DNA of 64,000 bases, from the NCBI RefSeq assembly GCF_006438785.1, contig NZ_RCZB01000001.1, positions 1,189,912 to 1,253,911 on the forward strand, given 5' to 3'. The translations under genes were made by a program, and so were the position numbers. Every line of letters starts with the position of its first letter. Position 1 is the first letter of the stretch. This DNA comes from Rhodanobacter glycinis. GTDB taxonomy: Bacteria > Pseudomonadota > Gammaproteobacteria > Xanthomonadales > Rhodanobacteraceae. Of this stretch, positions 1-64,000 are shown in pieces. The notes beneath the pieces were generated by a model. That model saw nothing but the letters and a program-made list of their open reading frames with translations. It searched no databases and had not been told where the DNA came from.

Positions 1-402
1 GTAGTGGTAATAACCACCGCCGTTGGCGCAACTGCCCATCGAGATCACCCATTTCGGCTCGGGCATCTGGTCATAGACCTTGCGCAGCGCCGGGGCCATC
101 TTGTTGACCAGGGTGCCGGCCACGATCATCACGTCGGACTGGCGCGGGCTGGGACGGAAGATCACGCCGTAGCGATCCAGATCCAGCCGCGCCGCGCCGG
201 CATGCATCATCTCGACCGCGCAGCAGGCCAGACCGAACGTCATCGGCCACATCGAGCCGGTGCGCGCCCAGTTCATCAGCGCATCGACGCTGGTGGTGGC
301 GAAACCGCGCTGCACCACCGGGTTGTCGCCGGCCGGACGCAGGATATCGTCGACAAGGTTCAAGGGCTGCGGGTTATGCATCACCTTGTCGATGCTGGTC
401 AT
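1..402 (-). CDS. nuoB: NADH-quinone oxidoreductase subunit B (partial, 3' end outside window)
   Basis: This is the peripheral-arm subunit of respiratory complex I that carries iron-sulfur cluster N2, the last electron carrier before ubiquinone. The visible 134 residues include the tandem cysteine pair at residues 60-61 (LACCAVEMM) and the third ligand Cys125 in MGSCANGGG. The fourth ligand should lie beyond the window edge. The ATG at 402 overlaps the nuoA stop by one base (TGATG), so the two genes are translationally coupled at the head of a nuo operon that runs off the left side. Identity is certain; only the C-terminus is missing. Confidence 0.97.
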
Positions 403-758
403 CACTCCCATTCGAGCGCTCCCTTTTTCCACACGTAGGCAAAACCGATGACCAGCAGCAACAGGAACAGCGCCATCTCGATCAGCGCGATCATGCCGAT
501 CTGCTGGAATACCACCGCCCACGGAAACAGGAAGGCGATTTCCAGATCGAAAATGATGAACAGGATGGCAAGCAGGTAGTAGCGCACATCGAAGCGCATG
601 CGGGCATCTTCGAACGCCTCGAAACCGCACTCGTAGGGCGCAAGTTTTTCCGCCTCGGGACGGCGCGGGCCGGCCAGCAGGCCGACGGCCAGCAACACCA
701 GGCCGAGGCCGGTGGCAACGCCGATGAACAACAGAACAGGCCAGTATTCGGCAAGCAC
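402..758 (-). CDS. nuoA: NADH-quinone oxidoreductase subunit A
   Basis: This is a small membrane subunit of complex I next to the quinone site. The 118 residues are of normal length and form three membrane helices (about 5-29, 62-84 and 88-108). The conserved acidic loop with APYECGFE lies between helices 1 and 2, and helix 2 carries the [12 protein letters not shown] motif. It is the first nuo gene here; nuoB follows with a one-base overlap. In some relatives secG and a tRNA-Leu lie just upstream of nuoA, but neither is seen here. A good minus-strand promoter lies about 180 bases upstream. Confidence 0.97.
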
Positions 759-936
759 GATGCAACATACCTCCGCGCCATCAGGCGCATCAGTGACCGC
801 GGGGAATGATCCAGTAACTCACGGTCCGGCGACTTCGATTCGGCAGGCCGATATGGCCATGGGCTGCTCGCCCACGCTCGCAAGTCTGAAACCGCAAGCG
901 CCCGATGTTTCGCGAGATGAGTTCGCGAATCGCGGC

Positions 937-964
937 ATTGTATCAGTGCATGTGGGTACAACAA
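937..964 (-). promoter_or_regulatory. Predicted sigma70 promoter of the nuo operon
   Basis: On the minus strand a TTGTTG box (959-964) and a TACAAT box (937-942) are separated by 16 bases. Transcription would start near 930, leaving a leader of about 170 bases before nuoA. The 273-base gap between nuoA and the pilZ-like gene holds no other gene that I can support. This is a sequence match only. Confidence 0.5.
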
Positions 965-1031
965 GCCTTGACGGCCGATACGATGCGCAATAGCGACACC
1001 CGCCATCACCGTGACGCCACAGCGAACAGGT

Positions 1032-1385
1032 TCACATGGTGTGAGTGGCCCGTTCCGAGGTCAGCGTGCCGGCGAGGATGTTCTCGATCCGGCTACGGGC
1101 GGCCTCCGCGTCACCCGATTCGTTGAAATGGATGCCGATGCCGGCAGTGCGATTGCCCTGCGCGCCGACCGGGCTGATCCAGACCACCTTGCCGACCACG
1201 GACAATCGTTCGGTTTCCTCGGCCAGGGTCACCAGCAGCACCACTTCGTCACCGAGCGAGTACGTCTGCGCGGTCGCTGCAAACAGGCCGCCGTGCTTCA
1301 GGAACGGCATGTACGCGTTGTACAGGGAGGCCGCGTCCTTGATTTTCAGTGAAATGATGCCTTGACGGGCAACCGTGGGTTTCAT
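1032..1385 (-). CDS. pilZ: PilZ-domain protein, type IV pilus assembly type
   Basis: The 117-residue protein matches the short, single-domain PilZ of type IV pilus biogenesis, which usually sits downstream of holB in Pseudomonas and Xanthomonas. The N-terminus lacks the RxxxR motif that binds cyclic-di-GMP, and no clear (D/N)xSxxG motif is seen. This fits the non-binding PilZ that in Xanthomonas works by contacting the pilus ATPase PilB and the EAL protein FimX. Here a PIG-L gene and a large GGDEF-EAL gene lie between it and holB. The pilus role is inferred from family and position. Confidence 0.8.
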   Translation of the reverse strand: MKPTVARQGIISLKIKDAASLYNAYMPFLKHGGLFAATAQTYSLGDEVVLLVTLAEETERLSVVGKVVWISPVGAQGNRTAGIGIHFNESGDAEAARSRIENILAGTLTSERATHTM

Positions 1386-1473
1386 GCGGGGCTCCTGCCG
1401 AGCGCCCGAAGCGCCCGATCGTTGACGCTGATCTTAGTTGCTGTGTCGCAACAGCACCACTCTGGCGGCATCC

Positions 1474-4359
1474 TCATCCGCCGTCGGGCTGTCCGGCCAG
1501 GAGGGACTGGCGTTCGTTGACGAGGGTTCCCCATGTCGAGGGGGGCACCCATCCGGCGACCCAGCCCGCCACCGCCTCGGCGGGCATCGGCCGCGAGATC
1601 GAGAAACCCTGCAATTGGTGACATCCCAGCGAGGCCAGCAGGTCGCCTTGCGCCGATGTCTCGACACCTTCGGCGATCACCGTCTTGGCCAGCATGCGTG
1701 CGGTGGTGATGACGCCCGCCGCGATCGCCATGTTACGTTCGTCGTTGAGGATGTCGCGCACGAAACTCTGATCGAGCTTGATGTGTTCGATATCCAGCTG
1801 CTGGATGTGGCTCAGCGAGGCACTGCCGGTACCGAAGTCGTCCAGCCCGACCCGGATGCCGCGCCGGCGACACTCCTCGATGACCACCTTCGCGCGGGCG
1901 TGATCCATCGACGGGCCGGTTTCGGTCACCTCGATGCCGAAGCCCACGTCCATCACGCCCGGATACATTTCCAGCGCGGCGTCGATGTCGGTGAAAAACG
2001 CCGGATGCAGCAGATGGCGGGTACTGATGTTGATCGAGACCGGAATCGATATGCCCTCCTGCATCCAGGACTGGCATCGCTTCAACGCCTCATCCAGCAC
2101 ATAGCGGCCGATCGGCCGTGCCAGCTGGGGATCGTCCAGCACGTGCATGAACCGCGCCGGCTCGATCAGTCCCTGTCCGGTGTCATCCAGGCGCAACAGC
2201 GCCTCCATGCCAGCCACTCCATGCAGGCCGGGCAAACCGTCGATGTACACGATCGGCTGGAACAACAGCTGCAGACGGGATTGCTGCAGTGCCTGCGCGA
2301 TTCGCTCGCGCATGGCCTGCAGGCGCAGTTGCTCCAGCTCCATCGCCGGCTCATACAGAGCCCCCCGATCCTTGCCCTCCTCCTTGGCTGCATACATCGC
2401 CAGATCGGCATGCCGGATCAGACCTTCAGCATCGGACTCGTCCAGCGGAAACAAGGTCCAGCCAATGCTGGCAGACAGATATAACTGTTCGCCCATCACA
2501 TGGAACGGCGCCCGCAATGCCTGCAGGATGCAGCGACTGATGACATCGAGCTGCTCCCGGCTATCGAAACCGGAGATCACCAGGGCGAACTCATCGCCGC
2601 CAAAACGAGCCAAAACGTCCTCCTCGCGCAATATGCCGAGAATCCGTGTCGAGGCTTCCAGCAACACGTGGTCGCCGCCACCGTGGCCGATCGTGTCATT
2701 GACGCTTTTGAAGCGGTCGAGGTCGAGCACGCCAACGGCCATCAAAGAGCGCTGTTCCATGGCCCGCGTCCGCGTCTTTTCCAGCAACTGGAACAGCAGG
2801 CGACGATTCGGCAGGCCGGTGACCACATCGTAGAAGGCCAGCCGTTCGACCCGCGCTTCGTGCATTTTCTGTTCGGTGATGTCGCGCTGGTGCCACAGCT
2901 GGCCTCGCGACACACCATCGATGGTGATCGGCGTGAAATCGCGCAGGAAGGTGCGGCCACCCTTGATGGAGACTTCGTCGCCCTTGACTGTTTCGTTTCT
3001 GGCCAGAATGTCCTGCACCCGCTGCCACTCGCGTTCCGGATCCTCGAGTGCTTTTTTCAAGCGTTCGTAAATCGCCGACGAGGCCAGATTCTCCAGTTCG
3101 GAGGGTGCCTCGGGTAGCCCGTACAGCGTGCAGAAAGCCTCGTTGACGAACTTCACCCGGTTGTCTTCGGACATCACCAGGATGCCGGAGTACTGGTTCG
3201 ACAGAACCGTGCGGAAATGCTGCAGGTTGAACCGCAGATTCTGCTCGGCGGCAACACGTGCGGCTTGTGCCCGCTGCATCTGGATACCCAGCCCCAACTC
3301 GACCGCCATTTCCGAAAAGACCTGAACCTCGCTCAGCGCGAAGGCCTCGGCATCGGGTGCCGCCATGACAAAGACACCCACCATGGCTCCTTCGACCAAC
3401 AAAGGAAGAGCCAACAAGGCACGTGGGTGCGGCAGATCGCCGGCAAGCGGCCAGTCGGGGTGACCGGGTGACGGTGGATGTCTGACCTGGGGTTGGCCGG
3501 TCAGCATGGCGATGACGGCTGGATTGTGGCGATGCGCGGCATCGCCCAGGCTGAGCCTGGGGCTGGTTTCGAATCCGTCGGCAAGGCCATCGTGTGCGCA
3601 CAAGCGCAGTGTCTGCCCGTCGCAGCCGTCCAGCAGCGCGAGCCAGGTCACCAGATAGCCACCCATTCGCCGCGCCACACGGCAGGCATCGGCCAACAAC
3701 GTCTGCTCATCGGGGCTGTGCGTGACGACCTTGACCATCTCGCTGAGCAGACGCAGTGCACGTCGCTGGCAAGCTTCCTCGCGCACCGATTGCAGCAGAA
3801 GCATGCGCTGCTCGTGCGCTTCCAGTCCCAGCCCGATGCTTGCCGCGGCCTGTTGCAGCAACTCGATCATCCGGGGAGAAAAGAAACTGATGTGCGATGA
3901 CCGTACAACCAGCCCTGCTCGCACTTCGCCAAACTTCATCACTGGCACCGCAACGGCGGAAGCTATGCCATGGCGCACATAGGCCTGGTGGAACATCTCG
4001 AAACCCGGCGCATGGCGGATATCACTTTCCAGCTGCGGCGTGCCCTCCCAGAACGGCAGGCGCGCGACTGAAAACGGCAGCCGGTCCGGAAAGATATCCT
4101 CCATGCCTGCGGCGACACGGGCCGGAGCAATTCGGCGAAACCATCCGGTGGTGTGATCCACCTCGCCGATCATCACCCTCAACGCCCCGATGCGGCGCTC
4201 AAGAACCTCGATCACCGCTTCGTAGAGAGCGGGCGGGTCGAGCGAGCGAACCAGCAATTGGCCGATGTCGAAAAGTGCGGCGTAGAAATGCTCGCTGGAC
4301 GCCGGCGCCGGCGCCGGCGCCGCATTGACATCCAACGAGTTCAGATCCGGATTTTGCAT
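1474..4359 (-). CDS. GAF-GAF-PAS-GGDEF-EAL cyclic-di-GMP enzyme
   Basis: This is a 961-residue soluble signalling protein with two GAF-like domains (about 25-190 and 205-365), a PAS domain (about 385-505), GGDEF (about 510-680) and EAL (about 690-950). The active motif GGDEF is intact near residue 587, preceded at the right distance by an RxxD inhibitory site (REED). The EAL side keeps MEALLRL near 718, LDDFGTG near 838 and the AEGVE segment. It may therefore both make and break cyclic-di-GMP, with activity set by the GAF/PAS inputs. It has no membrane helix. It sits 88 bases upstream of the pilZ-like gene, suggesting control of type IV pili, but unlike FimX its catalytic motifs are not degenerate. 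Confidence 0.92.
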   Translation of the reverse strand: MQNPDLNSLDVNAAPAPAPASSEHFYAALFDIGQLLVRSLDPPALYEAVIEVLERRIGALRVMIGEVDHTTGWFRRIAPARVAAGMEDIFPDRLPFSVARLPFWEGTPQLESDIRHAPGFEMFHQAYVRHGIASAVAVPVMKFGEVRAGLVVRSSHISFFSPRMIELLQQAAASIGLGLEAHEQRMLLLQSVREEACQRRALRLLSEMVKVVTHSPDEQTLLADACRVARRMGGYLVTWLALLDGCDGQTLRLCAHDGLADGFETSPRLSLGDAAHRHNPAVIAMLTGQPQVRHPPSPGHPDWPLAGDLPHPRALLALPLLVEGAMVGVFVMAAPDAEAFALSEVQVFSEMAVELGLGIQMQRAQAARVAAEQNLRFNLQHFRTVLSNQYSGILVMSEDNRVKFVNEAFCTLYGLPEAPSELENLASSAIYERLKKALEDPEREWQRVQDILARNETVKGDEVSIKGGRTFLRDFTPITIDGVSRGQLWHQRDITEQKMHEARVERLAFYDVVTGLPNRRLLFQLLEKTRTRAMEQRSLMAVGVLDLDRFKSVNDTIGHGGGDHVLLEASTRILGILREEDVLARFGGDEFALVISGFDSREQLDVISRCILQALRAPFHVMGEQLYLSASIGWTLFPLDESDAEGLIRHADLAMYAAKEEGKDRGALYEPAMELEQLRLQAMRERIAQALQQSRLQLLFQPIVYIDGLPGLHGVAGMEALLRLDDTGQGLIEPARFMHVLDDPQLARPIGRYVLDEALKRCQSWMQEGISIPVSINISTRHLLHPAFFTDIDAALEMYPGVMDVGFGIEVTETGPSMDHARAKVVIEECRRRGIRVGLDDFGTGSASLSHIQQLDIEHIKLDQSFVRDILNDERNMAIAAGVITTARMLAKTVIAEGVETSAQGDLLASLGCHQLQGFSISRPMPAEAVAGWVAGWVPPSTWGTLVNERQSLLAGQPDGG
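4301..4322. repeat. In-frame hexanucleotide repeat (GCCGGC)
   Basis: The unit gccggc occurs three times in tandem followed by a partial copy, and encodes an Ala-Pro run near residue 15 of the GGDEF-EAL protein. Because the unit is six bases, slippage would change length without a frameshift. Confidence 0.7.
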
Positions 4360-4541
4360 TCAGTTGACCAACCGGTGTCGGCAGCTTGCTTCGATAACAC
4401 GAGACTGGATCGGCAACCGGCTTCGATGGTGTTACACGGATGGCATAACCCCGCGGCCGCGACCACATCATCTTTCCCCCAGTCAGAAGCTAGCCCTGTC
4501 AACCGATCTATGCAAGAGCAGCAGCATCGGCGAAACCCGGT

Positions 4542-5510
4542 TCAGAGTTCGCACCAGCCCCAGTGATCGAATATCCACAGCGAAGGCAGATTCGACGCCA
4601 GTCTGGCAAACCGCGGGCCCGCCGCCACAGCCGGCAAAGACAGCTGGTAGGCGCCCTGGCTGTCGCGTTGAAGCGGGGCGTCCCGCCAGCGCCAGCTCTG
4701 CGTTCCTGTCGAGCTGACCACACTCAGTCGCAGCCATGGCCACAACCATGCGGGCGGTTGCCATGGCAGGGGCGATGGCGACCCAGCCGGTGTGACTGCC
4801 ACGTCGACATAACGCTCGGGTCTTTCCGCCAGGCGACGCATGCGGGGGCCGCTCAAGGCCATCTGGCTGCGGTGTGCCGCTAGTGCCGCGCGCTTGTTCG
4901 TCGCCTGCGCGGCGGTGCCCGCGATCTCGATGACCCCGCTGTCCGGCGCATGCCCGTGCACCAGATAAGCCAGTTGGTGCGGCGGATCCAGCTGTTCGGC
5001 CAGAGCCAGCCGCACAAGTACGTGCGCCGAGCCATGGTCGGGGTGACGATCCCCCAACGCAGGCATCGCGATCAGGCTGGGGCGAAACTGAGCGACCGCC
5101 GCGGCCAGCTCGGCCACTGCCGTATCACTCGACTGCAACAGGCCATCGGTGACGCCCATGTCCGGCCAGCCCAGAGACTGCAGGGCTTGTGTCGGCACCC
5201 CGAGGCATTGCAGCGCCTGCAGCATTTCCGCGTGCCGGCGACGACCCCAGCGCTGCCGATCGGCGGTCTTGATCCACGCGCGTCGCTCCAGCCAGCGTTG
5301 GGGCCATGGATTGTTGTCGCCGGCTGTCAGCAGCAGGACTCGTACCTCCCCGCCGACCGCCCGAACCTGCTGGATCAGCATGCCCGTAGCGATGGTTTCG
5401 TCGTCTGGATGCGGCGCCACGACCATCAGACGGGTCTGCGCGGAAAGCCCCGGCAATTCGCCTGGCGGCGCTGTCGACAGCAGGCTCGCGGCGTTCCCGT
5501 TCAACGCCAC
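4542..5510 (-). CDS. PIG-L (LmbE-like) family zinc deacetylase
   Basis: The 322-residue protein carries the two zinc motifs of the PIG-L N-acetylglucosaminyl deacetylase family: PHPDDET at residues 33-39 and RHPDH near residue 157. Family members remove acetyl groups from sugar N-acetyl substrates, but the substrate cannot be read here. The C-terminal 100 residues, rich in Trp and Pro, lie beyond the usual fold. The start is taken as GTG at 5510, which overlaps the end of holB by 10 bases; a later TTG is possible. It lies in the tmk-holB direction, 182 bases before the GGDEF-EAL gene. Confidence 0.85.
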   Translation of the reverse strand: MALNGNAASLLSTAPPGELPGLSAQTRLMVVAPHPDDETIATGMLIQQVRAVGGEVRVLLLTAGDNNPWPQRWLERRAWIKTADRQRWGRRRHAEMLQALQCLGVPTQALQSLGWPDMGVTDGLLQSSDTAVAELAAAVAQFRPSLIAMPALGDRHPDHGSAHVLVRLALAEQLDPPHQLAYLVHGHAPDSGVIEIAGTAAQATNKRAALAAHRSQMALSGPRMRRLAERPERYVDVAVTPAGSPSPLPWQPPAWLWPWLRLSVVSSTGTQSWRWRDAPLQRDSQGAYQLSLPAVAAGPRFARLASNLPSLWIFDHWGWCEL

Positions 5511-6436
5511 TGCGCCAATAGTTCCAGCAGCAGCAGGTCTCCGCGCAACGGTCCACGCAGACTCTCACGAGTGCGATTGACCGCGCTGTACCAATGTCCG
5601 AGCCCCTCGACATCCATCGCACTGGCCAGCGGCCCGGTGCTTTCCCCCGAGCGCGCCTTGACCTCGTCGGCAACGGCCTGGGCGGCAAACCACAGCCGCT
5701 GTGCCGGTTCGTTGTCCAGCCAGCGCTTGACCACGTCCACCGGCTGACCTCGGCCCGCCGCCAACGCGGCCAGATCCTTGCGTACCTCCAGCCGCCGGTC
5801 GAGCGCCCCTTCCAGCGCCCACGCGCGAGCCAGCCCGGGATTGCCGCCGGCGGCAGTGAGCGCGGCTGCCGCATCGCGCACGCCTTCGGCCTGCAGCCAC
5901 GCGAGTGCGTCGACGGCAGCGGGCAAATGAAACTCGATTCGCTGGCAGCGGCTGCGGATGGTCTGCGGCAGGCGCCAGGGTGCATCGGCCAGCAGGAGCA
6001 GCATGGTCTGTGCAGACGGCTCTTCCAGCGTTTTCAGCAAGGCGTTGGCGGCGGCCGGATTCATCGCGTCGGCCGGATCGATGGTGGCCACCTGCCAACC
6101 GCCAAACTGGCTGCTCATGGCCAGTCGTGCCGACAGCTCGCGAATCTGATCGACCACGATCTCGCTGCGCTGCACGCCATCCTTGCGCAAGCCGAAGCTC
6201 AGCGAAATCACGTCGGGATGTGTGCCTGCGGCAACCAGCAGGCAACTGCGGCAATGGCCACAGGGATCGCCCCCTGCAGGGGCCTTGCACAACAGTCCCT
6301 GCATGAAGCGCTCGGCAAATGCGCGTTTGCCCAGACCTGCTGCCCCGCACAGCAACAAGGCGTGTGGCAGCGCATCGCGCTGGCGACGTGCCTGCAGCCG
6401 CGCCCAGTGTTCGGCATGCCAGGGCAACTGGTTCAT
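5501..6436 (-). CDS. holB: DNA polymerase III delta-prime subunit
   Basis: This is a clamp-loader subunit that works with DnaX and HolA to place the sliding clamp on DNA. The 311 residues include the AAA+ fold with a degenerate Walker A (GAAGLGKRAF, residues 31-40), a zinc module (Cys50, Cys59, Cys62, Cys65 with DPCGHCRSC), and the sensor stretch NALLKTLEEP. The ATG overlaps the tmk stop by four bases (ATGA), and its own end overlaps the PIG-L start. The tmk-holB pair is common in proteobacteria. Confidence 0.95.
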   Translation of the reverse strand: MNQLPWHAEHWARLQARRQRDALPHALLLCGAAGLGKRAFAERFMQGLLCKAPAGGDPCGHCRSCLLVAAGTHPDVISLSFGLRKDGVQRSEIVVDQIRELSARLAMSSQFGGWQVATIDPADAMNPAAANALLKTLEEPSAQTMLLLLADAPWRLPQTIRSRCQRIEFHLPAAVDALAWLQAEGVRDAAAALTAAGGNPGLARAWALEGALDRRLEVRKDLAALAAGRGQPVDVVKRWLDNEPAQRLWFAAQAVADEVKARSGESTGPLASAMDVEGLGHWYSAVNRTRESLRGPLRGDLLLLELLAQWR

Positions 6437-7074
6437 GGTTTCGATTTCCCGATCAACGCGCCCAGCGCCAGTGTGGCCGCCTGCAGCACCGCGGTCGGCG
6501 ACTGGCTGGCATCGATGACCCGGAAGCGGTCCGGCTCCGTCGCGGCGCGTTCGCGATACGCCACACGCACACGCTCGAAGAATGCATCGGCTTCGACCTC
6601 GATCCGGTCGGCGTCGCTGCGGCCTGCTGCGCGAGCGCGTCCGATCGCTACCGGCAGATCAAGCAGCAACGTCAGGTCGGGCGTCACACCGGCACACGCC
6701 CAGCGTTCCAGTTCGGCTATGCGCGATACCGGCTGACCGCGGCCACCGCCCTGATAGGCGTAGCTGGCATCGGCATAACGATCGCACAGCACCCATTGCC
6801 CGGCGCGCAGTGCCGGCTCGATCACCTCACGCACCAGTTGCGCACGCGAGGCGAACATCAGCAGCAATTCCGTCTCGGCCGCCAGCCCACGCTGGCCCGG
6901 ATCGAGCACGATGGCACGCACGGCTTCACCGACACTGGTGCCGCCAGGTTCGCGCGTCTGCACCAGTGCGATGCCGCGCTGCTCGATGCACTCGCGCAGG
7001 CCGGCCAGCAAGGTGCTCTTGCCGGCACCTTCGCCACCTTCGAGGCTGATGAACTTTCCGCGGGCCGCACTCAT
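6433..7074 (-). CDS. tmk: Thymidylate kinase
   Basis: The enzyme phosphorylates dTMP to dTDP with ATP. The P-loop GGEGAGKST sits at residues 13-21, the DRY motif near residue 98 (VLCDRYADAS), and the LID region contains GRARAAGRSDADR. I chose ATG at 7074 over the upstream TTG at 7080 because it gives a four-base ATGA overlap with the mltG stop, the same coupling seen at the tmk-holB and mltG-pabC junctions. Product length is 213 residues, normal for the family. Confidence 0.96.
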   Translation of the reverse strand: MSAARGKFISLEGGEGAGKSTLLAGLRECIEQRGIALVQTREPGGTSVGEAVRAIVLDPGQRGLAAETELLLMFASRAQLVREVIEPALRAGQWVLCDRYADASYAYQGGGRGQPVSRIAELERWACAGVTPDLTLLLDLPVAIGRARAAGRSDADRIEVEADAFFERVRVAYRERAATEPDRFRVIDASQSPTAVLQAATLALGALIGKSKP

Positions 7075-8105
7075 TGGCAATGTTTCCGCTGATAGCAGTC
7101 GACGTTGCGATTGTGTTCCTCCAGCGTGCCGGCAAATACATGGCCGCCATCGCCACGGGCCACGAAATACAGAGCGTTGCCAGCAGCCGGATGCAGCGCT
7201 GCTTCCAGCGCCGGCTTGCCCGGCAACGCGATCGGCGTCGGCGGCAGACCGGCACGGGTATAGGTGTTGTACGGCGTGTCTGTGGTCAGGTCGCTCTTGC
7301 GGATATTGCCCGCGTAGTTCGCGCCCATGCCGTAGATCACGCTGGGATCGGTCTGCAGCAGCATGTGGTTCTGCAAGCGCCGCACGAACACGCCGGCGAT
7401 CTGTGCGCGTTCATCGGGTCGGCCGGTTTCCTTTTCCACGATTGAGGCGAGGATCAACGCATCGTATGGCGTGCCCAGCGGCAGGTCCGCGGCGCGCGTC
7501 GACCACAGCGCAGCAAGCGTCTTGACCATCGCGCCATGGGCACGCTTGAGGATGTCCAGGTCACTGTCGCCTTTCACATAGGCGTAGGTCTCCGGCAGAA
7601 AACGCCCTTCCGGCACTTCCCCGGCAACGCCAAGCTTCTGCATGATCGTGGCATCGTCGAGTCCGGCGCTGTCGTGGTTCAACTTCTCCGCCCGGGCCAA
7701 TGCCTGGCGCAACTCGCCAAACGTCCAGCCGTCGACGATGGTGAAATTGCGTTGCAGCACCTTGCCAACGGCCATGTTGGCGAGCAGCTGGCGCGGCGTG
7801 ATGCCGACACCCAGGGCGTACTCTCCGGCGTGCAGCTTGCCGGCCACGCGCATCTGCTCGGCCAGCAGCCGCCAGTACAACGGGTTTGCGTTACTCAGGT
7901 TGCGCTGGCGCAGTTCGCCGACGATGTTTCTGAAGCTGCTGCCGCGACCGACGTCGATGCTGTCGCCCTGCGCCGTCACATTCAGCGGTGCGCTGCTGAA
8001 ACGGTTGAAATCATTCCAGCCATAGGCCAGCGCACCGACCAGCGCCAATAGCACGATCAGCAGCACACGTGGCCATGCGCGCCCGCGCATCGGTTTGTCG
8101 CTCAT
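7071..8105 (-). CDS. mltG: Endolytic murein transglycosylase (YceG/MltG)
   Basis: This inner-membrane lytic transglycosylase cleaves nascent peptidoglycan strands and is thought to end glycan chain growth. The 344-residue protein has one N-terminal membrane helix (about 11-29) and the YceG domain. The catalytic glutamate lies in LASIVEKETG near residue 222, and the PYNTYTRAGLPPTPI stretch is typical of the family. The reading frame is open 234 bases further upstream, but ATG 8105 (MSDKPMRG) overlaps the pabC stop as ATGA. The order pabC-mltG-tmk-holB matches other gammaproteobacteria. Confidence 0.95.
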   Translation of the reverse strand: MSDKPMRGRAWPRVLLIVLLALVGALAYGWNDFNRFSSAPLNVTAQGDSIDVGRGSSFRNIVGELRQRNLSNANPLYWRLLAEQMRVAGKLHAGEYALGVGITPRQLLANMAVGKVLQRNFTIVDGWTFGELRQALARAEKLNHDSAGLDDATIMQKLGVAGEVPEGRFLPETYAYVKGDSDLDILKRAHGAMVKTLAALWSTRAADLPLGTPYDALILASIVEKETGRPDERAQIAGVFVRRLQNHMLLQTDPSVIYGMGANYAGNIRKSDLTTDTPYNTYTRAGLPPTPIALPGKPALEAALHPAAGNALYFVARGDGGHVFAGTLEEHNRNVDCYQRKHCQ

Positions 8106-8929
8106 CCGCCCTGCTCCATCGTGAATCCCAGATTGCGCCAATGCTGCTGCAGCTGGCGGGTGATTTCGCCCACTGGATAATCCCGTTCGCCCAGTGAACG
8201 TACCGGCAGGATGCCGCGCACGCTCGAACTGAGAAAGACCTCGCTGGCACCCAGCAGGGCATCCAGCGTCAGCTCGTCGACCTGTATTTGTGTATACGTC
8301 GCCAGCACTTCGGCGCGGGCTACCCCGGCCACACCGCAACGATCCAGTGCCGGCGTCAGCAACTCGCCATCGACGACGGCAAACAGGTTGGCCATGGTCG
8401 CTGAAATCACCCGATCGTGGCTATCGCACAGCACGCCTTCGGCGATCACCGGATCGCTCCACTCGGCGCGCGCCAGCACCTGTTCCAGCCGGTTCAGGTG
8501 TTTCATGCCGGCCAGCAGTGGCTGCTCTGCCAAGCGAATATCGCATACGCGCATGCGCGCGCCCTGTGCGTAAATTTGACGCGGTGTCTGCGGCGGCGCG
8601 AACGCAACCACCACGCGCGTCGGTCGCGGCGCCACGGGCAGTGCGTAACCGCGCTCGCCAATGCCGCGGGTCAGCGTAATGCGTACCACAGAGTGCGGCA
8701 TGTCGCGCGTGACTTCCTGCGCCTCACGCCACAGCTGTGTCGTATCCGGCGCAGGCATCCGCAAGCGTTCACAGCTTGCCGCGAGCCGATGCATGTGGCG
8801 CGACCACAGCGGCGCCACGGTGCCGACCAGGCGAATGCTTTCGAACAGGCCATCGCCATACGCGAGGCCGCGATCCATTGCCGACACCTGCTCAGCCGCC
8901 ACGCCATTGACCAGCATGCGCGCGGTCAT
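8102..8929 (-). CDS. pabC: Aminodeoxychorismate lyase
   Basis: This PLP enzyme (fold type IV) splits 4-amino-4-deoxychorismate into p-aminobenzoate and pyruvate for folate synthesis. The 275 residues include DRGLAYGDGLFES near the N-terminus, the PLP lysine in GMKHLNRLEQ near residue 142, and the C-terminal EVFLSSSVRGILPV signature. The ATG at 8929 overlaps the pabB stop by one base, so this enzyme is made next to the one that supplies its substrate. Confidence 0.94.
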   Translation of the reverse strand: MTARMLVNGVAAEQVSAMDRGLAYGDGLFESIRLVGTVAPLWSRHMHRLAASCERLRMPAPDTTQLWREAQEVTRDMPHSVVRITLTRGIGERGYALPVAPRPTRVVVAFAPPQTPRQIYAQGARMRVCDIRLAEQPLLAGMKHLNRLEQVLARAEWSDPVIAEGVLCDSHDRVISATMANLFAVVDGELLTPALDRCGVAGVARAEVLATYTQIQVDELTLDALLGASEVFLSSSVRGILPVRSLGERDYPVGEITRQLQQHWRNLGFTMEQGG

Positions 8930-10275
8930 CAGTCCGGCACTCCCAGCGCACGCAGCAAACCACGGGCCTTGGCGCGGGTTTCATCCAGCTCGCTCTCGGC
9001 CACCGAATCGGCCACGATGCCTGCGCCAGCACGCAGGCCGACTTCATTGCCGGTCAGCGTCAGGGTGCGGATCAGGATGTTCAAGTCGAGCTCACCGTTG
9101 CGATCGAGATAACCCAGCGCGCCGGTATAGGCGCCACGTGGCGCATCCTCCAGTGCGGCAATGATTTCCATGCAGCGCACCTTGGGACAACCGGTGATGG
9201 TGCCACCTGGGAAGGTGGCGGCGATCACCTCACCGGGCGTCACGTCGGCACGCAGGCGGCCCCGTACATTGGAGACAATGTGGTGAACGTGGGCGTAACT
9301 CTCCACCACCATCAACTCGTCGACCTCGACCGTGCCTGGGACGCAGACACGCCCCAGGTCGTTGCGCTCCAGGTCGATCAGCATCACGTGTTCGGCGCGT
9401 TCCTTCGGATGTGCGCTCAGTTCGCGGATGCGTGCCAGCTCGTCGTCGCCAGGCAGCCGCGGCCGGGTGCCGGCGATCGGCCGGGTCTGCGCCACGCCGC
9501 GGCGCACCTCCACCAGCCGCTCCGGTGATGAGCTCACCACGGCCCATCCCGGCTGCTGCAACAGACCGGCGAACGGCGCCGGATTGGCTTGGCGCAACAC
9601 CGCATACAGCGATGCCGGTGTGGGTGGTTGCGCGTAACGCGCGCGCCATGCCCGCGACAGGTTCACCTGAAAAATGTCGCCGGCGTACAAGTGATCGTGT
9701 ATGCGCGCCACGCCGTCAAGAAAGCGTTGCGGCACGTCCTCATCCCAGGCAACGAGCGCCGGCAAAGACGGGATCAGCGGTGCGGCAGAGAGATCGGACT
9801 CCAGTGTATCGAGCAAATCTTCATGACCAGCTTCGGCAAGCAGGATCGTGCAGTCCCGCGCGTGATCGACGATCACCGCCGCCGGGCAGCGCACGGCAAG
9901 TGCCATCGGCAACGCCGATGGCGGCCGCAACTTCAGCCTTGGCTCGATTTCGCCGGCCAGTTCGTACGCCAGCAGCAGAACCCAGCCGCCATGAAATGGC
10001 AGCTCATCGTCGTCCGGCGACGATTGTTCGGCTTGCCAGACCGCGTCCAGCGCATCGAGGAAACGCCCTGCACGTGCGTTGCCCGCACCATCGCAAAGCC
10101 GACCGTCCGCATGCAGCGTGAGCCGGTCACCCGGAAACGCGAACAGGATGTCGTAACGCGATTGCGCAGTGCCGCGCACCACGCTTTCCAGCAGGCATGG
10201 ATAGCGCGGCGGAAACGAAGCGGCCGGCGCGAGCAAGTCGCGCCGGCCGGCCAGAATACGACGATGGCAGGTCAC
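8929..10275 (-). CDS. pabB: Aminodeoxychorismate synthase component I (PIAGT type)
   Basis: This chorismate-binding enzyme converts chorismate plus ammonia to aminodeoxychorismate, with PabA supplying ammonia. The 448 residues carry VSSSPERLVEV, DLERNDLGRV and FPGGTITGCPKV. The motif near residue 266 is PIAGT, not the PIKGT of E. coli PabB, so the covalent-intermediate lysine is absent. A PIAGT subclass of true PabB enzymes is known, including from Stenotrophomonas. Adjacency to pabC favours PabB over TrpE. The GTG at 10275 begins two bases after the fabF stop; the frame is open far upstream inside fabF, but that part is a shadow. Confidence 0.92.
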   Translation of the reverse strand: MTCHRRILAGRRDLLAPAASFPPRYPCLLESVVRGTAQSRYDILFAFPGDRLTLHADGRLCDGAGNARAGRFLDALDAVWQAEQSSPDDDELPFHGGWVLLLAYELAGEIEPRLKLRPPSALPMALAVRCPAAVIVDHARDCTILLAEAGHEDLLDTLESDLSAAPLIPSLPALVAWDEDVPQRFLDGVARIHDHLYAGDIFQVNLSRAWRARYAQPPTPASLYAVLRQANPAPFAGLLQQPGWAVVSSSPERLVEVRRGVAQTRPIAGTRPRLPGDDELARIRELSAHPKERAEHVMLIDLERNDLGRVCVPGTVEVDELMVVESYAHVHHIVSNVRGRLRADVTPGEVIAATFPGGTITGCPKVRCMEIIAALEDAPRGAYTGALGYLDRNGELDLNILIRTLTLTGNEVGLRAGAGIVADSVAESELDETRAKARGLLRALGVPD

Positions 10276-10277
10276 GC

Positions 10278-11516
10278 TCAGACGCGGCGGAATGCCAGCG
10301 TGCCGTTGGTACCGCCAAAGCCGAACGAGTTGGAGATCGCCACGTCGAACGTCGCTTCGCGTGCGGTATGCGGCACGAAGTCCAGATCGCAGCCTTCGCT
10401 CGGCTCGTCCAGATTGATGGTCGGTGGCAGCACCTGATCGCGCAGCGCGAGGATGGTGAAAATGGCCTCGACGCCACCGGCCGCACCCAGCAGGTGTCCC
10501 GTAGTCGACTTGGTCGAGCTCATCGCCAGCTTGTAGGCGTGGTCGCCGAACACCTTCTTCGCCGCCATCACTTCGCCCAGATCGCCCAGCGGCGTGGAGG
10601 TGCCGTGCGCATTGACGTACTGCACTTCGGCAGGATTGAGGCCGGCATCGTTCAGCGCAGTCTGCATGCAACGCGCCGCGCCTTCGCCGCCCTCGCTCGG
10701 TGCGGTCATGTGGAACGCGTCGCCGCTCATGCCGAACCCGACCAGTTCGGCATAGATCCGGGCGCCACGGGCCTTGGCGTGTTCGTACTCTTCCAGCATC
10801 AGCACGCCGGCGCCATCGGACAGCACGAAACCGTCGCGGTCCTTGTCCCATGGGCGGCTGGCCTTGGTCGGCTCGTCGTTGCGGGTAGACATCGCCTTGG
10901 CCGAACAGAAGCCGGCCATCGCAGTGCCGGTGGTGGCGAATTCGGTACCACCGGCGATCATCGCATCGGCATCGCCGTACTGGATCATGCGCGCGGCCAG
11001 GCCGATGTTGTGGGTGGCCGTGGTGCAGGCCGTAACGCAGGCGATGTTCGGCCCCTTCAGACCGAACATGATCGAGAGCTGGCCCGAGACCATGTTGATG
11101 ATCGAGCTGGGCACGTAGAACGGCGAGACCCGGCGCGGGCCCTTGGCGGCCAGTTCGAGTGTGGTGGCTTCGATCGTGTACAGGCCACCGATGCCGGCGC
11201 CTACCGCCACGCCGATGCGCGGGGCATTCGCTTCTGTCACTTCGAGCCCGGAGTCCCGCAGCGCCTGGGTACCCGCCGCCACACCGTAGTGGATGAACGG
11301 GTCCATCTTCTTGACGTCCTTGACCGGCATCCACTGTGCCGGATCGAAACCGCTGACCTGGCCAGCGATGCGCGTGGAATAAGCGGAAGTATCGAAATGG
11401 GTGACCGGGCCGATCCCGCTGACGCCCTTGAGGACGCGCTCCCAGGCGGTGGCGATGTCGTTGCCGACCGGCGAGATGATACCCATGCCGGTCACTACTA
11501 CTCGACGCTTGCTCAT
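10278..11516 (-). CDS. fabF: 3-oxoacyl-ACP synthase II
   Basis: This condensing enzyme elongates acyl-ACP with malonyl-ACP in fatty acid synthesis. The 412 residues show the Cys-His-His triad: CTTATHN with Cys near 163, [11 protein letters not shown] with His near 303, and TGHLLGAAG with His near 340, plus FGFGGTNG at the end. It lies 239 bases downstream of acpP, past a terminator-like hairpin. It ends two bases before pabB, linking fatty acid and folate genes. Confidence 0.97.
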
Positions 11517-11635
11517 GCTGTCTTCCTTCGTGATTCCGTCAAACCACCGTCGGCGGATACTTCGCGATACTGATCGTAGATACGTCCCCCATCGCGGCAG
11601 CGCACCATACGGAGTCGGACGTTACAAAATGCAGA

Positions 11636-11662
11636 AACGAAAACTGCGCCGGGAAGGCGCAG
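11636..11662 (-). terminator. Terminator or attenuator between acpP and fabF
   Basis: On the minus strand a 7-bp GC stem (CTGCGCC / GGCGCAG, 11644-11662) with a 5-base loop is followed by TTTTCGTTT. It sits about 95 bases after the acpP stop. A second 8-bp stem (11684-11691 with 11707-11714) lies between. Partial termination here would give more acpP than fabF transcript; this is an inference. Confidence 0.6.
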
Positions 11663-11755
11663 CGTTCGGTATCACCCCATGGACGGACTGGTCAACGGAA
11701 TGCGTGCCAGTCCGATGTGCGGCGATCAATTCCGGATCAATCTATACCGTACCGA

Positions 11756-11995
11756 TCAATCCTTGGAGTGGGCCTTGATGTAATCAACGGCCTGCTGCAC
11801 GGTGGTGATCTTCTCGGCATCTTCATCCGGAATCTCTGTCTCGAACTCTTCCTCGAGCGCCATCACCAGTTCCACCGTGTCCAGCGAATCTGCGCCCAGA
11901 TCGTCCACGAACGAAGCGTTCGCCGTGACTTCATCCTCTTTCACGCCCAACTGCTCGATGACGATTTTCTTTACGCGCTCTTCGATGGTGCTCAT
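11756..11995 (-). CDS. acpP: Acyl carrier protein
   Basis: This small acidic protein carries growing acyl chains on a phosphopantetheine arm. The 79 residues match AcpP closely, with the modified serine at Ser37 in [10 protein letters not shown] and the C-terminal TVQQAVDYI. The ATG at 11995 ([10 protein letters not shown]) is preceded by a GAGAGG ribosome site; an upstream frame extension is not needed. It lies between fabG and fabF in the usual fab order and has long non-coding gaps on both sides, fitting separate high expression. Confidence 0.98.
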
Positions 11996-12063
11996 GTTGC
12001 CCATACCTCTCAAGGAGTAATTAGTTTGTCTGTGCCGGCGTAATGCCTGCAAAAGGCCGGCGC

Positions 12064-12069
12064 ATTGTA
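12064..12069 (-). promoter_or_regulatory. Possible acpP promoter (-10 box)
   Basis: A TACAAT hexamer on the minus strand lies about 70 bases upstream of acpP in the 197-base gap after fabG. No good -35 box is seen at the right distance. Weak support. Confidence 0.3.
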
Positions 12070-12192
12070 GTGGTTAAACCGCGAGGCCGCCACGATCCGC
12101 CGGTGATACCAGGACGCAGTCCCTGTGGGCCGGCGCGAAAGCGCAATTGTCGCCTAAAACGAGCCCGCTGGCGACAGCTGCCGCTGCACGGC

Positions 12193-12936
12193 CTACGGCA
12201 TGTACATGCCGCCATTGACGTGGAGGGTTTCGCCGGTAATGTACACCGCCGCCGGCGAGGCCAGGAAACCCACCGCCTTGGCGATGTCTGACACCTCGCC
12301 AAGCCGCCCCAGCGCGATCTGACCGAGCAACGCCTGCTTCGACTCTTCCGGCAGCGAACGGGTCATGTCGGTGTCGATGAAGCCCGGCGCCACCACGTTG
12401 ACGGTGATGCCGCGGCTGCCGATCTCGCGTGCCAGCGACTTGGAGAACGCGATGACGCCGGCCTTGGCGGCCGCGTAATTGGCTTGACCCGGGTTGCCGG
12501 TGAGGCCGATCACCGAGGCGATCGAGATGATGCGGCCCTTGCGCGCCTTCATCATGCCGCGCATCACTGCCTTGGAGGTGCGGTAGACCGAGCTGAGATT
12601 GGTGTCGAGGATGATGTTCCAGTCCTCCTCCCGCATCCGCATCAGCAACTGGTCGCGGGTGATGCCGGCGTTATTGACCAGGATCGAGATCGCGCCAAAT
12701 TCCTTGCTGATGCCGTCGATCAAAGCATCAACCGCAGCCGTGTCGGTGACATCCAGTACACGGCCATGGCCGCCATGCCCGGCCAGCCGCTCGCCGATCG
12801 CCGCCGCGCCGCTCTCGCTGGTCGCCGTGCCGATCACGATGGCACCCATCGTCGCCAGCTCGTCGGCAATCGCCGCGCCGATGCCGCGGCTGGCACCGGT
12901 GACCAGCGCAATTTCACCTTGCAGTGTGTGGCTCAT
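12193..12936 (-). CDS. fabG: 3-oxoacyl-ACP reductase
   Basis: This NADPH-dependent reductase of fatty acid elongation belongs to the short-chain dehydrogenase family. The 247 residues show the cofactor motif TGASRGIG (13-20), NNAGITRDQL, the catalytic serine in SIASVIG and the YAAAK active-site pair near 154-158. The ATG at 12936 gives MSHTLQGEIA; the frame is open upstream but runs into the fabD end. It sits between fabD and acpP in standard order. Confidence 0.97.
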   Translation of the reverse strand: MSHTLQGEIALVTGASRGIGAAIADELATMGAIVIGTATSESGAAAIGERLAGHGGHGRVLDVTDTAAVDALIDGISKEFGAISILVNNAGITRDQLLMRMREEDWNIILDTNLSSVYRTSKAVMRGMMKARKGRIISIASVIGLTGNPGQANYAAAKAGVIAFSKSLAREIGSRGITVNVVAPGFIDTDMTRSLPEESKQALLGQIALGRLGEVSDIAKAVGFLASPAAVYITGETLHVNGGMYMP

Positions 12937-12988
12937 TTGTAGAGGTTCCTGACTATCAATAAAGGAGATCGTGCGAGCCGCGTACGGA

Positions 12989-13936
12989 TCACGCCCACTC
13001 GTGGCGAGCGGCTTCCATATCACCGGGGGCGCCGATCGCGCGCGCCTCGATCGTCTTGTCGATGCGCTTGATCAAGCCGCTCAAGACCTTGCCTGGACCG
13101 CATTCGGCAATACGTGCAGCGCCGCCAGCGGCCAATGCCTGCACGCATTCGGTCCAGCGCACCGGCAGATACAGCTGGCGCTGCAGTGCACCTCGGATAT
13201 CGTCAATGGTGCCGTAACTGCGGGCTTCGGCGTTCTGCACCACCGGGATCGACGGCAACTGCCAGTCGATCGACGCCATTCGCTCGCCCAGGCGGTCGGC
13301 CGCCTCGCGCATCAGGGCACAGTGCGACGGCACCGAGACAGCCAGCTTGATTGCTTTCTTCACGCCCAGTTCGGCGAGCGCAGCCAGCGCGCGATCCACG
13401 GCCTCAGCGTTGCCGGCTATCACCAACTGGCCGGGCGAGTTGAAGTTGGCCGGTGACACCACCTGCCCTTGTGCCACCTGCTCGCACACGGTGGCTATCT
13501 GTGCATCGTCGCCACCGAGAATCGCCGCCATCGCGCCGACCCCGGGCGGTACCGCCGCCTGCATCAGGCGACCACGCTCGGCCACCAGTGCCGCCGCCTC
13601 ATGCAACGACAGCGCACCGGCGCAGACCAGTGCGCTGTATTCACCCAGGCTGTGGCCGGACAACTGTGCCGGCTGCGCGCCACCCAACTTCTGCCACACC
13701 CGCCACACTGCCACGCTCGCCGCCAGTAGTGCCGGCTGGGTGTTTTCGGTGCGGTTAAGCTGATCCTCCGGCCCCCGTGCGCTCAGGCTCCACAGATCGA
13801 TACCGGCACCTTGCGAAGCTTCCTCGAACGTCGTCTGCACTTCGGCATGCGCGGCGGCCAGCTCGGTCAGCATGCCGACCGACTGCGAACCCTGACCAGG
13901 GAAAACGAAAGCAAGCGAAGCAGAAGTTGAACTCAT
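12989..13936 (-). CDS. fabD: Malonyl-CoA:ACP transacylase
   Basis: The enzyme loads malonyl groups onto AcpP. The 315 residues start with FVFPGQGSQS, carry the catalytic serine in GHSLGEYS near residue 94, and the active histidine in VPSHCALM near 204. The ATG at 13936 (MSSTSASL) is chosen; the open frame upstream covers the spacer and the fabH end. It lies between fabH and fabG. Confidence 0.97.
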   Translation of the reverse strand: MSSTSASLAFVFPGQGSQSVGMLTELAAAHAEVQTTFEEASQGAGIDLWSLSARGPEDQLNRTENTQPALLAASVAVWRVWQKLGGAQPAQLSGHSLGEYSALVCAGALSLHEAAALVAERGRLMQAAVPPGVGAMAAILGGDDAQIATVCEQVAQGQVVSPANFNSPGQLVIAGNAEAVDRALAALAELGVKKAIKLAVSVPSHCALMREAADRLGERMASIDWQLPSIPVVQNAEARSYGTIDDIRGALQRQLYLPVRWTECVQALAAGGAARIAECGPGKVLSGLIKRIDKTIEARAIGAPGDMEAARHEWA

Positions 13937-14075
13937 GGATGCGCAGATCCCGTCGACGAAAACTGCCATGGTGCCAGCATCGGTGCCCATACGCAGCTGT
14001 ATTTGCGTTTCCGGTCCCGAAAACGCTATGCCGCCCGGGAGGGCGGCATAGCGGAGAAACGTGAGGTGCGCAGGC

Positions 14076-15050
14076 TCAGTAACGCAGCAGCGCCGACGCC
14101 CAGGTGAAACCACCGCCAAACGCCTCCAGCAGCAGGTTCTGGCCACGCTGCACCTTGCCCGAGCGCACCGCATAGTCCAGCGCCAGCGGCACCGAGCCGG
14201 ACGAGGTATTGGCATGCTTGTCGACCGTCACGATGACCCGCTCCATCGACATGTTCAGGCGCTTGGCCGTGGCCTCGATAATGCGCAGGTTGGCCTGGTG
14301 CGGAATCAGCCAGTCGATCTGCGACTCGACCATGCCGGCGGCATCCAGGGTCTCGCCAACCAGCGCGTCGAGCGTCTTCACCGCCACCTTGAACACCTCG
14401 CGGCCGGCCATGTTGATGCGAACACCGTGATTGGGCTCGTCCTTGAAGCCGACGGAAACACCGACCGGGTTGTACAGCAGATGCTTGTAGCCGCCATCGG
14501 CGTGCAGGCAGGTGGCGTAGATGCCGGGCTCGCTGGAGGCCTCCAGCACGACGGCACCGGCGCCATCGCCGAACAGCACGCAGCTCTCGCGCTCGGTCCA
14601 GTCGACCATCCGGGTCAGCGTCTCGGCGCCGATCACCAGCACCTTCTTCGACTGCCCGCTCCTGATGAACTTGTCGGCGATGCCCAGCGCATAGACGAAG
14701 CCCGAACACGCCGCATTGACGTCGAACGCGGCACAGCCGTTCGCGCCGAGGCGGTGCTGCACCAGGCAGGCCGTCGACGGGAAGATGATGTCCGGCGTGG
14801 TCGTGCCGAGAATGATCAGATCGAGTTCGGACGCCTTGACGCCCGCCGCTTCCAGCGCACGCTGCGCGGCAAGAAATGCCAGATCGCCGGTGGTCTCGCC
14901 GTCGGCGGCGATATGGCGCTGGCGGATGCCGGTGCGGGTACGGATCCACTCGTCACTGGTGTCGACGATCTTTTCCAGATCGGCATTGGTTACCACGCGC
15001 TCGGGCAGCGCGCTGCCGGTGGCGATGATGCGGGCGTAGATCTGGGCCAT
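14076..15050 (-). CDS. fabH: 3-oxoacyl-ACP synthase III
   Basis: This initiating condensing enzyme joins an acyl-CoA primer to malonyl-ACP. The 324 residues show the Cys-His-Asn triad: NAACSGFV with Cys near 114, PHQANLRI with His near 248, and HANTSSGS with Asn near 279. In many bacteria plsX precedes it; here rpmF does, after a 135-base gap with a strong hairpin. The gene starts the fab block. Confidence 0.97.
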   Translation of the reverse strand: MAQIYARIIATGSALPERVVTNADLEKIVDTSDEWIRTRTGIRQRHIAADGETTGDLAFLAAQRALEAAGVKASELDLIILGTTTPDIIFPSTACLVQHRLGANGCAAFDVNAACSGFVYALGIADKFIRSGQSKKVLVIGAETLTRMVDWTERESCVLFGDGAGAVVLEASSEPGIYATCLHADGGYKHLLYNPVGVSVGFKDEPNHGVRINMAGREVFKVAVKTLDALVGETLDAAGMVESQIDWLIPHQANLRIIEATAKRLNMSMERVIVTVDKHANTSSGSVPLALDYAVRSGKVQRGQNLLLEAFGGGFTWASALLRY

Positions 15051-15114
15051 TCAACTATCCATCAGCGAAAACAGTGGATCGAACACCGGACATTACGTTC
15101 CGGTGTCCCTGAAC

Positions 15115-15144
15115 GCGAAACGGCGCGTCGCCGCGCCGTTTCGC
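15115..15144. terminator. Strong hairpin between rpmF and fabH
   Basis: A perfect 13-bp GC-rich inverted repeat (arms 15115-15127 and 15132-15144, loop of 4) lies 40 bases after the rpmF stop. There is no T-run, so it may be an RNA processing or pausing site rather than a full terminator. A second small hairpin (around 15084-15106) lies beside it. Confidence 0.55.
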
Positions 15145-15185
15145 ATGATCACATTCCGGAATCCGTCGGGATCCGCGAAACCGGA

Positions 15186-15380
15186 TCAATCCTCGACCGA
15201 CACCGCACCCTTGGTTTCGATCACTTTCTTGCCGCGGTAGTAGCCGTCCTTGGTGACGTGATGGCGCAGATGCACTTCGCCACTGGTCGGATCGGTGGAC
15301 AGCTGCACGGTCTTCAGTGCGTCGTGCGAACGACGCATGCCGCGGGTGGACGGGGTACGGCGGCTCTTGGCAACTGCCAT
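15186..15380 (-). CDS. rpmF: 50S ribosomal protein L32
   Basis: The 64-residue protein is the large-subunit ribosomal protein L32, with the conserved start [20 protein letters not shown]. No zinc-binding CxxC pair is present, so it is the zinc-free form. It follows yceD by 68 bases, the usual pair, and precedes fabH. Confidence 0.97.
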
Positions 15381-15448
15381 GGTAATTCTCCAACGGAAAC
15401 TTGATGATCTGTTGCGACATGACCCGGATCGGATGATCGGGTCGGTGG

Positions 15449-15967
15449 TTACTTCTTCAGTTCGCGCAGTACCGCGAACGGATTTTCGGAGCGCCCCTCG
15501 CCGACAGAATCGTCTTCCGGCTCATGACCTGTCACTTCGTCGGGCAGGCTGCTGTCCGGGTTGACCGGAACCAGCGGCAGCGCCAACAGCAATTCGTCTT
15601 CAATCACATCCGCCGGATTCAATCGGCCATCCTCGGCCACCAGCAGCGGTTCGCAATCAGGCGGCAAGCCAGCCTCATCGCGCTCCAGTTTGATCAGGCC
15701 GAGCCGGGTGTTCACGGCGATCGGCAGTACAAATGGCTCCAGCGTACGCTGGCAAACCACGCTCAACGAGGCCTGCGCGCGAACATCGATGTAGCTGATG
15801 CCAAAGCTGTCGCGCCCGAAATCCAGCTCGAACTTCACCATGCCATCGGTACCTGCCAGCACCTCGCACAGGCGTGACATGGTCGCGATGGGTAGCGTTC
15901 CCTCGAACGAACGCCGCGCCGAGACCATGCGCCAAGCGTCCACGGACTCTGGCAGTGTCACGGACAT
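15449..15967 (-). CDS. yceD: YceD/DUF177 family protein
   Basis: The 172-residue acidic protein is the DUF177 neighbour of rpmF found across bacteria and linked to 23S rRNA metabolism. It keeps the [10 protein letters not shown] segment and the C-terminal [11 protein letters not shown]. The genes run yceD-rpmF-fabH. The divergent plus-strand gene begins about 125 bases away, so a shared promoter region lies between 15968 and 16091. Confidence 0.9.
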
Positions 15968-16091
15968 AATCGTGAAATGTTAGGTTCGAAGCCGCCCGAA
16001 GTCAACTGCCGCGACACCGGAACGGCGCAAACCCACTCCGATTTTCGCCTATTTTGCCTGATTCGGTCCCGATACGGCAGACTGATTCCCT

Positions 16092-16568
16092 TTGCCGCCT
16101 GAGCCGCTTCCCTTGAACTCTTATCTGACGCTCGGTACCACCGTATTGCTGGTGCTGCTGATTGCCCTGGTGGCCACCGCCCTGCTGCTGCGCCGGCGCC
16201 AGTTCCAGCGCGGCGCCAGCCTCAAGACTCTGCTCGACCTGGCCGACCGGCTGGAGGCTGATCTCAAGACCTGCCGGTCCGGCCTGCAACAGGCGCACGC
16301 CGTGATGTCGCTCAACCCCGACCTGCCCGCCGCCAGCGAACAGGACGCACAGCACGCGATCGATGCCGGCCTGCGCGCGCTACTTCAGCAACGGCTGTGG
16401 ATCCGCGATCGTTCGCCCCGCGCCAGCCAGCAGGAACTGGATGAAGCCGCCGCTTCGATGCGCGGCACGCGTGACCGCCTGCAACCGCTGTTGCAGGCGC
16501 TCAACAAGGCCCAGAGCGACCTGAACAGCGCCATGCGCGAACACATCCGGCGCGAATCGGATACATGA
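16092..16568 (+). CDS. Hypothetical single-pass membrane protein with coiled coil
   Basis: I do not recognise the family. The roughly 158-residue product has one N-terminal membrane helix (about 12-33, rich in Leu and Val), an RRRQ stop-transfer end, then a helical, Gln- and Arg-rich region likely to form a coiled coil. No ATG is available: an in-frame TGA lies just upstream, leaving TTG at 16092 or TTG at 16113. Its end overlaps the maf ATG (ATGA), so it is probably translated together with maf. Confidence 0.6.
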   Translation: MPPEPLPLNSYLTLGTTVLLVLLIALVATALLLRRRQFQRGASLKTLLDLADRLEADLKTCRSGLQQAHAVMSLNPDLPAASEQDAQHAIDAGLRALLQQRLWIRDRSPRASQQELDEAAASMRGTRDRLQPLLQALNKAQSDLNSAMREHIRRESDT

Positions 16569-17164
16569 GCTTGACCGACCTGATGCAGCCCCGGATCGTG
16601 CTGGGCTCGACTTCGCGCTACCGTGCCGACCTGCTGCGCCGACTGGTCCCGGATTTCGAGCAATCCGCTCCAGGCACCGACGAGACCCCGCTGATCGGTG
16701 AAGCGCCTGCCCAGCGCGCCCTGCGCCTGGCCATCGCCAAGGCCGAAGCAACCGCCGGCGTTTGGCGCGACGCGCTGGTGATCGGCTCTGATCAGGTAGC
16801 CGAACTGGACGGGCGGATCCTCGACAAGCCTGGCACGACCGAACGCGCCCGCGCCCAGCTCGCCGCCAGTTCCGGCCGCGAAGTGCATTTCCACACGGCG
16901 TTATGCCTGCTCGATACGCGCAACGGTCGCCGGCATACCCATGTCGATCACACCTGCGTGCGCTTTCGAGAACTGACGGCAGCGGAAATCGCCCGTTATA
17001 TCGAACGCGAACAGCCGCTGGATTGCGCCGGCAGTTTCAAATGCGAAGGTCTTGGCATCAGCCTGTTCGAGTCGATCGACAATCGTGACCCCAGCGCGCT
17101 GATCGGGCTGCCGCTGATTGCACTGGCGCGAATGTTGCGCGAAGCAGGCGTCGCGTTGCCGTAG
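16565..17164 (+). CDS. Maf family nucleoside triphosphate pyrophosphatase (YceF-like)
   Basis: Maf proteins hydrolyse non-canonical or modified nucleoside triphosphates. The 199 residues carry the N-terminal LGSTSRYRADLL and the GSDQVAELDGRILDKPG segment. The SDQV form is typical of the YceF branch, reported to act on 7-methyl-GTP, so that activity is the best guess. The ATG overlaps the upstream stop by four bases. yceD, rpmF and the fab genes run away on the opposite strand. Confidence 0.88.
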   Translation: MSLTDLMQPRIVLGSTSRYRADLLRRLVPDFEQSAPGTDETPLIGEAPAQRALRLAIAKAEATAGVWRDALVIGSDQVAELDGRILDKPGTTERARAQLAASSGREVHFHTALCLLDTRNGRRHTHVDHTCVRFRELTAAEIARYIEREQPLDCAGSFKCEGLGISLFESIDNRDPSALIGLPLIALARMLREAGVALP

Positions 17165-17263
17165 GCATCCACGGGTGCATCAGCGCCAGTTACACTGGCT
17201 CGACCCGCGCGCGTCATGCGTGATGCGTGATCTTGCCCCTTTGCTACCAAAGAACCCACCTGC

Positions 17264-18196
17264 ATGACCCAGCCAAACGACGAACCCCTGCAGCAGCGAC
17301 TGGACGCGGCGATGGCGCAGGTCAATCGCGTGTTGCTGGGCAAGCCGCGGCAGGTGAAGTTGGCGTTCACTTGCCTGATCGCGGGTGGTCACCTGCTGCT
17401 CGAGGACGTGCCGGGCGTGGGCAAGACCACCCTGGCGCACGCGCTGGCGGCCACTTTCGCGCTGGAGTTCCAGCGCGTGCAGTTCACCAGCGACCTGCTG
17501 CCGTCGGACATCATCGGGGTCAGCGTGTACGAGCGCGAGACCGGCCAGTTTCGCTTCCATCCCGGCCCGATCTTCACCGGCCTGCTGCTGGCCGATGAAA
17601 TCAACCGAGCCAGTCCGAAGACGCAGAGCGCGCTGCTGGAAGCGATGGCCGAGGACCAGGTCACCGTGGACGGCCAGACCCATGCGCTGGCGCAGCCATT
17701 CTTTGTGGTCGCCACGCAGAATCCGCTGGATCTCAACGGCACCTTCCCGCTGCCCGATTCGCAGCTCGACCGCTTCATGCTGCGGCTGTCGCTGGACTAC
17801 CCGGATGCCACCGCCGAGCGCGCCCTGCTCACTGGCAGCGACCGCCGCGACCTGCTGGCCCAGCTCACGCCGCAACTCGACGGCATCTCGTTGACCGCGC
17901 TGCACCGCCAGGCGCAGACGATCACCGCCAGCCCTGCCCTGCTCGATTATCTGCAGGCGTTGCTCGCCGCCAGCCGCCGCCATGCCGACATCCGCGTGGG
18001 ACTGTCGCCCCGCGCCGGCCTGGCGCTGCTTGGCGCCGCGCGCGCGTGGGCGCTGCTCAGCGGTCGCGGGCATGTGCTGCCGGAAGACGTCCAGGCTTTG
18101 TTCGTACCGCTGGCCGCACACCGCCTGCTGCCTGCACGAGGTGCCAACGGCGACATACTCGCGCGTCAGCTGCTCGCCGAGGTCGCGGTGGACTGA
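17264..18196 (+). CDS. MoxR-type AAA+ ATPase
   Basis: The 310-residue protein is a MoxR-family chaperone-like ATPase, with Walker A GVGKT at 51-55, Walker B LLLADEINRA near 107-115, and sensor segment ATQNPLD. It is the first of three overlapping genes (MoxR, DUF58, transglutaminase), a widely conserved set thought to assemble or activate extracytoplasmic protein complexes. The exact client is unknown. The stop overlaps the next ATG by one base. Confidence 0.92.
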   Translation: MTQPNDEPLQQRLDAAMAQVNRVLLGKPRQVKLAFTCLIAGGHLLLEDVPGVGKTTLAHALAATFALEFQRVQFTSDLLPSDIIGVSVYERETGQFRFHPGPIFTGLLLADEINRASPKTQSALLEAMAEDQVTVDGQTHALAQPFFVVATQNPLDLNGTFPLPDSQLDRFMLRLSLDYPDATAERALLTGSDRRDLLAQLTPQLDGISLTALHRQAQTITASPALLDYLQALLAASRRHADIRVGLSPRAGLALLGAARAWALLSGRGHVLPEDVQALFVPLAAHRLLPARGANGDILARQLLAEVAVD

Positions 18197-19149
18197 TGCG
18201 CGGCATGCTTCAGCGCATCCAGCGATGGGCCGAGCGCCGGCTGCCTGCGCTCACCCGTTACCGTCGACCCGAAAGCCTGCCGATCGAACTGCATCGACGG
18301 CGCATCTATATCGTGCCTAGCGGCTTCGGCATCGGCTTTTCGGCGCTGTTGGCGGTGATGCTGGTCGGCGCGCTGAATTACGCCAACAATGCCGCACTGC
18401 TGCTTACCTGCCTGCTTGGCGCATCCAGCGCAGCCAGCATGCTGGTGGCATTTCGCACGCTCGATGGCGTGCGCCTGAGCCATATTCGCTCCGGCCACGC
18501 CATCGCCGGCCAGTCCATCGAGCTCACTCTCGCGTTTGATTCCAGTCGAGCGCGCAACGCCATCCGCCTTGATCTGGCAGACAGCCACATCGCATTCGCG
18601 CTTGAGGCCAACGCCTCCGCGCAGGTGAAACTGACGCTGCCCACCATGCAGCGCGGCTGGCAACCACTGCCGCGTTTGCGACTGTGGAGCAGCTGGCCGC
18701 TGGGTTTGTTCCGCGCATGGAGCTGGCTGCACCCCGACCAATCGGTGCTTGTGTGGCCACGTCCGGAAGCTGTCGGCCCGTCGCCCCACGCACCGGCCAA
18801 CGATGCCCGCCACATGCGCCTGCATCGCGGCGATGAACTGGCCGCGTTGCGCGACTACCGGGTTGGTGATCCGCAGCGACACATCGCCTGGAAAGCCAGC
18901 GCCCGTCACGACAATCTGATGGTGAAGGATTTCGAGCAGCCGCAAAGCCGCCCGCAATGGCAGCTGGACTGGCGCCAGCTGGGCGGGCTGGACAACGAGG
19001 CACGCATCGCCCGGCTCGCGCGCTGGCTGAACGAGGCACAGGCCCAGCGCTGCAATTACAGTCTGTGGCTGCCCGGCGACGAAATCGCCGGCGGCAGCGG
19101 CCCACTGCATTACGCGCGCTGCATGAACGCGCTGGCGCAACTGCCATGA
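18196..19149 (+). CDS. DUF58 domain membrane protein
   Basis: The 317-residue protein has two N-terminal membrane helices (about 38-75) and a DUF58 region with the signature LRDYRVGDPQRHIAWKASAR in the C-terminal half. DUF58 proteins resemble von Willebrand A folds and nearly always pair with MoxR. The ATG at 18196 overlaps the moxR stop (TGATG), and its own stop overlaps the transglutaminase start (ATGATG). The frame is open further upstream inside moxR, but that is a shadow. Confidence 0.9.
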   Translation: MRGMLQRIQRWAERRLPALTRYRRPESLPIELHRRRIYIVPSGFGIGFSALLAVMLVGALNYANNAALLLTCLLGASSAASMLVAFRTLDGVRLSHIRSGHAIAGQSIELTLAFDSSRARNAIRLDLADSHIAFALEANASAQVKLTLPTMQRGWQPLPRLRLWSSWPLGLFRAWSWLHPDQSVLVWPRPEAVGPSPHAPANDARHMRLHRGDELAALRDYRVGDPQRHIAWKASARHDNLMVKDFEQPQSRPQWQLDWRQLGGLDNEARIARLARWLNEAQAQRCNYSLWLPGDEIAGGSGPLHYARCMNALAQLP

Positions 19150-21125
19150 TGTCGTCGCCACGCAGGAAACTGGCGGAGCTGCCCATCGACGCCCGCGCGT
19201 TCGACCTGCTGAGCCTGACCATGGCGCTCGTGCTCGGCCTGCATTCAACGCATCTGCCTTGGTGGCTCAGCATCGCGCTGGCATTGACGCTCGGCTGGCG
19301 CTGGTGGCAACGGCGCCGGCAGTCCGGTCGCGTACCGCGATGGCTCAAGCTGCCGTTGCTGGCCTTGCTGACACTGGCGGTGATCGTGCAGTACGGCGGC
19401 ATTTTCGGACGCGAGCCCGGCGCCGCGTTGGCAGTCGGCCTGCTGATCCTGAAACTGCTGGAAACCGAAACCGTCCGCGACGTCCGCGTCGGCATCAGCT
19501 TTGCCTGTTTCGCCCTGATGACGGCGTTGCTGTTCGATCAGGGGCTGATCGCCACCGTCGTGGTTGCGCTGGGTCTGCTGCCAGCACTGGCGACCTTGCG
19601 GGCACTGGAACCCGGGCAGCTGCCAACCAGCCTGCCACGCAGCCTGCTGCCGGCACTGGCCTTGTCGACCGCGGCATTGCCGCTGGCTTTGCTGGCATTC
19701 CTGCTGGTACCGCGCTTGAGTTCCCCGCTGTGGGGAGCACCCTCGCCGAATCAGGCGCGCACCGGCCTGAGCGACAGCATGTCGCCGGGCAATTTCACCG
19801 ACTTGCTCACCGACGATCATCCGGCCATGCGGGTCAACTTCGAGGGCGCGCCACCGCCGGCAGACCTGCGTTATTTCCGTGCCTACGTGATGTGGAATTA
19901 CGATGGTCGCAGCTGGCGTTACGTCGATGCCCGGCATGTCCAGGCGCGCGAAACGGCAGCGATCGAGGTTGGCAGCTCGATCCAGTACCAGATCAGCCTG
20001 CAACCCACGCAGCAACGCGTGCTACCCACGCTGGATGTGCCGTTGCAGGCGCCGGCGCAGGCCCGCCTGCAGCCTGATCGCGAGGTGATGGCCGACAAGC
20101 CGGTGAATGATCAACTCAGCTACCAGCTGCGCTCCGCGTTGCAATATCGGCTGCAACCGGTGCTGGATGAACGTTCGCAAAGGCTGGGCCTGCGCCTGCC
20201 TACCGGTTTCAATCCGCGCACGCTGGCGCTGGCTGCGCAATGGCGTGAGCGCTACGGCAGCGACAATGCCGCCATCGTGCAAGCCGCGCTGAACCTGTTT
20301 CATGACGGCGGCTTCCGCTACACGCTGGCACCGGCACCGCTGGGCCGCAACGCGGTGGACGATTTCCTGTTCGATACCCGCGAAGGTTTCTGCGAGCACT
20401 ATTCATCGGCATTCACCGTGCTGATGCGAGCTGCCGGCATCCCGGCGCGGGTGGTCACCGGCTACCAGGGCGGCTACTGGAACAAGTACGCCGACTACTT
20501 GCTGGTGCGCTATTCCGACGCCCATGCGTGGAGCGAAGTGTGGCTGACCGGCCGCGGCTGGGTGCGCATCGACCCCACCGGTGCGGTTCGCCCGGAGCGG
20601 ATCTCGTTGGGGGCGGCTGCGGCGGCGGGTGATCAGCTGGCCTGGTATCGCAACGACTGGCTGCAGGGCCTGCGCAATCGCTGGGACATTGTCAACCGCT
20701 GGTGGGACCAAGGCGTTATCGGTTTCGATGCGCTACGCCAACGCGGCCTGCTGACCCCCTTCGGCATCCGCGACACCGACACCGCAACGTTGGGCGTGTT
20801 ACTGGCGATCAGCAGCGTGCTGTTCATCGCGATCGGCCTGGCGTGGGCATTGTTGCGGCGGCAGCCGCGCGATCCGTTGCGCGGCGCGCTGCGCGAGCTG
20901 GAGCGGAAGCTGGCACGCAAAGGCATTGCGCGCCGCCCCGCCGAAGGCCCGCAGCATTACCTGAGCCGCGCCGCCCGTGCGCTGCCGGGTCAACGCGGTG
21001 AACTGGCAAGGTTGATGAGGAGTTACCTGGAACTGCGTTATGCCCATGACGAACCGCCGACTGAACCATTGCGCGCGTTCCTGCACGCCGTGCGGGATTT
21101 CCGTATCGGCAACGTGGTCAAATAA
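19146..21125 (+). CDS. TgpA-like membrane transglutaminase (DUF3488/DUF4129)
   Basis: The 659-residue protein has an N-terminal bundle of about five to six membrane helices, a periplasmic transglutaminase core and a C-terminal helix (about 545-565) with a DUF4129-like tail. The Cys-His-Asp triad is visible: GFCEHYSSAF (Cys near 416), DAHAWSEVW (His near 459) and RIDPTGA (Asp near 476). It resembles Pseudomonas TgpA, essential there. ATG 19146 or 19149 is the start. It completes the MoxR-DUF58-transglutaminase operon. Confidence 0.92.
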   Translation: MMSSPRRKLAELPIDARAFDLLSLTMALVLGLHSTHLPWWLSIALALTLGWRWWQRRRQSGRVPRWLKLPLLALLTLAVIVQYGGIFGREPGAALAVGLLILKLLETETVRDVRVGISFACFALMTALLFDQGLIATVVVALGLLPALATLRALEPGQLPTSLPRSLLPALALSTAALPLALLAFLLVPRLSSPLWGAPSPNQARTGLSDSMSPGNFTDLLTDDHPAMRVNFEGAPPPADLRYFRAYVMWNYDGRSWRYVDARHVQARETAAIEVGSSIQYQISLQPTQQRVLPTLDVPLQAPAQARLQPDREVMADKPVNDQLSYQLRSALQYRLQPVLDERSQRLGLRLPTGFNPRTLALAAQWRERYGSDNAAIVQAALNLFHDGGFRYTLAPAPLGRNAVDDFLFDTREGFCEHYSSAFTVLMRAAGIPARVVTGYQGGYWNKYADYLLVRYSDAHAWSEVWLTGRGWVRIDPTGAVRPERISLGAAAAAGDQLAWYRNDWLQGLRNRWDIVNRWWDQGVIGFDALRQRGLLTPFGIRDTDTATLGVLLAISSVLFIAIGLAWALLRRQPRDPLRGALRELERKLARKGIARRPAEGPQHYLSRAARALPGQRGELARLMRSYLELRYAHDEPPTEPLRAFLHAVRDFRIGNVVK

Positions 21126-21173
21126 GAGTCGACACGACGGCGCAGGCCGTCGCCCATGTATGGAGAGATCCCC

Positions 21174-21755
21174 ATGTCCCTGTACCGCCCATTGACCCTC
21201 GCCGCCGCGCTCGCCCTGCTGGCCGGGTGCGCGACGATTCCGAAACCGCTGGAAGGCACCTACACCGACGTCTCCACCGCCAGCGCCCAGCAAGGCGGTG
21301 CAGGTGGTACCCGCGTGCGCTGGGGTGGCGAGATCATCAAGACCGAACCGGGCCCGCAGCAGACTTGCTTCTACCTGCTGTCGCGTCCGCTGGACAGCCA
21401 GGCGCGCCCGAAAGCCGGCAACACCGGCGAGAACCTGGGCCGCTTCGTCGCCTGCCGCGACGGCTTCTACGATCCGGAAGTGTTCGTGCGCGGCCGCGAA
21501 CTGACCGTCACCGGCACGCTGCACGGCACGGTGTCGCAGAAGGTGGGCGAGTTCGATTACGCCTACCCGCGCGTCGAAGCCGACGTGGTCTACCTGTGGC
21601 CGAAACGTCCGGTCATCGTCAATTACCCGCCGGGTTTCTACGACCCGTTCTGGGGTCCGGGCTTCGGCCCGTACTGGGGCGGTTATCCCTACTACGGCGG
21701 CTACTATCCTCGCCGGGTGATCGTGGTGCGGCCGCCGCCTCCGCCGAAGAAGTAA
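21174..21755 (+). CDS. Slp-family outer membrane lipoprotein
   Basis: The 193-residue protein begins with a lipoprotein signal peptide ending in the lipobox LLAGC. It then shows the Slp pattern of starvation-inducible lipoproteins (GGEIIKTEP, RFVACRDGFYDPEVF). The C-terminus is rich in Gly, Tyr and Pro (repeated YGG and PFW units) and ends in polyproline. ATG 21174 is chosen over 21156 because GGAGAG lies eight bases before it and the signal peptide then starts cleanly. A strong terminator follows directly. Confidence 0.87.
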   Translation: MSLYRPLTLAAALALLAGCATIPKPLEGTYTDVSTASAQQGGAGGTRVRWGGEIIKTEPGPQQTCFYLLSRPLDSQARPKAGNTGENLGRFVACRDGFYDPEVFVRGRELTVTGTLHGTVSQKVGEFDYAYPRVEADVVYLWPKRPVIVNYPPGFYDPFWGPGFGPYWGGYPYYGGYYPRRVIVVRPPPPPKK

Positions 21756-21756
21756 G

Positions 21757-21799
21757 CGCACACGAAAACGCCGGCCCGAAGCCGGCGTTTTCGTGTGCG
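21757..21799. terminator. Bidirectional rho-independent terminator
   Basis: A perfect 19-bp inverted repeat (21757-21775 and 21781-21799, 5-base loop) sits between the convergent slp and HIT genes. A run of A on one arm and T on the other, next to a GC core, lets it act on both strands. Confidence 0.85.
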
Positions 21800-21818
21800 G
21801 AGTCTGACACCACCGCAT

Positions 21819-22163
21819 TCACCCCGGCGGCCAGTGCATGCGGCGCCCCGCCAGCAGATGGACGTGCAGGTGGTAGACGGTCTGCCCGCCATCCTCGTTG
21901 GTGTTGATCACCGTGCGGTAACCCTGTTCGGCAAACCCTTCCTGCTTCGCATAGTCGACGGTCGCCAGCAGCAGCTTGCCAAGCAGTTCGGCATCCCCCG
22001 CAACCGCATCGTTGAGTGTCGCCAGCGGCTGTTTCGGGATGAACAGCACATGCACCGGCGCCTGCGGGTTCAGATCACGGAACGCCAGCACATCGTCGTT
22101 CTCGTAGACGATATCGGCCGGAATCTCGCGGCGGATGATCTTGCTGAAAATCGTGTCGCCCAT
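21819..22163 (-). CDS. HIT-family (HINT-like) nucleotide hydrolase
   Basis: The 114-residue protein has the histidine triad HLHVHLL near the C-terminus and the HINT-type features FSKIIRREIPAD and FRDLNPQAPVHVLFIPK. Such proteins hydrolyse nucleoside phosphoramidates and similar substrates. ATG 22163 (MGDTIF) is preferred over the upstream TTG because it matches the family start and has GGGGAT upstream. It runs 20 bases after recR on the same strand. Confidence 0.93.
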   Translation of the reverse strand: MGDTIFSKIIRREIPADIVYENDDVLAFRDLNPQAPVHVLFIPKQPLATLNDAVAGDAELLGKLLLATVDYAKQEGFAEQGYRTVINTNEDGGQTVYHLHVHLLAGRRMHWPPG

Positions 22164-22183
22164 CGCCAATCCCCGGTAATGAA

Positions 22184-22783
22184 TCAATCAAGCAACTGAC
22201 GGCTGCCGAATGCATGCGCCAGGGTGCTGCGGTCGACGTATTCCAGTTCGCCTCCAAGCGGCACGCCGTGAGCCAGCCGCGTTGGCCGCACGCCGCCGGC
22301 ACGCGCGAGTTGGGCCAGGTAATGGGCTGTCGCCTCGCCTTCCACGGTGGGATTGGTGGCAATGATCAGTTCCTCGATCTCGCCCTCGCCCAGTCGCTGG
22401 CTCAACTGGGCCAGTCCCAGCTCTTCCGGACCCAGCCCGTCCAGCGGCGACAAGCGGCCCATCAACACGAAGTATTGGCCGCGATAGCCGGTGGCCTGCT
22501 CGATCGCCGCCAGGTCGGTGGGCGATTCCACCACGCACAGCACCTGGCGTTCGCGACTGGAACTGGAACACAGCGAGCACAGCGGGTCTTCGCTGAAATT
22601 GCGGCACTGGCTGCAATGGCCGATGCGTTGCATCGCCTGCTCCATCACGGAAGCCAGCTTCAGTCCCCGCTCCCGCTCGCGCTCCAGCAAATGGAAGGCC
22701 ATCCGCTGCGCACTCTTGCCGCCCACGCCGGGCAGGCAGCGCAGCGCGTCGATCAGTTCGGCGAGTAGTGGTGAACCGCTCAT
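22184..22783 (-). CDS. recR: Recombination mediator RecR
   Basis: RecR works with RecO and RecF to load RecA at gaps. The 199 residues show the helix-hairpin-helix [14 protein letters not shown], a four-cysteine zinc finger ([16 protein letters not shown]) and a Toprim domain ([12 protein letters not shown]). dnaX-ybaB-recR is a classic order, kept here. Confidence 0.97.
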
Positions 22784-22890
22784 TCGATATCCGGGAATCT
22801 GGAATGGAGAGTCTGGAATGGTGAAGCCGAAGCACGGAACCCGTCGCTTGGATCTTGCGACTGCGCATTCCCGACTCCCGATTCCCAGCC

Positions 22891-23214
22891 TCAGAACGGC
22901 ATCTTGAAGCCGGCTGGAAGGTTCATCCCGGCAGTGACGCCGCCGAGCTTGCCCTTGCTGACTTCGGCCACCTTGTTCACCGCGTCGTTGATCGCGGCGG
23001 CGACCAGATCCTCGGCCATCTCGGGGTCGTCGGCAAACGTCTGCCGGTCGATCTGCACGCGACGCACTTCATGTGCGCCAGTCATCACCACGCTGACGAG
23101 GCCACCGCCAGCACTGCCGGTGACCTCGAGCTTGGCGATTTCTTCCTGCGCGCGCTTCATGTCTTCCTGCATGCGCTGCGCCTGCTGCATCAGCTGACCG
23201 ATCTGTCCTCTCAT
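22891..23214 (-). CDS. ybaB: YbaB/EbfC nucleoid-associated protein
   Basis: The 107-residue DNA-binding protein has the family start [19 protein letters not shown] and the central [19 protein letters not shown]. It binds DNA as a dimer. The ATG at 23214 overlaps the dnaX stop by one base (TGATG). A 107-base spacer to recR follows, containing short direct repeats of a gaatc/gattccc type. Confidence 0.95.
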
Positions 23215-24902
23215 CACACTGCTCCGGATTCATTGTCAAAGGGTTTGATGGATTGCGGCACGACCCGCGCGCCGAACTCGCGCTTCATCGACTGCACCAG
23301 TGGATCGCCCTCGATCGCCTGCTCGGCGGCGGCTTGTGCCGCGTCGCGCACCTGCGCGGCTCGCGCTGCCGGGGTCTGCGTGATCGCATCCAAGCTGCTG
23401 TTGACGAAGCGCAGGCGGATGCGCTCACCCAGCGCCTGGCCGATGCGCTCCTCCATCTGGCTCACCATCGGCTCCACCGCCAGGCTCATGTGCGCCGGTT
23501 GCAACGCCAGCACCAGGGTCTGGCCGTCACGCTCACGCAACACCGCATTCTGCGCCAGCAGACCGAACGGACCGCGCAAGCCGGCGCGTTCGATCAGCGC
23601 CTCCCAGTCCGGCAAGCCGTTGGCATCCCGCGCCACCGGAGCGGTGGCAACCACCGGTGCCGGCGCGGACACCGCGCGAGGCGGCGACGGGGGCTCGTGC
23701 TGGCGTTCCGGTACGGCTGCAGGGCGAACCGGCGCCGCAGCAACAGGACGCGGCGCCGGCGCCGATACCTGGCTGCCCGCAACCGGGCGTTCGATGCGCG
23801 CGGTCGGCGCAGCATCACCCGGACGGAACGCCAGCATGCGTAACAGCGCCATCTCGAAACCGGTGCGCGCATCCGGCGCCAGCGCGAGATCACGCCGTCC
23901 CGAGGTGGCGATCTGGTAATACAGCTGCACGTCTTCCGGCGTCATCCGCTCGGCCAGGGCGGTCAATGCGTTGTCGTCGTCGCTGTCTTCGTCCGGCCGA
24001 TAGCCGGGAATCAGCTGGATCAGCTGCAGTCGATGCAGCACGCTGGCGATATCGTCGAGCACGCCCCCGAAGTCCGGCGAGTACGAGGCAATCTGCGTGC
24101 ATTCGACCAGCAGCCGTTCGCCATTGCCGGCAGCCAGCGCATCGAGCACGCCCAGCACCTGCCCGCGCGCCACGCTGCCCAGCATGGTGCGCACGTCGTC
24201 GGCATGCAGCGCGCCGCCGCCGTAGGCAATTGCCTGATCGAGCAGCGACAGGCCGTCGCGCAGCGAACCATCGGCAGCACGGGCCAGCTCGCCGATCGCG
24301 CTGTCTTCGTAGGCGATGTTTTCCGCACCAAGGATATGTCGCATCTGGCCGGAGATCTGGTCGGGCAGCAGCCGCTTCAGATTGAATTTCAGGCAGCGCG
24401 ACAGCACTGTCACCGGCAGTTTCTGCGGATCGGTGGTGGCAAGCAGGAACTTCACGTGCGGCGGCGGCTCTTCCAGTGTCTTCAGCAACGCGTTGAACGC
24501 GTTCTTCGACAGCATGTGCACCTCGTCGACCAGGTACACCTTGAAGCGGCCGCGTGATGGTGCGTACTGCGCGTTCTCGATCACCTCGCGCACGTCGTCC
24601 ACGCCGGTGTTACTGGCCGCATCGATCTCCAGCAGGTCGACGAAGCGTCCCTCGTCCACCGCCGTGCACACCGAACACTCGCCACAGGGATCGGCCGACT
24701 GCCCGCGTTCGCAGTTCAGCGACTTGGCGAAGATGCGCGCAATGGTGGTCTTGCCCACGCCGCGCGTGCCGGTGAACAGGTAGGCATGGTGCATGCGCCC
24801 GGTCTCGAGCGCGTTGGTCAGCGCGCGTACCACATGTTCCTGCCCGACCAGCTCGGCGAACTTGCGCGGGCGCCACTTGCGGGCGAGTACCTGATAAGAC
24901 AT
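23214..24902 (-). CDS. dnaX: DNA polymerase III subunits gamma/tau
   Basis: This is the ATPase core of the clamp loader. The 562 residues include Walker A GTRGVGKTT near 45-53, a four-cysteine zinc module (CERGQSADPCGECSVC), Walker B LVDEVHML and the sensor ATTDPQKLP. A Pro-Ala-rich linker (about 380-425) separates the ATPase from the C-terminal tau part. No A-rich slippery heptamer was seen, so gamma may not be made by programmed frameshift. It follows the 4.5S RNA gene. Confidence 0.96.
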   Translation of the reverse strand: MSYQVLARKWRPRKFAELVGQEHVVRALTNALETGRMHHAYLFTGTRGVGKTTIARIFAKSLNCERGQSADPCGECSVCTAVDEGRFVDLLEIDAASNTGVDDVREVIENAQYAPSRGRFKVYLVDEVHMLSKNAFNALLKTLEEPPPHVKFLLATTDPQKLPVTVLSRCLKFNLKRLLPDQISGQMRHILGAENIAYEDSAIGELARAADGSLRDGLSLLDQAIAYGGGALHADDVRTMLGSVARGQVLGVLDALAAGNGERLLVECTQIASYSPDFGGVLDDIASVLHRLQLIQLIPGYRPDEDSDDDNALTALAERMTPEDVQLYYQIATSGRRDLALAPDARTGFEMALLRMLAFRPGDAAPTARIERPVAGSQVSAPAPRPVAAAPVRPAAVPERQHEPPSPPRAVSAPAPVVATAPVARDANGLPDWEALIERAGLRGPFGLLAQNAVLRERDGQTLVLALQPAHMSLAVEPMVSQMEERIGQALGERIRLRFVNSSLDAITQTPAARAAQVRDAAQAAAEQAIEGDPLVQSMKREFGARVVPQSIKPFDNESGAV

Positions 24903-24990
24903 GCCTGACTACCTTGGGGCGAAAGGTGATTGTGCCAAGTCGGCGGGGCTAAGTCAGTAAACGGGGATGGGGAATCAGTCACCCAAAATG

Positions 24991-25103
24991 GCGGCGGCCC
25001 CGCCAGCCACACCCCGGCACCCGAATCATTCGCTACCGTTGCTTCCTTCCGGACCTGGCGGAGTTTGCGAACTATCGTCGCGGGGGGACCGACGGGGCCA
25101 CCA
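24991..25103 (-). ncRNA. ffs: Signal recognition particle 4.5S RNA
   Basis: The minus strand contains the universal SRP loop CCAGGTCCGGAAGGAAGCA (25040-25058). The flanks pair: GGTGGCCCCG at the 5' end (to about 25102) with CGGGGCCGCC at the 3' end (from about 24993). Length is about 110 bases, as for bacterial 4.5S RNA. It lies between tRNA-Ser and dnaX. Ends are approximate. Confidence 0.9.
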
Positions 25104-25150
25104 TGGACGTGGGCTGTTGAGCCCTGAAACTGTGTGAAACCTGCAAGTTG

Positions 25151-25240
25151 GCGGAGAGAGCGGGATTCGAACCCGCGATACGTTTGACCGTATACACACT
25201 TTCCAGGCGTGCTCCTTCAACCACTCGGACACCTCTCCGC
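25151..25240 (-). tRNA. tRNA-Ser (anticodon GGA)
   Basis: The 90-base sequence folds as a class II tRNA with a long variable arm. The acceptor GCGGAGAG pairs with CTCTCCGC, the T-loop is GTTCGAATC, and the anticodon GGA is at 25204-25202. It reads UCC and UCU. The CCA end is not encoded. Confidence 0.95.
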
Positions 25241-25284
25241 AGGAAACTCTCTTTGTCGGGCATCCCACCCGGCAAAGAAGCGGA

Positions 25285-25313
25285 AGGATAGCGGCAGGGC
25301 CGGATACAGGCAA
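25285..25313 (-). promoter_or_regulatory. Predicted promoter of tRNA-Ser / ffs
   Basis: On the minus strand TTGCCT (25308-25313) and TATCCT (25285-25290) are exactly 17 bases apart, about 45 bases upstream of the tRNA. The tRNA and ffs are probably co-transcribed from it. Confidence 0.55.
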
Positions 25314-25330
25314 GCGAACGCGCTCCAGGT

Positions 25331-26089
25331 TCAGCCGGCGTCTGCCCGTGGCGCGGACGGTTCATCCAGCGCAAACCGTTCACCAGCGGCCGCAATGCGA
25401 TAGCCGCGCGCAGCCAATGCGGTGCCATCGGCCGCGCTGCCGTAGTGGTACAGCAACAGTCGCGAACGCAGTGCGTCGGGGTATTCGCGTTCGATATCGT
25501 CGATACCGGTATGCGACGGGTTGCCGACCAGACTGCAGTCATGCGCGATCACACCGCTCACGCCGGCATGGCGTGCAAGCATCTCGGGAATCGGCCGGGT
25601 GTCGCCGGTGTAGACGAAGCTGCCATCCAGCGCGAGGCCATACGACGTGCCGGGGACATGGTGACGCGTGGCGAACACGTCGAACCACCATCCATCCAGC
25701 CAGAAACCACGCGTGCATGGCAACAGCCGGAACGCCTCCCAGAAATTGACCCCGCCTTCGGCCAGCGCGCCAGGGTAGTCGGCCACCCTCGCCTGTAACC
25801 AGGGGATCAGGCCGGCGTGGACAAACACTTTTGTATTGCCGCGCAGGCGCTGGTCGAACCATAGCCTGATGAACAGCTGCTCCAGACCGGCCACATGATC
25901 CATATGGGTGTGCGTGATGAACAGCGCACGCGGCAAGGTGCCGTAGGCTGCCAGATAGCGGTCGAGCGTGTCGGGGCCGCAATCGATCAGCAGCAAGGGC
26001 TCGCCGCTGCGTTCCAACACCACGGCGGAGGAGCCAAGCTCCACGGCGTGTGCCGCGCCCACGCCCAGAAAATGCAGATGCCAGTTCAT
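25331..26089 (-). CDS. MBL-fold metal-dependent hydrolase
   Basis: The 252-residue protein has the metallo-beta-lactamase signature HTHMDH at residues 60-65, LLIDCGPD before it and VYTGDTRP after it, with HDCSLV and YHYGS further on. The overall pattern is like RNase Z-type hydrolases, but it lacks the extra RNase Z arm that I could recognise, and the substrate is unknown. Its ATG overlaps the kdkA stop (ATGA), so it may be co-expressed with the lipopolysaccharide core kinase. Confidence 0.85.
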   Translation of the reverse strand: MNWHLHFLGVGAAHAVELGSSAVVLERSGEPLLLIDCGPDTLDRYLAAYGTLPRALFITHTHMDHVAGLEQLFIRLWFDQRLRGNTKVFVHAGLIPWLQARVADYPGALAEGGVNFWEAFRLLPCTRGFWLDGWWFDVFATRHHVPGTSYGLALDGSFVYTGDTRPIPEMLARHAGVSGVIAHDCSLVGNPSHTGIDDIEREYPDALRSRLLLYHYGSAADGTALAARGYRIAAAGERFALDEPSAPRADAG

Positions 26090-26817
26090 GCGGCCAATGT
26101 ACGCTGGTAGCGATGAAGCAGGGGCTGCCAGATGCCTTCATCGAACGCGGCATTACCCTGGTTGGCAGCGCCGAGCTTGAGCAGCGAACGACGCAGGCGC
26201 CGCAGGTTGGCCTGCTGCCACGCAACCGCTGGCGCACGCAGACGGCCCCGATCGAAGTCGATCAGATACAGCTCGCCGGAGGTCACCAGCACGTTGTGTG
26301 CATTCAGGTCCGCATGCCAGATGCCGGCACGATGAAAACGCGCAACCAGCGCACCGACTTCCTCGGCCAACTCGCCATCCAGCCTCCCTGCCGCCAGACA
26401 TTCGGCCAGCGTCGGTGCGTCGGCAATGCGGCGTGTGATCAGGTCGGCGCTGTAGAACAATCCATGCCTGCAATAGCGCGCAGCTGCCACGGCCGGCGCC
26501 GGCAAACCAAGCCGGGCAATCTCGGCCAGCAGGCGGAATTCTGCAAAAGGACGAGTGCGGTCCGCGCCGGTCCACAAGTAGCGGTCACCCATCAAGGCAG
26601 CCACCAGACCGCCGCGGCGGTAATGCCGCAACACGCATTCGCCGATCGGCGTGACAATGATTGCCACGCCACCACGACCACCGGCCTGCGTGCGCAACGC
26701 ATCCCGCTCGCGCCAGTACTCCAGCGCAAACCAGTCGTGCCCGACTTGTGCCGACAGCTCGGCGTCGAACAAAATCGTGCCGGTGGCGTCTTTGTACGTT
26801 CTTTCCTGCATCATCAT
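26086..26817 (-). CDS. kdkA: 3-deoxy-D-manno-octulosonic acid kinase
   Basis: This Kdo kinase phosphorylates the inner-core sugar of lipopolysaccharide, as in organisms with a single phosphorylated Kdo. The protein shows CVLRHYRRGGLV and GDRYLWTG, then the kinase catalytic loop HADLNAHNVLV and metal motif LIDFDRGR. ATG 26817 (MMMQERTYK) gives 243 residues; GTG 26850 would add 11. It is divergent from a heptosyltransferase, a second core-assembly gene, only 59 bases away. Confidence 0.9.
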   Translation of the reverse strand: MMMQERTYKDATGTILFDAELSAQVGHDWFALEYWRERDALRTQAGGRGGVAIIVTPIGECVLRHYRRGGLVAALMGDRYLWTGADRTRPFAEFRLLAEIARLGLPAPAVAAARYCRHGLFYSADLITRRIADAPTLAECLAAGRLDGELAEEVGALVARFHRAGIWHADLNAHNVLVTSGELYLIDFDRGRLRAPAVAWQQANLRRLRRSLLKLGAANQGNAAFDEGIWQPLLHRYQRTLAA

Positions 26818-26876
26818 GCCCAATGGTGCGCGGCCCTTGTCACCGATCACTTCCTCTCGATTCTAACTCAGGCTCC

Positions 26877-27920
26877 ATGACGACTCCTGCCACGATCTGC
26901 CTGCTGCGCACCTCCGCCATTGGCGACGTCACCCATGTGGTGCCGCTCGTGCGCACCCTGCAGCAGGCGTGGCCGGATACTGCGCTGACCTGGATCGTTG
27001 GCAAGCTCGAACGCAAGCTGGTCGGCGACCTGCCCGGCGTGGAGTTCGTCACGTTCGACAAGGCAGCGGGCTGGGCCGGCATGCGCGCGGTACATGCGGC
27101 ACTGCGCAGACAACGCTTCGATGCGTTACTGCAGATGCAGGTGGCGATGCGCTCGAACCTGCTGAGCCTGGGTATCAAGGCCGAGCGACGGGTTGGTTAC
27201 GACCGCGCACGCTCGAAAGATTTGCACGGTCTGGTCATCAACGAGCGTATTCCGGCGCGCAGCGGCGAACATGTGCTGGATGCAATCGGCAGCTTCTGTG
27301 AACCGCTCGGATTGAAACAGACGCAAGTGCGCTGGGACATTCCGATCCCCGACGAAGCCCACGCCTGGGCCGCCGAACAATTGCCCGGCGACAAGCCGAC
27401 CCTGCTGGTCAGCCCCACCTCCAGCCATGCGCTGCGCAACTGGCGGCCGGAGCGCTATGCCGCGGTGATGGATCATGTCGCTGCGCGCGGCTGGCGTGTA
27501 GCGCTGGTCGGCGGCCCTTCCCCCGACGAGCGCGCGATGGCCGACTCGGTGTTGGCGCAATGCCGGCGCGCGCCGTTCGACCTCACTGGCAAGGACACCC
27601 TGAAGAAACTGCTGGCCTTGCTCAGTCGCGCGCAGTTGCTGCTGACCCCGGACTCCGGCCCGATGCACATGGCCAACGCGGTTGGCGCCAAGGTGCTGGG
27701 CCTGCACGCGGCGAGCAATCCGGACCGCTCCGGCCCGTACTCCGATCGCCGCTGGTGCGTGAACAAGTACGACGAGGCTGCGCGCAAGTATCTGGGCAAG
27801 CCGGCCAGCGAGATTCCGTGGGGCAGCAAGATCGAAAAGCCCGGCGTGATGGATTTGATCGGTGTCGACGAAGTGATCGAGTGCTACGAAGCCGCGGCGC
27901 ACGAGCTAAATTTACCCTAG
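26877..27920 (+). CDS. Lipopolysaccharide heptosyltransferase family (GT9) protein
   Basis: The 347-residue protein is a glycosyltransferase family 9 enzyme that adds heptose to the lipopolysaccharide inner core. Visible features are RTSAIGDVTHVVPLVRTL at the start, LVSPTSSHALRNWRPERYA in the middle and LLTPDSGPMHMANAVGAKV in the donor site. It resembles WaaC/RfaF-type proteins, but which heptose it adds cannot be decided. The ATG 26877 leaves 59 bases to the divergent kdkA; the frame is open upstream but overlaps kdkA. Confidence 0.88.
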   Translation: MTTPATICLLRTSAIGDVTHVVPLVRTLQQAWPDTALTWIVGKLERKLVGDLPGVEFVTFDKAAGWAGMRAVHAALRRQRFDALLQMQVAMRSNLLSLGIKAERRVGYDRARSKDLHGLVINERIPARSGEHVLDAIGSFCEPLGLKQTQVRWDIPIPDEAHAWAAEQLPGDKPTLLVSPTSSHALRNWRPERYAAVMDHVAARGWRVALVGGPSPDERAMADSVLAQCRRAPFDLTGKDTLKKLLALLSRAQLLLTPDSGPMHMANAVGAKVLGLHAASNPDRSGPYSDRRWCVNKYDEAARKYLGKPASEIPWGSKIEKPGVMDLIGVDEVIECYEAAAHELNLP

Positions 27921-27926
27921 AACTCA

Positions 27927-27998
27927 TGTGGGAGCGACTTCAGTCGCGATGCTTCTACGCCATGAGAGAAGAGCATCGCGACTGAAGTCGCTCCCACA
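27927..27998. repeat. REP-like perfect inverted repeat
   Basis: Two 26-base arms (27927-27952 and 27973-27998) are perfect reverse complements around a 20-base spacer. They include the GTGGGAGCGACTTCAGTCGC core known from repetitive intergenic elements in Pseudomonas and Xanthomonadales. It sits between convergent genes, where it may stop transcription from both sides. Confidence 0.85.
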
Positions 27999-28007
27999 AG
28001 TTAAGCG

Positions 28008-28406
28008 TTACACCGCGCGGTAATCCTGGTACGACTTTTCCTCGACCAGCTGCGAGCCGAGCTTGAGGTTGATCTCGCGCTTGAACGCAGCGCGCTCGTC
28101 ATTGCGGAAGTACACCGCACGCGCCAGTTCGATGAACTCCTGATCAAACGCCTGTGCGCGCTCCTTCAGGCGGATCTTGTCCTCGATGTCCCACAGCAGT
28201 TCGTTGACCGCCCGCAGGCGTGCGCGCTCGTCGGCGATATCGGTCTGCGAGGCCGTGCTGTTGCCCCACGTCGCGTTGAGAAGATCCAGCTCGTTGCGCA
28301 CGTTGGCCAGCTTGGCCTCGTCGGCGATGCGTCGCGACTTGATCTCCAGGATGGTGATCTTGTCGATCAGCTCGCCGTAGGACACCGGGGTCTGGATCAG
28401 GCTCAT
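28008..28406 (-). CDS. DUF6165 family protein
   Basis: The 132-residue, mostly helical protein matches the DUF6165 pattern (PVSYGELIDKITILEIKSRRI, then KLANVRNELDLL and a C-terminal YFRNDERAAFKREIN). Function is unknown. Such genes often sit near glycosyltransferase and cell-surface polysaccharide genes, and here it lies between a heptosyltransferase and the lyase gene. It starts 30 bases after the lyase stop, suggesting one transcript. Confidence 0.8.
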   Translation of the reverse strand: MSLIQTPVSYGELIDKITILEIKSRRIADEAKLANVRNELDLLNATWGNSTASQTDIADERARLRAVNELLWDIEDKIRLKERAQAFDQEFIELARAVYFRNDERAAFKREINLKLGSQLVEEKSYQDYRAV

Positions 28407-28436
28407 GGTCTTGCTTCCCTCAAAAATGATGGTTCA

Positions 28437-30338
28437 TCACGCCGGCTGGCAAAACGCGCCCTGCTGCACCAGTGCGCAGACCGTGCGCACGTCGCCGTCC
28501 ATCGCGCGATCGCGATGCATGAAGCCGATGTGCTGGCGCAGGATCGCGTGGGCATCGCGCACACTGGCTCCGGCATGGAAATCACTGGCGTTGGCCAGCG
28601 CGGTGGCGAGCTGCTGCACCTCGGCCACAAATTGCGCGTAGTGCGACTGGCCCTCGCGCGGTGCGTTGCTGATCTTCGCGGCCAGCGCCTGCCAGCCACC
28701 GCGACTGGCCAGACGACGAGCCGCATTCAACATTGCCTGGCGATAGTCCAGCGCCTGTGCGGCGGTATACAACTCCAGCGCCAGCACGTGGGAAAGATCC
28801 TCGGTCATCTCCAGCACATGGCGCGCCTCGTTGGCACCCATCGACACGTGATCCTCGGCATTGGCGCTGGTCGGCACCGAATACACACTGGCCGGATGCG
28901 CACGGGTGGCCAGGTCGTTGACCAGCGCGGCGGCGGTGTACTGCACGATCATGAAACCCGAATCGGTGCCGTCCTCGTTGCCGGTGAGGAACGCCGGCAG
29001 GCCATCGTTCGTGGCCGAATCCACCAGCTTGTTGAGACGTCGTTCGGAGATCGAGGCCAGCACCGGGATCGCCGCTTTCACGTAGCTCATCGCCAGCGCC
29101 AGCGGCATGCCGTGGAAATGGCCGGCCGAGATCACCTGTTCCTCGATGAACTGCGCGTCCTCGTTGTCCGGGAAGATCAGCGGGTTGTCGGTGACCGAGT
29201 TCAGTTCGATATCGAACACCCGGCACGCCTGTGCCCACGCATCACGCACCGCGCCATGCACCTGCGGCATGCAGCGCAGACTGTAGGCATCCTGCGGCTG
29301 ATGTTTCTTGCCGCCCTTGAACGGCAGGAAGCGGCTGTAGAACGCCTCACGACCGTGCCGCTGGTTGGCTGGCACCCAGTCCCAGCCGATGTCGAAGCTG
29401 AGCGCCTGATCGTCCGGCTCGCTCCAGGCCTCGGCGCTCCACGACTTGAAGCGCGGCACCAGGTGATACGGAATGTCGATCAGGGTGGAACCCGCCAGCA
29501 GTTCACACACATGCGCGGCGGTTTCGACCTGACCCGGATGCGGTCGCAGCGCGTGCACTTCCGGCCGCAACGCGCCGCTGCGACCGGCGAACGCGTCCAG
29601 TGTCATCGAAGCGGCGAGGTCGGCGGTATCCAGCAATTGTTCCAGCGTATCCAGCGCCAGCACACCCGTCGCCAGCATCTGCGCGGTGCCGTTGTTGAGC
29701 GCCAGGCCTTCCTTGAACGACAGCCTGATCGGCGAGAGTCCGGCGCGCTTCAGCGCCTCTGCACCGGATACGCGCTCGCCCTCATAAAACGCCTCGCCAC
29801 CACCGAGCAACACGATCGCCAGATGCGACAGTGGCGCGAGATCACCGCTGGCGCCGACCGAGCCCTTCTCCGGCACTACCGGCACCACGCCGGCGTTGAG
29901 CATCGCCGTCAGCGCTTCGAGCGTGCTGACGCGAATACCCGAGTGGCCGCGCATCAACGTGTTGATGCGGATCAACAGCATCGCCCGCACCACGTCCTCG
30001 CCAAACGGCTTACCCACACATACCGCATGGGTAATGATCAGGTTGTGCTGCAGCTCTTCCAGCAAGGTGCCTTCGGTTTTGTGTGGATTTCCACCTGGCA
30101 ATTCGTCGCGCAGACGATGTGCACCCAGCAGCTTGTCAGCATTGCTGCCGAAGCCAGTGGTGACGCCGTAGGTAGGCTCGCCGCAGCTGACTTTCTCGGC
30201 AAGAAAATCGGCGGCGCGCTGCACCCGCTCGAGTCCCGCCGGCGCCAGTGAAACCCTGTTGCCATGGCGTGCGACCGCCACCAGCTGGGCACGGGTGAGG
30301 CTGTTGCCGTCAAGAACGATGGTGTCAGTTGTGCCCAC
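28437..30338 (-). CDS. Aromatic amino acid ammonia-lyase (histidine ammonia-lyase-like), enlarged
   Basis: The protein has the MIO-forming ASG triad in GSVGASGDLAPLSH, the YGVTTGFGSNAD loop, and LQHNLIITHA with a histidine where histidine lyases have SH. NAEDHVSMG keeps the Glu used by HutH. At about 633 residues it is over 100 longer than HutH (near 510). The extra part includes a Trp-rich insert (about 305-365) before QDAYSLRCMPQVHG. No other hut genes are near. GTG 30338 has GAGG upstream; a TTG at 30368 follows a stop directly. It lies downstream of hisS. Substrate is uncertain. Confidence 0.85.
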   Translation of the reverse strand: MGTTDTIVLDGNSLTRAQLVAVARHGNRVSLAPAGLERVQRAADFLAEKVSCGEPTYGVTTGFGSNADKLLGAHRLRDELPGGNPHKTEGTLLEELQHNLIITHAVCVGKPFGEDVVRAMLLIRINTLMRGHSGIRVSTLEALTAMLNAGVVPVVPEKGSVGASGDLAPLSHLAIVLLGGGEAFYEGERVSGAEALKRAGLSPIRLSFKEGLALNNGTAQMLATGVLALDTLEQLLDTADLAASMTLDAFAGRSGALRPEVHALRPHPGQVETAAHVCELLAGSTLIDIPYHLVPRFKSWSAEAWSEPDDQALSFDIGWDWVPANQRHGREAFYSRFLPFKGGKKHQPQDAYSLRCMPQVHGAVRDAWAQACRVFDIELNSVTDNPLIFPDNEDAQFIEEQVISAGHFHGMPLALAMSYVKAAIPVLASISERRLNKLVDSATNDGLPAFLTGNEDGTDSGFMIVQYTAAALVNDLATRAHPASVYSVPTSANAEDHVSMGANEARHVLEMTEDLSHVLALELYTAAQALDYRQAMLNAARRLASRGGWQALAAKISNAPREGQSHYAQFVAEVQQLATALANASDFHAGASVRDAHAILRQHIGFMHRDRAMDGDVRTVCALVQQGAFCQPA

Positions 30339-30392
30339 TACTGCCTCACTGATGAATTGCGTCGTCAATTACCGAGTCGCCAGAGAAAACAT

Positions 30393-31781
30393 TCAGCCCA
30401 TCGCCGCGGCCTGCTCCAGCTCCACCCGCAGCGTCTTGATCAACTCGCCTCGCGCCACCTCGAACTGATCCTCGCGGCGCAGATCCTTCACCGTCACCAC
30501 GCCCTTGGCTATCTCATCCTCGCCAAGCACGATCACGAAGCGGATGCCGGCGCGGTCGGCGTACTTGAACTGCTTGCCGAGTTTGCCGCCTTCCAGCACC
30601 ACCTCGGTGGCGATGCCGGCGCCGCGCAGCTCACTGGCCAGCGCGAGATAGGCCGGCAGTTGCGCCACGTCCATCTGGGTCACCAGCACGTCGACTGTGC
30701 TGGTTGCGGTGCTGATCAGCCCCGCATCGCGCAGCTGCCAGTACAGACGGGTGAGTCCGATCGAGATGCCGACACCCGGCAGGTGCGATTTGGTGTACTG
30801 GCCGGCCAGGTTCTCGTAACGGCCACCCGAGCAGATCGAACCGATCTGCGGATGATCGTTCAGCGTGGTCTCGTAGACCGTGCCGGTGTAGTAGTCGAGA
30901 CCACGGGCGATCGACAGGTTGAGCGCGTAGTGCGTCTCCGGCACGCCGAACGCGTGGATCAGGTCCAGTACTTCCTTCAGTTCATGGCGGCCCTGCTCCA
31001 TCGCCTCCGGGCCGGCGCCGAGCGCATCGAGTTTGTCGAGCGCGTCCTGCAGCGAGGTAGAGCGCACCTGCACGAAGGCCAGGATTTTCTGCGCAACCTC
31101 GATGCCGAGGCCGAACGCCTCGCCGGTCAGCGTGTCGCGCACGTAATCGGCGCCACGCTTGTCCAGCTTGTCCACCTCACGCAGCACCAGCATCTGTTGC
31201 TCGCCGTCGACGATGCCGAGGCTTTCGAAGTAACCGCGCATCAGCTTGCGGTTGTTCAGCTGGATGGTGAATGGGCCAATGTTCAGTTCGCGGAACACGC
31301 TGTAGATCACTGCCGGGATCTCGGCGTCGTAGCGCACCGACAGCGCATCCTTGCCGATCACGTCGATATCGCACTGGTAGAACTCGCGGAAACGACCACG
31401 CTGGGCGCGCTCGCCGCGGTACACCTTCTGCATCTGGTAGCGGCGGAACGGGAAGCTGAGGTCGCGCTCGTGCTCGGCGACATAGCGCGCCAGCGGCACC
31501 GTGAGGTCGAAGCGCAGCGCCAGCTCGGGCGTGCCGGCGGCATCCTTGTCGGCCGCGTTCAGCGCACCGGTCGACTGCACGAAGTACACCTGCCGCTCGG
31601 TCTCGCCGCCGGTCTTGGTCAGCAGCACGTCGGAGTATTCGATCACCGGCGTTTCGATCGGCAGGAAGCCGAAGCGCTCGTAATTGCGACGGATCACGTC
31701 GAGCATGCGCTGGAACGCGATCTGGTCGAGCGGCAACAACTCGAGCACGCCAGGCATGGTGCGGGCCGGGGTAAGCGCCAT
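30393..31781 (-). CDS. hisS: Histidyl-tRNA synthetase
   Basis: This class II aminoacyl-tRNA synthetase attaches histidine to tRNA-His. The 462 residues include motif 2 ([27 protein letters not shown]), the histidine-specific [14 protein letters not shown], and [14 protein letters not shown] 31781 ([12 protein letters not shown]) fits the family; the open frame upstream is spurious. The lyase gene follows closely, so both may share a transcript. Confidence 0.95.
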
Positions 31782-31906
31782 GGAATCCTCTACTGACGAT
31801 GGGGGACATTCCGTCTCGCGGCAGGCCGCGCGACGGCAGCCGTCAAGATTAACAGAACGCCATCGGCCTTCCGCAGCCTTTCCATCCATCAGGCGCATTG
31901 AACCTG

Positions 31907-31935
31907 TTGCCAAGCCCTCCCGCGACGATTAAGAT
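31907..31935 (+). promoter_or_regulatory. Predicted promoter of tRNA-Pro
   Basis: TTGCCA (31907-31912) and TAAGAT (31930-31935) are 17 bases apart and followed by a GC-rich stretch. The tRNA begins 14 bases after the -10 box. Confidence 0.6.
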
Positions 31936-31948
31936 ACGCGGCTTCCCA

Positions 31949-32025
<77 letters not shown>

Positions 32026-32036
32026 AAAATTCGATG

Positions 32037-32064
32037 AAAAAGCCGGCCCAGCGCCGGCTTTTTT
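32037..32064 (+). terminator. Rho-independent terminator after tRNA-Pro
   Basis: A GCCGGC/GCCGGC stem with a 5-base loop, flanked by five A and six T, ends the tRNA transcript. The opposite strand also ends in T, so it can serve the convergent DUF455 gene. Confidence 0.85.
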
Positions 32065-32090
32065 GTGCCCGCATTGATCTCCGGGCAAAC

Positions 32091-32900
32091 TCAACCAGCG
32101 GCTGCCAGGGCCGCGAGCCGGTCGAGCTCGGCCCCGACGAAACCCGCCTCCAGCCGCGCCGGTCGATTGAACGGCCCGCGCAGGCTGACGCCCATGTACT
32201 CGCGCAGCAGCGCGAAGAACGTGTCGATCGGCTCGACCCCATCGCGCTCGCAGCAATGCCGATACCAGCGGGTTCCGGCGGCGACGTGGGCAACTTCCTC
32301 GCGCAGGATCACTTCGAGAATCGCCACCGTGTCGCTGTCGCCGAGGTGGCGCAGGCGTTCGATCATGCCCGGCGTGACATCCAGCCCGCGCGCTTCCAGC
32401 ACGCGCGGCACCAGCGCCATGCGGGCGGTATCGTGATGTGCGGTTTTCTCGGCCATCGCCCACAGGCCATCGTGGGCATCGAAGTCGCCGTAGGCGTGGC
32501 CGAGTTCGACCAGTCGCGCGGACAGCATCGCGAAGTGGCGTGCCTCGTCGTGAGCGCAACTGGCCCAATCGAGGTAATACGCATCAGGCTTGCCGCGATA
32601 GCGGTAGACCGCGTCCCATGCAAGGTTGATCGCGTTGAACTCGATGTGTGCCACCGCGTGCACCAGCGCAGCGCGGCCTTCTGCACTGCCGAGCCCGCGT
32701 TGCGGCACCTGGCGTGCGTTGACCAGGTGAGGTTTCACTGGACGCCCGGGTGCGCCGATCGGCTCGGGCGGCGGTGAGGCGGGGTCGGCGCGCAGCTCAC
32801 CGGCAAGAAAACCCTGCCAGGTTTCGTGGGTCAGGCGCAGTTTCTCTGCCGGGTCGGTGGCGTCGAGACAATGTTTGGCGGCAGCGTGGAGATCGGTCAT
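32091..32900 (-). CDS. DUF455 ferritin-like protein
   Basis: The 269-residue protein matches DUF455, a helical ferritin-like family. It shows repeated Glu/His pairs of a di-iron type: HAVAHIEFNAIN, CAHDEARHFAM and ILREEVAHVAAG. The reaction is unknown; members are often annotated near tRNA modification or oxidative functions. ATG 32900 (MTDLHAAAKH) is chosen, since upstream codons read through a repeat. It converges with the tRNA-Pro terminator. Confidence 0.8.
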   Translation of the reverse strand: MTDLHAAAKHCLDATDPAEKLRLTHETWQGFLAGELRADPASPPPEPIGAPGRPVKPHLVNARQVPQRGLGSAEGRAALVHAVAHIEFNAINLAWDAVYRYRGKPDAYYLDWASCAHDEARHFAMLSARLVELGHAYGDFDAHDGLWAMAEKTAHHDTARMALVPRVLEARGLDVTPGMIERLRHLGDSDTVAILEVILREEVAHVAAGTRWYRHCCERDGVEPIDTFFALLREYMGVSLRGPFNRPARLEAGFVGAELDRLAALAAAG

Positions 32901-32934
32901 GTGGTTTTTTTGCGAGCGCCGCCCCTCACCTCGA

Positions 32935-32957
32935 TCCTCTCCCCGCAGGGGAGAGGA
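32935..32957. repeat. CTCTCCCC palindromic intergenic repeat
   Basis: A 10-bp stem (TCCTCTCCCC / GGGGAGAGGA) with a 3-base loop lies in the 67-base gap after the purF stop, next to a CCCCTCACC flank. This kind of short repeat is frequent in many proteobacterial intergenic regions. It may act as a transcription stop. Confidence 0.6.
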
Positions 32958-32967
32958 GGCCATACGG

Positions 32968-34443
32968 TCACACGCCGCGGCGCGCGGCCTTGGCGTCGTC
33001 CGAACGCAGCATCTGCACCTGTTTCAGATAGCTCTGGTCCAGGCCGGTGACGTATTCGCCGGAGAAGCATGAGGTGTCGAACTGCTTCAGGTTTTCGTTG
33101 CCGTCCTGCACCGCCCAGATCAGGTCCTTGAGATCCTGATAGATCAGCCAGTCGGCACCGAGCATCGTCTCCACTTCCTGCTCGGTGTGGCCGGCGGCGA
33201 TCAGCTCCGAGGTGGATGGCATGTCGATGCCGTAGACATTCGGATAGCGCACCGGCGGCGCGGCCGACGCGAAATAGACGTTTTTCGCTCCGGCGTCGCG
33301 GGCCATCTGGATGATCTGCTTCGAAGTGGTGCCGCGCACGATCGAGTCGTCGACCAGCAGCACGTTCTTCTTGCGGAACTCCAGGTCGATCGGATTGAGC
33401 TTGCGGCGCACCGATTTCACCCGCTCGCCCTGTCCCGGCATGATGAAGGTGCGGCCGATGTAGCGATTCTTGACGAGGCCTTCGCGGAACGGCACGCCAA
33501 GCGCGCCGGCCAGCGCGCTGGCGGCGGTGCGCGCGGTATCGGGGATCGGGATCACCGCATCGATGCCATGGTCGGGCCGCTCACGCAGGATCTTCTCGGC
33601 CAGTTTCTCGCCCATGCGCAGGCGCGCCTTGTACACCGAGACGTCCTCGATCATCGAATCGGGCCGTGCCAGATAGACGTATTCGAAGATGCACGGCGTA
33701 TGCAGCGCGCCCTCGGCGCAACGACGACTGTACAGCTGGCCGTTGTCGGTGATGATCACCGCCTCGCCCGGCGCCACGTCGCGGATGCGCTTGAAGCCCA
33801 GGATATCCAGCGCCACCGACTCCGATGCCACCGCGTACTCGTGGCCTTCCGCGGTGACCCGCTCGCCCAGCACCAGCGGGCGGATTCCGTGCGGATCGCG
33901 GAACGCGATCAGGCCGTAGCCCAGCAGCAGGGCGATGCAGGCATAGCCGCCGCGGGCGCGCGCATGCACACCGGCCACCGCCTTGAAGATGTGGTCCGGG
34001 GTCAACTCCATCCGGTCCTGGATCTGTAGCTCGTGTGCCAGCACGTTCAACAGCACCTCCGAATCGGAATCTGTGTTGATGTGGCGGCGGTCGTCCTCGA
34101 ACATCTCGCGGCGCAGCGCTTCGGTGTTGACGAGATTGCCGTTGTGCGCAATCGCAATGCCATAAGGCGAATTCACGTACAACGGCTGTGCCTCGGCCGA
34201 ACCTTCCGAACCGGCGGTCGGATAACGGCAATGGCCGATGCCGATGCGCCCGCGCAAGCCGCTCATCGCGGCCTGGCTGAACACGTCGCGCACCAGTCCG
34301 TTGCCCTTGTGCAGGCGCAGCCGCGAGCCGTCCACCGTGGCGATGCCGGCAGCGTCCTGGCCGCGATGCTGCAGCACCGTCAGTCCGTCATAGAGCGACG
34401 ATGCCACCTCGGTGGTACCGACAATGCCGATGATTCCGCACAT
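32968..34443 (-). CDS. purF: Amidophosphoribosyltransferase
   Basis: This enzyme makes phosphoribosylamine from PRPP and glutamine, the first step of purine synthesis. The 491 residues start with the nucleophile Cys2 (MCGIIGIVG), so the protein is an Ntn glutaminase, and carry the PRPP loop [17 protein letters not shown]. It follows cvpA by 29 bases, the conserved folC-dedD-cvpA-purF order. Confidence 0.97.
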
Positions 34444-34472
34444 GGTTTGTTGCCTGCTTCAGTAGTCGTGTT

Positions 34473-35129
34473 CTAAGGGTGTCTGGGACGGCTGGCGGCA
34501 CTGCTGGCAGTGGCCGGTGCCGAGGTTGTGCGTGGTGCGGCAGGTGCCGATGTCGCGCCCGACATGGGGGCAGCCAGCGTGCCCGACAAGCTGGGCAGAT
34601 GATCGAGTACCGCCGAGGGGTGGATCTTGTCGAGCACGTCCGCGGGGTGAAGATGATCGCGCACGTTGGCCGGTATGTTCTGCCCCAGCCATGCCGCCAG
34701 GCCCTGAAACTGCGGGAGCAGCACCGATTGCTGCCACCACGGCTCACGAGTGAACATGGTGAGGCCGACCAGAAACACCAGCAGGGTGACCAGCAGCGCG
34801 CCACGCACGAAGCCGAACAACATGCCGAACAGACGATCGATACCGGACAGGCCTGTGCTCCAGATCAGCCGCCGCGTCGCGAAACGCAACAAGGCCCCGA
34901 CGATCAATACGGCGATGAAACAGAGTGCGTAGCCCAGCCCGATCCGCGCGATGGGCACGGAAATCACGTGCTCCAGCTGCGCCGCCACTGCCGGCCCGAA
35001 TGCGGCGGCCACCCAGAATGCCGCAACCCAGATCACCAGCGACAGCAGCTCGGCAACCAGCCCGCGCCACAGCCCGATCAGGATCGACAGGCCCAGGATC
35101 GCCAGAATGACCCAGTCGGTTCCGTTCAT
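34473..35129 (-). CDS. cvpA: CvpA family membrane protein
   Basis: The 218-residue protein matches colicin V production protein CvpA. It has four membrane helices in the first 125 residues (start NGTDWVILAILGLSILIG) and an FGFVRGALLV segment. The tail beyond residue 180 is rich in Ala, Ser, Pro and Thr. ATG 35129 is the family start; the longer open frame is not real. In enterobacteria cvpA mutants are changed in envelope tolerance to bile. Confidence 0.93.
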   Translation of the reverse strand: MNGTDWVILAILGLSILIGLWRGLVAELLSLVIWVAAFWVAAAFGPAVAAQLEHVISVPIARIGLGYALCFIAVLIVGALLRFATRRLIWSTGLSGIDRLFGMLFGFVRGALLVTLLVFLVGLTMFTREPWWQQSVLLPQFQGLAAWLGQNIPANVRDHLHPADVLDKIHPSAVLDHLPSLSGTLAAPMSGATSAPAAPRTTSAPATASSAASRPRHP

Positions 35130-35181
35130 CCCTTCACCTGCTTCCTGACGGCTTGCCTGACTGCATGGGACATGGGCGAGG

Positions 35182-36261
35182 TCAGGGTACCGAAACGACG
35201 TTGCCGTCGATGCCCAACTTGGCCTTGACCTGATCGTGCACGCGTTGCGCATCGGCGCGCTGCGTCTGCGGGCCGGCACGCACGCGCCAGAGCTTCTTGC
35301 CGCCAGCCTGCACCGAATCGACGAAGCCATCGAAACCGTTGGCGCGCAGCTTGTCGCGCAGGGCATTGGCATCGGCCTGGCTGCTCATGGCCGCCAGCTG
35401 CACGGCCCAACCGCCTGCCTTGCTGACGGTGGCCTTGTCGCCGGCCGATGCTGCAGGCCTGATGGCCGCTGTCGTGCTGTCGTGGCTGGCATCCTGCTCC
35501 AGCCGTGCCGGCGCACCGGGAATCGACTGGGTGATCTTCAGGCGCGCCGCTTCGGCTGCGGCACGCGTCTCGAATGGCCCGGCGATGACCAGCGTGCGCG
35601 GTTGACCGGCCTGGGTGATGGTATGGCCTGCCACCGGATAACCGAGCGAGCGCACACGGCGTTCCAGGTTCGCGGCGCCCGCCGCGCTGGCATAAGCGCT
35701 CAGGTTGAGCGTGTAGCTGCCATGCCCCGCGGTAGGCACGGGTGTTGACGGCGTGGCCGGCGCAGGACTGGTCGGCGTTGCAGCAACCGGCTCCTGCCTG
35801 GTCGGCACGACGGTCGTCGGCTGCGGCCTGGTCGCGGGTGGTGCAGCGGGATTCGTCGCGGATCGCTGCGCGATCACCGGCTGGCTCGGCGAGGCGCCCG
35901 AGCCGGTCGTCACCGTCGTCGGCACCGGCTTCTTGCCGGCCTCGGGGTCGGTCTCCACATCGCGCGGGCGGCTTGAGCCGATATCCACTGTGGCCAGCCG
36001 ATCGCCCGATGCCGGCGTCACGGTCTGGCTCGGCACGGTGCCGGCACTCGATGCGCCGGCGGCGGCATCCGGGGTCAGGCTCATCGTCCTCGTCTGCAGA
36101 TCGCGATCCGGTGCCGGCGGGATCGCCAGGCTTACCGCCTGATCACCACCGGGAGCCGGTGGTGTACTGGAAAAGAACATCGGCACGAACAGAACCGCCA
36201 AGGCAATCAGGACGGCGGCGCCCAGCAGGCGTGTATTCAAGTCTTCGCTCCAAGGCTGCAA
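35182..36261 (-). CDS. SPOR-domain protein (DedD-like) with two SPOR repeats
   Basis: The protein has a short cytoplasmic start, one membrane helix (about 12-30, LLGAAVLIALAVLFVPMFF), a long Pro/Thr/Ala periplasmic linker and two tandem SPOR-like domains (about 183-255 and 280-359). SPOR domains bind denuded peptidoglycan at the division septum. E. coli DedD has one SPOR, so the double copy is unusual. Only TTG starts exist (36261 or 36240). It lies between folC and cvpA as dedD does. Confidence 0.85.
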   Translation of the reverse strand: MQPWSEDLNTRLLGAAVLIALAVLFVPMFFSSTPPAPGGDQAVSLAIPPAPDRDLQTRTMSLTPDAAAGASSAGTVPSQTVTPASGDRLATVDIGSSRPRDVETDPEAGKKPVPTTVTTGSGASPSQPVIAQRSATNPAAPPATRPQPTTVVPTRQEPVAATPTSPAPATPSTPVPTAGHGSYTLNLSAYASAAGAANLERRVRSLGYPVAGHTITQAGQPRTLVIAGPFETRAAAEAARLKITQSIPGAPARLEQDASHDSTTAAIRPAASAGDKATVSKAGGWAVQLAAMSSQADANALRDKLRANGFDGFVDSVQAGGKKLWRVRAGPQTQRADAQRVHDQVKAKLGIDGNVVSVP

Positions 36262-36328
36262 ACGCGGTGTGCACCGCCGTGATTATACCTGCCTGCGACG
36301 GGCGCCATGATTCGGCCTCGGTTCCGGC

Positions 36329-37624
36329 TCAATCGGTGCGTTCAGCGACGATCGCGGCGGCCACGAAAAACGAGCCGAATGCGAGGATGCACTCACCCGG
36401 TTGCGCCGCCGCCCGGGCCGCGGCCAGCGCCGCGGCCACGTCGTCGTGCGCATCGAATGGCGCCTGCGGCAAGGTCCGCCGCAGGATCGCGGCCAGTGCC
36501 GTCACCACCAATCCGCGCGGCGAGACACGATCCAGCCCGGCCAGATGCCAGTGCGCGATGCGCGAACCGAGCGCACCGATCACTCCAGCCACATCCTTGT
36601 CCGCCAGCGCGCCATATACCGCATGCACGCATGTGGCCGGCTGCGCATCCAGCCATTCGGCGAGCGCGCGCGCGGCCTGGGGGTTGTGGCCCACGTCCAC
36701 GATCAACAGCGGGTCGCCACCCAGCGATTGCAGTCGCGCCGGCACTCGCACTTCATGCAGACCGGTGCTGACCGCCGCAAAGACATCCTTCGACGCGAAC
36801 GACATGTCGTCTACCCATAGCGCATGCAAGGCGGCAATCGCCGCTGCCGCGTTGGCAAACTGCACCGGCGCAGCCAGCGCGGGATTGGGCAGTTCCATCG
36901 CGCTGCCATCGCGGTGTTGCCAACGCCAGCCATCGGCATGCCGTTCGACGTGGAAATCGCGCCCGGCGCGCTCGACCCGGGCGCCGCACGCCGCCAGCGC
37001 GTCGAGCAGTCCGTCAGGTGGATCCATCTGGCCGACGATCACCGGCCGCCCCGCCCGCGCGATGCCGGCCTTCTCGCGGCCGATGCTGTCGCGGTTCGGC
37101 CCCAGCCAGTCCATGTGATCCAGATCCACCGTGGTCACGATCGCCACGTCGGCGTCGATGATGTTGACCGCGTCCAGCCGCCCGCCCAGCCCCACCTCCA
37201 GCACGGCCACGTCCAGTCCGGCACGCGCAAACAGATCCAGCGCCGCCAGCGTGCCGAATTCGAAATAGGTCAACGGGATGGCGTTATCTAGAGTTGCGCC
37301 GCGTGTCGCCTCGATCCGCTCAAACGAGGCGATCAGCATGGCGTCATCGGCATTCGCGCCATCAATACGAATGCGCTCGTTGTATTCGAGCAGATGCGGC
37401 GATGTGAACGTGCCAACACGCAGGCCGGCTGCTGTCAGCATCGCTTCGAGCAGGGCCACGGTCGAGCCCTTGCCGTTGGTGCCGCCCACCGTGATCACCC
37501 GATGCGCCGGCGCCGGGGCACCCATCCGTTGCCATACCTCGCGCACGCGATCGAGCCCCAGCTCGATGCTGTGCACGTTGACGCGTTCCTGATACGTCAG
37601 CCATTCGGCGAGATTGCGGGTCAT
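36329..37624 (-). CDS. folC: Bifunctional folylpolyglutamate/dihydrofolate synthase
   Basis: FolC adds glutamate to dihydropteroate and folates. The 431 residues show the P-loop VGGTNGKGST (about 46-55), TSPHLLEYNERIRI and LEVGLGGRLDAVN. ATG 37624 (MTRNLAEWL) is chosen; the open frame extends 20 codons further without need. Its order with SPOR, cvpA and purF is conserved. Confidence 0.96.
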   Translation of the reverse strand: MTRNLAEWLTYQERVNVHSIELGLDRVREVWQRMGAPAPAHRVITVGGTNGKGSTVALLEAMLTAAGLRVGTFTSPHLLEYNERIRIDGANADDAMLIASFERIEATRGATLDNAIPLTYFEFGTLAALDLFARAGLDVAVLEVGLGGRLDAVNIIDADVAIVTTVDLDHMDWLGPNRDSIGREKAGIARAGRPVIVGQMDPPDGLLDALAACGARVERAGRDFHVERHADGWRWQHRDGSAMELPNPALAAPVQFANAAAAIAALHALWVDDMSFASKDVFAAVSTGLHEVRVPARLQSLGGDPLLIVDVGHNPQAARALAEWLDAQPATCVHAVYGALADKDVAGVIGALGSRIAHWHLAGLDRVSPRGLVVTALAAILRRTLPQAPFDAHDDVAAALAAARAAAQPGECILAFGSFFVAAAIVAERTD

Positions 37625-37702
37625 GCAGTGACTTTGTGCTGATGAATCGAGCCGCATCCGGACAGCATGCGGGCGGAAAGGCACAAAGTTTAGAGCATCG
37701 CC

Positions 37703-37867
37703 TCAGCCGAACGGATGGATACCGCTGTAATGCAGTGCCATGTACATGGCGAACGCGGTCCACAAGGTTTTCTTGAGTGCCTTGCCGGCCAGAAAGACGA
37801 CCAGCAGGCCAAGCAGCAACGGCATGTGTTTTTCCAGCGTACTGCGGGTGTCATTGACCACGTTCAT
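37703..37867 (-). CDS. Small membrane protein, 54 residues
   Basis: This short gene has a good ribosome site (GGAG, seven bases before ATG 37867) and encodes 54 residues. It has a start NVVNDTRSTLEKHMPLLLG, a membrane helix LLLGLLVVFLAG, a KALKK stretch, a second hydrophobic part and the end SGIHPFG. I do not recognise a family. The EKHMP motif followed by a helix resembles the next small gene (EKYMP). It is unknown whether both belong to the copper gene region or to folC. Confidence 0.6.
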   Translation of the reverse strand: MNVVNDTRSTLEKHMPLLLGLLVVFLAGKALKKTLWTAFAMYMALHYSGIHPFG

Positions 37868-37950
37868 GAGCATTCTCCGGCGGCGAAAGCGATGCAGGGC
37901 ACGTCTGCCGCAAAGGGTGATGGATGAGTGTCAGCTGCGTAGATCCGCGT

Positions 37951-38079
37951 TCAACCGTGCAACGGCGCGCCGGCATGCATCGACCAGCAGAAGCCAAACA
38001 CGATCGAAGCGGTGGCCAGCGTGGCAAACAGCGCCGGCATGTACTTTTCCATGGCCGCGTACTTGATGAAGGTATTCAT
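37951..38079 (-). CDS. Small membrane protein, 42 residues
   Basis: The 42-residue product begins NTFIKYAAMEKYMPALFATL, continues as a membrane helix to about residue 33 (FGFCW) and ends MHAGAPLHG. A GGGAGA ribosome site lies six bases before ATG 38079. It is unrecognised, but shares the EK(Y/H)MP-helix pattern with the 54-residue protein downstream, so the two may be diverged duplicates. It lies 114 bases after the copper ATPase on the same strand; a role in metal handling is only a guess. Confidence 0.6.
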   Translation of the reverse strand: MNTFIKYAAMEKYMPALFATLATASIVFGFCWSMHAGAPLHG

Positions 38080-38193
38080 GTCAGTTCTCCCTGCACCGTC
38101 TTGGTGTGGGAGAAATGATCCTTCGATGGCGCCGGCGAAAGCAGATGCGGTCGTCAAGCATCGCCGGTGACAATCGTCACCAGCACAGCGGTC

Positions 38194-40778
<2,585 letters not shown>

Positions 40779-40782
<4 letters not shown>

Positions 40783-41204
40783 GACTTCACCTCGTCATCG
40801 CTCAACGCACGCAGGATCGGACATTCCTCCGGCTTGCCATGCCCCGGGCACGACTCGACCAGCTGTGCCAGTCCATCGCGCACGCGCTGCAATTCGATAA
40901 TCCGTTGCTCGATCGCCGCCAGTCGCTGCTGCGCCCGCTGCTTCACGGCCTTCACCCCGCGCTGCCGATCGGCCGACAACGCCAGCAACTCGCGGATCTC
41001 CTCCAGCGTGAAGCCAAGATCCTTGGCGCGTCGGATGAAGCGCAACTGCGCGACCGTGCCCTCGCCGTAACTGCGATAGCCTGACGCGCGTCGCTGCGGC
41101 TCGGGCAGCAAGCCCTCGCGCTCGTAATAACGGATCGTGTCGATCGCCACGCCGACGCGCTTGGCGACGGCACCGATGGTGAGCGGAGCAGTTTGTGTGT
41201 TCAT
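40779..41204 (-). CDS. MerR-family copper-responsive regulator (CueR-like)
   Basis: The 141-residue protein has an N-terminal winged helix ([26 protein letters not shown]), a long dimerisation helix and a C-terminal metal loop with two cysteines ([14 protein letters not shown]) spaced by eight residues. CueR normally has seven between them, so the metal choice is a little uncertain. ATG 41204 is chosen over TTG 41210. A long-spacer MerR-type promoter lies directly before it, and the -10 box ends only six bases before the ATG, so the message may have no leader. Confidence 0.88.
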
Positions 41205-41210
41205 GGCCAA

Positions 41211-41242
41211 AGTCTAGACCATTGATCTAGGTCCAGAGTCAA
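41211..41242 (-). promoter_or_regulatory. MerR-type promoter and operator (autoregulated)
   Basis: On the minus strand TTGACT (41237-41242) and TAGACT (41211-41216) are separated by 20 bases, too long for a normal promoter but typical of MerR control. A near-palindrome TCTGGACC / GGTCTAGA (41230-41237 and 41213-41220) lies inside, where the regulator would bend DNA to activate both its own gene and the ATPase. Confidence 0.8.
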
Positions 41243-41759
41243 GCCCTGCCGAATCAGGTGTGCTCGATCCCTGCGGCAGCCCGGCTCGGGAGTTCTGGGA
41301 CAGGAGTGCGCCACCCGGCGGCGAGCCTGCCCCATGCACCGTCGAGCGCGATCTTCCAAAAATGGCCGCATGTGCCGACCGTCCGACGGACGGTCGGCGA
41401 AGAGTAGTTCACTGTCCTGGCCGTCCTCGATGATCGCGACGCCGCGACTGCGAGGGAATCAGTCAATGCCTTGCGCCAGAGGCTCTTTTTGGCCCTGATA
41501 CGGTGATGGTTCACCATCCCCACTAGGTCTATAGTCCTTCGAAGCAGGCAGGGGCTGCGTCCTCCGGAATCGCGACAGGCTGCCCTTCCCGGCCAACCCA
41601 AGCAGCGCTCGGTTCAGGTGGTAACCATTCCCTGCTGAAAACCGGTGCTGATGTCATGCGAACCCGATGGCATCGGATTCGGCGTGGCCGAAGTGCCAAC
41701 ATGGCTCTACGGCTTCAACGCCGGGCTGGCGCTCAGTTCGTGGCCAATAGGAGATAGCC
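41243..41759. other. Gene-free stretch with a strong hairpin
   Basis: About 520 bases between the CueR-like promoter and the PAS kinase. I see no supported gene. A perfect 11-bp stem with a 3-base loop lies at 41374-41398 (GCCGACCGTCC / GGACGGTCGGC). A TATAGT hexamer at 41530-41535 may be part of a promoter for the kinase, but no good -35 box is seen. A short minus-strand frame (41254-41601) has no protein-like features. Confidence 0.6.
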
Positions 41760-43220
41760 ATGTTCGATCTTGCCGGGCCCTTGCGTGATTTGCTGGAAGC
41801 GATGCCGGACGCCATCGTCATGGTCGATGCCAGCGGCATGATCGTATTTGCCAACTCCCAGGCCGAGCGTGTCTTCCGCTACGCGCCCGCCGAACTGATC
41901 GGACAATCGATCCAGATGCTGCTGCCCGAACGCTATCGCGCGGCGCATGTCGGTCATCGTGGCGGCTTTTTTGCGCAGCCGCGCACGCGTTCGATGGGCG
42001 CCAATCTCGAACTGTATGGCCGGCGCCGCGATGGCGAGGAGTTTCCGGTCGAGATCAGCCTCAGTCCGATCGTGATGGACGAAGGCACGATGGTCATGAG
42101 CGCGGTGCGGGATATCACGGTGCGCAAGCGCGCCGAGGAAAAATTCAGGGATCTGCTGGAGTCCGCACCCGACGCGATGGTAATCGTCAACCGCCAGGGC
42201 CTGATCGTGCTGGCCAACTCGCAGGCAGTGCAGCTGTTCGGCTGGAAGCGCGAGGAACTGCTCGGGCAGTTGATTGAGGTACTGGTGCCGACCCGTTTCC
42301 ACCATCGGCATCCGGATCATCGCGCCAACTTTTTCGCGCAACCGCGGGCACGCAACATGGGCGCAGGCCTGGAGCTCTACGGCCTGCGCAAGGACGGCAC
42401 CGAATTCCCGGTGGAGATCAGCCTGAGTCCATTGCAGACCGAGGAGGGCCTGCTGGTGTCCAGCGCCATCCGCGACGTTACCGAACGCAAGCAGGTCGAG
42501 GCTTCGCTGCAGCAGGCGAACCGGCTGAAAAGCCAGTTCCTGGCGAACATGTCGCACGAGTTGCGCACACCACTGAACGGCATCATCGGCTTCTCGCAAC
42601 TGCTGGCCGATGGCAAGGCCGGACCGCTGCAGGACAAGCAGAAGGAATTCCTGGGCGACATCCTCAACAGCGGCCGTCATCTGCTGCAGCTGGTGAACGA
42701 CCTGCTCGACATGGCCAAGATCGAGGCGGGTCGGATGGAGCTGCAGACGGAGGACTTCGCGCTACCGGCGGCCATCAATGAGGTCTGTGCGGTGCTATCA
42801 CCGCAAGCCGACGAGAAGCGCATCACGGTGACCACGACCGTCGCACCCGGACTGGATCACGTCCGGCTCGACCGTCACAAGTTCAAGCAGATCCTGCTCA
42901 ACCTGCTGTCCAACGCAGTCAAATTCACCGATTCCGGCGGGCGGGCACACATCGACGCCACATGCACGCCAGACGGTCAGTTGCAACTGCAGGTAACCGA
43001 CACCGGCATCGGCATCGCGGCCGACGACCTGGCCCGCCTGTTCGTCGAATTCCAGCGCGTCGAGCGCGGCGTGGCAGGACGCTTCCAGGGTACCGGACTC
43101 GGACTTGCGCTGACCCGCAAGCTGGTCGAAATCCAGCACGGCACCATCACCGTGGATAGCGAGCCTGGCCGGGGCACCACCATGACGGTACGGCTGCCGT
43201 CGCAGACGGGGATGTCATGA
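41760..43220 (+). CDS. Soluble PAS-PAS histidine kinase
   Basis: The 486-residue kinase has two PAS domains (about 10-130 and 130-250), a HisKA domain with the phospho-His in [12 protein letters not shown] near 266, and an HATPase (about 370-480) with [10 protein letters not shown] and [12 protein letters not shown]. The two PAS domains look like internal duplicates (both hold [14 protein letters not shown]-like strings). There is no membrane helix, so it senses an intracellular signal. AGGAG lies before the ATG. It overlaps the receiver gene that follows. Confidence 0.93.
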
Positions 43221-43597
43221 CACAGCGCATCCTCGTGGTCGACGACAATCCCACCAACCTCAAGCTGGCGATGTGCGTGCTCGAGCTGGAGGGCTATCGG
43301 GTGGACCAGGCGGTCGACGCCGAACAGGCGCTGATCTTTCTCCGCGATATCGTCCCCGACCTGATTTTCATGGACATCTCGCTGCCGGGCATGGACGGGT
43401 TGACCCTCACGCGCATGCTCAAGGACCAGGACCGCTTCAAACATGTACCCATCGTGGCGCTCACCGCGTTCGCCATGAAGGGCGATGAGGAACGGGCCCG
43501 TGAAGCCGGCTGCGACGGTTACATCGCCAAGCCGATCGATACCCGCGCGTTTCCCGCACAGGTCGCGGGCTACCTGCGTGGAATCGATCGCCCATGA
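43217..43597 (+). CDS. Single-domain response regulator (DivK/CheY-like)
   Basis: The 126-residue receiver has the acidic pair in VVDDNPTN, the phospho-Asp at Asp53 in [13 protein letters not shown], and the Lys in IAKPID. It has no output domain, so it most likely carries phosphate between proteins or regulates one allosterically. Its ATG overlaps the kinase stop and its end overlaps the next gene, so all three are one transcription and translation unit. Confidence 0.93.
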
Positions 43598-46500
43598 ATA
43601 TCCTGATCGTCGACGATCAGCCCATCAACCTCAAGTTGCTGCGGGCACAACTGGAGGCGGAAGGTCATGTCGTCTTCGACGCGACCAACGGCATCGAGGC
43701 CCTGGCGGTGCTCGATCGCGAAGCGGTCGACGGCGTGGTGTCCGACATCCTGATGCCGCGCATGGACGGTTATCGCCTGTGCCTGGAAGTGAGGAAGCTC
43801 GCGCGCTTCAGCCACTTGCCGCTGGTGCTCTACACCAGCACCTACAACTCGCCCACCGACCGCGAACTGGCCCGCAGCGCCGGTGCCGATGCCTATATCT
43901 CGAAACCGGCGCCGACCGACGTCATCATGGCCGCCCTGCACGCGGCTGCCACCAATCCGCGCACCAGGGGCATGGCGCCGGCACCACAGGAAATCGAGTC
44001 GCCCGTGCTGCGCCAATACAGCGAAACGCTGGTGCGCAAGCTCGAGGACAAGAGTGCCGAGCTCGATCGCGCATGCGAAGGGCTGGCGCAGACCGAAGCG
44101 CGCCTGTCCGGCCTGGTCGAGTCGGCGCTCGATGCCATCATCGCCTTCGACGATGAGGGCAAGATCGTCCTCTTCAACGCCGCCGCCGAGGCAATGTTCG
44201 GATGCACGCGAACAGCAGCCCTGCGCAGCCCCGCGGCTGGGTTCTTCCCGGCAAACTTTCAGCAGACATGGCAGGCCGAGCTGACGCAGCAATCGACGCC
44301 GCGCCTGCTGCGCGCGTTGCGGCACAATGGCAGCGAATTCCCGATCGAGGCATCGATCTCGTGGCTGGATAGCTCGCAAGGTCGCCTCTACACGATGTTC
44401 ATCCGCGACATCACCGAGCGCGATCGCATCGAGCGTGCACTTCAAGAAAGTGAGGAGCGCTTCCGCAGCATCATCGAGGCAAGCCAGGACTGGATCTGGG
44501 AAGTCGATCGCGAAGGCTGCCTGGTCTACACCAACAGCACTGTGCAGCAGATGCTCGGCTACAGCGCCGAGGAATTGCTGGGCCGCAATGTCATGGCGCT
44601 GATGCACCCGGCAGATCGCGCCATGGTCGCGGAACGCATCCCCTCCTTTCTCGAGCACCCGCGGCCGTGGCGAAGGCAGCCACTGCGCTGGTGCCATCGC
44701 GATGGCAGCGTGCATATCCTGGAAAGCACGGCGAACCCGGTGCTGGACGCCGCTGGCCAGGCCATCGGCTATCGCGGCGCTCACCATGACGATACGGAGC
44801 GGCTCGCGCAGGAAGCGCGGATCCACCGGCTCGCCCGCATCCATGCGGTGCTTAGCGCCATCGGCAACATCGTGGTGCGCGCGTCGAACCGCAACGAATT
44901 GCTGCACGATGCTTGCCGGGTCGCCGTCGATCAGGGCGGATTCAAGGCCGCCGCCATCGGCGAAGGTGCCGTCGACGGCACGCTGCGTGTCGTCGCCAGC
45001 TACGGCGACGCGACGGTACTGCGCGCGGTAGCGCCCAGTGAGCCGATGACCGTCAGACTGCCTGGCCCCCATCATCAGCACCCCGGAGCACAAGCGTTCC
45101 GCGAAAAACGCAGGGTCGTCATCGGCGACTTCACCCAGGCGGATGTTCCTGCAGCGCTGCGCGAGGAGATGGAGCGGGCCGGCATCCTGTCGGAAGTGGT
45201 GCTGCCGCTGGGGACCGGGCCTTGGGGCTTCCTGACCCTGTTCTCGGAATCAGTGCGCGACTACGACGACGAAGAAATCGGGCTGCTCGAGCGGCTGGCC
45301 GGCGAAATCGACCATGCCACGGACTTCATCGCCAAGAGCGAACGGCTGGAATACCTGGCCTACCACAATCCCGTGACAGGCCTGCCCAGTCGCAACGCGT
45401 TCCGCGAACAGGTACAGGCGATGCAGGCATGCGGGCCGATGATCGTCTGCGTACTGGACATTCGGCGTTTTGCCTACATCAATGATTCCCGCGGCCGCGC
45501 ATTCGGCGACCAGTGCCTGCGCCACATCGGCAAGCGGCTGCGCCGCATATTTCCCGCTCCCGGATTCGTGGCACATCCGGAGGGCTGCACGTTCCTGCTC
45601 GCCTACCCGGTCACCAGCGCACTGAACACGGAGATCGAGCGGCTGCAGGCACAGTTGCGCAGGTTCGAGAACCAGGTATTCACGATCGACGGCGAAGAGA
45701 TCTTCATTAATCCGCAGGGCGGCGTCGCCATCGCTCCGCAGCACGGCAACGATGGAGAGATGCTCGAACGCAACGGCATGTCCGCGCTGGCCGAGGCGGA
45801 TCGTCGCGACGAGCTGCTGCATGTCTTCAGCGAGGAACTGCAAGGTCGTTCCTCACGCCGCCTCAAGCTCGAGAACGACTTGCGCCGCGCTCTGGCCCAG
45901 CGTGAGTTCGAGCTGTTTTACCAACCCAAATTCAACACCGTCGGCAATCGCCTGATCGGCGCCGAGGCCCTGTTGCGATGGCATCGCCCTGCAGGCGGAA
46001 CGGTCTCGCCCGCCGAGTTCATCCCCGTGCTGGAAGAGACCGGGCTGATCGTGCCGGTCGGGGAATACGTGATGCGCGAGGCGCTGGGCCAGGTCATGGC
46101 ATGGCGCGCCCGCTATCAGCCGGGCCTGCGGATCGCGGTCAACGTGTCCGCGCGCGAGCTGCGTTACAACGGCTTCCTCGAACAGTGCCGCGCGATCCTC
46201 GAACCCAGCCAGGCCGACCAGGGCATCGACATCGAGATCACCGAAAGCCTGCTGATGGACGACATCGATCACAACATCCCGCTGCTCGAAAAGCTGCGCG
46301 GGCTGGGTTGCCGCATTTCCATCGACGACTTTGGCACGGGCTACTCATCGCTCAACTACCTGACGCGTCTGCCGGCTGACGAGATCAAGATCGACCAGTC
46401 GTTCATCGCCACGCTGGCACAGAGCCCCGAGACCATGGGTCTGATCACCAACGTCATCAACCTCGCCCACTCGCTGTCGCTGCGCGTGGTCGCCGAAGGC

Positions 46501-46623
46501 GTGGAGAACGAGGAACAGGTCAAGCTGCTGCGTCTGCTGCGCTGCGATGTCCTGCAGGGCTATTTCCTCGGGCGGCCGATGCCGGCATCGGCGTTCGAGG
46601 AACTATTGGCACATGTGACGTAA
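43594..46623 (+). CDS. REC-PAS-PAS-GAF-EAL cyclic-di-GMP phosphodiesterase (degenerate GGDEF)
   Basis: The 1009-residue protein begins with a receiver (Asp51 in VVSDILMPRMDG), followed by two PAS domains (about 165-410), a GAF domain (about 420-590), a GGDEF-like domain and a complete EAL domain. In the GGDEF domain the motif reads PEGCTF near 662, so it cannot make cyclic-di-GMP and may only bind nucleotide. EAL is intact: GAEALLRW near 790, DDFGTGYSS near 911, EIKIDQSF and the AEGVE segment. It is the probable output of the upstream kinase and receiver. Confidence 0.93.
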   Translation: MNILIVDDQPINLKLLRAQLEAEGHVVFDATNGIEALAVLDREAVDGVVSDILMPRMDGYRLCLEVRKLARFSHLPLVLYTSTYNSPTDRELARSAGADAYISKPAPTDVIMAALHAAATNPRTRGMAPAPQEIESPVLRQYSETLVRKLEDKSAELDRACEGLAQTEARLSGLVESALDAIIAFDDEGKIVLFNAAAEAMFGCTRTAALRSPAAGFFPANFQQTWQAELTQQSTPRLLRALRHNGSEFPIEASISWLDSSQGRLYTMFIRDITERDRIERALQESEERFRSIIEASQDWIWEVDREGCLVYTNSTVQQMLGYSAEELLGRNVMALMHPADRAMVAERIPSFLEHPRPWRRQPLRWCHRDGSVHILESTANPVLDAAGQAIGYRGAHHDDTERLAQEARIHRLARIHAVLSAIGNIVVRASNRNELLHDACRVAVDQGGFKAAAIGEGAVDGTLRVVASYGDATVLRAVAPSEPMTVRLPGPHHQHPGAQAFREKRRVVIGDFTQADVPAALREEMERAGILSEVVLPLGTGPWGFLTLFSESVRDYDDEEIGLLERLAGEIDHATDFIAKSERLEYLAYHNPVTGLPSRNAFREQVQAMQACGPMIVCVLDIRRFAYINDSRGRAFGDQCLRHIGKRLRRIFPAPGFVAHPEGCTFLLAYPVTSALNTEIERLQAQLRRFENQVFTIDGEEIFINPQGGVAIAPQHGNDGEMLERNGMSALAEADRRDELLHVFSEELQGRSSRRLKLENDLRRALAQREFELFYQPKFNTVGNRLIGAEALLRWHRPAGGTVSPAEFIPVLEETGLIVPVGEYVMREALGQVMAWRARYQPGLRIAVNVSARELRYNGFLEQCRAILEPSQADQGIDIEITESLLMDDIDHNIPLLEKLRGLGCRISIDDFGTGYSSLNYLTRLPADEIKIDQSFIATLAQSPETMGLITNVINLAHSLSLRVVAEGVENEEQVKLLRLLRCDVLQGYFLGRPMPASAFEELLAHVT

Positions 46624-46650
46624 AACGCGAGTCGCGGCCTTGCCCATCGC

Positions 46651-48120
46651 TCAGCTCGTCCGACCTCCCAGCTCCTTTTCCAGCGCACGGCGGAGATCGA
46701 TCAATGCAGCCGTGATTTCGCCCGGGTCGATCACCCCGTACCCGAACGTCACCGCCGGCTCGATCTCCCGCGTCATCGCATAATCCGCCGTCGACTCGGC
46801 ACCAGCCGCAAACCGCAGGGCTTTCGGCATGATCGCTGACGCCAGTTCGGGCTTGCGAATGCGAGCCGCCAGATGCAGGCCCGCCTCGGAGGGGATCGGT
46901 TCCATCCACTCGCCGAGCTCACGCCGCAAGCCATCGAGCAAAGCTTCACGCCGCTCGGCGTAGATCGGCCGCATGTGCCGGACGTGGCGCGCGAGGTGGC
47001 CATCGCGGATGAAAGCCGCCAGCACGGACTGGGTGATGGTGTCGCAATGCGAATCGGCGCAATGCTTGACGGTGATCAGGCCACTGCGGGCCCAAGCCGG
47101 CGCGACGACGAAGCCCTTGCGCAGTGAGGGAAACATGCTTTTGGAAAACGTGCCGATGTAGAACACCAGGGCGTCGCGGTCCAGCGTCTGCAACGCGTCG
47201 AGCGGGCGGCCGCCAAAGCGGAATTCGCCGTCGTAGTCGTCCTCGACGATCACCGCGTCGTGGGTGCGGGCGAAGTCGAGCAAGGCGGTGCGCCGGCGCA
47301 GTGACATCGCTACGCCGGTGGGCGACTGGTGCGAAGGAGTGACGCTGATGATGCGGACATCTTCTGGCAGGCGCTCGACACACAGCCCCTCGTCGTCCAC
47401 CGGCAGCGGCACCAGTTGCGCGCCGGCCGCTGCGAACGCCGCGCGAACCGGCGGATAGCCGGGTTCTTCCACCGCCACCTTGGTCTGCCCCGGCGTGACC
47501 AGCAGGCGGGCGACAAGGTCGAACGCCTGCTGCGCGCCGGAAGTCACGATCACGTCATCGGCGGTGCAGGTCACCGCGCGGGCAAAGGCAATGTGCCGAG
47601 CGATGGCTTCACGCAGCGCTGGAATACCCTGCGACGGTGCATAGGCGGACTGTTCGCGCGAGCTCCTGCGCAGCGTCTGCGCCATCAGCCGGCGCCAGAT
47701 GGCGTGCGGGAAATGGCGGTGATCGGGGATACCGAGCCGGAAGCTGCGTTCGGGCAGCATTCGGGGAGGCGAAGGTTGCAGGAACGGCGCGCGCCAGATC
47801 GGCGCAAAACGTGATTCCTTGATATCGACTTTTGATTTCGATGGCTTCGTCGCACGTCGTCGGGCGAGGTCGGCGACCACCGGCTTCGCACCCTTCTGCG
47901 GGATCAGATAGCCCTCGGCGACCAGCAGGTCGTAGGCAGTGACCACGGTGTTGCGAGCTACGCCGAGCGCCTCGGCGACCCGTCGCGTGGAAGGCAATGG
48001 CGAGTCCGCGGGCAATCGTCCGTCAAGGATTGCAGAGCGCAGCTGCTGGTGCAGTGCGTGGGTGAGCGTGCCCTGGCTGCGTGATGGAAGCACGACGGTA
48101 AAGGGGAAAACTGGTTCCAT
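46651..48120 (-). CDS. MocR-family regulator (GntR-aminotransferase), copy 1
   Basis: The 489-residue protein joins an N-terminal GntR winged helix (about 18-80, ILDGRLPADSPLPSTRRVAEALG) to a PLP-binding aminotransferase-like domain. Its PLP lysine lies in IGTFSKSMFP near 327, and it has VEDDYDGEFRFGG. MocR proteins bind PLP or an amino-compound ligand and regulate neighbouring genes, often divergent ones. Here the divergent gene is an MBL protein 110 bases away. ATG 48120 fits better than TTG 48147. Confidence 0.92.
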   Translation of the reverse strand: MEPVFPFTVVLPSRSQGTLTHALHQQLRSAILDGRLPADSPLPSTRRVAEALGVARNTVVTAYDLLVAEGYLIPQKGAKPVVADLARRRATKPSKSKVDIKESRFAPIWRAPFLQPSPPRMLPERSFRLGIPDHRHFPHAIWRRLMAQTLRRSSREQSAYAPSQGIPALREAIARHIAFARAVTCTADDVIVTSGAQQAFDLVARLLVTPGQTKVAVEEPGYPPVRAAFAAAGAQLVPLPVDDEGLCVERLPEDVRIISVTPSHQSPTGVAMSLRRRTALLDFARTHDAVIVEDDYDGEFRFGGRPLDALQTLDRDALVFYIGTFSKSMFPSLRKGFVVAPAWARSGLITVKHCADSHCDTITQSVLAAFIRDGHLARHVRHMRPIYAERREALLDGLRRELGEWMEPIPSEAGLHLAARIRKPELASAIMPKALRFAAGAESTADYAMTREIEPAVTFGYGVIDPGEITAALIDLRRALEKELGGRTS

Positions 48121-48230
48121 CGAATATCCATGAACTGGATCAATCAAGGCACCAGATTACTCCCAGAATGAGCCTCGAACGAAATCGATGTCTGCCCCAT
48201 TGCAGAAGCTCAACCCGAGGAGGCCCTGTC

Positions 48231-49037
48231 ATGACCCTGTCCATCTGCGAGACCTGCGGTACCCAGTATGCGGATGCGCCCGCAGCGCCCATGCACTGTC
48301 CGGTGTGCGAAGACGATCGCCAGTATGTCGGACCGAAAGGACAGACATGGACGACGCATGACGCACTCAAGTCCGGCTACACGCTGCGGCTCGAAGATGA
48401 TGCGGGCCTGCTGGGCATCGGGCTTGCGCCGGATTTCGCGATCAACCAGCGGGCGCTTTACCTGCCCACGGATGCGGGCAACATCCTGTGGGAATGCCTC
48501 AGCCTGGTCACCGATGACGCGGTCGGCGTGCTCAAGGCGCGCGGCGGCGTGGATCTGATCGCCATCTCGCACCCGCACTTCTACTCGTCGATGGTGGAAT
48601 GGAGTGAAGCGCTGGGAAACGTCCCGATCCTGCTCCACGAAGCGGACAAGGAATGGGTGCGCCGGCCATCGCCGAACATCCGGTTCTGGAGCGGTGACAC
48701 GCACCGGTTGTCCGATGGCGTGACGCTGATCCGCAGCGGCGGCCATTTTCCCGGCAGCACGGTATTGCACTGGAAGGACGGCCCGCGCGCCGGCGGGGCC
48801 CTGTTCTCGGGCGACGCGCCGCAGGTGGTGAGTGACCGACGCCACGTCTCCTTCATGCACAGCTACCCCAACTACATGCCGATGAAATCCGGCGCCGTGC
48901 GGGGCATGCAGGCGCGCCTCGAGGGTTACGCATTCGAAGACGTGTTTGGCTACACCTGGGGCCGCAACATCATCGGCAAAGCTCGCGCCGCGGTCGACGA
49001 ATCGTTCGAACGCTACCTGTCGGCGATGGCTGGCTGA
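48231..49037 (+). CDS. MBL-fold protein with N-terminal CxxC pair, atypical active site
   Basis: The 268-residue protein begins with a four-cysteine ribbon (Cys6, Cys9, Cys23, Cys26), then an MBL fold. The usual HxHxDH motif reads HPHFYSSM, so the aspartate and third histidine are missing, while SGGHFPGST and FSGDAPQVV remain. The family is known in Alphaproteobacteria and Rhizobiales-like bacteria, with no assigned reaction to my knowledge. ATG 48231 has AGGAGG eight bases upstream; the frame is open further but lacks a ribosome site. Confidence 0.82.
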   Translation: MTLSICETCGTQYADAPAAPMHCPVCEDDRQYVGPKGQTWTTHDALKSGYTLRLEDDAGLLGIGLAPDFAINQRALYLPTDAGNILWECLSLVTDDAVGVLKARGGVDLIAISHPHFYSSMVEWSEALGNVPILLHEADKEWVRRPSPNIRFWSGDTHRLSDGVTLIRSGGHFPGSTVLHWKDGPRAGGALFSGDAPQVVSDRRHVSFMHSYPNYMPMKSGAVRGMQARLEGYAFEDVFGYTWGRNIIGKARAAVDESFERYLSAMAG

Positions 49038-49092
49038 TCGTCAGCAGAGACGAGCACAAACGTTCACTCACGTATCGAAGGAGCACACCGGC

Positions 49093-49566
49093 ATGACCAG
49101 TCCATCCCATCGCATGCACGACTACCTGCCGGCGCGGTTCAGCAGCGCCGCCGGGGAGCAATGGATACCGTCCGCGACACCCGGCAAATCGTCGCGGCCG
49201 CTGCGCTTCTTCGCCGACGATCGCGGCTTCGTCGAGTTGCTGCGCATGGAGCCTGGGGTGGTGATGCCGCTGCATCGCCACAGCGGCGAGATCCATGCCT
49301 ACAACCTCACAGGTACACGCAAGCTGTGCACCGGTGAACTGATCGGCCCGGGCGACTATGTGTACGAACCGCCCGGCAATGTCGACTGGTGGAAGATCGT
49401 CGGCGACGAACCGATGATCGCGATGGTAATCGTGATGGGTGCGGTGGAATTCCTCGGCCCCGGCGGCATCGTGACCGCCCGCGCGTCAGCCAGCACCCAG
49501 CTGGCGGAGTACGAACGATATTGCGGCGCGAATGGACTGAAGGTGCAGGATCTGCTGGATCGCTGA
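49093..49566 (+). CDS. Cupin protein, 2,4'-dihydroxyacetophenone dioxygenase-like
   Basis: The 157-residue single-domain cupin has metal ligands in PLHRHSGEIHAY and a second half motif GPGDYVYEPPGNVDWW. It resembles 2,4'-dihydroxyacetophenone dioxygenase and ChrR-like cupins; the substrate is unknown. AAGGAG precedes ATG 49093, and 55 bases separate it from the MBL gene, so both are probably one operon under the divergent MocR regulator. It ends two bases from the convergent AraC gene. Confidence 0.82.
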   Translation: MTSPSHRMHDYLPARFSSAAGEQWIPSATPGKSSRPLRFFADDRGFVELLRMEPGVVMPLHRHSGEIHAYNLTGTRKLCTGELIGPGDYVYEPPGNVDWWKIVGDEPMIAMVIVMGAVEFLGPGGIVTARASASTQLAEYERYCGANGLKVQDLLDR

Positions 49567-49567
49567 G

Positions 49568-50341
49568 TCAAACGCTCATCTGCTTCATGTAGCCGGTGGG
49601 TGTGACGCCGAGGATTCGGTGGAACATCGCGCTGAATGCACTGCAGCTTGCGTAACCGGCATCGCGCGCGACTTTTTTGATGGGGTAGCCGGCGCTCATC
49701 CGGTTCAACGCCCTGGCCAGTCGCACGTGTTGCCGCCAACGCGCGAAGGTCATCTTCAATTCGCTTTCGAATAACCGCGCCAGCGTTCGACTGCTGGCGC
49801 CGACATGCTGCGCCAGCTGATCGAGCGTATCCGTCCGCGAGGGGTCGACCAGCATGCGCTGGCATGCTTTCCTCAGGCGCGGATCGGACGGCGAAGGGAT
49901 GTGGATGGCCATCTCTTCGGCGCCCCGCAGTTCATGTAGCAGCAACGGCGTCATCATCAGCATGCGCTCCCTGTCTCTGGACCGGTGCGCCTGGACCATC
50001 GCCAGCATGAGCTCGCGAAGCAGCCCCGTTGCCGTCAGAACCCGGCAATGGGTACCGAGCGACATGCTGCTGCCGCGATCGAGGTACAGCGTGCGTATGG
50101 CCACGTGGCCTTCCATGCGGATCTCGTGCGTCATCCCGGCGGGCACCCATAGCGAGCGCTGCGGCGGCACGATCCAGATGCCCTCGCGCGTCGTCACCTG
50201 CATGACGCCCGACGCCGCATAAATGATCTGCCCACGCCGATGCCGATGCCTCGGTATCTGGCACCCCTTTGGATAATCCTTGGCGAGCGCTGTCACCGGC
50301 CATGCCGGCTTCGAGCCAACGTGCTGTCTGGAACGCGACAC
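49568..50341 (-). CDS. AraC-family transcriptional regulator
   Basis: The 257-residue protein has an N-terminal cupin sensor (HRHRRGQIIYAASGVMQV, VPAGMTHEI) and two C-terminal helix-turn-helix units (LDQLAQHVGASSRTLARLFE, KKVARDAGYASCSAFSAMF). GTG 50341 is chosen because AAAGGAGG lies seven bases before it; the longer open frame would overlap the divergent DUF1501 gene. That divergent gene is the likely target. Confidence 0.9.
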   Translation of the reverse strand: MSRSRQHVGSKPAWPVTALAKDYPKGCQIPRHRHRRGQIIYAASGVMQVTTREGIWIVPPQRSLWVPAGMTHEIRMEGHVAIRTLYLDRGSSMSLGTHCRVLTATGLLRELMLAMVQAHRSRDRERMLMMTPLLLHELRGAEEMAIHIPSPSDPRLRKACQRMLVDPSRTDTLDQLAQHVGASSRTLARLFESELKMTFARWRQHVRLARALNRMSAGYPIKKVARDAGYASCSAFSAMFHRILGVTPTGYMKQMSV

Positions 50342-50465
50342 AGAATGGCCTCCTTTCGCTATACGGACACCGTAGGCTGATTCTGGACGAACGGTCAGCC
50401 CACAACAACGCGCTGCATTCAATCGACGCACACGCGGCGAAAACACCGGCACAAGAGAGATAGCC

Positions 50466-51521
50466 ATGAACGACCCGATCATCACGCGACGTACGGTGCT
50501 CAAGGCAGGCGCCACCCTGGCAGGAGCATTCGCGCTGGGCGGCCTGGGCCTGCGGGCCAAAACCCGTGGAGGCAGAGAGCGGCCGACGCTGGTCGTGCTC
50601 TGGCTCAATGGCGGGCCGGCAGGCCTGTTCAACAGTGCGGACTCGTTCCTCTCCAATGGGGCTTACGGCGTGACCGCCGACAATGTCCGCGTCCTGGCAA
50701 ACGGTGTTTGCGTCGATGCCGGTTCGCTTGGCGCCTTGCCGGAATCGGCATTGACGCACATGGCTTCGATCGGTTTCAGGCATGGCCGCTACCCGCACAC
50801 GGAGGCACGGACGGCGATGCTGGAAAAAAACTCGCACAGCCTGCTGCTGCAGATGGCCGCAGCCATGCCCGGCGGGGCGGCCCGTTGCGCCATCGTCAAC
50901 AGTCTCGGCCTGCCCGTCGGAGTCGCGACGACGCCTCCGGCGGAGCGCGGCACCGTCTTCGAACGGATCGTGCAGTTCGAAGACGTGAACCGGCATTTCC
51001 CCGCCGCGGAGTTCGACAACATCCGCCATGCTTATGGCGTGGTCACCGGAAGCACCACCATCGACAACCAGCGAGCGACCTTCGCCAGTATCGAATCGCT
51101 GATCCTCGCGGACGTCGGCGTGATCTTCGCGCAGCCTGCCTACACCGGGCGACCCGACCGGCAGTTCGATACCCATCACGACGACGCGGGAACGCTGGCG
51201 CGCGACATCATGACGCCCATCACGCCTTCGCTGATCACATTTCTCGACCGTGTAATGGCGTTACCCGAACGCAACGTGGTGACGCTGTTGGTCGGCGAAT
51301 TCAGCCGGACGCTACCAGGCGCGGATCATGCACCAGGCGGCACCGCCACTGTGATCGGCAAATACGTCAAGACGGGTACGACCGGACGGCAACTTCCCGA
51401 TGGTTCGCCACCCGAACACGCCGCGTCGCCCGAGGCGTTGTGGGCCTATGCCGCTGCTGCCTTGCGTCTGGGTGGAGCGGCGCCATTCGGGCGCAATCCG
51501 CACCCGGAGCTGCTCGTGTGA
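50466..51521 (+). CDS. DUF1501 protein with Tat signal
   Basis: The 351-residue protein starts with a twin-arginine signal (ITRRTVLKAGATLAGAFALGG) and shows DUF1501 features: VVLWLNGGPAGLFNSADSF, GRYPHTEARTAM and VVTLLVGEFSRTLPGADHAP. DUF1501 proteins are exported, sulfatase-like proteins with no firm function, often paired with a DUF1800 partner. No such partner is nearby. ATG 50466 follows GAGAG. The AraC gene is divergent. Confidence 0.85.
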   Translation: MNDPIITRRTVLKAGATLAGAFALGGLGLRAKTRGGRERPTLVVLWLNGGPAGLFNSADSFLSNGAYGVTADNVRVLANGVCVDAGSLGALPESALTHMASIGFRHGRYPHTEARTAMLEKNSHSLLLQMAAAMPGGAARCAIVNSLGLPVGVATTPPAERGTVFERIVQFEDVNRHFPAAEFDNIRHAYGVVTGSTTIDNQRATFASIESLILADVGVIFAQPAYTGRPDRQFDTHHDDAGTLARDIMTPITPSLITFLDRVMALPERNVVTLLVGEFSRTLPGADHAPGGTATVIGKYVKTGTTGRQLPDGSPPEHAASPEALWAYAAAALRLGGAAPFGRNPHPELLV

Positions 51522-51917
51522 CACGTTTGCCGCCTCTTGCCGGCTTCTCTCAATCCCGTCTCCTTGCCCGCAATCTTGTCATCGGCCTCCAACCATGACG
51601 GCGGGCGCGCCTCCCGGGGACTGCGCGCACAAGCCCGCCCCAGGCTATTGAACCGCTCGCTCGGCCGGCACCTACCGATCGAGGCAAAGCTGGTGAGAAC
51701 TACCGCGAAGATCTGCGCGACCGCCAGAGATCGGCCAGAAGCGGACGTTTGTGCTGCTCATCAATCGGCAGTCGCGCCAACTGCCCTTCCATGCGGAGGG
51801 TATGGGCCAGGGAATGTCTGGCGTCGTGAGTCGAGCCAGAGGCTATTGATCGAATCGATGGTCCACGGCCAAATTTTGGCTGGCAGGTAGATGTGGCGAG
51901 AGTGTGGCTTGAATGCT
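51522..51917. other. Gene-free stretch after DUF1501
   Basis: About 396 bases between the DUF1501 stop and the HxlR stop. Only short, unsupported frames are present; I see no repeat, tRNA or clear terminator. Confidence 0.55.
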
Positions 51918-52319
51918 TTAACCGGGTGTGTGGCGTGAGTTCTTCGCCGAGGCCATCGCTCCGTCACTCGCCTGGCTTGCGCTCAGTGCCACCGTACCCG
52001 GGATGTGCTGTTTGCCCCATCGCACAAATGCAAGCAGCACTCCGCCCAGATCCTTTCCTTTCTGCGTGAGCGTATAGGAGTACCGGATGGGACGTTCGTG
52101 ATAAGGGGTCCTGACGATGATGCCGGCACTTTCGAGGCGCTTGAGCCGATCAGCGAGGATGTTGGTTGGAATACCTTCCGGTGAAGCTGCGAGCTCCCCG
52201 TAAGTGTGCTTGCCGTGCAGCAAGTCACGCACCACGAGCAGCGACCACTTGTCGCCAACGACGTCGAGCGAATTGGCAACCGCACAGGGGGAGCGCAGAA
52301 AAGTCTTGCGGGTACTCAT
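51918..52319 (-). CDS. HxlR-family transcriptional regulator
   Basis: The 133-residue winged-helix protein shows the family start SPCAVANSLDVVGDKWSLLV, with Cys12 in the redox position, then HTYGELAASPEGIPTNILADRL. HxlR members sense oxidants or electrophiles. ATG 52319 is chosen; upstream codons read through the operator region. The divergent membrane gene at 52420 is separated by 100 bases that carry two matching palindromes. Confidence 0.92.
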   Translation of the reverse strand: MSTRKTFLRSPCAVANSLDVVGDKWSLLVVRDLLHGKHTYGELAASPEGIPTNILADRLKRLESAGIIVRTPYHERPIRYSYTLTQKGKDLGGVLLAFVRWGKQHIPGTVALSASQASDGAMASAKNSRHTPG

Positions 52320-52350
52320 TTGTCGGACTCCATGGCCCAAAGGGCGGGTT

Positions 52351-52367
52351 ACTTGCAGAGTGCAAGT
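52351..52367. promoter_or_regulatory. HxlR operator 1
   Basis: The perfect palindrome ACTTGCAgagTGCAAGT (7-bp arms, 3-base centre) lies between the divergent HxlR and membrane genes. It covers the -35 box of the plus-strand promoter. A near copy lies 39 bases away centre to centre. Confidence 0.8.
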
Positions 52368-52381
52368 CATGGTGCTACGTT
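52353..52381 (+). promoter_or_regulatory. Promoter of the HxlR-controlled membrane gene
   Basis: TTGCAG (52353-52358) and TACGTT (52376-52381) are 17 bases apart. The -35 lies inside operator 1 and the expected start site lies at operator 2, so repression by HxlR is easy to picture. Confidence 0.55.
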
Positions 52382-52389
52382 GGGTAGAC

Positions 52390-52406
52390 ACTTGCAAAAC
52401 GCAAGT
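52390..52406. promoter_or_regulatory. HxlR operator 2
   Basis: ACTTGCaaaacGCAAGT has 6-bp arms matching operator 1 with one mismatch in the seventh pair. It lies 13 bases before the start codon of the plus-strand gene. Confidence 0.78.
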
Positions 52407-52419
52407 CACTGGAGGATCC

Positions 52420-53070
52420 ATGGAAACCACCGCCTTTCAGCCCCCGGCCAACTCACCTTCCGCGGGGCTCGGCAGCGTTCGCGCAAGCGTCATCCTCGCT
52501 TTGTCCGTATGGTTCTTGCTGGTTGTATCGCTCGGCGCAACAGGAGCTTTCGTCGGCCCGCCAGGGAAACCACCCATTGCCATGGCGATAGGTGTCACTG
52601 CTCCCTTGCTGCTCTTCTTTGTATGGATGCGCCTCTCGCGATCGTTCCGCGAATTGATTCTTTCGCTGGATCTGCGTCTCATCACGGGTATGCAGGCGTG
52701 GCGGTGGGAGGGTTTCGGTTTCCTTTCCCTGTACGCCAACCACGTGCTCCCTGCCGGGTTCGCTCTAACCGCTGGACTCGGAGACATGGCAATCGGTTTT
52801 GCTGCGCCGTGGATGATTCTTGGACTCATACGTCAACCTGGATTCGCCGCGAGCGCCGCGTTCGTCCGTTGGAATGTCCTCGGCATCCTGGATCTGGTCA
52901 TAGCCGTCTGTATGGGCGCCTTGAGTGCCATGCTGGCTGGAGGAATTCCGGGGAAAATCAGCACCGCGCCCATGGCAACCCTGCCGTTGCTGCTGATTCC
53001 GGCGTTTCAAGTGCCGTTGTTTCTCATGCTGCACATAACGGCGCTGATGCAGAGCCGACGGAACAAGTAG
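52420..53070 (+). CDS. Hypothetical multi-pass membrane protein
   Basis: The 216-residue protein has about five membrane helices (around 18-42, 50-70, 98-128, 140-162 and 178-208) and no soluble domain. I do not recognise a named family. The central segment YANHVLPAGFALTAGLGDM and a Pro-rich first loop are the clearest features. GGAGG lies five bases before ATG 52420. The HxlR operators make it the probable target of that regulator, and an efflux or stress role is a guess from that. Confidence 0.8.
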   Translation: METTAFQPPANSPSAGLGSVRASVILALSVWFLLVVSLGATGAFVGPPGKPPIAMAIGVTAPLLLFFVWMRLSRSFRELILSLDLRLITGMQAWRWEGFGFLSLYANHVLPAGFALTAGLGDMAIGFAAPWMILGLIRQPGFAASAAFVRWNVLGILDLVIAVCMGALSAMLAGGIPGKISTAPMATLPLLLIPAFQVPLFLMLHITALMQSRRNK

Positions 53071-53498
53071 AACAAGCGGCATTGTGGCGCTTGCTCTTTG
53101 CGCACACCGAAGGCGTTTGCTTTGGGCTTGTTGCTGTTGTTCTGTGCCGACGGCAGGTTGGCCGGGTGACCAAAGGAGCCGCGCGTAAACCTGCTGAGCT
53201 GAGTACGCAGGCCATCGCAGGGTGGGACCTTGGCGGAGGGGTCTGGCTGGTCGCTGCTATCGGACAAGCTCGATCGCGTCCTTTCGCTCATCTACCCCGA
53301 CGTTTTGCCGGCGGGTTAAAGCGTGAGACCGGACATGGTTCGTCGATCTGGGCCCCATGCCCTCTCGGGTCACGCGTGCGCTGGTCTGGTCGATAGCGTT
53401 GCGTCGCTGGATCGAGGAGCCCCGGCAGCCGGATCGACCAGTAAACTCTCGACCGCCCCAATCGCTGTCCGATTCAACTTCACATATGGAGCGGTGCC
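53071..53498. other. Gene-free stretch before lysE
   Basis: About 428 bases with no supported gene. The part around 53130-53160 is less GC-rich than the surroundings. Short open frames on both strands have no recognisable domain. It may hold the promoter of the downstream exporter gene, but no good -35/-10 pair was found. Confidence 0.5.
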
Positions 53499-54131
53499 GT
53501 GCCCGAATTTCATCACTGGTTTGCTTTCGCCCTGGTTGCACTCGGCCTCGTGCTGACGCCCGGCCCGAACATGCTTTACCTGGTTTCCCGCTCGATTTCC
53601 CAGGGCCGCAAGGCGGGGCTGGTTTCGCTCGTGGGCGTAGCGCTCGGCTTTATCGTCTACATGTTGTTCGCCGCCTTCGGCATTACCGCTTTGCTGATGA
53701 CCGTGCCGCTGGCTTATGACGCCTTGCGCTTCGCTGGCGCGGTGTATCTGTTGTATCTCGCCTGGCAGGCGGTCAAGCCCGGTGGGCGGTCGCCGTTCCA
53801 GGTGCGCAACCTGCCGGCCGATAGCCCGAAGCAGCTCGTAGTCATGGGCTTCCTGACCAATCTTCTGAATCCGAAGGCGGCGGTGTTGTACCTGTCGTTG
53901 TTGCCGCAATTCATCAGTCCAGAGCGCGGCAATGTGCTTGGCCAGTCGCTGGTGCTCGGATTTACCCAGATCACAATCAGCCTGTCGGTCAACGCAGTGA
54001 TCGCGATCATGGCCGGCACCATCGCCGGCTTCCTCGCCGGTCGCCCGGTATGGCTCGCCGTACAGCGCTGGATGATGGGTACGGTGCTGGCGGGACTTGC
54101 GGTGCGGATGGCGACCGAAGCCCGGCGCTGA
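53499..54131 (+). CDS. LysE/RhtB family amino acid exporter
   Basis: The 210-residue inner-membrane exporter has six predicted helices and the family start LVALGLVLTPGPNMLYLVSRSI, with TNLLNPKAAVLY in the middle. It exports amino acids or homoserine-type compounds; the substrate cannot be told. The start is GTG 53499 with GGAG nine bases upstream. A MocR regulator gene lies 425 bases further on. Confidence 0.9.
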   Translation: MPEFHHWFAFALVALGLVLTPGPNMLYLVSRSISQGRKAGLVSLVGVALGFIVYMLFAAFGITALLMTVPLAYDALRFAGAVYLLYLAWQAVKPGGRSPFQVRNLPADSPKQLVVMGFLTNLLNPKAAVLYLSLLPQFISPERGNVLGQSLVLGFTQITISLSVNAVIAIMAGTIAGFLAGRPVWLAVQRWMMGTVLAGLAVRMATEARR

Positions 54132-54206
54132 AAAGATTCCGTCTGCCGTGGCGATTCCGGCCGCCCAGACAGCGGACAACACACGGACCGGCATCGGCCC
54201 GAAAGC

Positions 54207-54497
54207 TCAGCGCAAGAGCATCAAACGCGTGGAGTTGACGGGGAGTCTCTTGCGGAATGGCCAGATGACACGCGACCGTGCCTGGGAGGGTTTACCAGCC
54301 ATCGCGCGCTGCACACTTTCCATTGTCCATTCGGGCACCCGATTGAAACTGGCGGAATCTCCTTCAAATCGCGGAATCACGTGCAGGCGGAAATGAAACA
54401 GATGCTGGTCGTTGTTCTGCCGTAAGGTTGTGCCCTCGGCTGCAAAGGCCAGCTTTGCGCCCCGAGCTATGCGTAGAACTGCAGGTGGATTCTTCAT
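54207..54497 (-). pseudogene. HIT-family protein remnant
   Basis: This minus-strand frame encodes NNDQHLFHFRLHVIPRFEGD, close to the histidine-triad end of a HIT hydrolase (normally HFHxHxIPR). The first 50 or so residues expected of a HIT domain are missing, and the middle histidine of the triad is Arg. It is best read as a decayed gene between the exporter and MocR copy 2. Confidence 0.5.
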
Positions 54498-54556
54498 GTC
54501 CTCACACTGCCGAGCCAATCCGGAGGAACCAAGTCGTGGCAAGCGATGTGCCGGGT

Positions 54557-56038
54557 ATGAGTAGTCTGTTCGAAATTGCTTTTGACCCCCCGCCTAAAGG
54601 GAGCCGCCGATCTGCGGAATCCGTCTGTGCGCAGTTGCGCGCCGCGATCCTTGATGGTCGGTTGGTTCCCGGATCCAAACTCCCGGGGCAGCGTCAGTCG
54701 GCTGTCTTTTTCGGTGTATCGAGAAACACGGTTGCCCGGGCTTATGCGAGGCTGGCAGTCGAGGGGTTGGTACGGTCCCGGCAAGGGTCGGGAACGTATG
54801 TGGCGTCGAAGCAGCGTCATCCGCCGCGCGGGCTCCTCTCGACGCAGCTAACGCCCGACCCGCGTCTGAATTCGCTGTGGTCGCGGCCAGAACTTGCCCG
54901 CGCACTCAACTTCTGGCACGACAGTCAGCGTACAAAGGCGCCGAGGGCTGCTGCATCCCTGGATTTTCGGCCCGCGCTGGTTGATCCGCGATTGTTCCCT
55001 TTCGAAATATTTCGTCGGGTCAGTGCCAAGCAGCTCCGGCGCATGGAATTGAAGCCTCCTGCATTCAAGAGTCCGCAAGGCAATCAGGGGCATTTCCCAC
55101 TGAGGACGGCCATCGCGACGCACATCGGCATCTCGCGCGCGGTCGTGTGCGAGCCCAACGATGTGCTGGTTACCGCCGGCGCGCAGCAGGCTTTCGATAT
55201 TCTCGCCCGTGTACTGGTAACTCCCGGGGTTACGACGGTCGCCATTGAAGATCCAGGCTACCCCCCGATGCGTGCTGCATTTCTCGCCGCCGGCGCCAAG
55301 GTCGTGCCCGTACCGGTCGACGCGCAGGGGCTGGTGGTCGACGCCCTGCCGATTCCCGTACACGTTGTCTGCGTATGTCCTTCACACCAATTTCCGATCG
55401 GCGTATCCATGTCCGTGCAGCGGCGGGCGGCACTGCTCAGCTTTGCTCGCAAGCATGGGGCGGTCATCGTTGAGGACGATTACGACGGAGAATTCCGCTA
55501 CGACGGCACTCCCCTTCAGGCGCTACGGTCCACGGCGACCGCGGATGACGTGTTCTACGTCGGCACCTTCTCCAAGTGCATGCTCCCCGCATTGCGACTG
55601 GGATTCATAGTGGCACCCCAATGGGCCATGCCGGCGCTGATCACAGCGAAGAACTGTCTCGATTGGCATTGCCCGACGTTGACGCAAATGGCGGTTGCCC
55701 GTTTCATCGCGGATGGGCATCTGGCGCGGCACGTGCGAAAGCTTCGTGGCGTATACAGGAAGCGACGGGACCTCATAGAGGAGATACTCCGGTCGGACTT
55801 TTCGGGAGAACTGTCGCCGATGCAGTCGCATTACGGGATGCATGTGGCGGCGTTCTCGACGCTACCCAAACGCCTCGAACGTGTCACCGCCAGATTGCTG
55901 GAGTTGAACGTGCATTTGCATTCGTTCGAGCGCTATTTTTTCGGCGCACCAACATCGGAAGGCCTGGTTTTTGGCTACGGGGCCGCTGACCTCAAGGATA
56001 TCGAGCAAGGCCTGAAGGCGTTACGGGACGTGCTCTAG
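54557..56038 (+). CDS. MocR-family regulator, copy 2
   Basis: The 493-residue protein is closely related to copy 1: both share TPGxTxVAxEDPGYPPMRAAF-like blocks and IVEDDYDGEFR. The GntR domain (about 20-90, DGRLVPGSKLPGQRQSAVFFG) precedes the aminotransferase-like domain, with the PLP lysine in VGTFSKCMLP. ATG 54557 (MSSLFEIAF) is used; a GTG at 54536 is possible. It converges with a small secreted protein gene. Its target cannot be assigned. Confidence 0.9.
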   Translation: MSSLFEIAFDPPPKGSRRSAESVCAQLRAAILDGRLVPGSKLPGQRQSAVFFGVSRNTVARAYARLAVEGLVRSRQGSGTYVASKQRHPPRGLLSTQLTPDPRLNSLWSRPELARALNFWHDSQRTKAPRAAASLDFRPALVDPRLFPFEIFRRVSAKQLRRMELKPPAFKSPQGNQGHFPLRTAIATHIGISRAVVCEPNDVLVTAGAQQAFDILARVLVTPGVTTVAIEDPGYPPMRAAFLAAGAKVVPVPVDAQGLVVDALPIPVHVVCVCPSHQFPIGVSMSVQRRAALLSFARKHGAVIVEDDYDGEFRYDGTPLQALRSTATADDVFYVGTFSKCMLPALRLGFIVAPQWAMPALITAKNCLDWHCPTLTQMAVARFIADGHLARHVRKLRGVYRKRRDLIEEILRSDFSGELSPMQSHYGMHVAAFSTLPKRLERVTARLLELNVHLHSFERYFFGAPTSEGLVFGYGAADLKDIEQGLKALRDVL

Positions 56039-56165
56039 GCGCAGACGGCGCCCGATAGGGGGAAACGCCGGCTCTGCCGCATCCAACGCAACCACGTGGG
56101 GCGTCACTATCGACGCCCGCGTCGTCGTCGCCGACTATGACCTGCCAACGCCAACTTTCCCGGCT

Positions 56166-56717
56166 CTAGCGGGTGAAGGTCATGACCCAGTTCGTCTCCC
56201 AGGTTTTACCTCCATCGACGGAGAACGCTTGCTCGAAGCGGGACGAATTTGGCTTGATGTCGGAGAAGCCGTTTCGCACCATGATACGTCGTCCCTTGAA
56301 GGTATCCGGGCCATAGAATTCTCCGCGCCCGTCCTTGAACTCCCCGATCATGGGGGCGCCGTCCAGCATGCCGACGCTGCTATTTGCCCAGTTCAGATTC
56401 CACTGATGGGCCTGCGGGTTGTACAGGCGAAGTCCAGCGCCTTCGATATGGCCGGCCGGCCCCTCCACCTCGAGTTCGAAGAGGCTGGCGCGACCGTTCC
56501 AAACCTTGCGAACGGCTGACATGCCGTCGTACTCGGTCCAGGTTGTTGAGCCCGTCAGCGGATGCACAAGCCGGGACACGTGGGTCTTCCACGTACCGAA
56601 ATTGAAGTCGAAGTCATGCTGGCCATCCCGTTCCGCCGCCTTTATCGGCCCGACCGCCGCGAAGAGGATCGCCGTCGATAAAACCGAGATTGCCCATGTT
56701 CTTTCACGCTTGATCAT
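56166..56717 (-). CDS. Secreted DUF1579-like protein, copy A
   Basis: The 183-residue protein has a signal peptide (about 1-27, ending IKA) and the pattern RDGQHDFDFNFGTWKTHVSR, then GRASLFELEVEG and FKDGRGEFYG, ending GGKTWETNW. I take it as a DUF1579-like family, with a likely beta-barrel or lipocalin-type fold. It is one of three paralogues here and is most like copy C. The function is unknown. ATG at 56717; 332 bases lie before copy B. Confidence 0.82.
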   Translation of the reverse strand: MIKRERTWAISVLSTAILFAAVGPIKAAERDGQHDFDFNFGTWKTHVSRLVHPLTGSTTWTEYDGMSAVRKVWNGRASLFELEVEGPAGHIEGAGLRLYNPQAHQWNLNWANSSVGMLDGAPMIGEFKDGRGEFYGPDTFKGRRIMVRNGFSDIKPNSSRFEQAFSVDGGKTWETNWVMTFTR

Positions 56718-57049
56718 AGAGGTCCACCGAAGTGTTGAATAAACCAGGTTGTATTGCCATGAATGGATCGACTGCGGATCGCATTATTTCAATTGCACCC
56801 AGTTTTATAGACGCCACTTCCCAGAAAAGCATGCGGGCCACTTTGACGGGAAAGTCAGCGCTTTGGATAACTGGCTGCACTAACGAGACCGGGCTTTCCA
56901 GCGTGGCTTATGCCCGCGTCGTCATCGAAGCCTCCCAACGTCGCGTCCAGCGAAGTGGACCACCCTAAATTTCTCCGACTGGCCCTGCTGGCGCTGCGGG
57001 TTTTCCCTAAAGTCTTGCCCTAGGGTTTGTTGCTTATGTGGAGAACGCG
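56718..57049. other. Intergenic region between divergent copies A and B
   Basis: About 332 bases. It must contain promoters for both paralogues. It has a short CCCTAAAgtcttgcCCTAGGG-like near-palindrome near 57006-57026, just before copy B; I cannot assign it. Confidence 0.45.
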
Positions 57050-57601
57050 ATGATGTGGAGACAGCTGTTACGTGGCGTCATGATGGCAGGCGTTCTTGCT
57101 TGCTCATCCTTGAACGCAGGAGCCGCGTCGCCTCGCGACGGCTCACATGACTTCGACTTTGTTCGCGGGGCTTGGCATACCCATGTCACGCAAGTGCTCG
57201 ACCCGTTCGATGGCGGGACCCACACGGTGACCATGGACGGTACCAAGACAGTGCGGCCGATTTGGGGTGGCCGCGCGTGGCTTGAGGAAATCGAGGCCGA
57301 CGGCCCAAGTGGACATTGGGAAGGCGCCTCGCTGTTCGTCTACAACTCAAAAGCCGGGCAATGGAGCCAGACTTACATCGACAGCGCTTCGGGAGAGATT
57401 GAGGCCCCGACCATCGGAGGCTTCAAAGACGGCCGGGGCGAGCTGTTCGGCACGACTGTTTATAAAGGTCGCACGGTACTGGTACGCGGAGTTTGGTCAG
57501 ACATCAGGACCGACTCTGATCGCTATGAGATTTCTTACTCCCGCGACGGCGGCCTGACATGGGCAACCGCGTTCAAAGCCTATTTGACACGGCTCAAGTG
57601 A
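57050..57601 (+). CDS. Secreted DUF1579-like protein, copy B
   Basis: The 183-residue paralogue has a signal peptide ending near LNAGAA and then DGSHDFDFVRGAWHTHVTQ, IGGFKDGRGELFG and RDGGLTWATAF. It is more diverged than copies A and C and lies on the opposite strand. ATG 57050 is used because GGAG lies six bases before it; GTG 57038 would add four residues. Confidence 0.82.
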   Translation: MMWRQLLRGVMMAGVLACSSLNAGAASPRDGSHDFDFVRGAWHTHVTQVLDPFDGGTHTVTMDGTKTVRPIWGGRAWLEEIEADGPSGHWEGASLFVYNSKAGQWSQTYIDSASGEIEAPTIGGFKDGRGELFGTTVYKGRTVLVRGVWSDIRTDSDRYEISYSRDGGLTWATAFKAYLTRLK

Positions 57602-57993
57602 TCGCATCCGGGCTCCCGCTCAGGCGACGCGGGAACCGCTGCTCTCTGAGGAGATTGATCGGGAGCCGTGCAGATGAACCGGTCGGTGTGGCCGCGAATC
57701 GACCTGTCAAACACGGTGACAGTGTGCGGGTCGGCGGGATTGGTCAGGATCGCACTCTCGCTTCCGAACTTGAATCCTGCTGCTTCGACTTCGCGGCATA
57801 CTACCGAAGGCTCAATGCGGTGCAAGGTGTCGGTCACGCCCGCAGGCGAGTGCCTGGTGGCGATGTGGTCGAGCACGATTTGAACCCCACCCGGCTTGAG
57901 TGCCGTACACATCGCCTTTTCGCATGTCGCAAACTCCTCGAATGCGCCTGCCAAGCGGCGCGACATGTGAACCAGAAAATAGATTTCGATCCG
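57580..57993 (-). pseudogene. Class I methyltransferase fragment
   Basis: The minus-strand frame reads ALKPGGVQIVLDHI, then DTLHRIEPSVVCREVEAAGF and NPADPHTVTVFDRSIRGHTD. These match the C-terminal half of a periplasmic-type SAM methyltransferase family. The SAM-binding N-terminal half is absent, an in-frame TGA lies at about 57996, and its end overlaps copy B. It is a broken gene, possibly left by the event that placed the paralogues here. Confidence 0.6.
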
Positions 57994-58024
57994 TCAGGAT
58001 CCTGTTCGACATGCGCGCTGAAGC

Positions 58025-58639
58025 TCAGCCCGCATGACTGGCTTCACCCTTGATCCGTGTGTCCGTCGCAATCCAGTTCACCTCCCAGGTCTTGCCCCCA
58101 TCCGCGGAGAAGGCCTGTTCGAATCGGTACACGTCGGCCGTGACCTTCGAGATGACGAATCGAACCAGGATGTCGCGGCCGTCCAGTGTTTCCTTGTCGT
58201 AAAACTCGCCACGTCCGTTCTTGAACCCGCCGACCGTGGGCACGCCCAATCCACCGCCCCTGCTGCTGGCAACGTTGAGGCTCCACTGGCGCGACGCGGG
58301 GTCGTACAGGCGCAGGGACAGCAGTTCGATATGGCCTGCCCGACCATCCACTTCGAGCTCGACCAGGTTGGCGCGGCCGTTCCAGATCTTGCGGATGACG
58401 CTGGTGCCGTCGTACTCGAGCCAGACGGTGGAACCGGTCAAGGGGTGCTGGAGGCGTGAGACGTGGGTTTTCCAGTTGCCGATCTCGAAATCGAAATCGT
58501 GTTGCCCATCTCGATTCGCAGGGCTGCGACTTGTTGCCGGTGCAGCGGCTGGCTGGCTGGCGAATCCCTGCAGCGGCAGCGTACCGGCGACCAGGATCGA
58601 GGCCACCAGGCCGGCACGAATGGATCTGAATGCATTCAT
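58025..58639 (-). CDS. Secreted DUF1579-like protein, copy C
   Basis: The 204-residue protein has a signal peptide (about 1-28, GFASQPAAA), a Pro/Ala spacer, then the same pattern as copy A: RDGQHDFDFEIGNWKTHVSR, VWLEYDGTSVIRKIWNGRA and FKNGRGEFYD. It ends 11 bases after the outer-membrane barrel gene, so both may share a transcript. A and C clearly come from a recent duplication. Function is unknown. Confidence 0.83.
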   Translation of the reverse strand: MNAFRSIRAGLVASILVAGTLPLQGFASQPAAAPATSRSPANRDGQHDFDFEIGNWKTHVSRLQHPLTGSTVWLEYDGTSVIRKIWNGRANLVELEVDGRAGHIELLSLRLYDPASRQWSLNVASSRGGGLGVPTVGGFKNGRGEFYDKETLDGRDILVRFVISKVTADVYRFEQAFSADGGKTWEVNWIATDTRIKGEASHAG

Positions 58640-58649
58640 CGCAATTCCC

Positions 58650-59678
58650 TCAGTAGACGACGTTGAGCGCCACGGCCGGCGTGACCGTGGTCGCCGTGTT
58701 GTGACCCCCGGTGATCACCCGAACGCCAAAAATCGCACCGACGTTCGCGTTCCAGCTGTACTCCACCGCCGGTGCAAAACCGAACGCCTTGCTGGGGCCA
58801 GAGTCCAGGTGGATTCTCGGTGGAGGGGGCACGCTGCTCGAATCCAGCCCCTGCACGTAGCCGGTCACCGAAGTAGTACGGCTGTGGCTGTAGGTCAGGT
58901 CGAGCGCCAGCACCCAGCTGCGCGTCAGGCTGTATTCCCAGGCCAGGTCGGCAAAGAAGGAACTTCCGGGCCTGGCCGTTCCGCGAAATCCCGGACCGGT
59001 TCCGTAGACACTGACGTCGGCAACATTCGCGTGGCTGGAAAACGCCTGCGACACATCGAAGCGCACGCGCAGGATGCGGCCGTTCGCCAACCAGAAGTAG
59101 GTCTGGGTGTTGACCTGCAACGTGGTTACATGGGCGCCGCTGCCGAGCCCATCGGCCGGCCGGTCGCCGAGTCGATCGTATTTCCCGGTGGGAAAGGTTT
59201 CCTGCACCTCGAAGGAAACCGTCGGCATCAAGCTGCCTTCATGAAACTGCGTGAGCTGGTACTGCGCGAGAAAGGTGAAATCGCCCAGCCCCACGTGCGA
59301 GCTGTGCGGGCCGCCGCTCATCGTGTTGTAGCCGAACACCGGAATCACCCCGACCGTGAGTCGATTGGCGAGGCCATAGAGCACGTACGTGCGCGAACCG
59401 TAGCTATGCGAATGCGCGCTGGAGATGTCGTACAGATACGGCTCGACCAGGACATGTCCCGGCGGCAACGTTCCTGCCGAATTCGCCAGCAGGGGGCCAG
59501 TCCACCAGGCATCGTCCAGCGATTGGTTGTCCGCGGATGCCGTCGCCGACGCGCTCAACGGGGCGGCCGCGACGGCTTGGGCGAGTGCCGGAACAGGGTT
59601 CAGAAAACTTCCCGCCGTGCACATCAGCAGGGCGCAGATCACCCGTCGAAACGGGACCATCTTCGGGACTGACCGCAT
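58650..59678 (-). CDS. Outer-membrane beta-barrel protein
   Basis: The 342-residue protein has a signal peptide (about 8-35, ICALLMCTAGSFLNPVPALA) and alternating hydrophobic strands, with GLGDFTFLAQYQL and an aromatic C-terminal strand (ALNVVY). It resembles the phenol-degradation meta-pathway (MetA) type transporters. ATG 59678 (MRSVPKM) is used; ATG 59729 is possible. It is divergent from MocR copy 3 (114 bases), so that regulator may control it. Confidence 0.75.
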   Translation of the reverse strand: MRSVPKMVPFRRVICALLMCTAGSFLNPVPALAQAVAAAPLSASATASADNQSLDDAWWTGPLLANSAGTLPPGHVLVEPYLYDISSAHSHSYGSRTYVLYGLANRLTVGVIPVFGYNTMSGGPHSSHVGLGDFTFLAQYQLTQFHEGSLMPTVSFEVQETFPTGKYDRLGDRPADGLGSGAHVTTLQVNTQTYFWLANGRILRVRFDVSQAFSSHANVADVSVYGTGPGFRGTARPGSSFFADLAWEYSLTRSWVLALDLTYSHSRTTSVTGYVQGLDSSSVPPPPRIHLDSGPSKAFGFAPAVEYSWNANVGAIFGVRVITGGHNTATTVTPAVALNVVY

Positions 59679-59743
59679 CACTCGTTTTTCCTGCGCATCA
59701 CATGGGATGAGCGAGAAGCTAAGCTGCATAGTGGTCTACTTAA

Positions 59744-59783
59744 ATATCCACTTTGACGAGATACGATATAGCCACTTTGCGAG
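59744..59783. promoter_or_regulatory. Direct repeats in the MocR copy 3 / barrel intergenic region
   Basis: ATATCCACTTTGACGAG (59744-59760) and ATAGCCACTTTGCGAG (59768-59783) are direct repeats 24 bases apart, start to start. A third, inverted, partial copy (CATAGTGG near 59727) lies beside them. Direct repeats near the promoter are typical of MocR targets, so this is a candidate operator for autoregulation. Confidence 0.65.
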
Positions 59784-59791
59784 GTACCAAG

Positions 59792-61273
59792 ATGCAACGC
59801 ATCTCCGCCAGTTTCCTGCCGCCAATCCCGCTCGACACCGACAGCGGGACACCAATGCATCGCCAACTGTCCGACTGGTTCCGGCACGCGATCGTCGACG
59901 GCCAGTTGCGGCCGGGCCAGCGCGTGCCATCAAGCAGAAGTCTTGCCGGCGAGCTGAAGATTTCCCGAATACCGGTTCTGGGCGCGTATGAACAGCTGTA
60001 CGCCGAAGGCTATCTGGAAACTTTCGTAGGCGCCGGTACGTGCGTCGCCCGATCGATCCCCGAAGAGACAGTGCAGCCGGCGAACATGAAGTCGCGACAT
60101 GCACCGCTGCAGATCCCCGAGCACAGGGTTGCGCGCAGGATCTCGCAGCGGGCGGCGTTGATGCGCGAGCCGGCACAGTCATGGTTGGACAGCCAGGGTG
60201 CCTTTCGAATCGGTCTGCCTGCACTCGAGCACTTCCCGACGGGTGCGTGGTCGAAGCTGGTCAACCGGCATGCGCGAAAGCCGTCCATCGACATGATGGT
60301 CTACGGCGATCCGATGGGACACCCGCCATTGCGCGAAGCGATCGCGGAGTACCTGAATACCGTGCGCGCCGTGCGCTGCGATGCCTCGCAGATCCTGATG
60401 ACAACCGGATCGCAACAGGGCTTGCAGATTTGCGCGCATGTGCTGCTGGATCCCGGGGAACGCGCATGGGTGGAGGAGCCGGGCTACCCCGGCGCGCGTC
60501 AGGCGCTGATGACCGTGGGCGCCAAACTCATTCCGGTGCCCGTCGATCACGAAGGCCTCAACGTGGCCGAAGGCATTCGCCGTGGCCGCAGCGCACGCGC
60601 CGTCTATGTCACGCCGTCACACCAGTTTCCGTTGGGCACAGCCATGAGTGCGGCGCGACGCATGCAGCTGCTGAACTGGGCGATGCGCAGCGGGGCCTGG
60701 ATCATCGAGGACGACTACGACAGCGAGTTCCGTTTCGGCGGCGGCCCGATCGCCTCGCTGCAGGGGCTGGACGCTGATGGCAGGGTCATCTATGTCGGCA
60801 CCTTCAGCAAGGTCGTGTTTCCGGCGCTACGCCTCGGTTACGTGGTGGTGCCGAAGGATCTGGTACCCGCCTTCTTCGATGCACGCAACGCGGTCGACAC
60901 GTTTTCTTCCACGCTGTACCAGGCCGTCATGAACGACTTCATCCGCGAGGGACATTTTGCGCGTCACATCCGCCGCATGCGGATGCTCTATCTCGAACGG
61001 CGAACGGCGCTGCTGGAAGCGATCCACAAGTGCATGGGAGACCGGCTTGAAGTCGTCGGCGCGGAGGCCGGCATGCAGCTGACGGCGTTGCTGCCGCCCG
61101 GCGTTGACGACGTGGCGGTATCGATAAAGGCGGGCCATCACGGCGTTTCAGCCAGGCCGTTGTCCCTTTGCTATGCAAACCCGCCAGGCAGGGGCGGTCT
61201 GATCCTCGGCTACAGCGGCGCCAGTGTGCGCGAGATCCAGGACGGTGTGCGCAAGCTCAGGATGTGTATCTGA
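59792..61273 (+). CDS. MocR-family regulator, copy 3
   Basis: The 493-residue protein has a GntR domain (about 20-90, QLRPGQRVPSSRSLAGELKISR) and a PLP domain with IIEDDYDSEFRFGG and VGTFSKVVFPALRLGY. It differs more from copies 1 and 2 than they do from each other. ATG 59792 has GAGG seven bases upstream. It is divergent from the barrel gene and likely controls it and the linked copy C. Confidence 0.9.
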   Translation: MQRISASFLPPIPLDTDSGTPMHRQLSDWFRHAIVDGQLRPGQRVPSSRSLAGELKISRIPVLGAYEQLYAEGYLETFVGAGTCVARSIPEETVQPANMKSRHAPLQIPEHRVARRISQRAALMREPAQSWLDSQGAFRIGLPALEHFPTGAWSKLVNRHARKPSIDMMVYGDPMGHPPLREAIAEYLNTVRAVRCDASQILMTTGSQQGLQICAHVLLDPGERAWVEEPGYPGARQALMTVGAKLIPVPVDHEGLNVAEGIRRGRSARAVYVTPSHQFPLGTAMSAARRMQLLNWAMRSGAWIIEDDYDSEFRFGGGPIASLQGLDADGRVIYVGTFSKVVFPALRLGYVVVPKDLVPAFFDARNAVDTFSSTLYQAVMNDFIREGHFARHIRRMRMLYLERRTALLEAIHKCMGDRLEVVGAEAGMQLTALLPPGVDDVAVSIKAGHHGVSARPLSLCYANPPGRGGLILGYSGASVREIQDGVRKLRMCI

Positions 61274-61331
61274 GATAGCCGAATCGCAGCCTGCGCAAAG
61301 CCTGTTGCGCGGCCCGTGCAAGCAACACGTC

Positions 61332-61793
61332 TTACAGAAATTTCCGGTACACGATGAACCCCGACTTCCCGGCCAGCTTGTCGTAGAGCTGCATGGCTAC
61401 CGTATTCGTCTCGTGGGTTTGCCAGTAGACGCGCGGAGAACCGGCCTGCCGCGCGCACTCGTATACCGCGTTGATCAGTGCGCGGCCAACTCCCATGCCT
61501 CTGGCTGCCTCGACCGTAAACAGATCCTGCATATAGCAGCTCGGCCCGAGCTGGATGGTGCTGCGGTGATAGAGGAAGTGCGCCAGCCCGAGCAGATTGC
61601 CGTCGTGCTCGGCCACGATTGCGTGCATCGGTTCGTCGACGTCGAAGAACCGGGACCAGGTCGTCTGGATGATTTCATCCGGCAGCGCGGTCGGTCCGCT
61701 GCGGCCGTAGAAGGCGTTGTAGCCGTCCCAGAGCAGCCTCCATGAAGGAAAGTCTGCCCTCTGCACCGGGCGGATCACGACGGGCTGGTTCAT
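61332..61793 (-). CDS. GNAT-family acetyltransferase
   Basis: The 153-residue protein has the acetyl-CoA loop LFTVEAARGMGVGRALINAV and ends with the GKSGFIVYRKFL typical of GNAT enzymes. The acceptor is unknown. ATG 61793 has AGGA eight bases upstream. It lies 50 bases after the ABC gene on the same strand. Confidence 0.88.
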   Translation of the reverse strand: MNQPVVIRPVQRADFPSWRLLWDGYNAFYGRSGPTALPDEIIQTTWSRFFDVDEPMHAIVAEHDGNLLGLAHFLYHRSTIQLGPSCYMQDLFTVEAARGMGVGRALINAVYECARQAGSPRVYWQTHETNTVAMQLYDKLAGKSGFIVYRKFL

Positions 61794-61843
61794 GCGATTG
61801 TCCTGGGATTTTCCATGGTCATTGCTCAGCGACGGTCGCGATC

Positions 61844-63718
61844 TCATGCCGCCGCGTCTTCCGCCGCCACGAAGCCACCGGTCTGCCGCTTCCACAAGCG
61901 CGCATACAGGCCCTCTTGCGCGATCAGTTCGGCGTGCGTGCCAGTTTCCACGATATGGCCCTTGTCCAGCACCACCAGTCGGTCCATTCGGGCGATGGTG
62001 GACAGGCGGTGCGCGATCGCGATCACGGTCTTGCCTTGCATCAGGATGTCGAGGCTGTCCTGGATCGCCGCTTCGGCTTCGGAGTCGAGTGCGGAAGTGG
62101 CTTCGTCGAGCACAAGGATCGGTGCGTCTTTCAGCAGCACGCGGGCGATCGCGATGCGTTGGCGCTGGCCTCCACTGAGCTTCACGCCGCGCTCGCCGAC
62201 CAGCGCCTCGTAGCCGATGCGGCCTTCGCCGTCGACCAGTTGTGGAATGAATTCGTCGGCGCGCGCCTTGCGCACGGCCTCGAGAATCTGCGCCTCGCTG
62301 GCGTCCGGACGGCCGTATAGAAGATTGTCGCGGATTGAACGATGCAGCAGCGAGGTGTCCTGAGTCACCACGCCGATCTGCGAGCGCAGGCTCTCCTGCG
62401 TAACTTGTGCGATGTCCTGGCCGTCGATCAGGATGCGCCCGTCTTCGAGGTCGTACAGCCGCAGCAGCACGTTGACCAGGGTGGACTTGCCGGCGCCGGA
62501 CGGGCCGACCACACCGATCTTCTCGCCCGCGCGCACGGCCAGGTCAAGCCCGGCGATCACCCCGCCCTGCTTGCCGTAATGGAAATGAATGTGCTCGAAG
62601 CGCACCGCGCCGTTGGTCACTTCCAGCGGCATCGCGCCTTCATGATCCTGCACCGCGCGCGGTTGCGAGATCGTGGTGATGCCGTCCTGCACGGTGCCGA
62701 CGTCCTCGAAGATGCCGTTGACCACCCACATGATCCAGCCGGACATGTTGTTGATGCGGATCACCAGTCCGGTCGACAGCGCAATCGCGCCGACCGTCAC
62801 CCGGCCCTCGCTCCACAGCCACAGTGCCAGCGCCGAGGTGCCGACGATCAGGAAGCCGTTGAGCGTGGTGATGCTGGCGTCCATCGCGGTGGTGACGCGA
62901 GTCATCCAGCGCAGCTTGTCGGTCTGCTCGGCCATTGCGTCGGCCACGTAGGCTTCTTCGCGATGGGTATGCGCAAACAGTTTCAGGGTCAGCACATTGC
63001 TGTAGCCGTCAACGATGCGGCCCATCAGCTTCGAGCGCGCCTCCGAAGCCTTCCACGAACGCTGCTTGATGCGCGGAATGAAGAACGCCAACAGGCCGAC
63101 ATACGCGAACACCCACACGACCAGCGGCGCCGCCAGCCAGAAATCCGCCTTGGCAAACAGCACGATCGCGCTGCCGGTGTAGATGGTGACGTACCAGATC
63201 GCATCGACAATCTGTACCGCCGAGGCGCGCAGCGAACCGCCAGTCTGCATGATGCGGTTGGCGATGCGCCCGGCGTAGTCGTTCTGGAAGAAGCCCAGAC
63301 TCTGACGGATCACGTAGCGATGGTTCTGCCAGCGGATGCGGTTGGTCAGGCTGGGCACGATCGCCTGGTTCACCAGCAGATCGTGCAGGCTGCCCAGCAC
63401 CGGTCGTGCGATCAACGCCACGAAACCCATCCACAGCAGGGTGCGCCCGTGCTCGTGGAAGAACGCCGCACCTGGCGCGCCCTTGGCCATGTCGACGATG
63501 CTGCCGATGAAGCCGAACAGCGACACCTCGACGATCGCCACCGCAAAACCCACCACGATCGCCGCGGCAAACACCGGCCACACCTGGCGCAGGTAGAACG
63601 CGTAGAAGCGCCACACCGACTGCGGCGGCATGCTGTCGACCGGTTCCTTGAACGCGTCGATGAGGGATTCGAACCAGCGGAAGATCATCAGGTGTTCCGG
63701 GCTTGCGTGTGTCGTCAT
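61844..63718 (-). CDS. ABC exporter, fused permease-ATPase
   Basis: The 624-residue half-transporter has six membrane helices (within about 40-340) and a nucleotide-binding domain with Walker A GPSGAGKST, signature LSGGQRQ, Walker B ILVLDEATSALD and the H-loop IAHRLST. It resembles MsbA-type exporters of lipids, peptides or drugs; the substrate is unknown. It works as a homodimer. ATG 63718 is used, and the upstream open frame is not needed. Confidence 0.92.
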   Translation of the reverse strand: MTTHASPEHLMIFRWFESLIDAFKEPVDSMPPQSVWRFYAFYLRQVWPVFAAAIVVGFAVAIVEVSLFGFIGSIVDMAKGAPGAAFFHEHGRTLLWMGFVALIARPVLGSLHDLLVNQAIVPSLTNRIRWQNHRYVIRQSLGFFQNDYAGRIANRIMQTGGSLRASAVQIVDAIWYVTIYTGSAIVLFAKADFWLAAPLVVWVFAYVGLLAFFIPRIKQRSWKASEARSKLMGRIVDGYSNVLTLKLFAHTHREEAYVADAMAEQTDKLRWMTRVTTAMDASITTLNGFLIVGTSALALWLWSEGRVTVGAIALSTGLVIRINNMSGWIMWVVNGIFEDVGTVQDGITTISQPRAVQDHEGAMPLEVTNGAVRFEHIHFHYGKQGGVIAGLDLAVRAGEKIGVVGPSGAGKSTLVNVLLRLYDLEDGRILIDGQDIAQVTQESLRSQIGVVTQDTSLLHRSIRDNLLYGRPDASEAQILEAVRKARADEFIPQLVDGEGRIGYEALVGERGVKLSGGQRQRIAIARVLLKDAPILVLDEATSALDSEAEAAIQDSLDILMQGKTVIAIAHRLSTIARMDRLVVLDKGHIVETGTHAELIAQEGLYARLWKRQTGGFVAAEDAAA

Positions 63719-63751
63719 TGTGCTTGAAGCCCGACCGGAGCGCTGTGACAA

Positions 63752-63985
63752 TTTTGGGAATTCTTCTCCGTAGCGCACGCCTGCATGCGCGCCTCGCCGC
63801 TGCCGAAGCGTTACGGCTGGGGACTGTATTTCAACGCCGAGGGCAAGGTGGCGCTGTGCACGGTCGAGTCGCCCGCGTACAAGCGCTTCGCCGGCAATCC
63901 CTCGCTGATGCAACGATTCGCCATGCGCAGCAAGCGCGCCTGTACCTGCCAGGCAATGTACGGGAAGTGCGGGGCCAAAATCTGA
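63752..63985 (+). pseudogene. 5'-truncated DUF6157 gene
   Basis: The frame reads ACMRASPLPKRYGWGLYF and AMRSKRA, matching the C-terminal half of DUF6157. An in-frame TGA at 63746-63748 closes the frame only a few codons upstream and no start codon lies between it and the ATG at 63785. The N-terminal half would have to overlap the ABC gene start, so it is missing. The tail after AMRSKRA (with CTCQAMYGKC) runs into unrelated sequence. Confidence 0.65.
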
Positions 63986-64000
63986 ACGCCAGCCGCGGAG

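Follow-up and report, generated by a model that had tools for sequence, protein, structure and literature searches.

Genes and features of the locus

The window analysed here is a 64,000-nucleotide stretch of Rhodanobacter glycinis DNA, and the locus of interest comprises the following genes and predicted sites.

56166–56717, minus strand: A, an open reading frame paralogous to C
56814–56843, minus strand: putative degenerate two-box operator in the A/B spacer, third box absent
57038–57601, plus strand: B, an open reading frame paralogous to C, with a weak, sub-cut-off DUF1579 match
57670–57993, minus strand: 3' remnant of a methyltransferase gene, longer in related operons
58025–58639, minus strand: C, a calycin-type protein (open reading frame and modelled fold) with a signal-peptide-like N-terminus
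58650–59681 (open reading frame reaching the ATG at 59729), minus strand: outer-membrane barrel of the COG4313/Phenol_MetA_deg type (PF13557 and model)
59725–59780, minus strand: predicted three-box operator, in which a pair of AGTGG boxes at 24-bp spacing is joined by an inverted CCACT (matrix scores and pattern search)
59792–61273, plus strand: MocR3, a PdxR-type regulator with a GntR helix-turn-helix and a fold-type-I aminotransferase domain (Pfam, NCBIfam and PDB)
61332–61895, minus strand: accessory GNAT acetyltransferase gene converging on MocR3 (Pfam)

The preliminary description took A, B and C for paralogs with common motifs, B being on the other strand and C directly after the barrel gene, and all of this is borne out. 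HDFDF, GxW, GRGE and DGG.TW are unvaried across the three proteins, B is on the plus strand and A and C on the minus strand, and the gap between the barrel stop and the start of C is 10 bp. A search of the organism's own genome with C returns A (E 5e-65), B (E 3e-40) and, about 0.86 Mb away, a fourth member (E 2e-36), which excludes chance resemblance. A and C had been called very similar; they are indeed related, at only 60% identity, and B is 42% identical to C. Judging from their N-termini, the three proteins are predicted to be secreted. A and B are inside an 8.4-kb stretch that is absent from the nearest relative, and between B and C sits the methyltransferase remnant, which matches the protein of locus L006 in tblastn (61% over 110 columns, E 1e-39) and whose DNA aligns at 82% over 245 bp (57674–57918). 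MocR3 probably begins at the ATG at 59792, since the operator overlaps the TTG upstream of it.

The regulator, the barrel and the calycins

MocR3 is a fusion of a GntR helix-turn-helix domain (Pfam, 8e-12) with an aminotransferase fold-I domain (Aminotran_1_2, 5e-27), and it scores 425 bits against the NCBIfam PdxR model NF052282 (cut-off 320), a broad model, since a second regulator in the window, MocR2, also passes it (393 bits). Its best PDB relatives include 7pq9 (E 9e-63) and GabR, 4n0b (E 1e-61), a regulator that senses GABA. The FSK lysine of MocR3 aligns with that in the FSK of 7pq9, and is the putative PLP lysine.

The barrel protein belongs with the COG4313/Phenol_MetA_deg channels by its PF13557 score (35.7 bits, cut-off 22), and its model (mean pLDDT 75, N-terminus of low confidence) is nearest FapF (5o65) and the COG4313 channel 4rl8; a profile search of the barrel alignment against the PDB gave no match at E 1. 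The COG4313 channels, among them Pput2725, TcpY and SphA, are implicated in the uptake of hydrophobic molecules, sphingosine in the case of SphA, in the available text of PMC4493636; the barrel gene here differs from these in two ways, a MocR gene being transcribed divergently from it and calycin genes following it in part of the loci. Such channels are 12-stranded barrels whose N-terminal segment sits in the lumen, an architecture to which the present model, through its closeness to 4rl8, may conform. At E 1e-12 the barrel is matched in 4 of 249 genomes of the phylum, its own included, too few for context statistics across the phylum.

The model of C is a calycin-type antiparallel beta barrel of ten strands, and calycins head both of its fold-match lists. 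It contains the GxW after the N-terminal turn that is a feature of calycins and lipocalins, and G54 and W56 are unvaried in the 69 sequences of alignment A2. The paralogs belong to a single sequence family with a single modelled fold, not three unrelated folds, the outcome that the preliminary description had named as speaking against it. The nearest structures are spirocyclases, nitrobindin, a phycobiliprotein lyase and an anti-sigma factor, and because these differ in function the fold leaves the role of the calycins unfixed. The spirocyclases OlmO/OssO share the fold of C (7sfn, Z 18.5, rmsd 2.1 over 141 residues; 7sfp, Z 17.4, rmsd 2.5 over 143) at 13–14% identity, and unlike C come from Streptomyces polyketide clusters according to the available part of PMC6490886. 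Nitrobindin and other calycins have the same ten-strand barrel (Z about 14.5), with 6–12% identity among the nitrobindin-type matches listed.

No curated Pfam or NCBIfam family is matched above its cut-off by A, B or C, and none in NCBIfam by the 69 A2 sequences. The closest family is DUF1579 (PF07617), which 17 of the 69 A2 members match at E <0.01 (best 3e-7) and which is annotated on 4 of 9 plasmid relatives (31–38% identity), whereas A and C are unmatched and B stays below the gathering score (22.6 against 25.2 bits); no open-access literature was found on DUF1579 alone or on a link between it and MocR. A kinship of the family with kelch or sialidase proteins was rejected: the PDB profile matches of A2 cover short stretches of the query, and as the modelled fold is that of a calycin we read them as beta-hairpins or Asp-box-like elements.

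The operator and its distribution

The direct repeats noted earlier between the barrel gene and MocR3, ATATCCACTTTG and ATAGCCACTTTG, do have a 24-bp period, and they are parts of a single three-box operator. It scores 71.8 bits with a matrix built from 12 other loci (runner-up in the 64 kb, -3.5) and 62.6 bits, against -1.4, with one from 8 loci outside the family, and it gives MocR3 the repeated-box operator within a divergent promoter that is characteristic of MocR regulators, as far as sequence can tell. No sigma-70 promoter turned up when the two spacers were scanned. The three-box operator occurs in Acidobacteria and Rhodanobacteraceae; the former are missing from Table 1 of the MocR survey in PMC5320631.

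Among 100 relatives, the three-box pattern is present in all 14 that have a MocR3 ortholog (identity at least 60%) and absent from the remaining 86; the reversed pattern has one match. In 24 chosen genomes there are 28 three-box sites and no reversed ones; 23 of the 23 exact sites, and 26 of the 28 overall, are next to MocR3/barrel or to a C-family gene, and a few of these precede C-family genes with no MocR nearby. Across 80 C-family loci (844,172 bases) all 20 sites of at least 10 bits, 12 of which trained the matrix and 8 of which did not, lie 13–190 bp upstream of a co-oriented match to the C family or the barrel. These counts are partly redundant, since a number of the 80 loci (L005, L006, L022, L024, L027, L058, L075, L078 and L082 among them) come from genomes searched again in the later censuses, and the pattern was composed from operators seen earlier, so cleaner controls are provided by the 14-versus-86 split and the reversed patterns. 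Regulation of the barrel and C by MocR3 is well supported in silico.

The regulator had been described as private to its module, and strictly it is not, because operator copies precede C-family genes away from MocR. A site and a C-family gene occur at six loci lacking MocR (strong sites in L075, L078 and L082, weak ones in L022, L024 and L027); five of these six genomes have a MocR3 ortholog elsewhere, and none was found in that of L075 at E 1e-80. In L151 a second site precedes a second C-family gene, and in genome G350 MocR3 is present and no operator site was found. The operator was found only with MocR neighbours about 50% or more identical to MocR3; the weak sites may belong to MocR paralogs, since paralogs of about 40% identity have related sites of up to 20.4 bits. 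The A/B spacer carries a putative two-box form: AAGTGG-N18-AAGTGG occurs exactly at two places in 4.28 Mb, this spacer and the MocR3 operator (reversed pattern, 5), and a looser two-box pattern (at most 3 mismatches) at one site in the genome (reversed control, 2). In the matrix scan of the window the A/B site does not rank among the top 12.

The 80 C-family loci are the best 80 of 177, and in 27 of them a divergent MocR gene, with 30 to 93% identity to MocR3, lies no more than 3.5 kb upstream. The other 53 of these best 80 lack one, as do 39 of the 61 that have about 6 kb of upstream DNA, and some loci have AraC-type or HxlR-like genes nearby, indicating that the calycin family is wider than the MocR3 regulon. 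A 63-residue MocR fragment downstream in L065 (E 1.3e-8), seen in a search at E 1e-4, just misses the E 1e-8 cut. In L153 and L155, with MocR matches of 43–44%, barrel and operator are both absent; in L155 the C-family gene adjoins the MocR match. The barrel gene is divergent to MocR3 in all 14 Rhodanobacteraceae orthologs (at least 60% identity). The calycins are variable additions to a constant MocR3–barrel pair in the Rhodanobacteraceae. The proposal that a MocR regulator governs a group of envelope genes is supported in part: such a group recurs elsewhere and has a common operator, but in the Rhodanobacteraceae the constant partner of MocR3 is the barrel and not the trio of paralogs, A and B being in the variable stretch. 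A C-family gene is found anywhere in the genome in 13 of 14 MocR3-positive relatives (a set that omits G037, at 44%) and in 24 of the 86 others (Fisher p 5e-6, uncorrected for kinship); within the genus the counts are 10 of 10 and 9 of 35, likewise uncorrected.

Possible functions of the regulon

The explanation that we favour, with a probability of about 0.6, is a MocR regulon dedicated to the handling, at the envelope, of some small and probably hydrophobic compound, for which an amine or an aldehyde is a candidate. By likeness to GabR and GABA, MocR3 would carry PLP and sense an amine or aldehyde-reactive compound, and this would change how it binds the operator. The compound would cross the outer membrane through the COG4313-type channel, periplasmic calycins would bind it or convert it chemically, and at some loci GNAT, methyltransferase, NIPSNAP or pyridoxamine-oxidase-like proteins would process it further. 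The ligand and the direction of transport are what we infer here. The variation among strains in calycin number and kind would be expected of a ligand-specific part. A bolder and decidedly tentative version is that PLP chemistry gates capture, MocR sensing a hydrophobic amine or aldehyde and switching on a dedicated outer-membrane channel along with periplasmic calycins, interchangeable among themselves, for its binding or conversion; if so, the calycin would be an exchangeable specificity part.

It seems unlikely that MocR3 is instead an ordinary PdxR/PdxW-type B6 regulator, with envelope genes that aid the uptake of B6 vitamers or guard against PLP side products. Passing the PdxR model fits this idea, as does a pyridoxamine-oxidase-like gene in 6 of the 80 loci, 5 of them having MocR, since PdxO and RimI acetyltransferases belong to PdxR/PdxW regulons in the available text of PMC5320631. 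However, neither the single three-box site (MocR3/barrel) nor the single two-box site (A/B) of the genome is at a B6 gene, and Pfam and NCBIfam recognised no PLP synthesis or salvage gene among the scanned window genes. The PdxR, PdxW, PdxQ and other MocR regulons of that survey resemble the present one in their GntR-aminotransferase regulator and TGG core, and their acetyltransferase and PdxO targets resemble its accessory genes; what differs is the target set, here an outer-membrane channel together with calycins predicted to be secreted, and 'outer membrane', 'secreted' and 'hypothetical' were not found in a word search of the survey's main text.

We give still less credence to a role in low-pH life, with the barrel passing amino acids or amines (Glu/GABA, Asp/Ala) for PLP-dependent decarboxylase–antiporter systems. 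Decarboxylase genes with antiporter, permease or asparaginase genes are present in four (H10, H11, H12 and H14) of eight plasmid loci viewed, out of 19 records with distant barrel relatives (30–31% identity), but the other four (H15, H16, H25 and H28) lack such sets, as do 10 neighbouring open reading frames scanned in two further genomes; none of 10 scanned proteins from C-family loci is a decarboxylase, and a role of Pput2725 as a channel for hydrophilic molecules is thought unlikely in the available text of PMC4493636. That a FapF-like barrel exports polypeptides, the calycins or others, to the surface is very improbable: FapF is the top Foldseek match of the barrel model (E 3e-11) and barrel and C share one operon, but the COG4313 channel is a nearly equal match (E 1.5e-10), 6 of 12 barrel-bearing MocR3 loci have no C-family gene in the stretch examined, and folded barrels would be unlikely substrates for such a pore. 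A chance neighbourhood of functionally unlinked genes, to which the location of A and B in a variable stretch might point, is unlikely in the extreme given 29 upstream-divergent MocR matches against one in all other positions at E 1e-8 in the 80 loci and an operator census that ties the sites to MocR3, barrel and C-family genes.

In the open-access literature, as far as its available text goes, we found no description of a MocR regulon dedicated to envelope functions or of a MocR-regulated pore paired with a secreted calycin; the 2016 survey of Suvorova and Rodionov assigns a role to 38 of 86 MocR groups (PMC5320631). The regulon envisaged here would give a regulatory context to a family of presumably secreted calycins that recurs in many soil bacteria. 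Since a genome holds one or two of its operators, the site is long and conserved and the set of targets is compact, its signal could be tested with one promoter fusion. The GNAT gene that converges on MocR3 (Pfam Acetyltransf_1, 1e-15), whose true start is probably near 61793 by comparison with L142, adjoins MocR3 in L005, L006/L154 and L142 as well.

Genes of the module and folds of their products

The module lies on both strands of the window, with genes as follows:

56166-56717, minus strand, calycin-type protein A
57038-57601, plus strand, calycin-type protein B
58025-58639, minus strand, calycin-type protein C
58650-59681 or 58650-59729 (two possible starts), minus strand, outer-membrane barrel protein
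59792-61273, divergent to the barrel gene, regulator MocR3

As the preliminary description had proposed, the three calycin-type genes are paralogs (identity to C is 60% for A and 42% for B, and invariant motifs are common to all three), and C directly follows the barrel gene, which ends 10 bp from it. A fourth C-family copy is present elsewhere in the same genome, and C relatives of 91% and 82% identity are found in assemblies of Rhodanobacter, which like Dyella belongs to the Rhodanobacteraceae.

The predicted model of C is a ten-strand antiparallel barrel (mean pLDDT at least 90 in each ten-residue block, 51 to 190), which is the calycin fold. Foldseek and VIA-align both rank the OlmO/OssO spirocyclases, whose fold is like that of C, first among known structures (OlmO Z 18.5, rmsd 2.1, 141 residues aligned); nitrobindins, at about Z 14.5, are among the next matches. 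Alignment A2 has 69 rows, three of them taken from the window and 66 selected from fetched loci; 17 match the DUF1579 Pfam model at E < 0.01, but A, B and C all fall below its cut-off. The barrel protein is above the Pfam cut-off for PF13557, a family also called COG4313 in PMC4493636, and the structures nearest to its model (mean pLDDT 75) are FapF and the COG4313 channel Pput2725. Domain content, a curated model and PDB relatives identify the predicted product of the divergent gene as a PdxR-type MocR regulator. Double-domain calycins are suggested at three places, where neighbouring C-family matches lie within open frames long enough for both:

G007:C29:86854-87819, candidate double-domain calycin
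G042:C7:68877-69908, candidate double-domain calycin
G052:C1:2200979-2202052, candidate double-domain calycin

The three-box operator

Direct repeats had been described before the barrel and MocR3 genes; they are present, and are now seen to be part of a longer site of three boxes, one inverted and two direct and spaced 24 bp. Its consensus in target orientation, from 24 loci including the window, is aAGTGGttATatCg.Atc..a.caaAGTGG.TATT...g...aCCACT (capitals, 90% or more; flanks omitted). One inverted and two direct boxes is the commonest layout of MocR regulators in the survey PMC5320631. The window operator scores 71.8 bits against -3.5 for the next best site in 64 kb with a matrix from 12 other loci, and 62.6 against -1.4 bits with one from 8 loci outside the family. 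All 20 sites of at least 10 bits in 844,172 bases (80 loci) lie 13-190 bp before a C-family or barrel tblastn match on the same strand; 12 of these 20 loci were used in training the matrix, and L010, L014, L022, L024, L027, L075, L078 and L082 were not.

With up to two mismatches allowed, the three-box pattern is found in 14 of 100 related genomes (own genome included), exactly those in which MocR3 has an ortholog at least 60% identical, and in 0 of the other 86, among them G037 with its 44% MocR3 homolog; the reversed pattern, a control, occurs once. The sites in the 100 genomes number 16, and the single one away from the module (G034:C3) has two mismatches. A set of 24 genomes, picked for a MocR3 ortholog or for a locus queried for MocR3 orthologs, contains 28 sites (one or two per genome, none in G350) and no reversed pattern. 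Of these, 26 adjoin MocR3/barrel or a C-family gene, among them every one of the 23 exact sites; the remaining two (L222 and L224) carry two mismatches, and the 3 kb examined there contain no module gene. When ten genomes were queried for MocR3, nine proved to hold an ortholog of 66-73%, and the tenth, that of L075, showed none at E 1e-80; barrel and operator accompany eight of the nine orthologs, and neither is in the examined stretch around that of G350.

Sites also precede C-family genes in loci that lack a MocR gene, namely in an acidobacterial assembly (L075/L197), in two Dyella (L078/L203 and L082/L221) and, more weakly, in L022, L024 and L027. At L151 two sites flank the regulator gene, the first before an A-like/barrel/C/methyltransferase cluster and the second before another C-family gene. 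The operator thus tracks the putatively secreted calycins as well as the barrel. In Dyella monticola (L203 1687-3046, a locus without MocR) one operator is followed by three tandem C-family genes.

Conservation of the arrangement and the variable stretch

Among the best 80 of 177 C relatives from the contig search, a divergent MocR gene lies upstream at no more than 3.5 kb in 27 loci, 22 of them among the 61 whose match begins at 6001; MocR matches at E 1e-8 in the 80 are upstream-divergent 29 times and in any other position once. The 27 loci include Acidobacteria, Gammaproteobacteria, a Sphingomonas, a Kofleriaceae and a Chryseolinea, and identity to MocR3 drops to 30-40% among them. Where MocR is present, sites of the three-box class were seen only if its identity reached about 50%; other MocR loci have related repeat patterns. 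Recurrent neighbours in the same best 80 are NIPSNAP (10), pyridoxamine-oxidase-like (6), methyltransferase (5) and GNAT (4) genes, and the barrel gene is in eight, all of which also have MocR. Within the 100 relatives the barrel gene is divergent to the MocR3 ortholog, directly or one gene in, in 14 of 14 loci (own, L005 for G039, and 12 further), and in eight of the 14 the cluster also includes a C-family gene.

Collinearity between the window and its nearest relative, L005, extends down to 58020 and resumes from 49564, so 8.4 kb present in the window, with A, B, MocR2, a LysE-type and an HxlR-type gene, are absent from L005, through either gain in the window or loss in L005. This stretch is 61.1% G+C against 64.6% in the rest of the window. 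L006 and L142 become collinear again near 41.2 kb, which marks the left side of the module as variable. A methyltransferase 3' remnant lies between B and C (57670-57993), and its counterpart follows C in L006. The A/B spacer contains AAGTGG-N18-AAGTGG, exact at only two places in the own genome, here and in the MocR3 operator; five reversed matches give about 0.0004 expected in 320 bp, for a pattern defined after the repeat was seen, and the third box is absent. A plausible reading of this sequence is that A and B are linked to MocR3 control.

The window has three MocR-type genes within a span of 15 kb (46858-48075; MocR2, 54558-56038; MocR3, 59792-61273), and nine in the genome have E < 1e-60 to MocR3. 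MocR2 has a LysE-type translocator gene (53499-54131) upstream of it and in the same orientation; PMC5320631 reports LysE/YggA genes as members of PdxQ regulons.

Possible function and other loci

Regulator type, operator, target set and folds are shown in silico. PLP-bound MocR3 would sense an amine- or aldehyde-type compound, the COG4313-type channel would pass a hydrophobic compound, as proposed for its family in PMC4493636, and the periplasmic calycins may bind or convert it. As rival explanations, the module could serve B6 homeostasis, a response to acid or amino acids, or the export of protein. Regulators of this kind and their operator layout were already known; targets such as an outer-membrane channel and calycins appeared neither when the main text of PMC5320631 was searched by word nor in the other literature searched.

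The spacers of L028, L038, L067, L076, L083 and L084 have different but related repeats, with a MocR of ~40% adjoining C-family genes; a related second regulon of this family may be at work there. Within about 6 kb of C-family genes are an AraC-type gene in L049, L060, L067, L078, L082 and L084 (labelled Cupin_6 from a scan of one member of the six) and a small, apparently HxlR-like gene in L015, L056, L059, L060 and L061. In Ruegeria pomeroyi (L158 4944-7538) a 4-aminobutyrate transaminase gene lies two genes from a DUF1579 gene, a neighbourhood that hints at an amine link. Distant barrel relatives on plasmids stand behind PLP-decarboxylase genes that are accompanied by a permease, antiporter or asparaginase gene, a hint that such barrels may act as porins in decarboxylase systems:

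L156 4914-5885, distant barrel relative
L162 4905-5888, distant barrel relative
L157 4893-5882, distant barrel relative
L170 4932-5882, distant barrel relative
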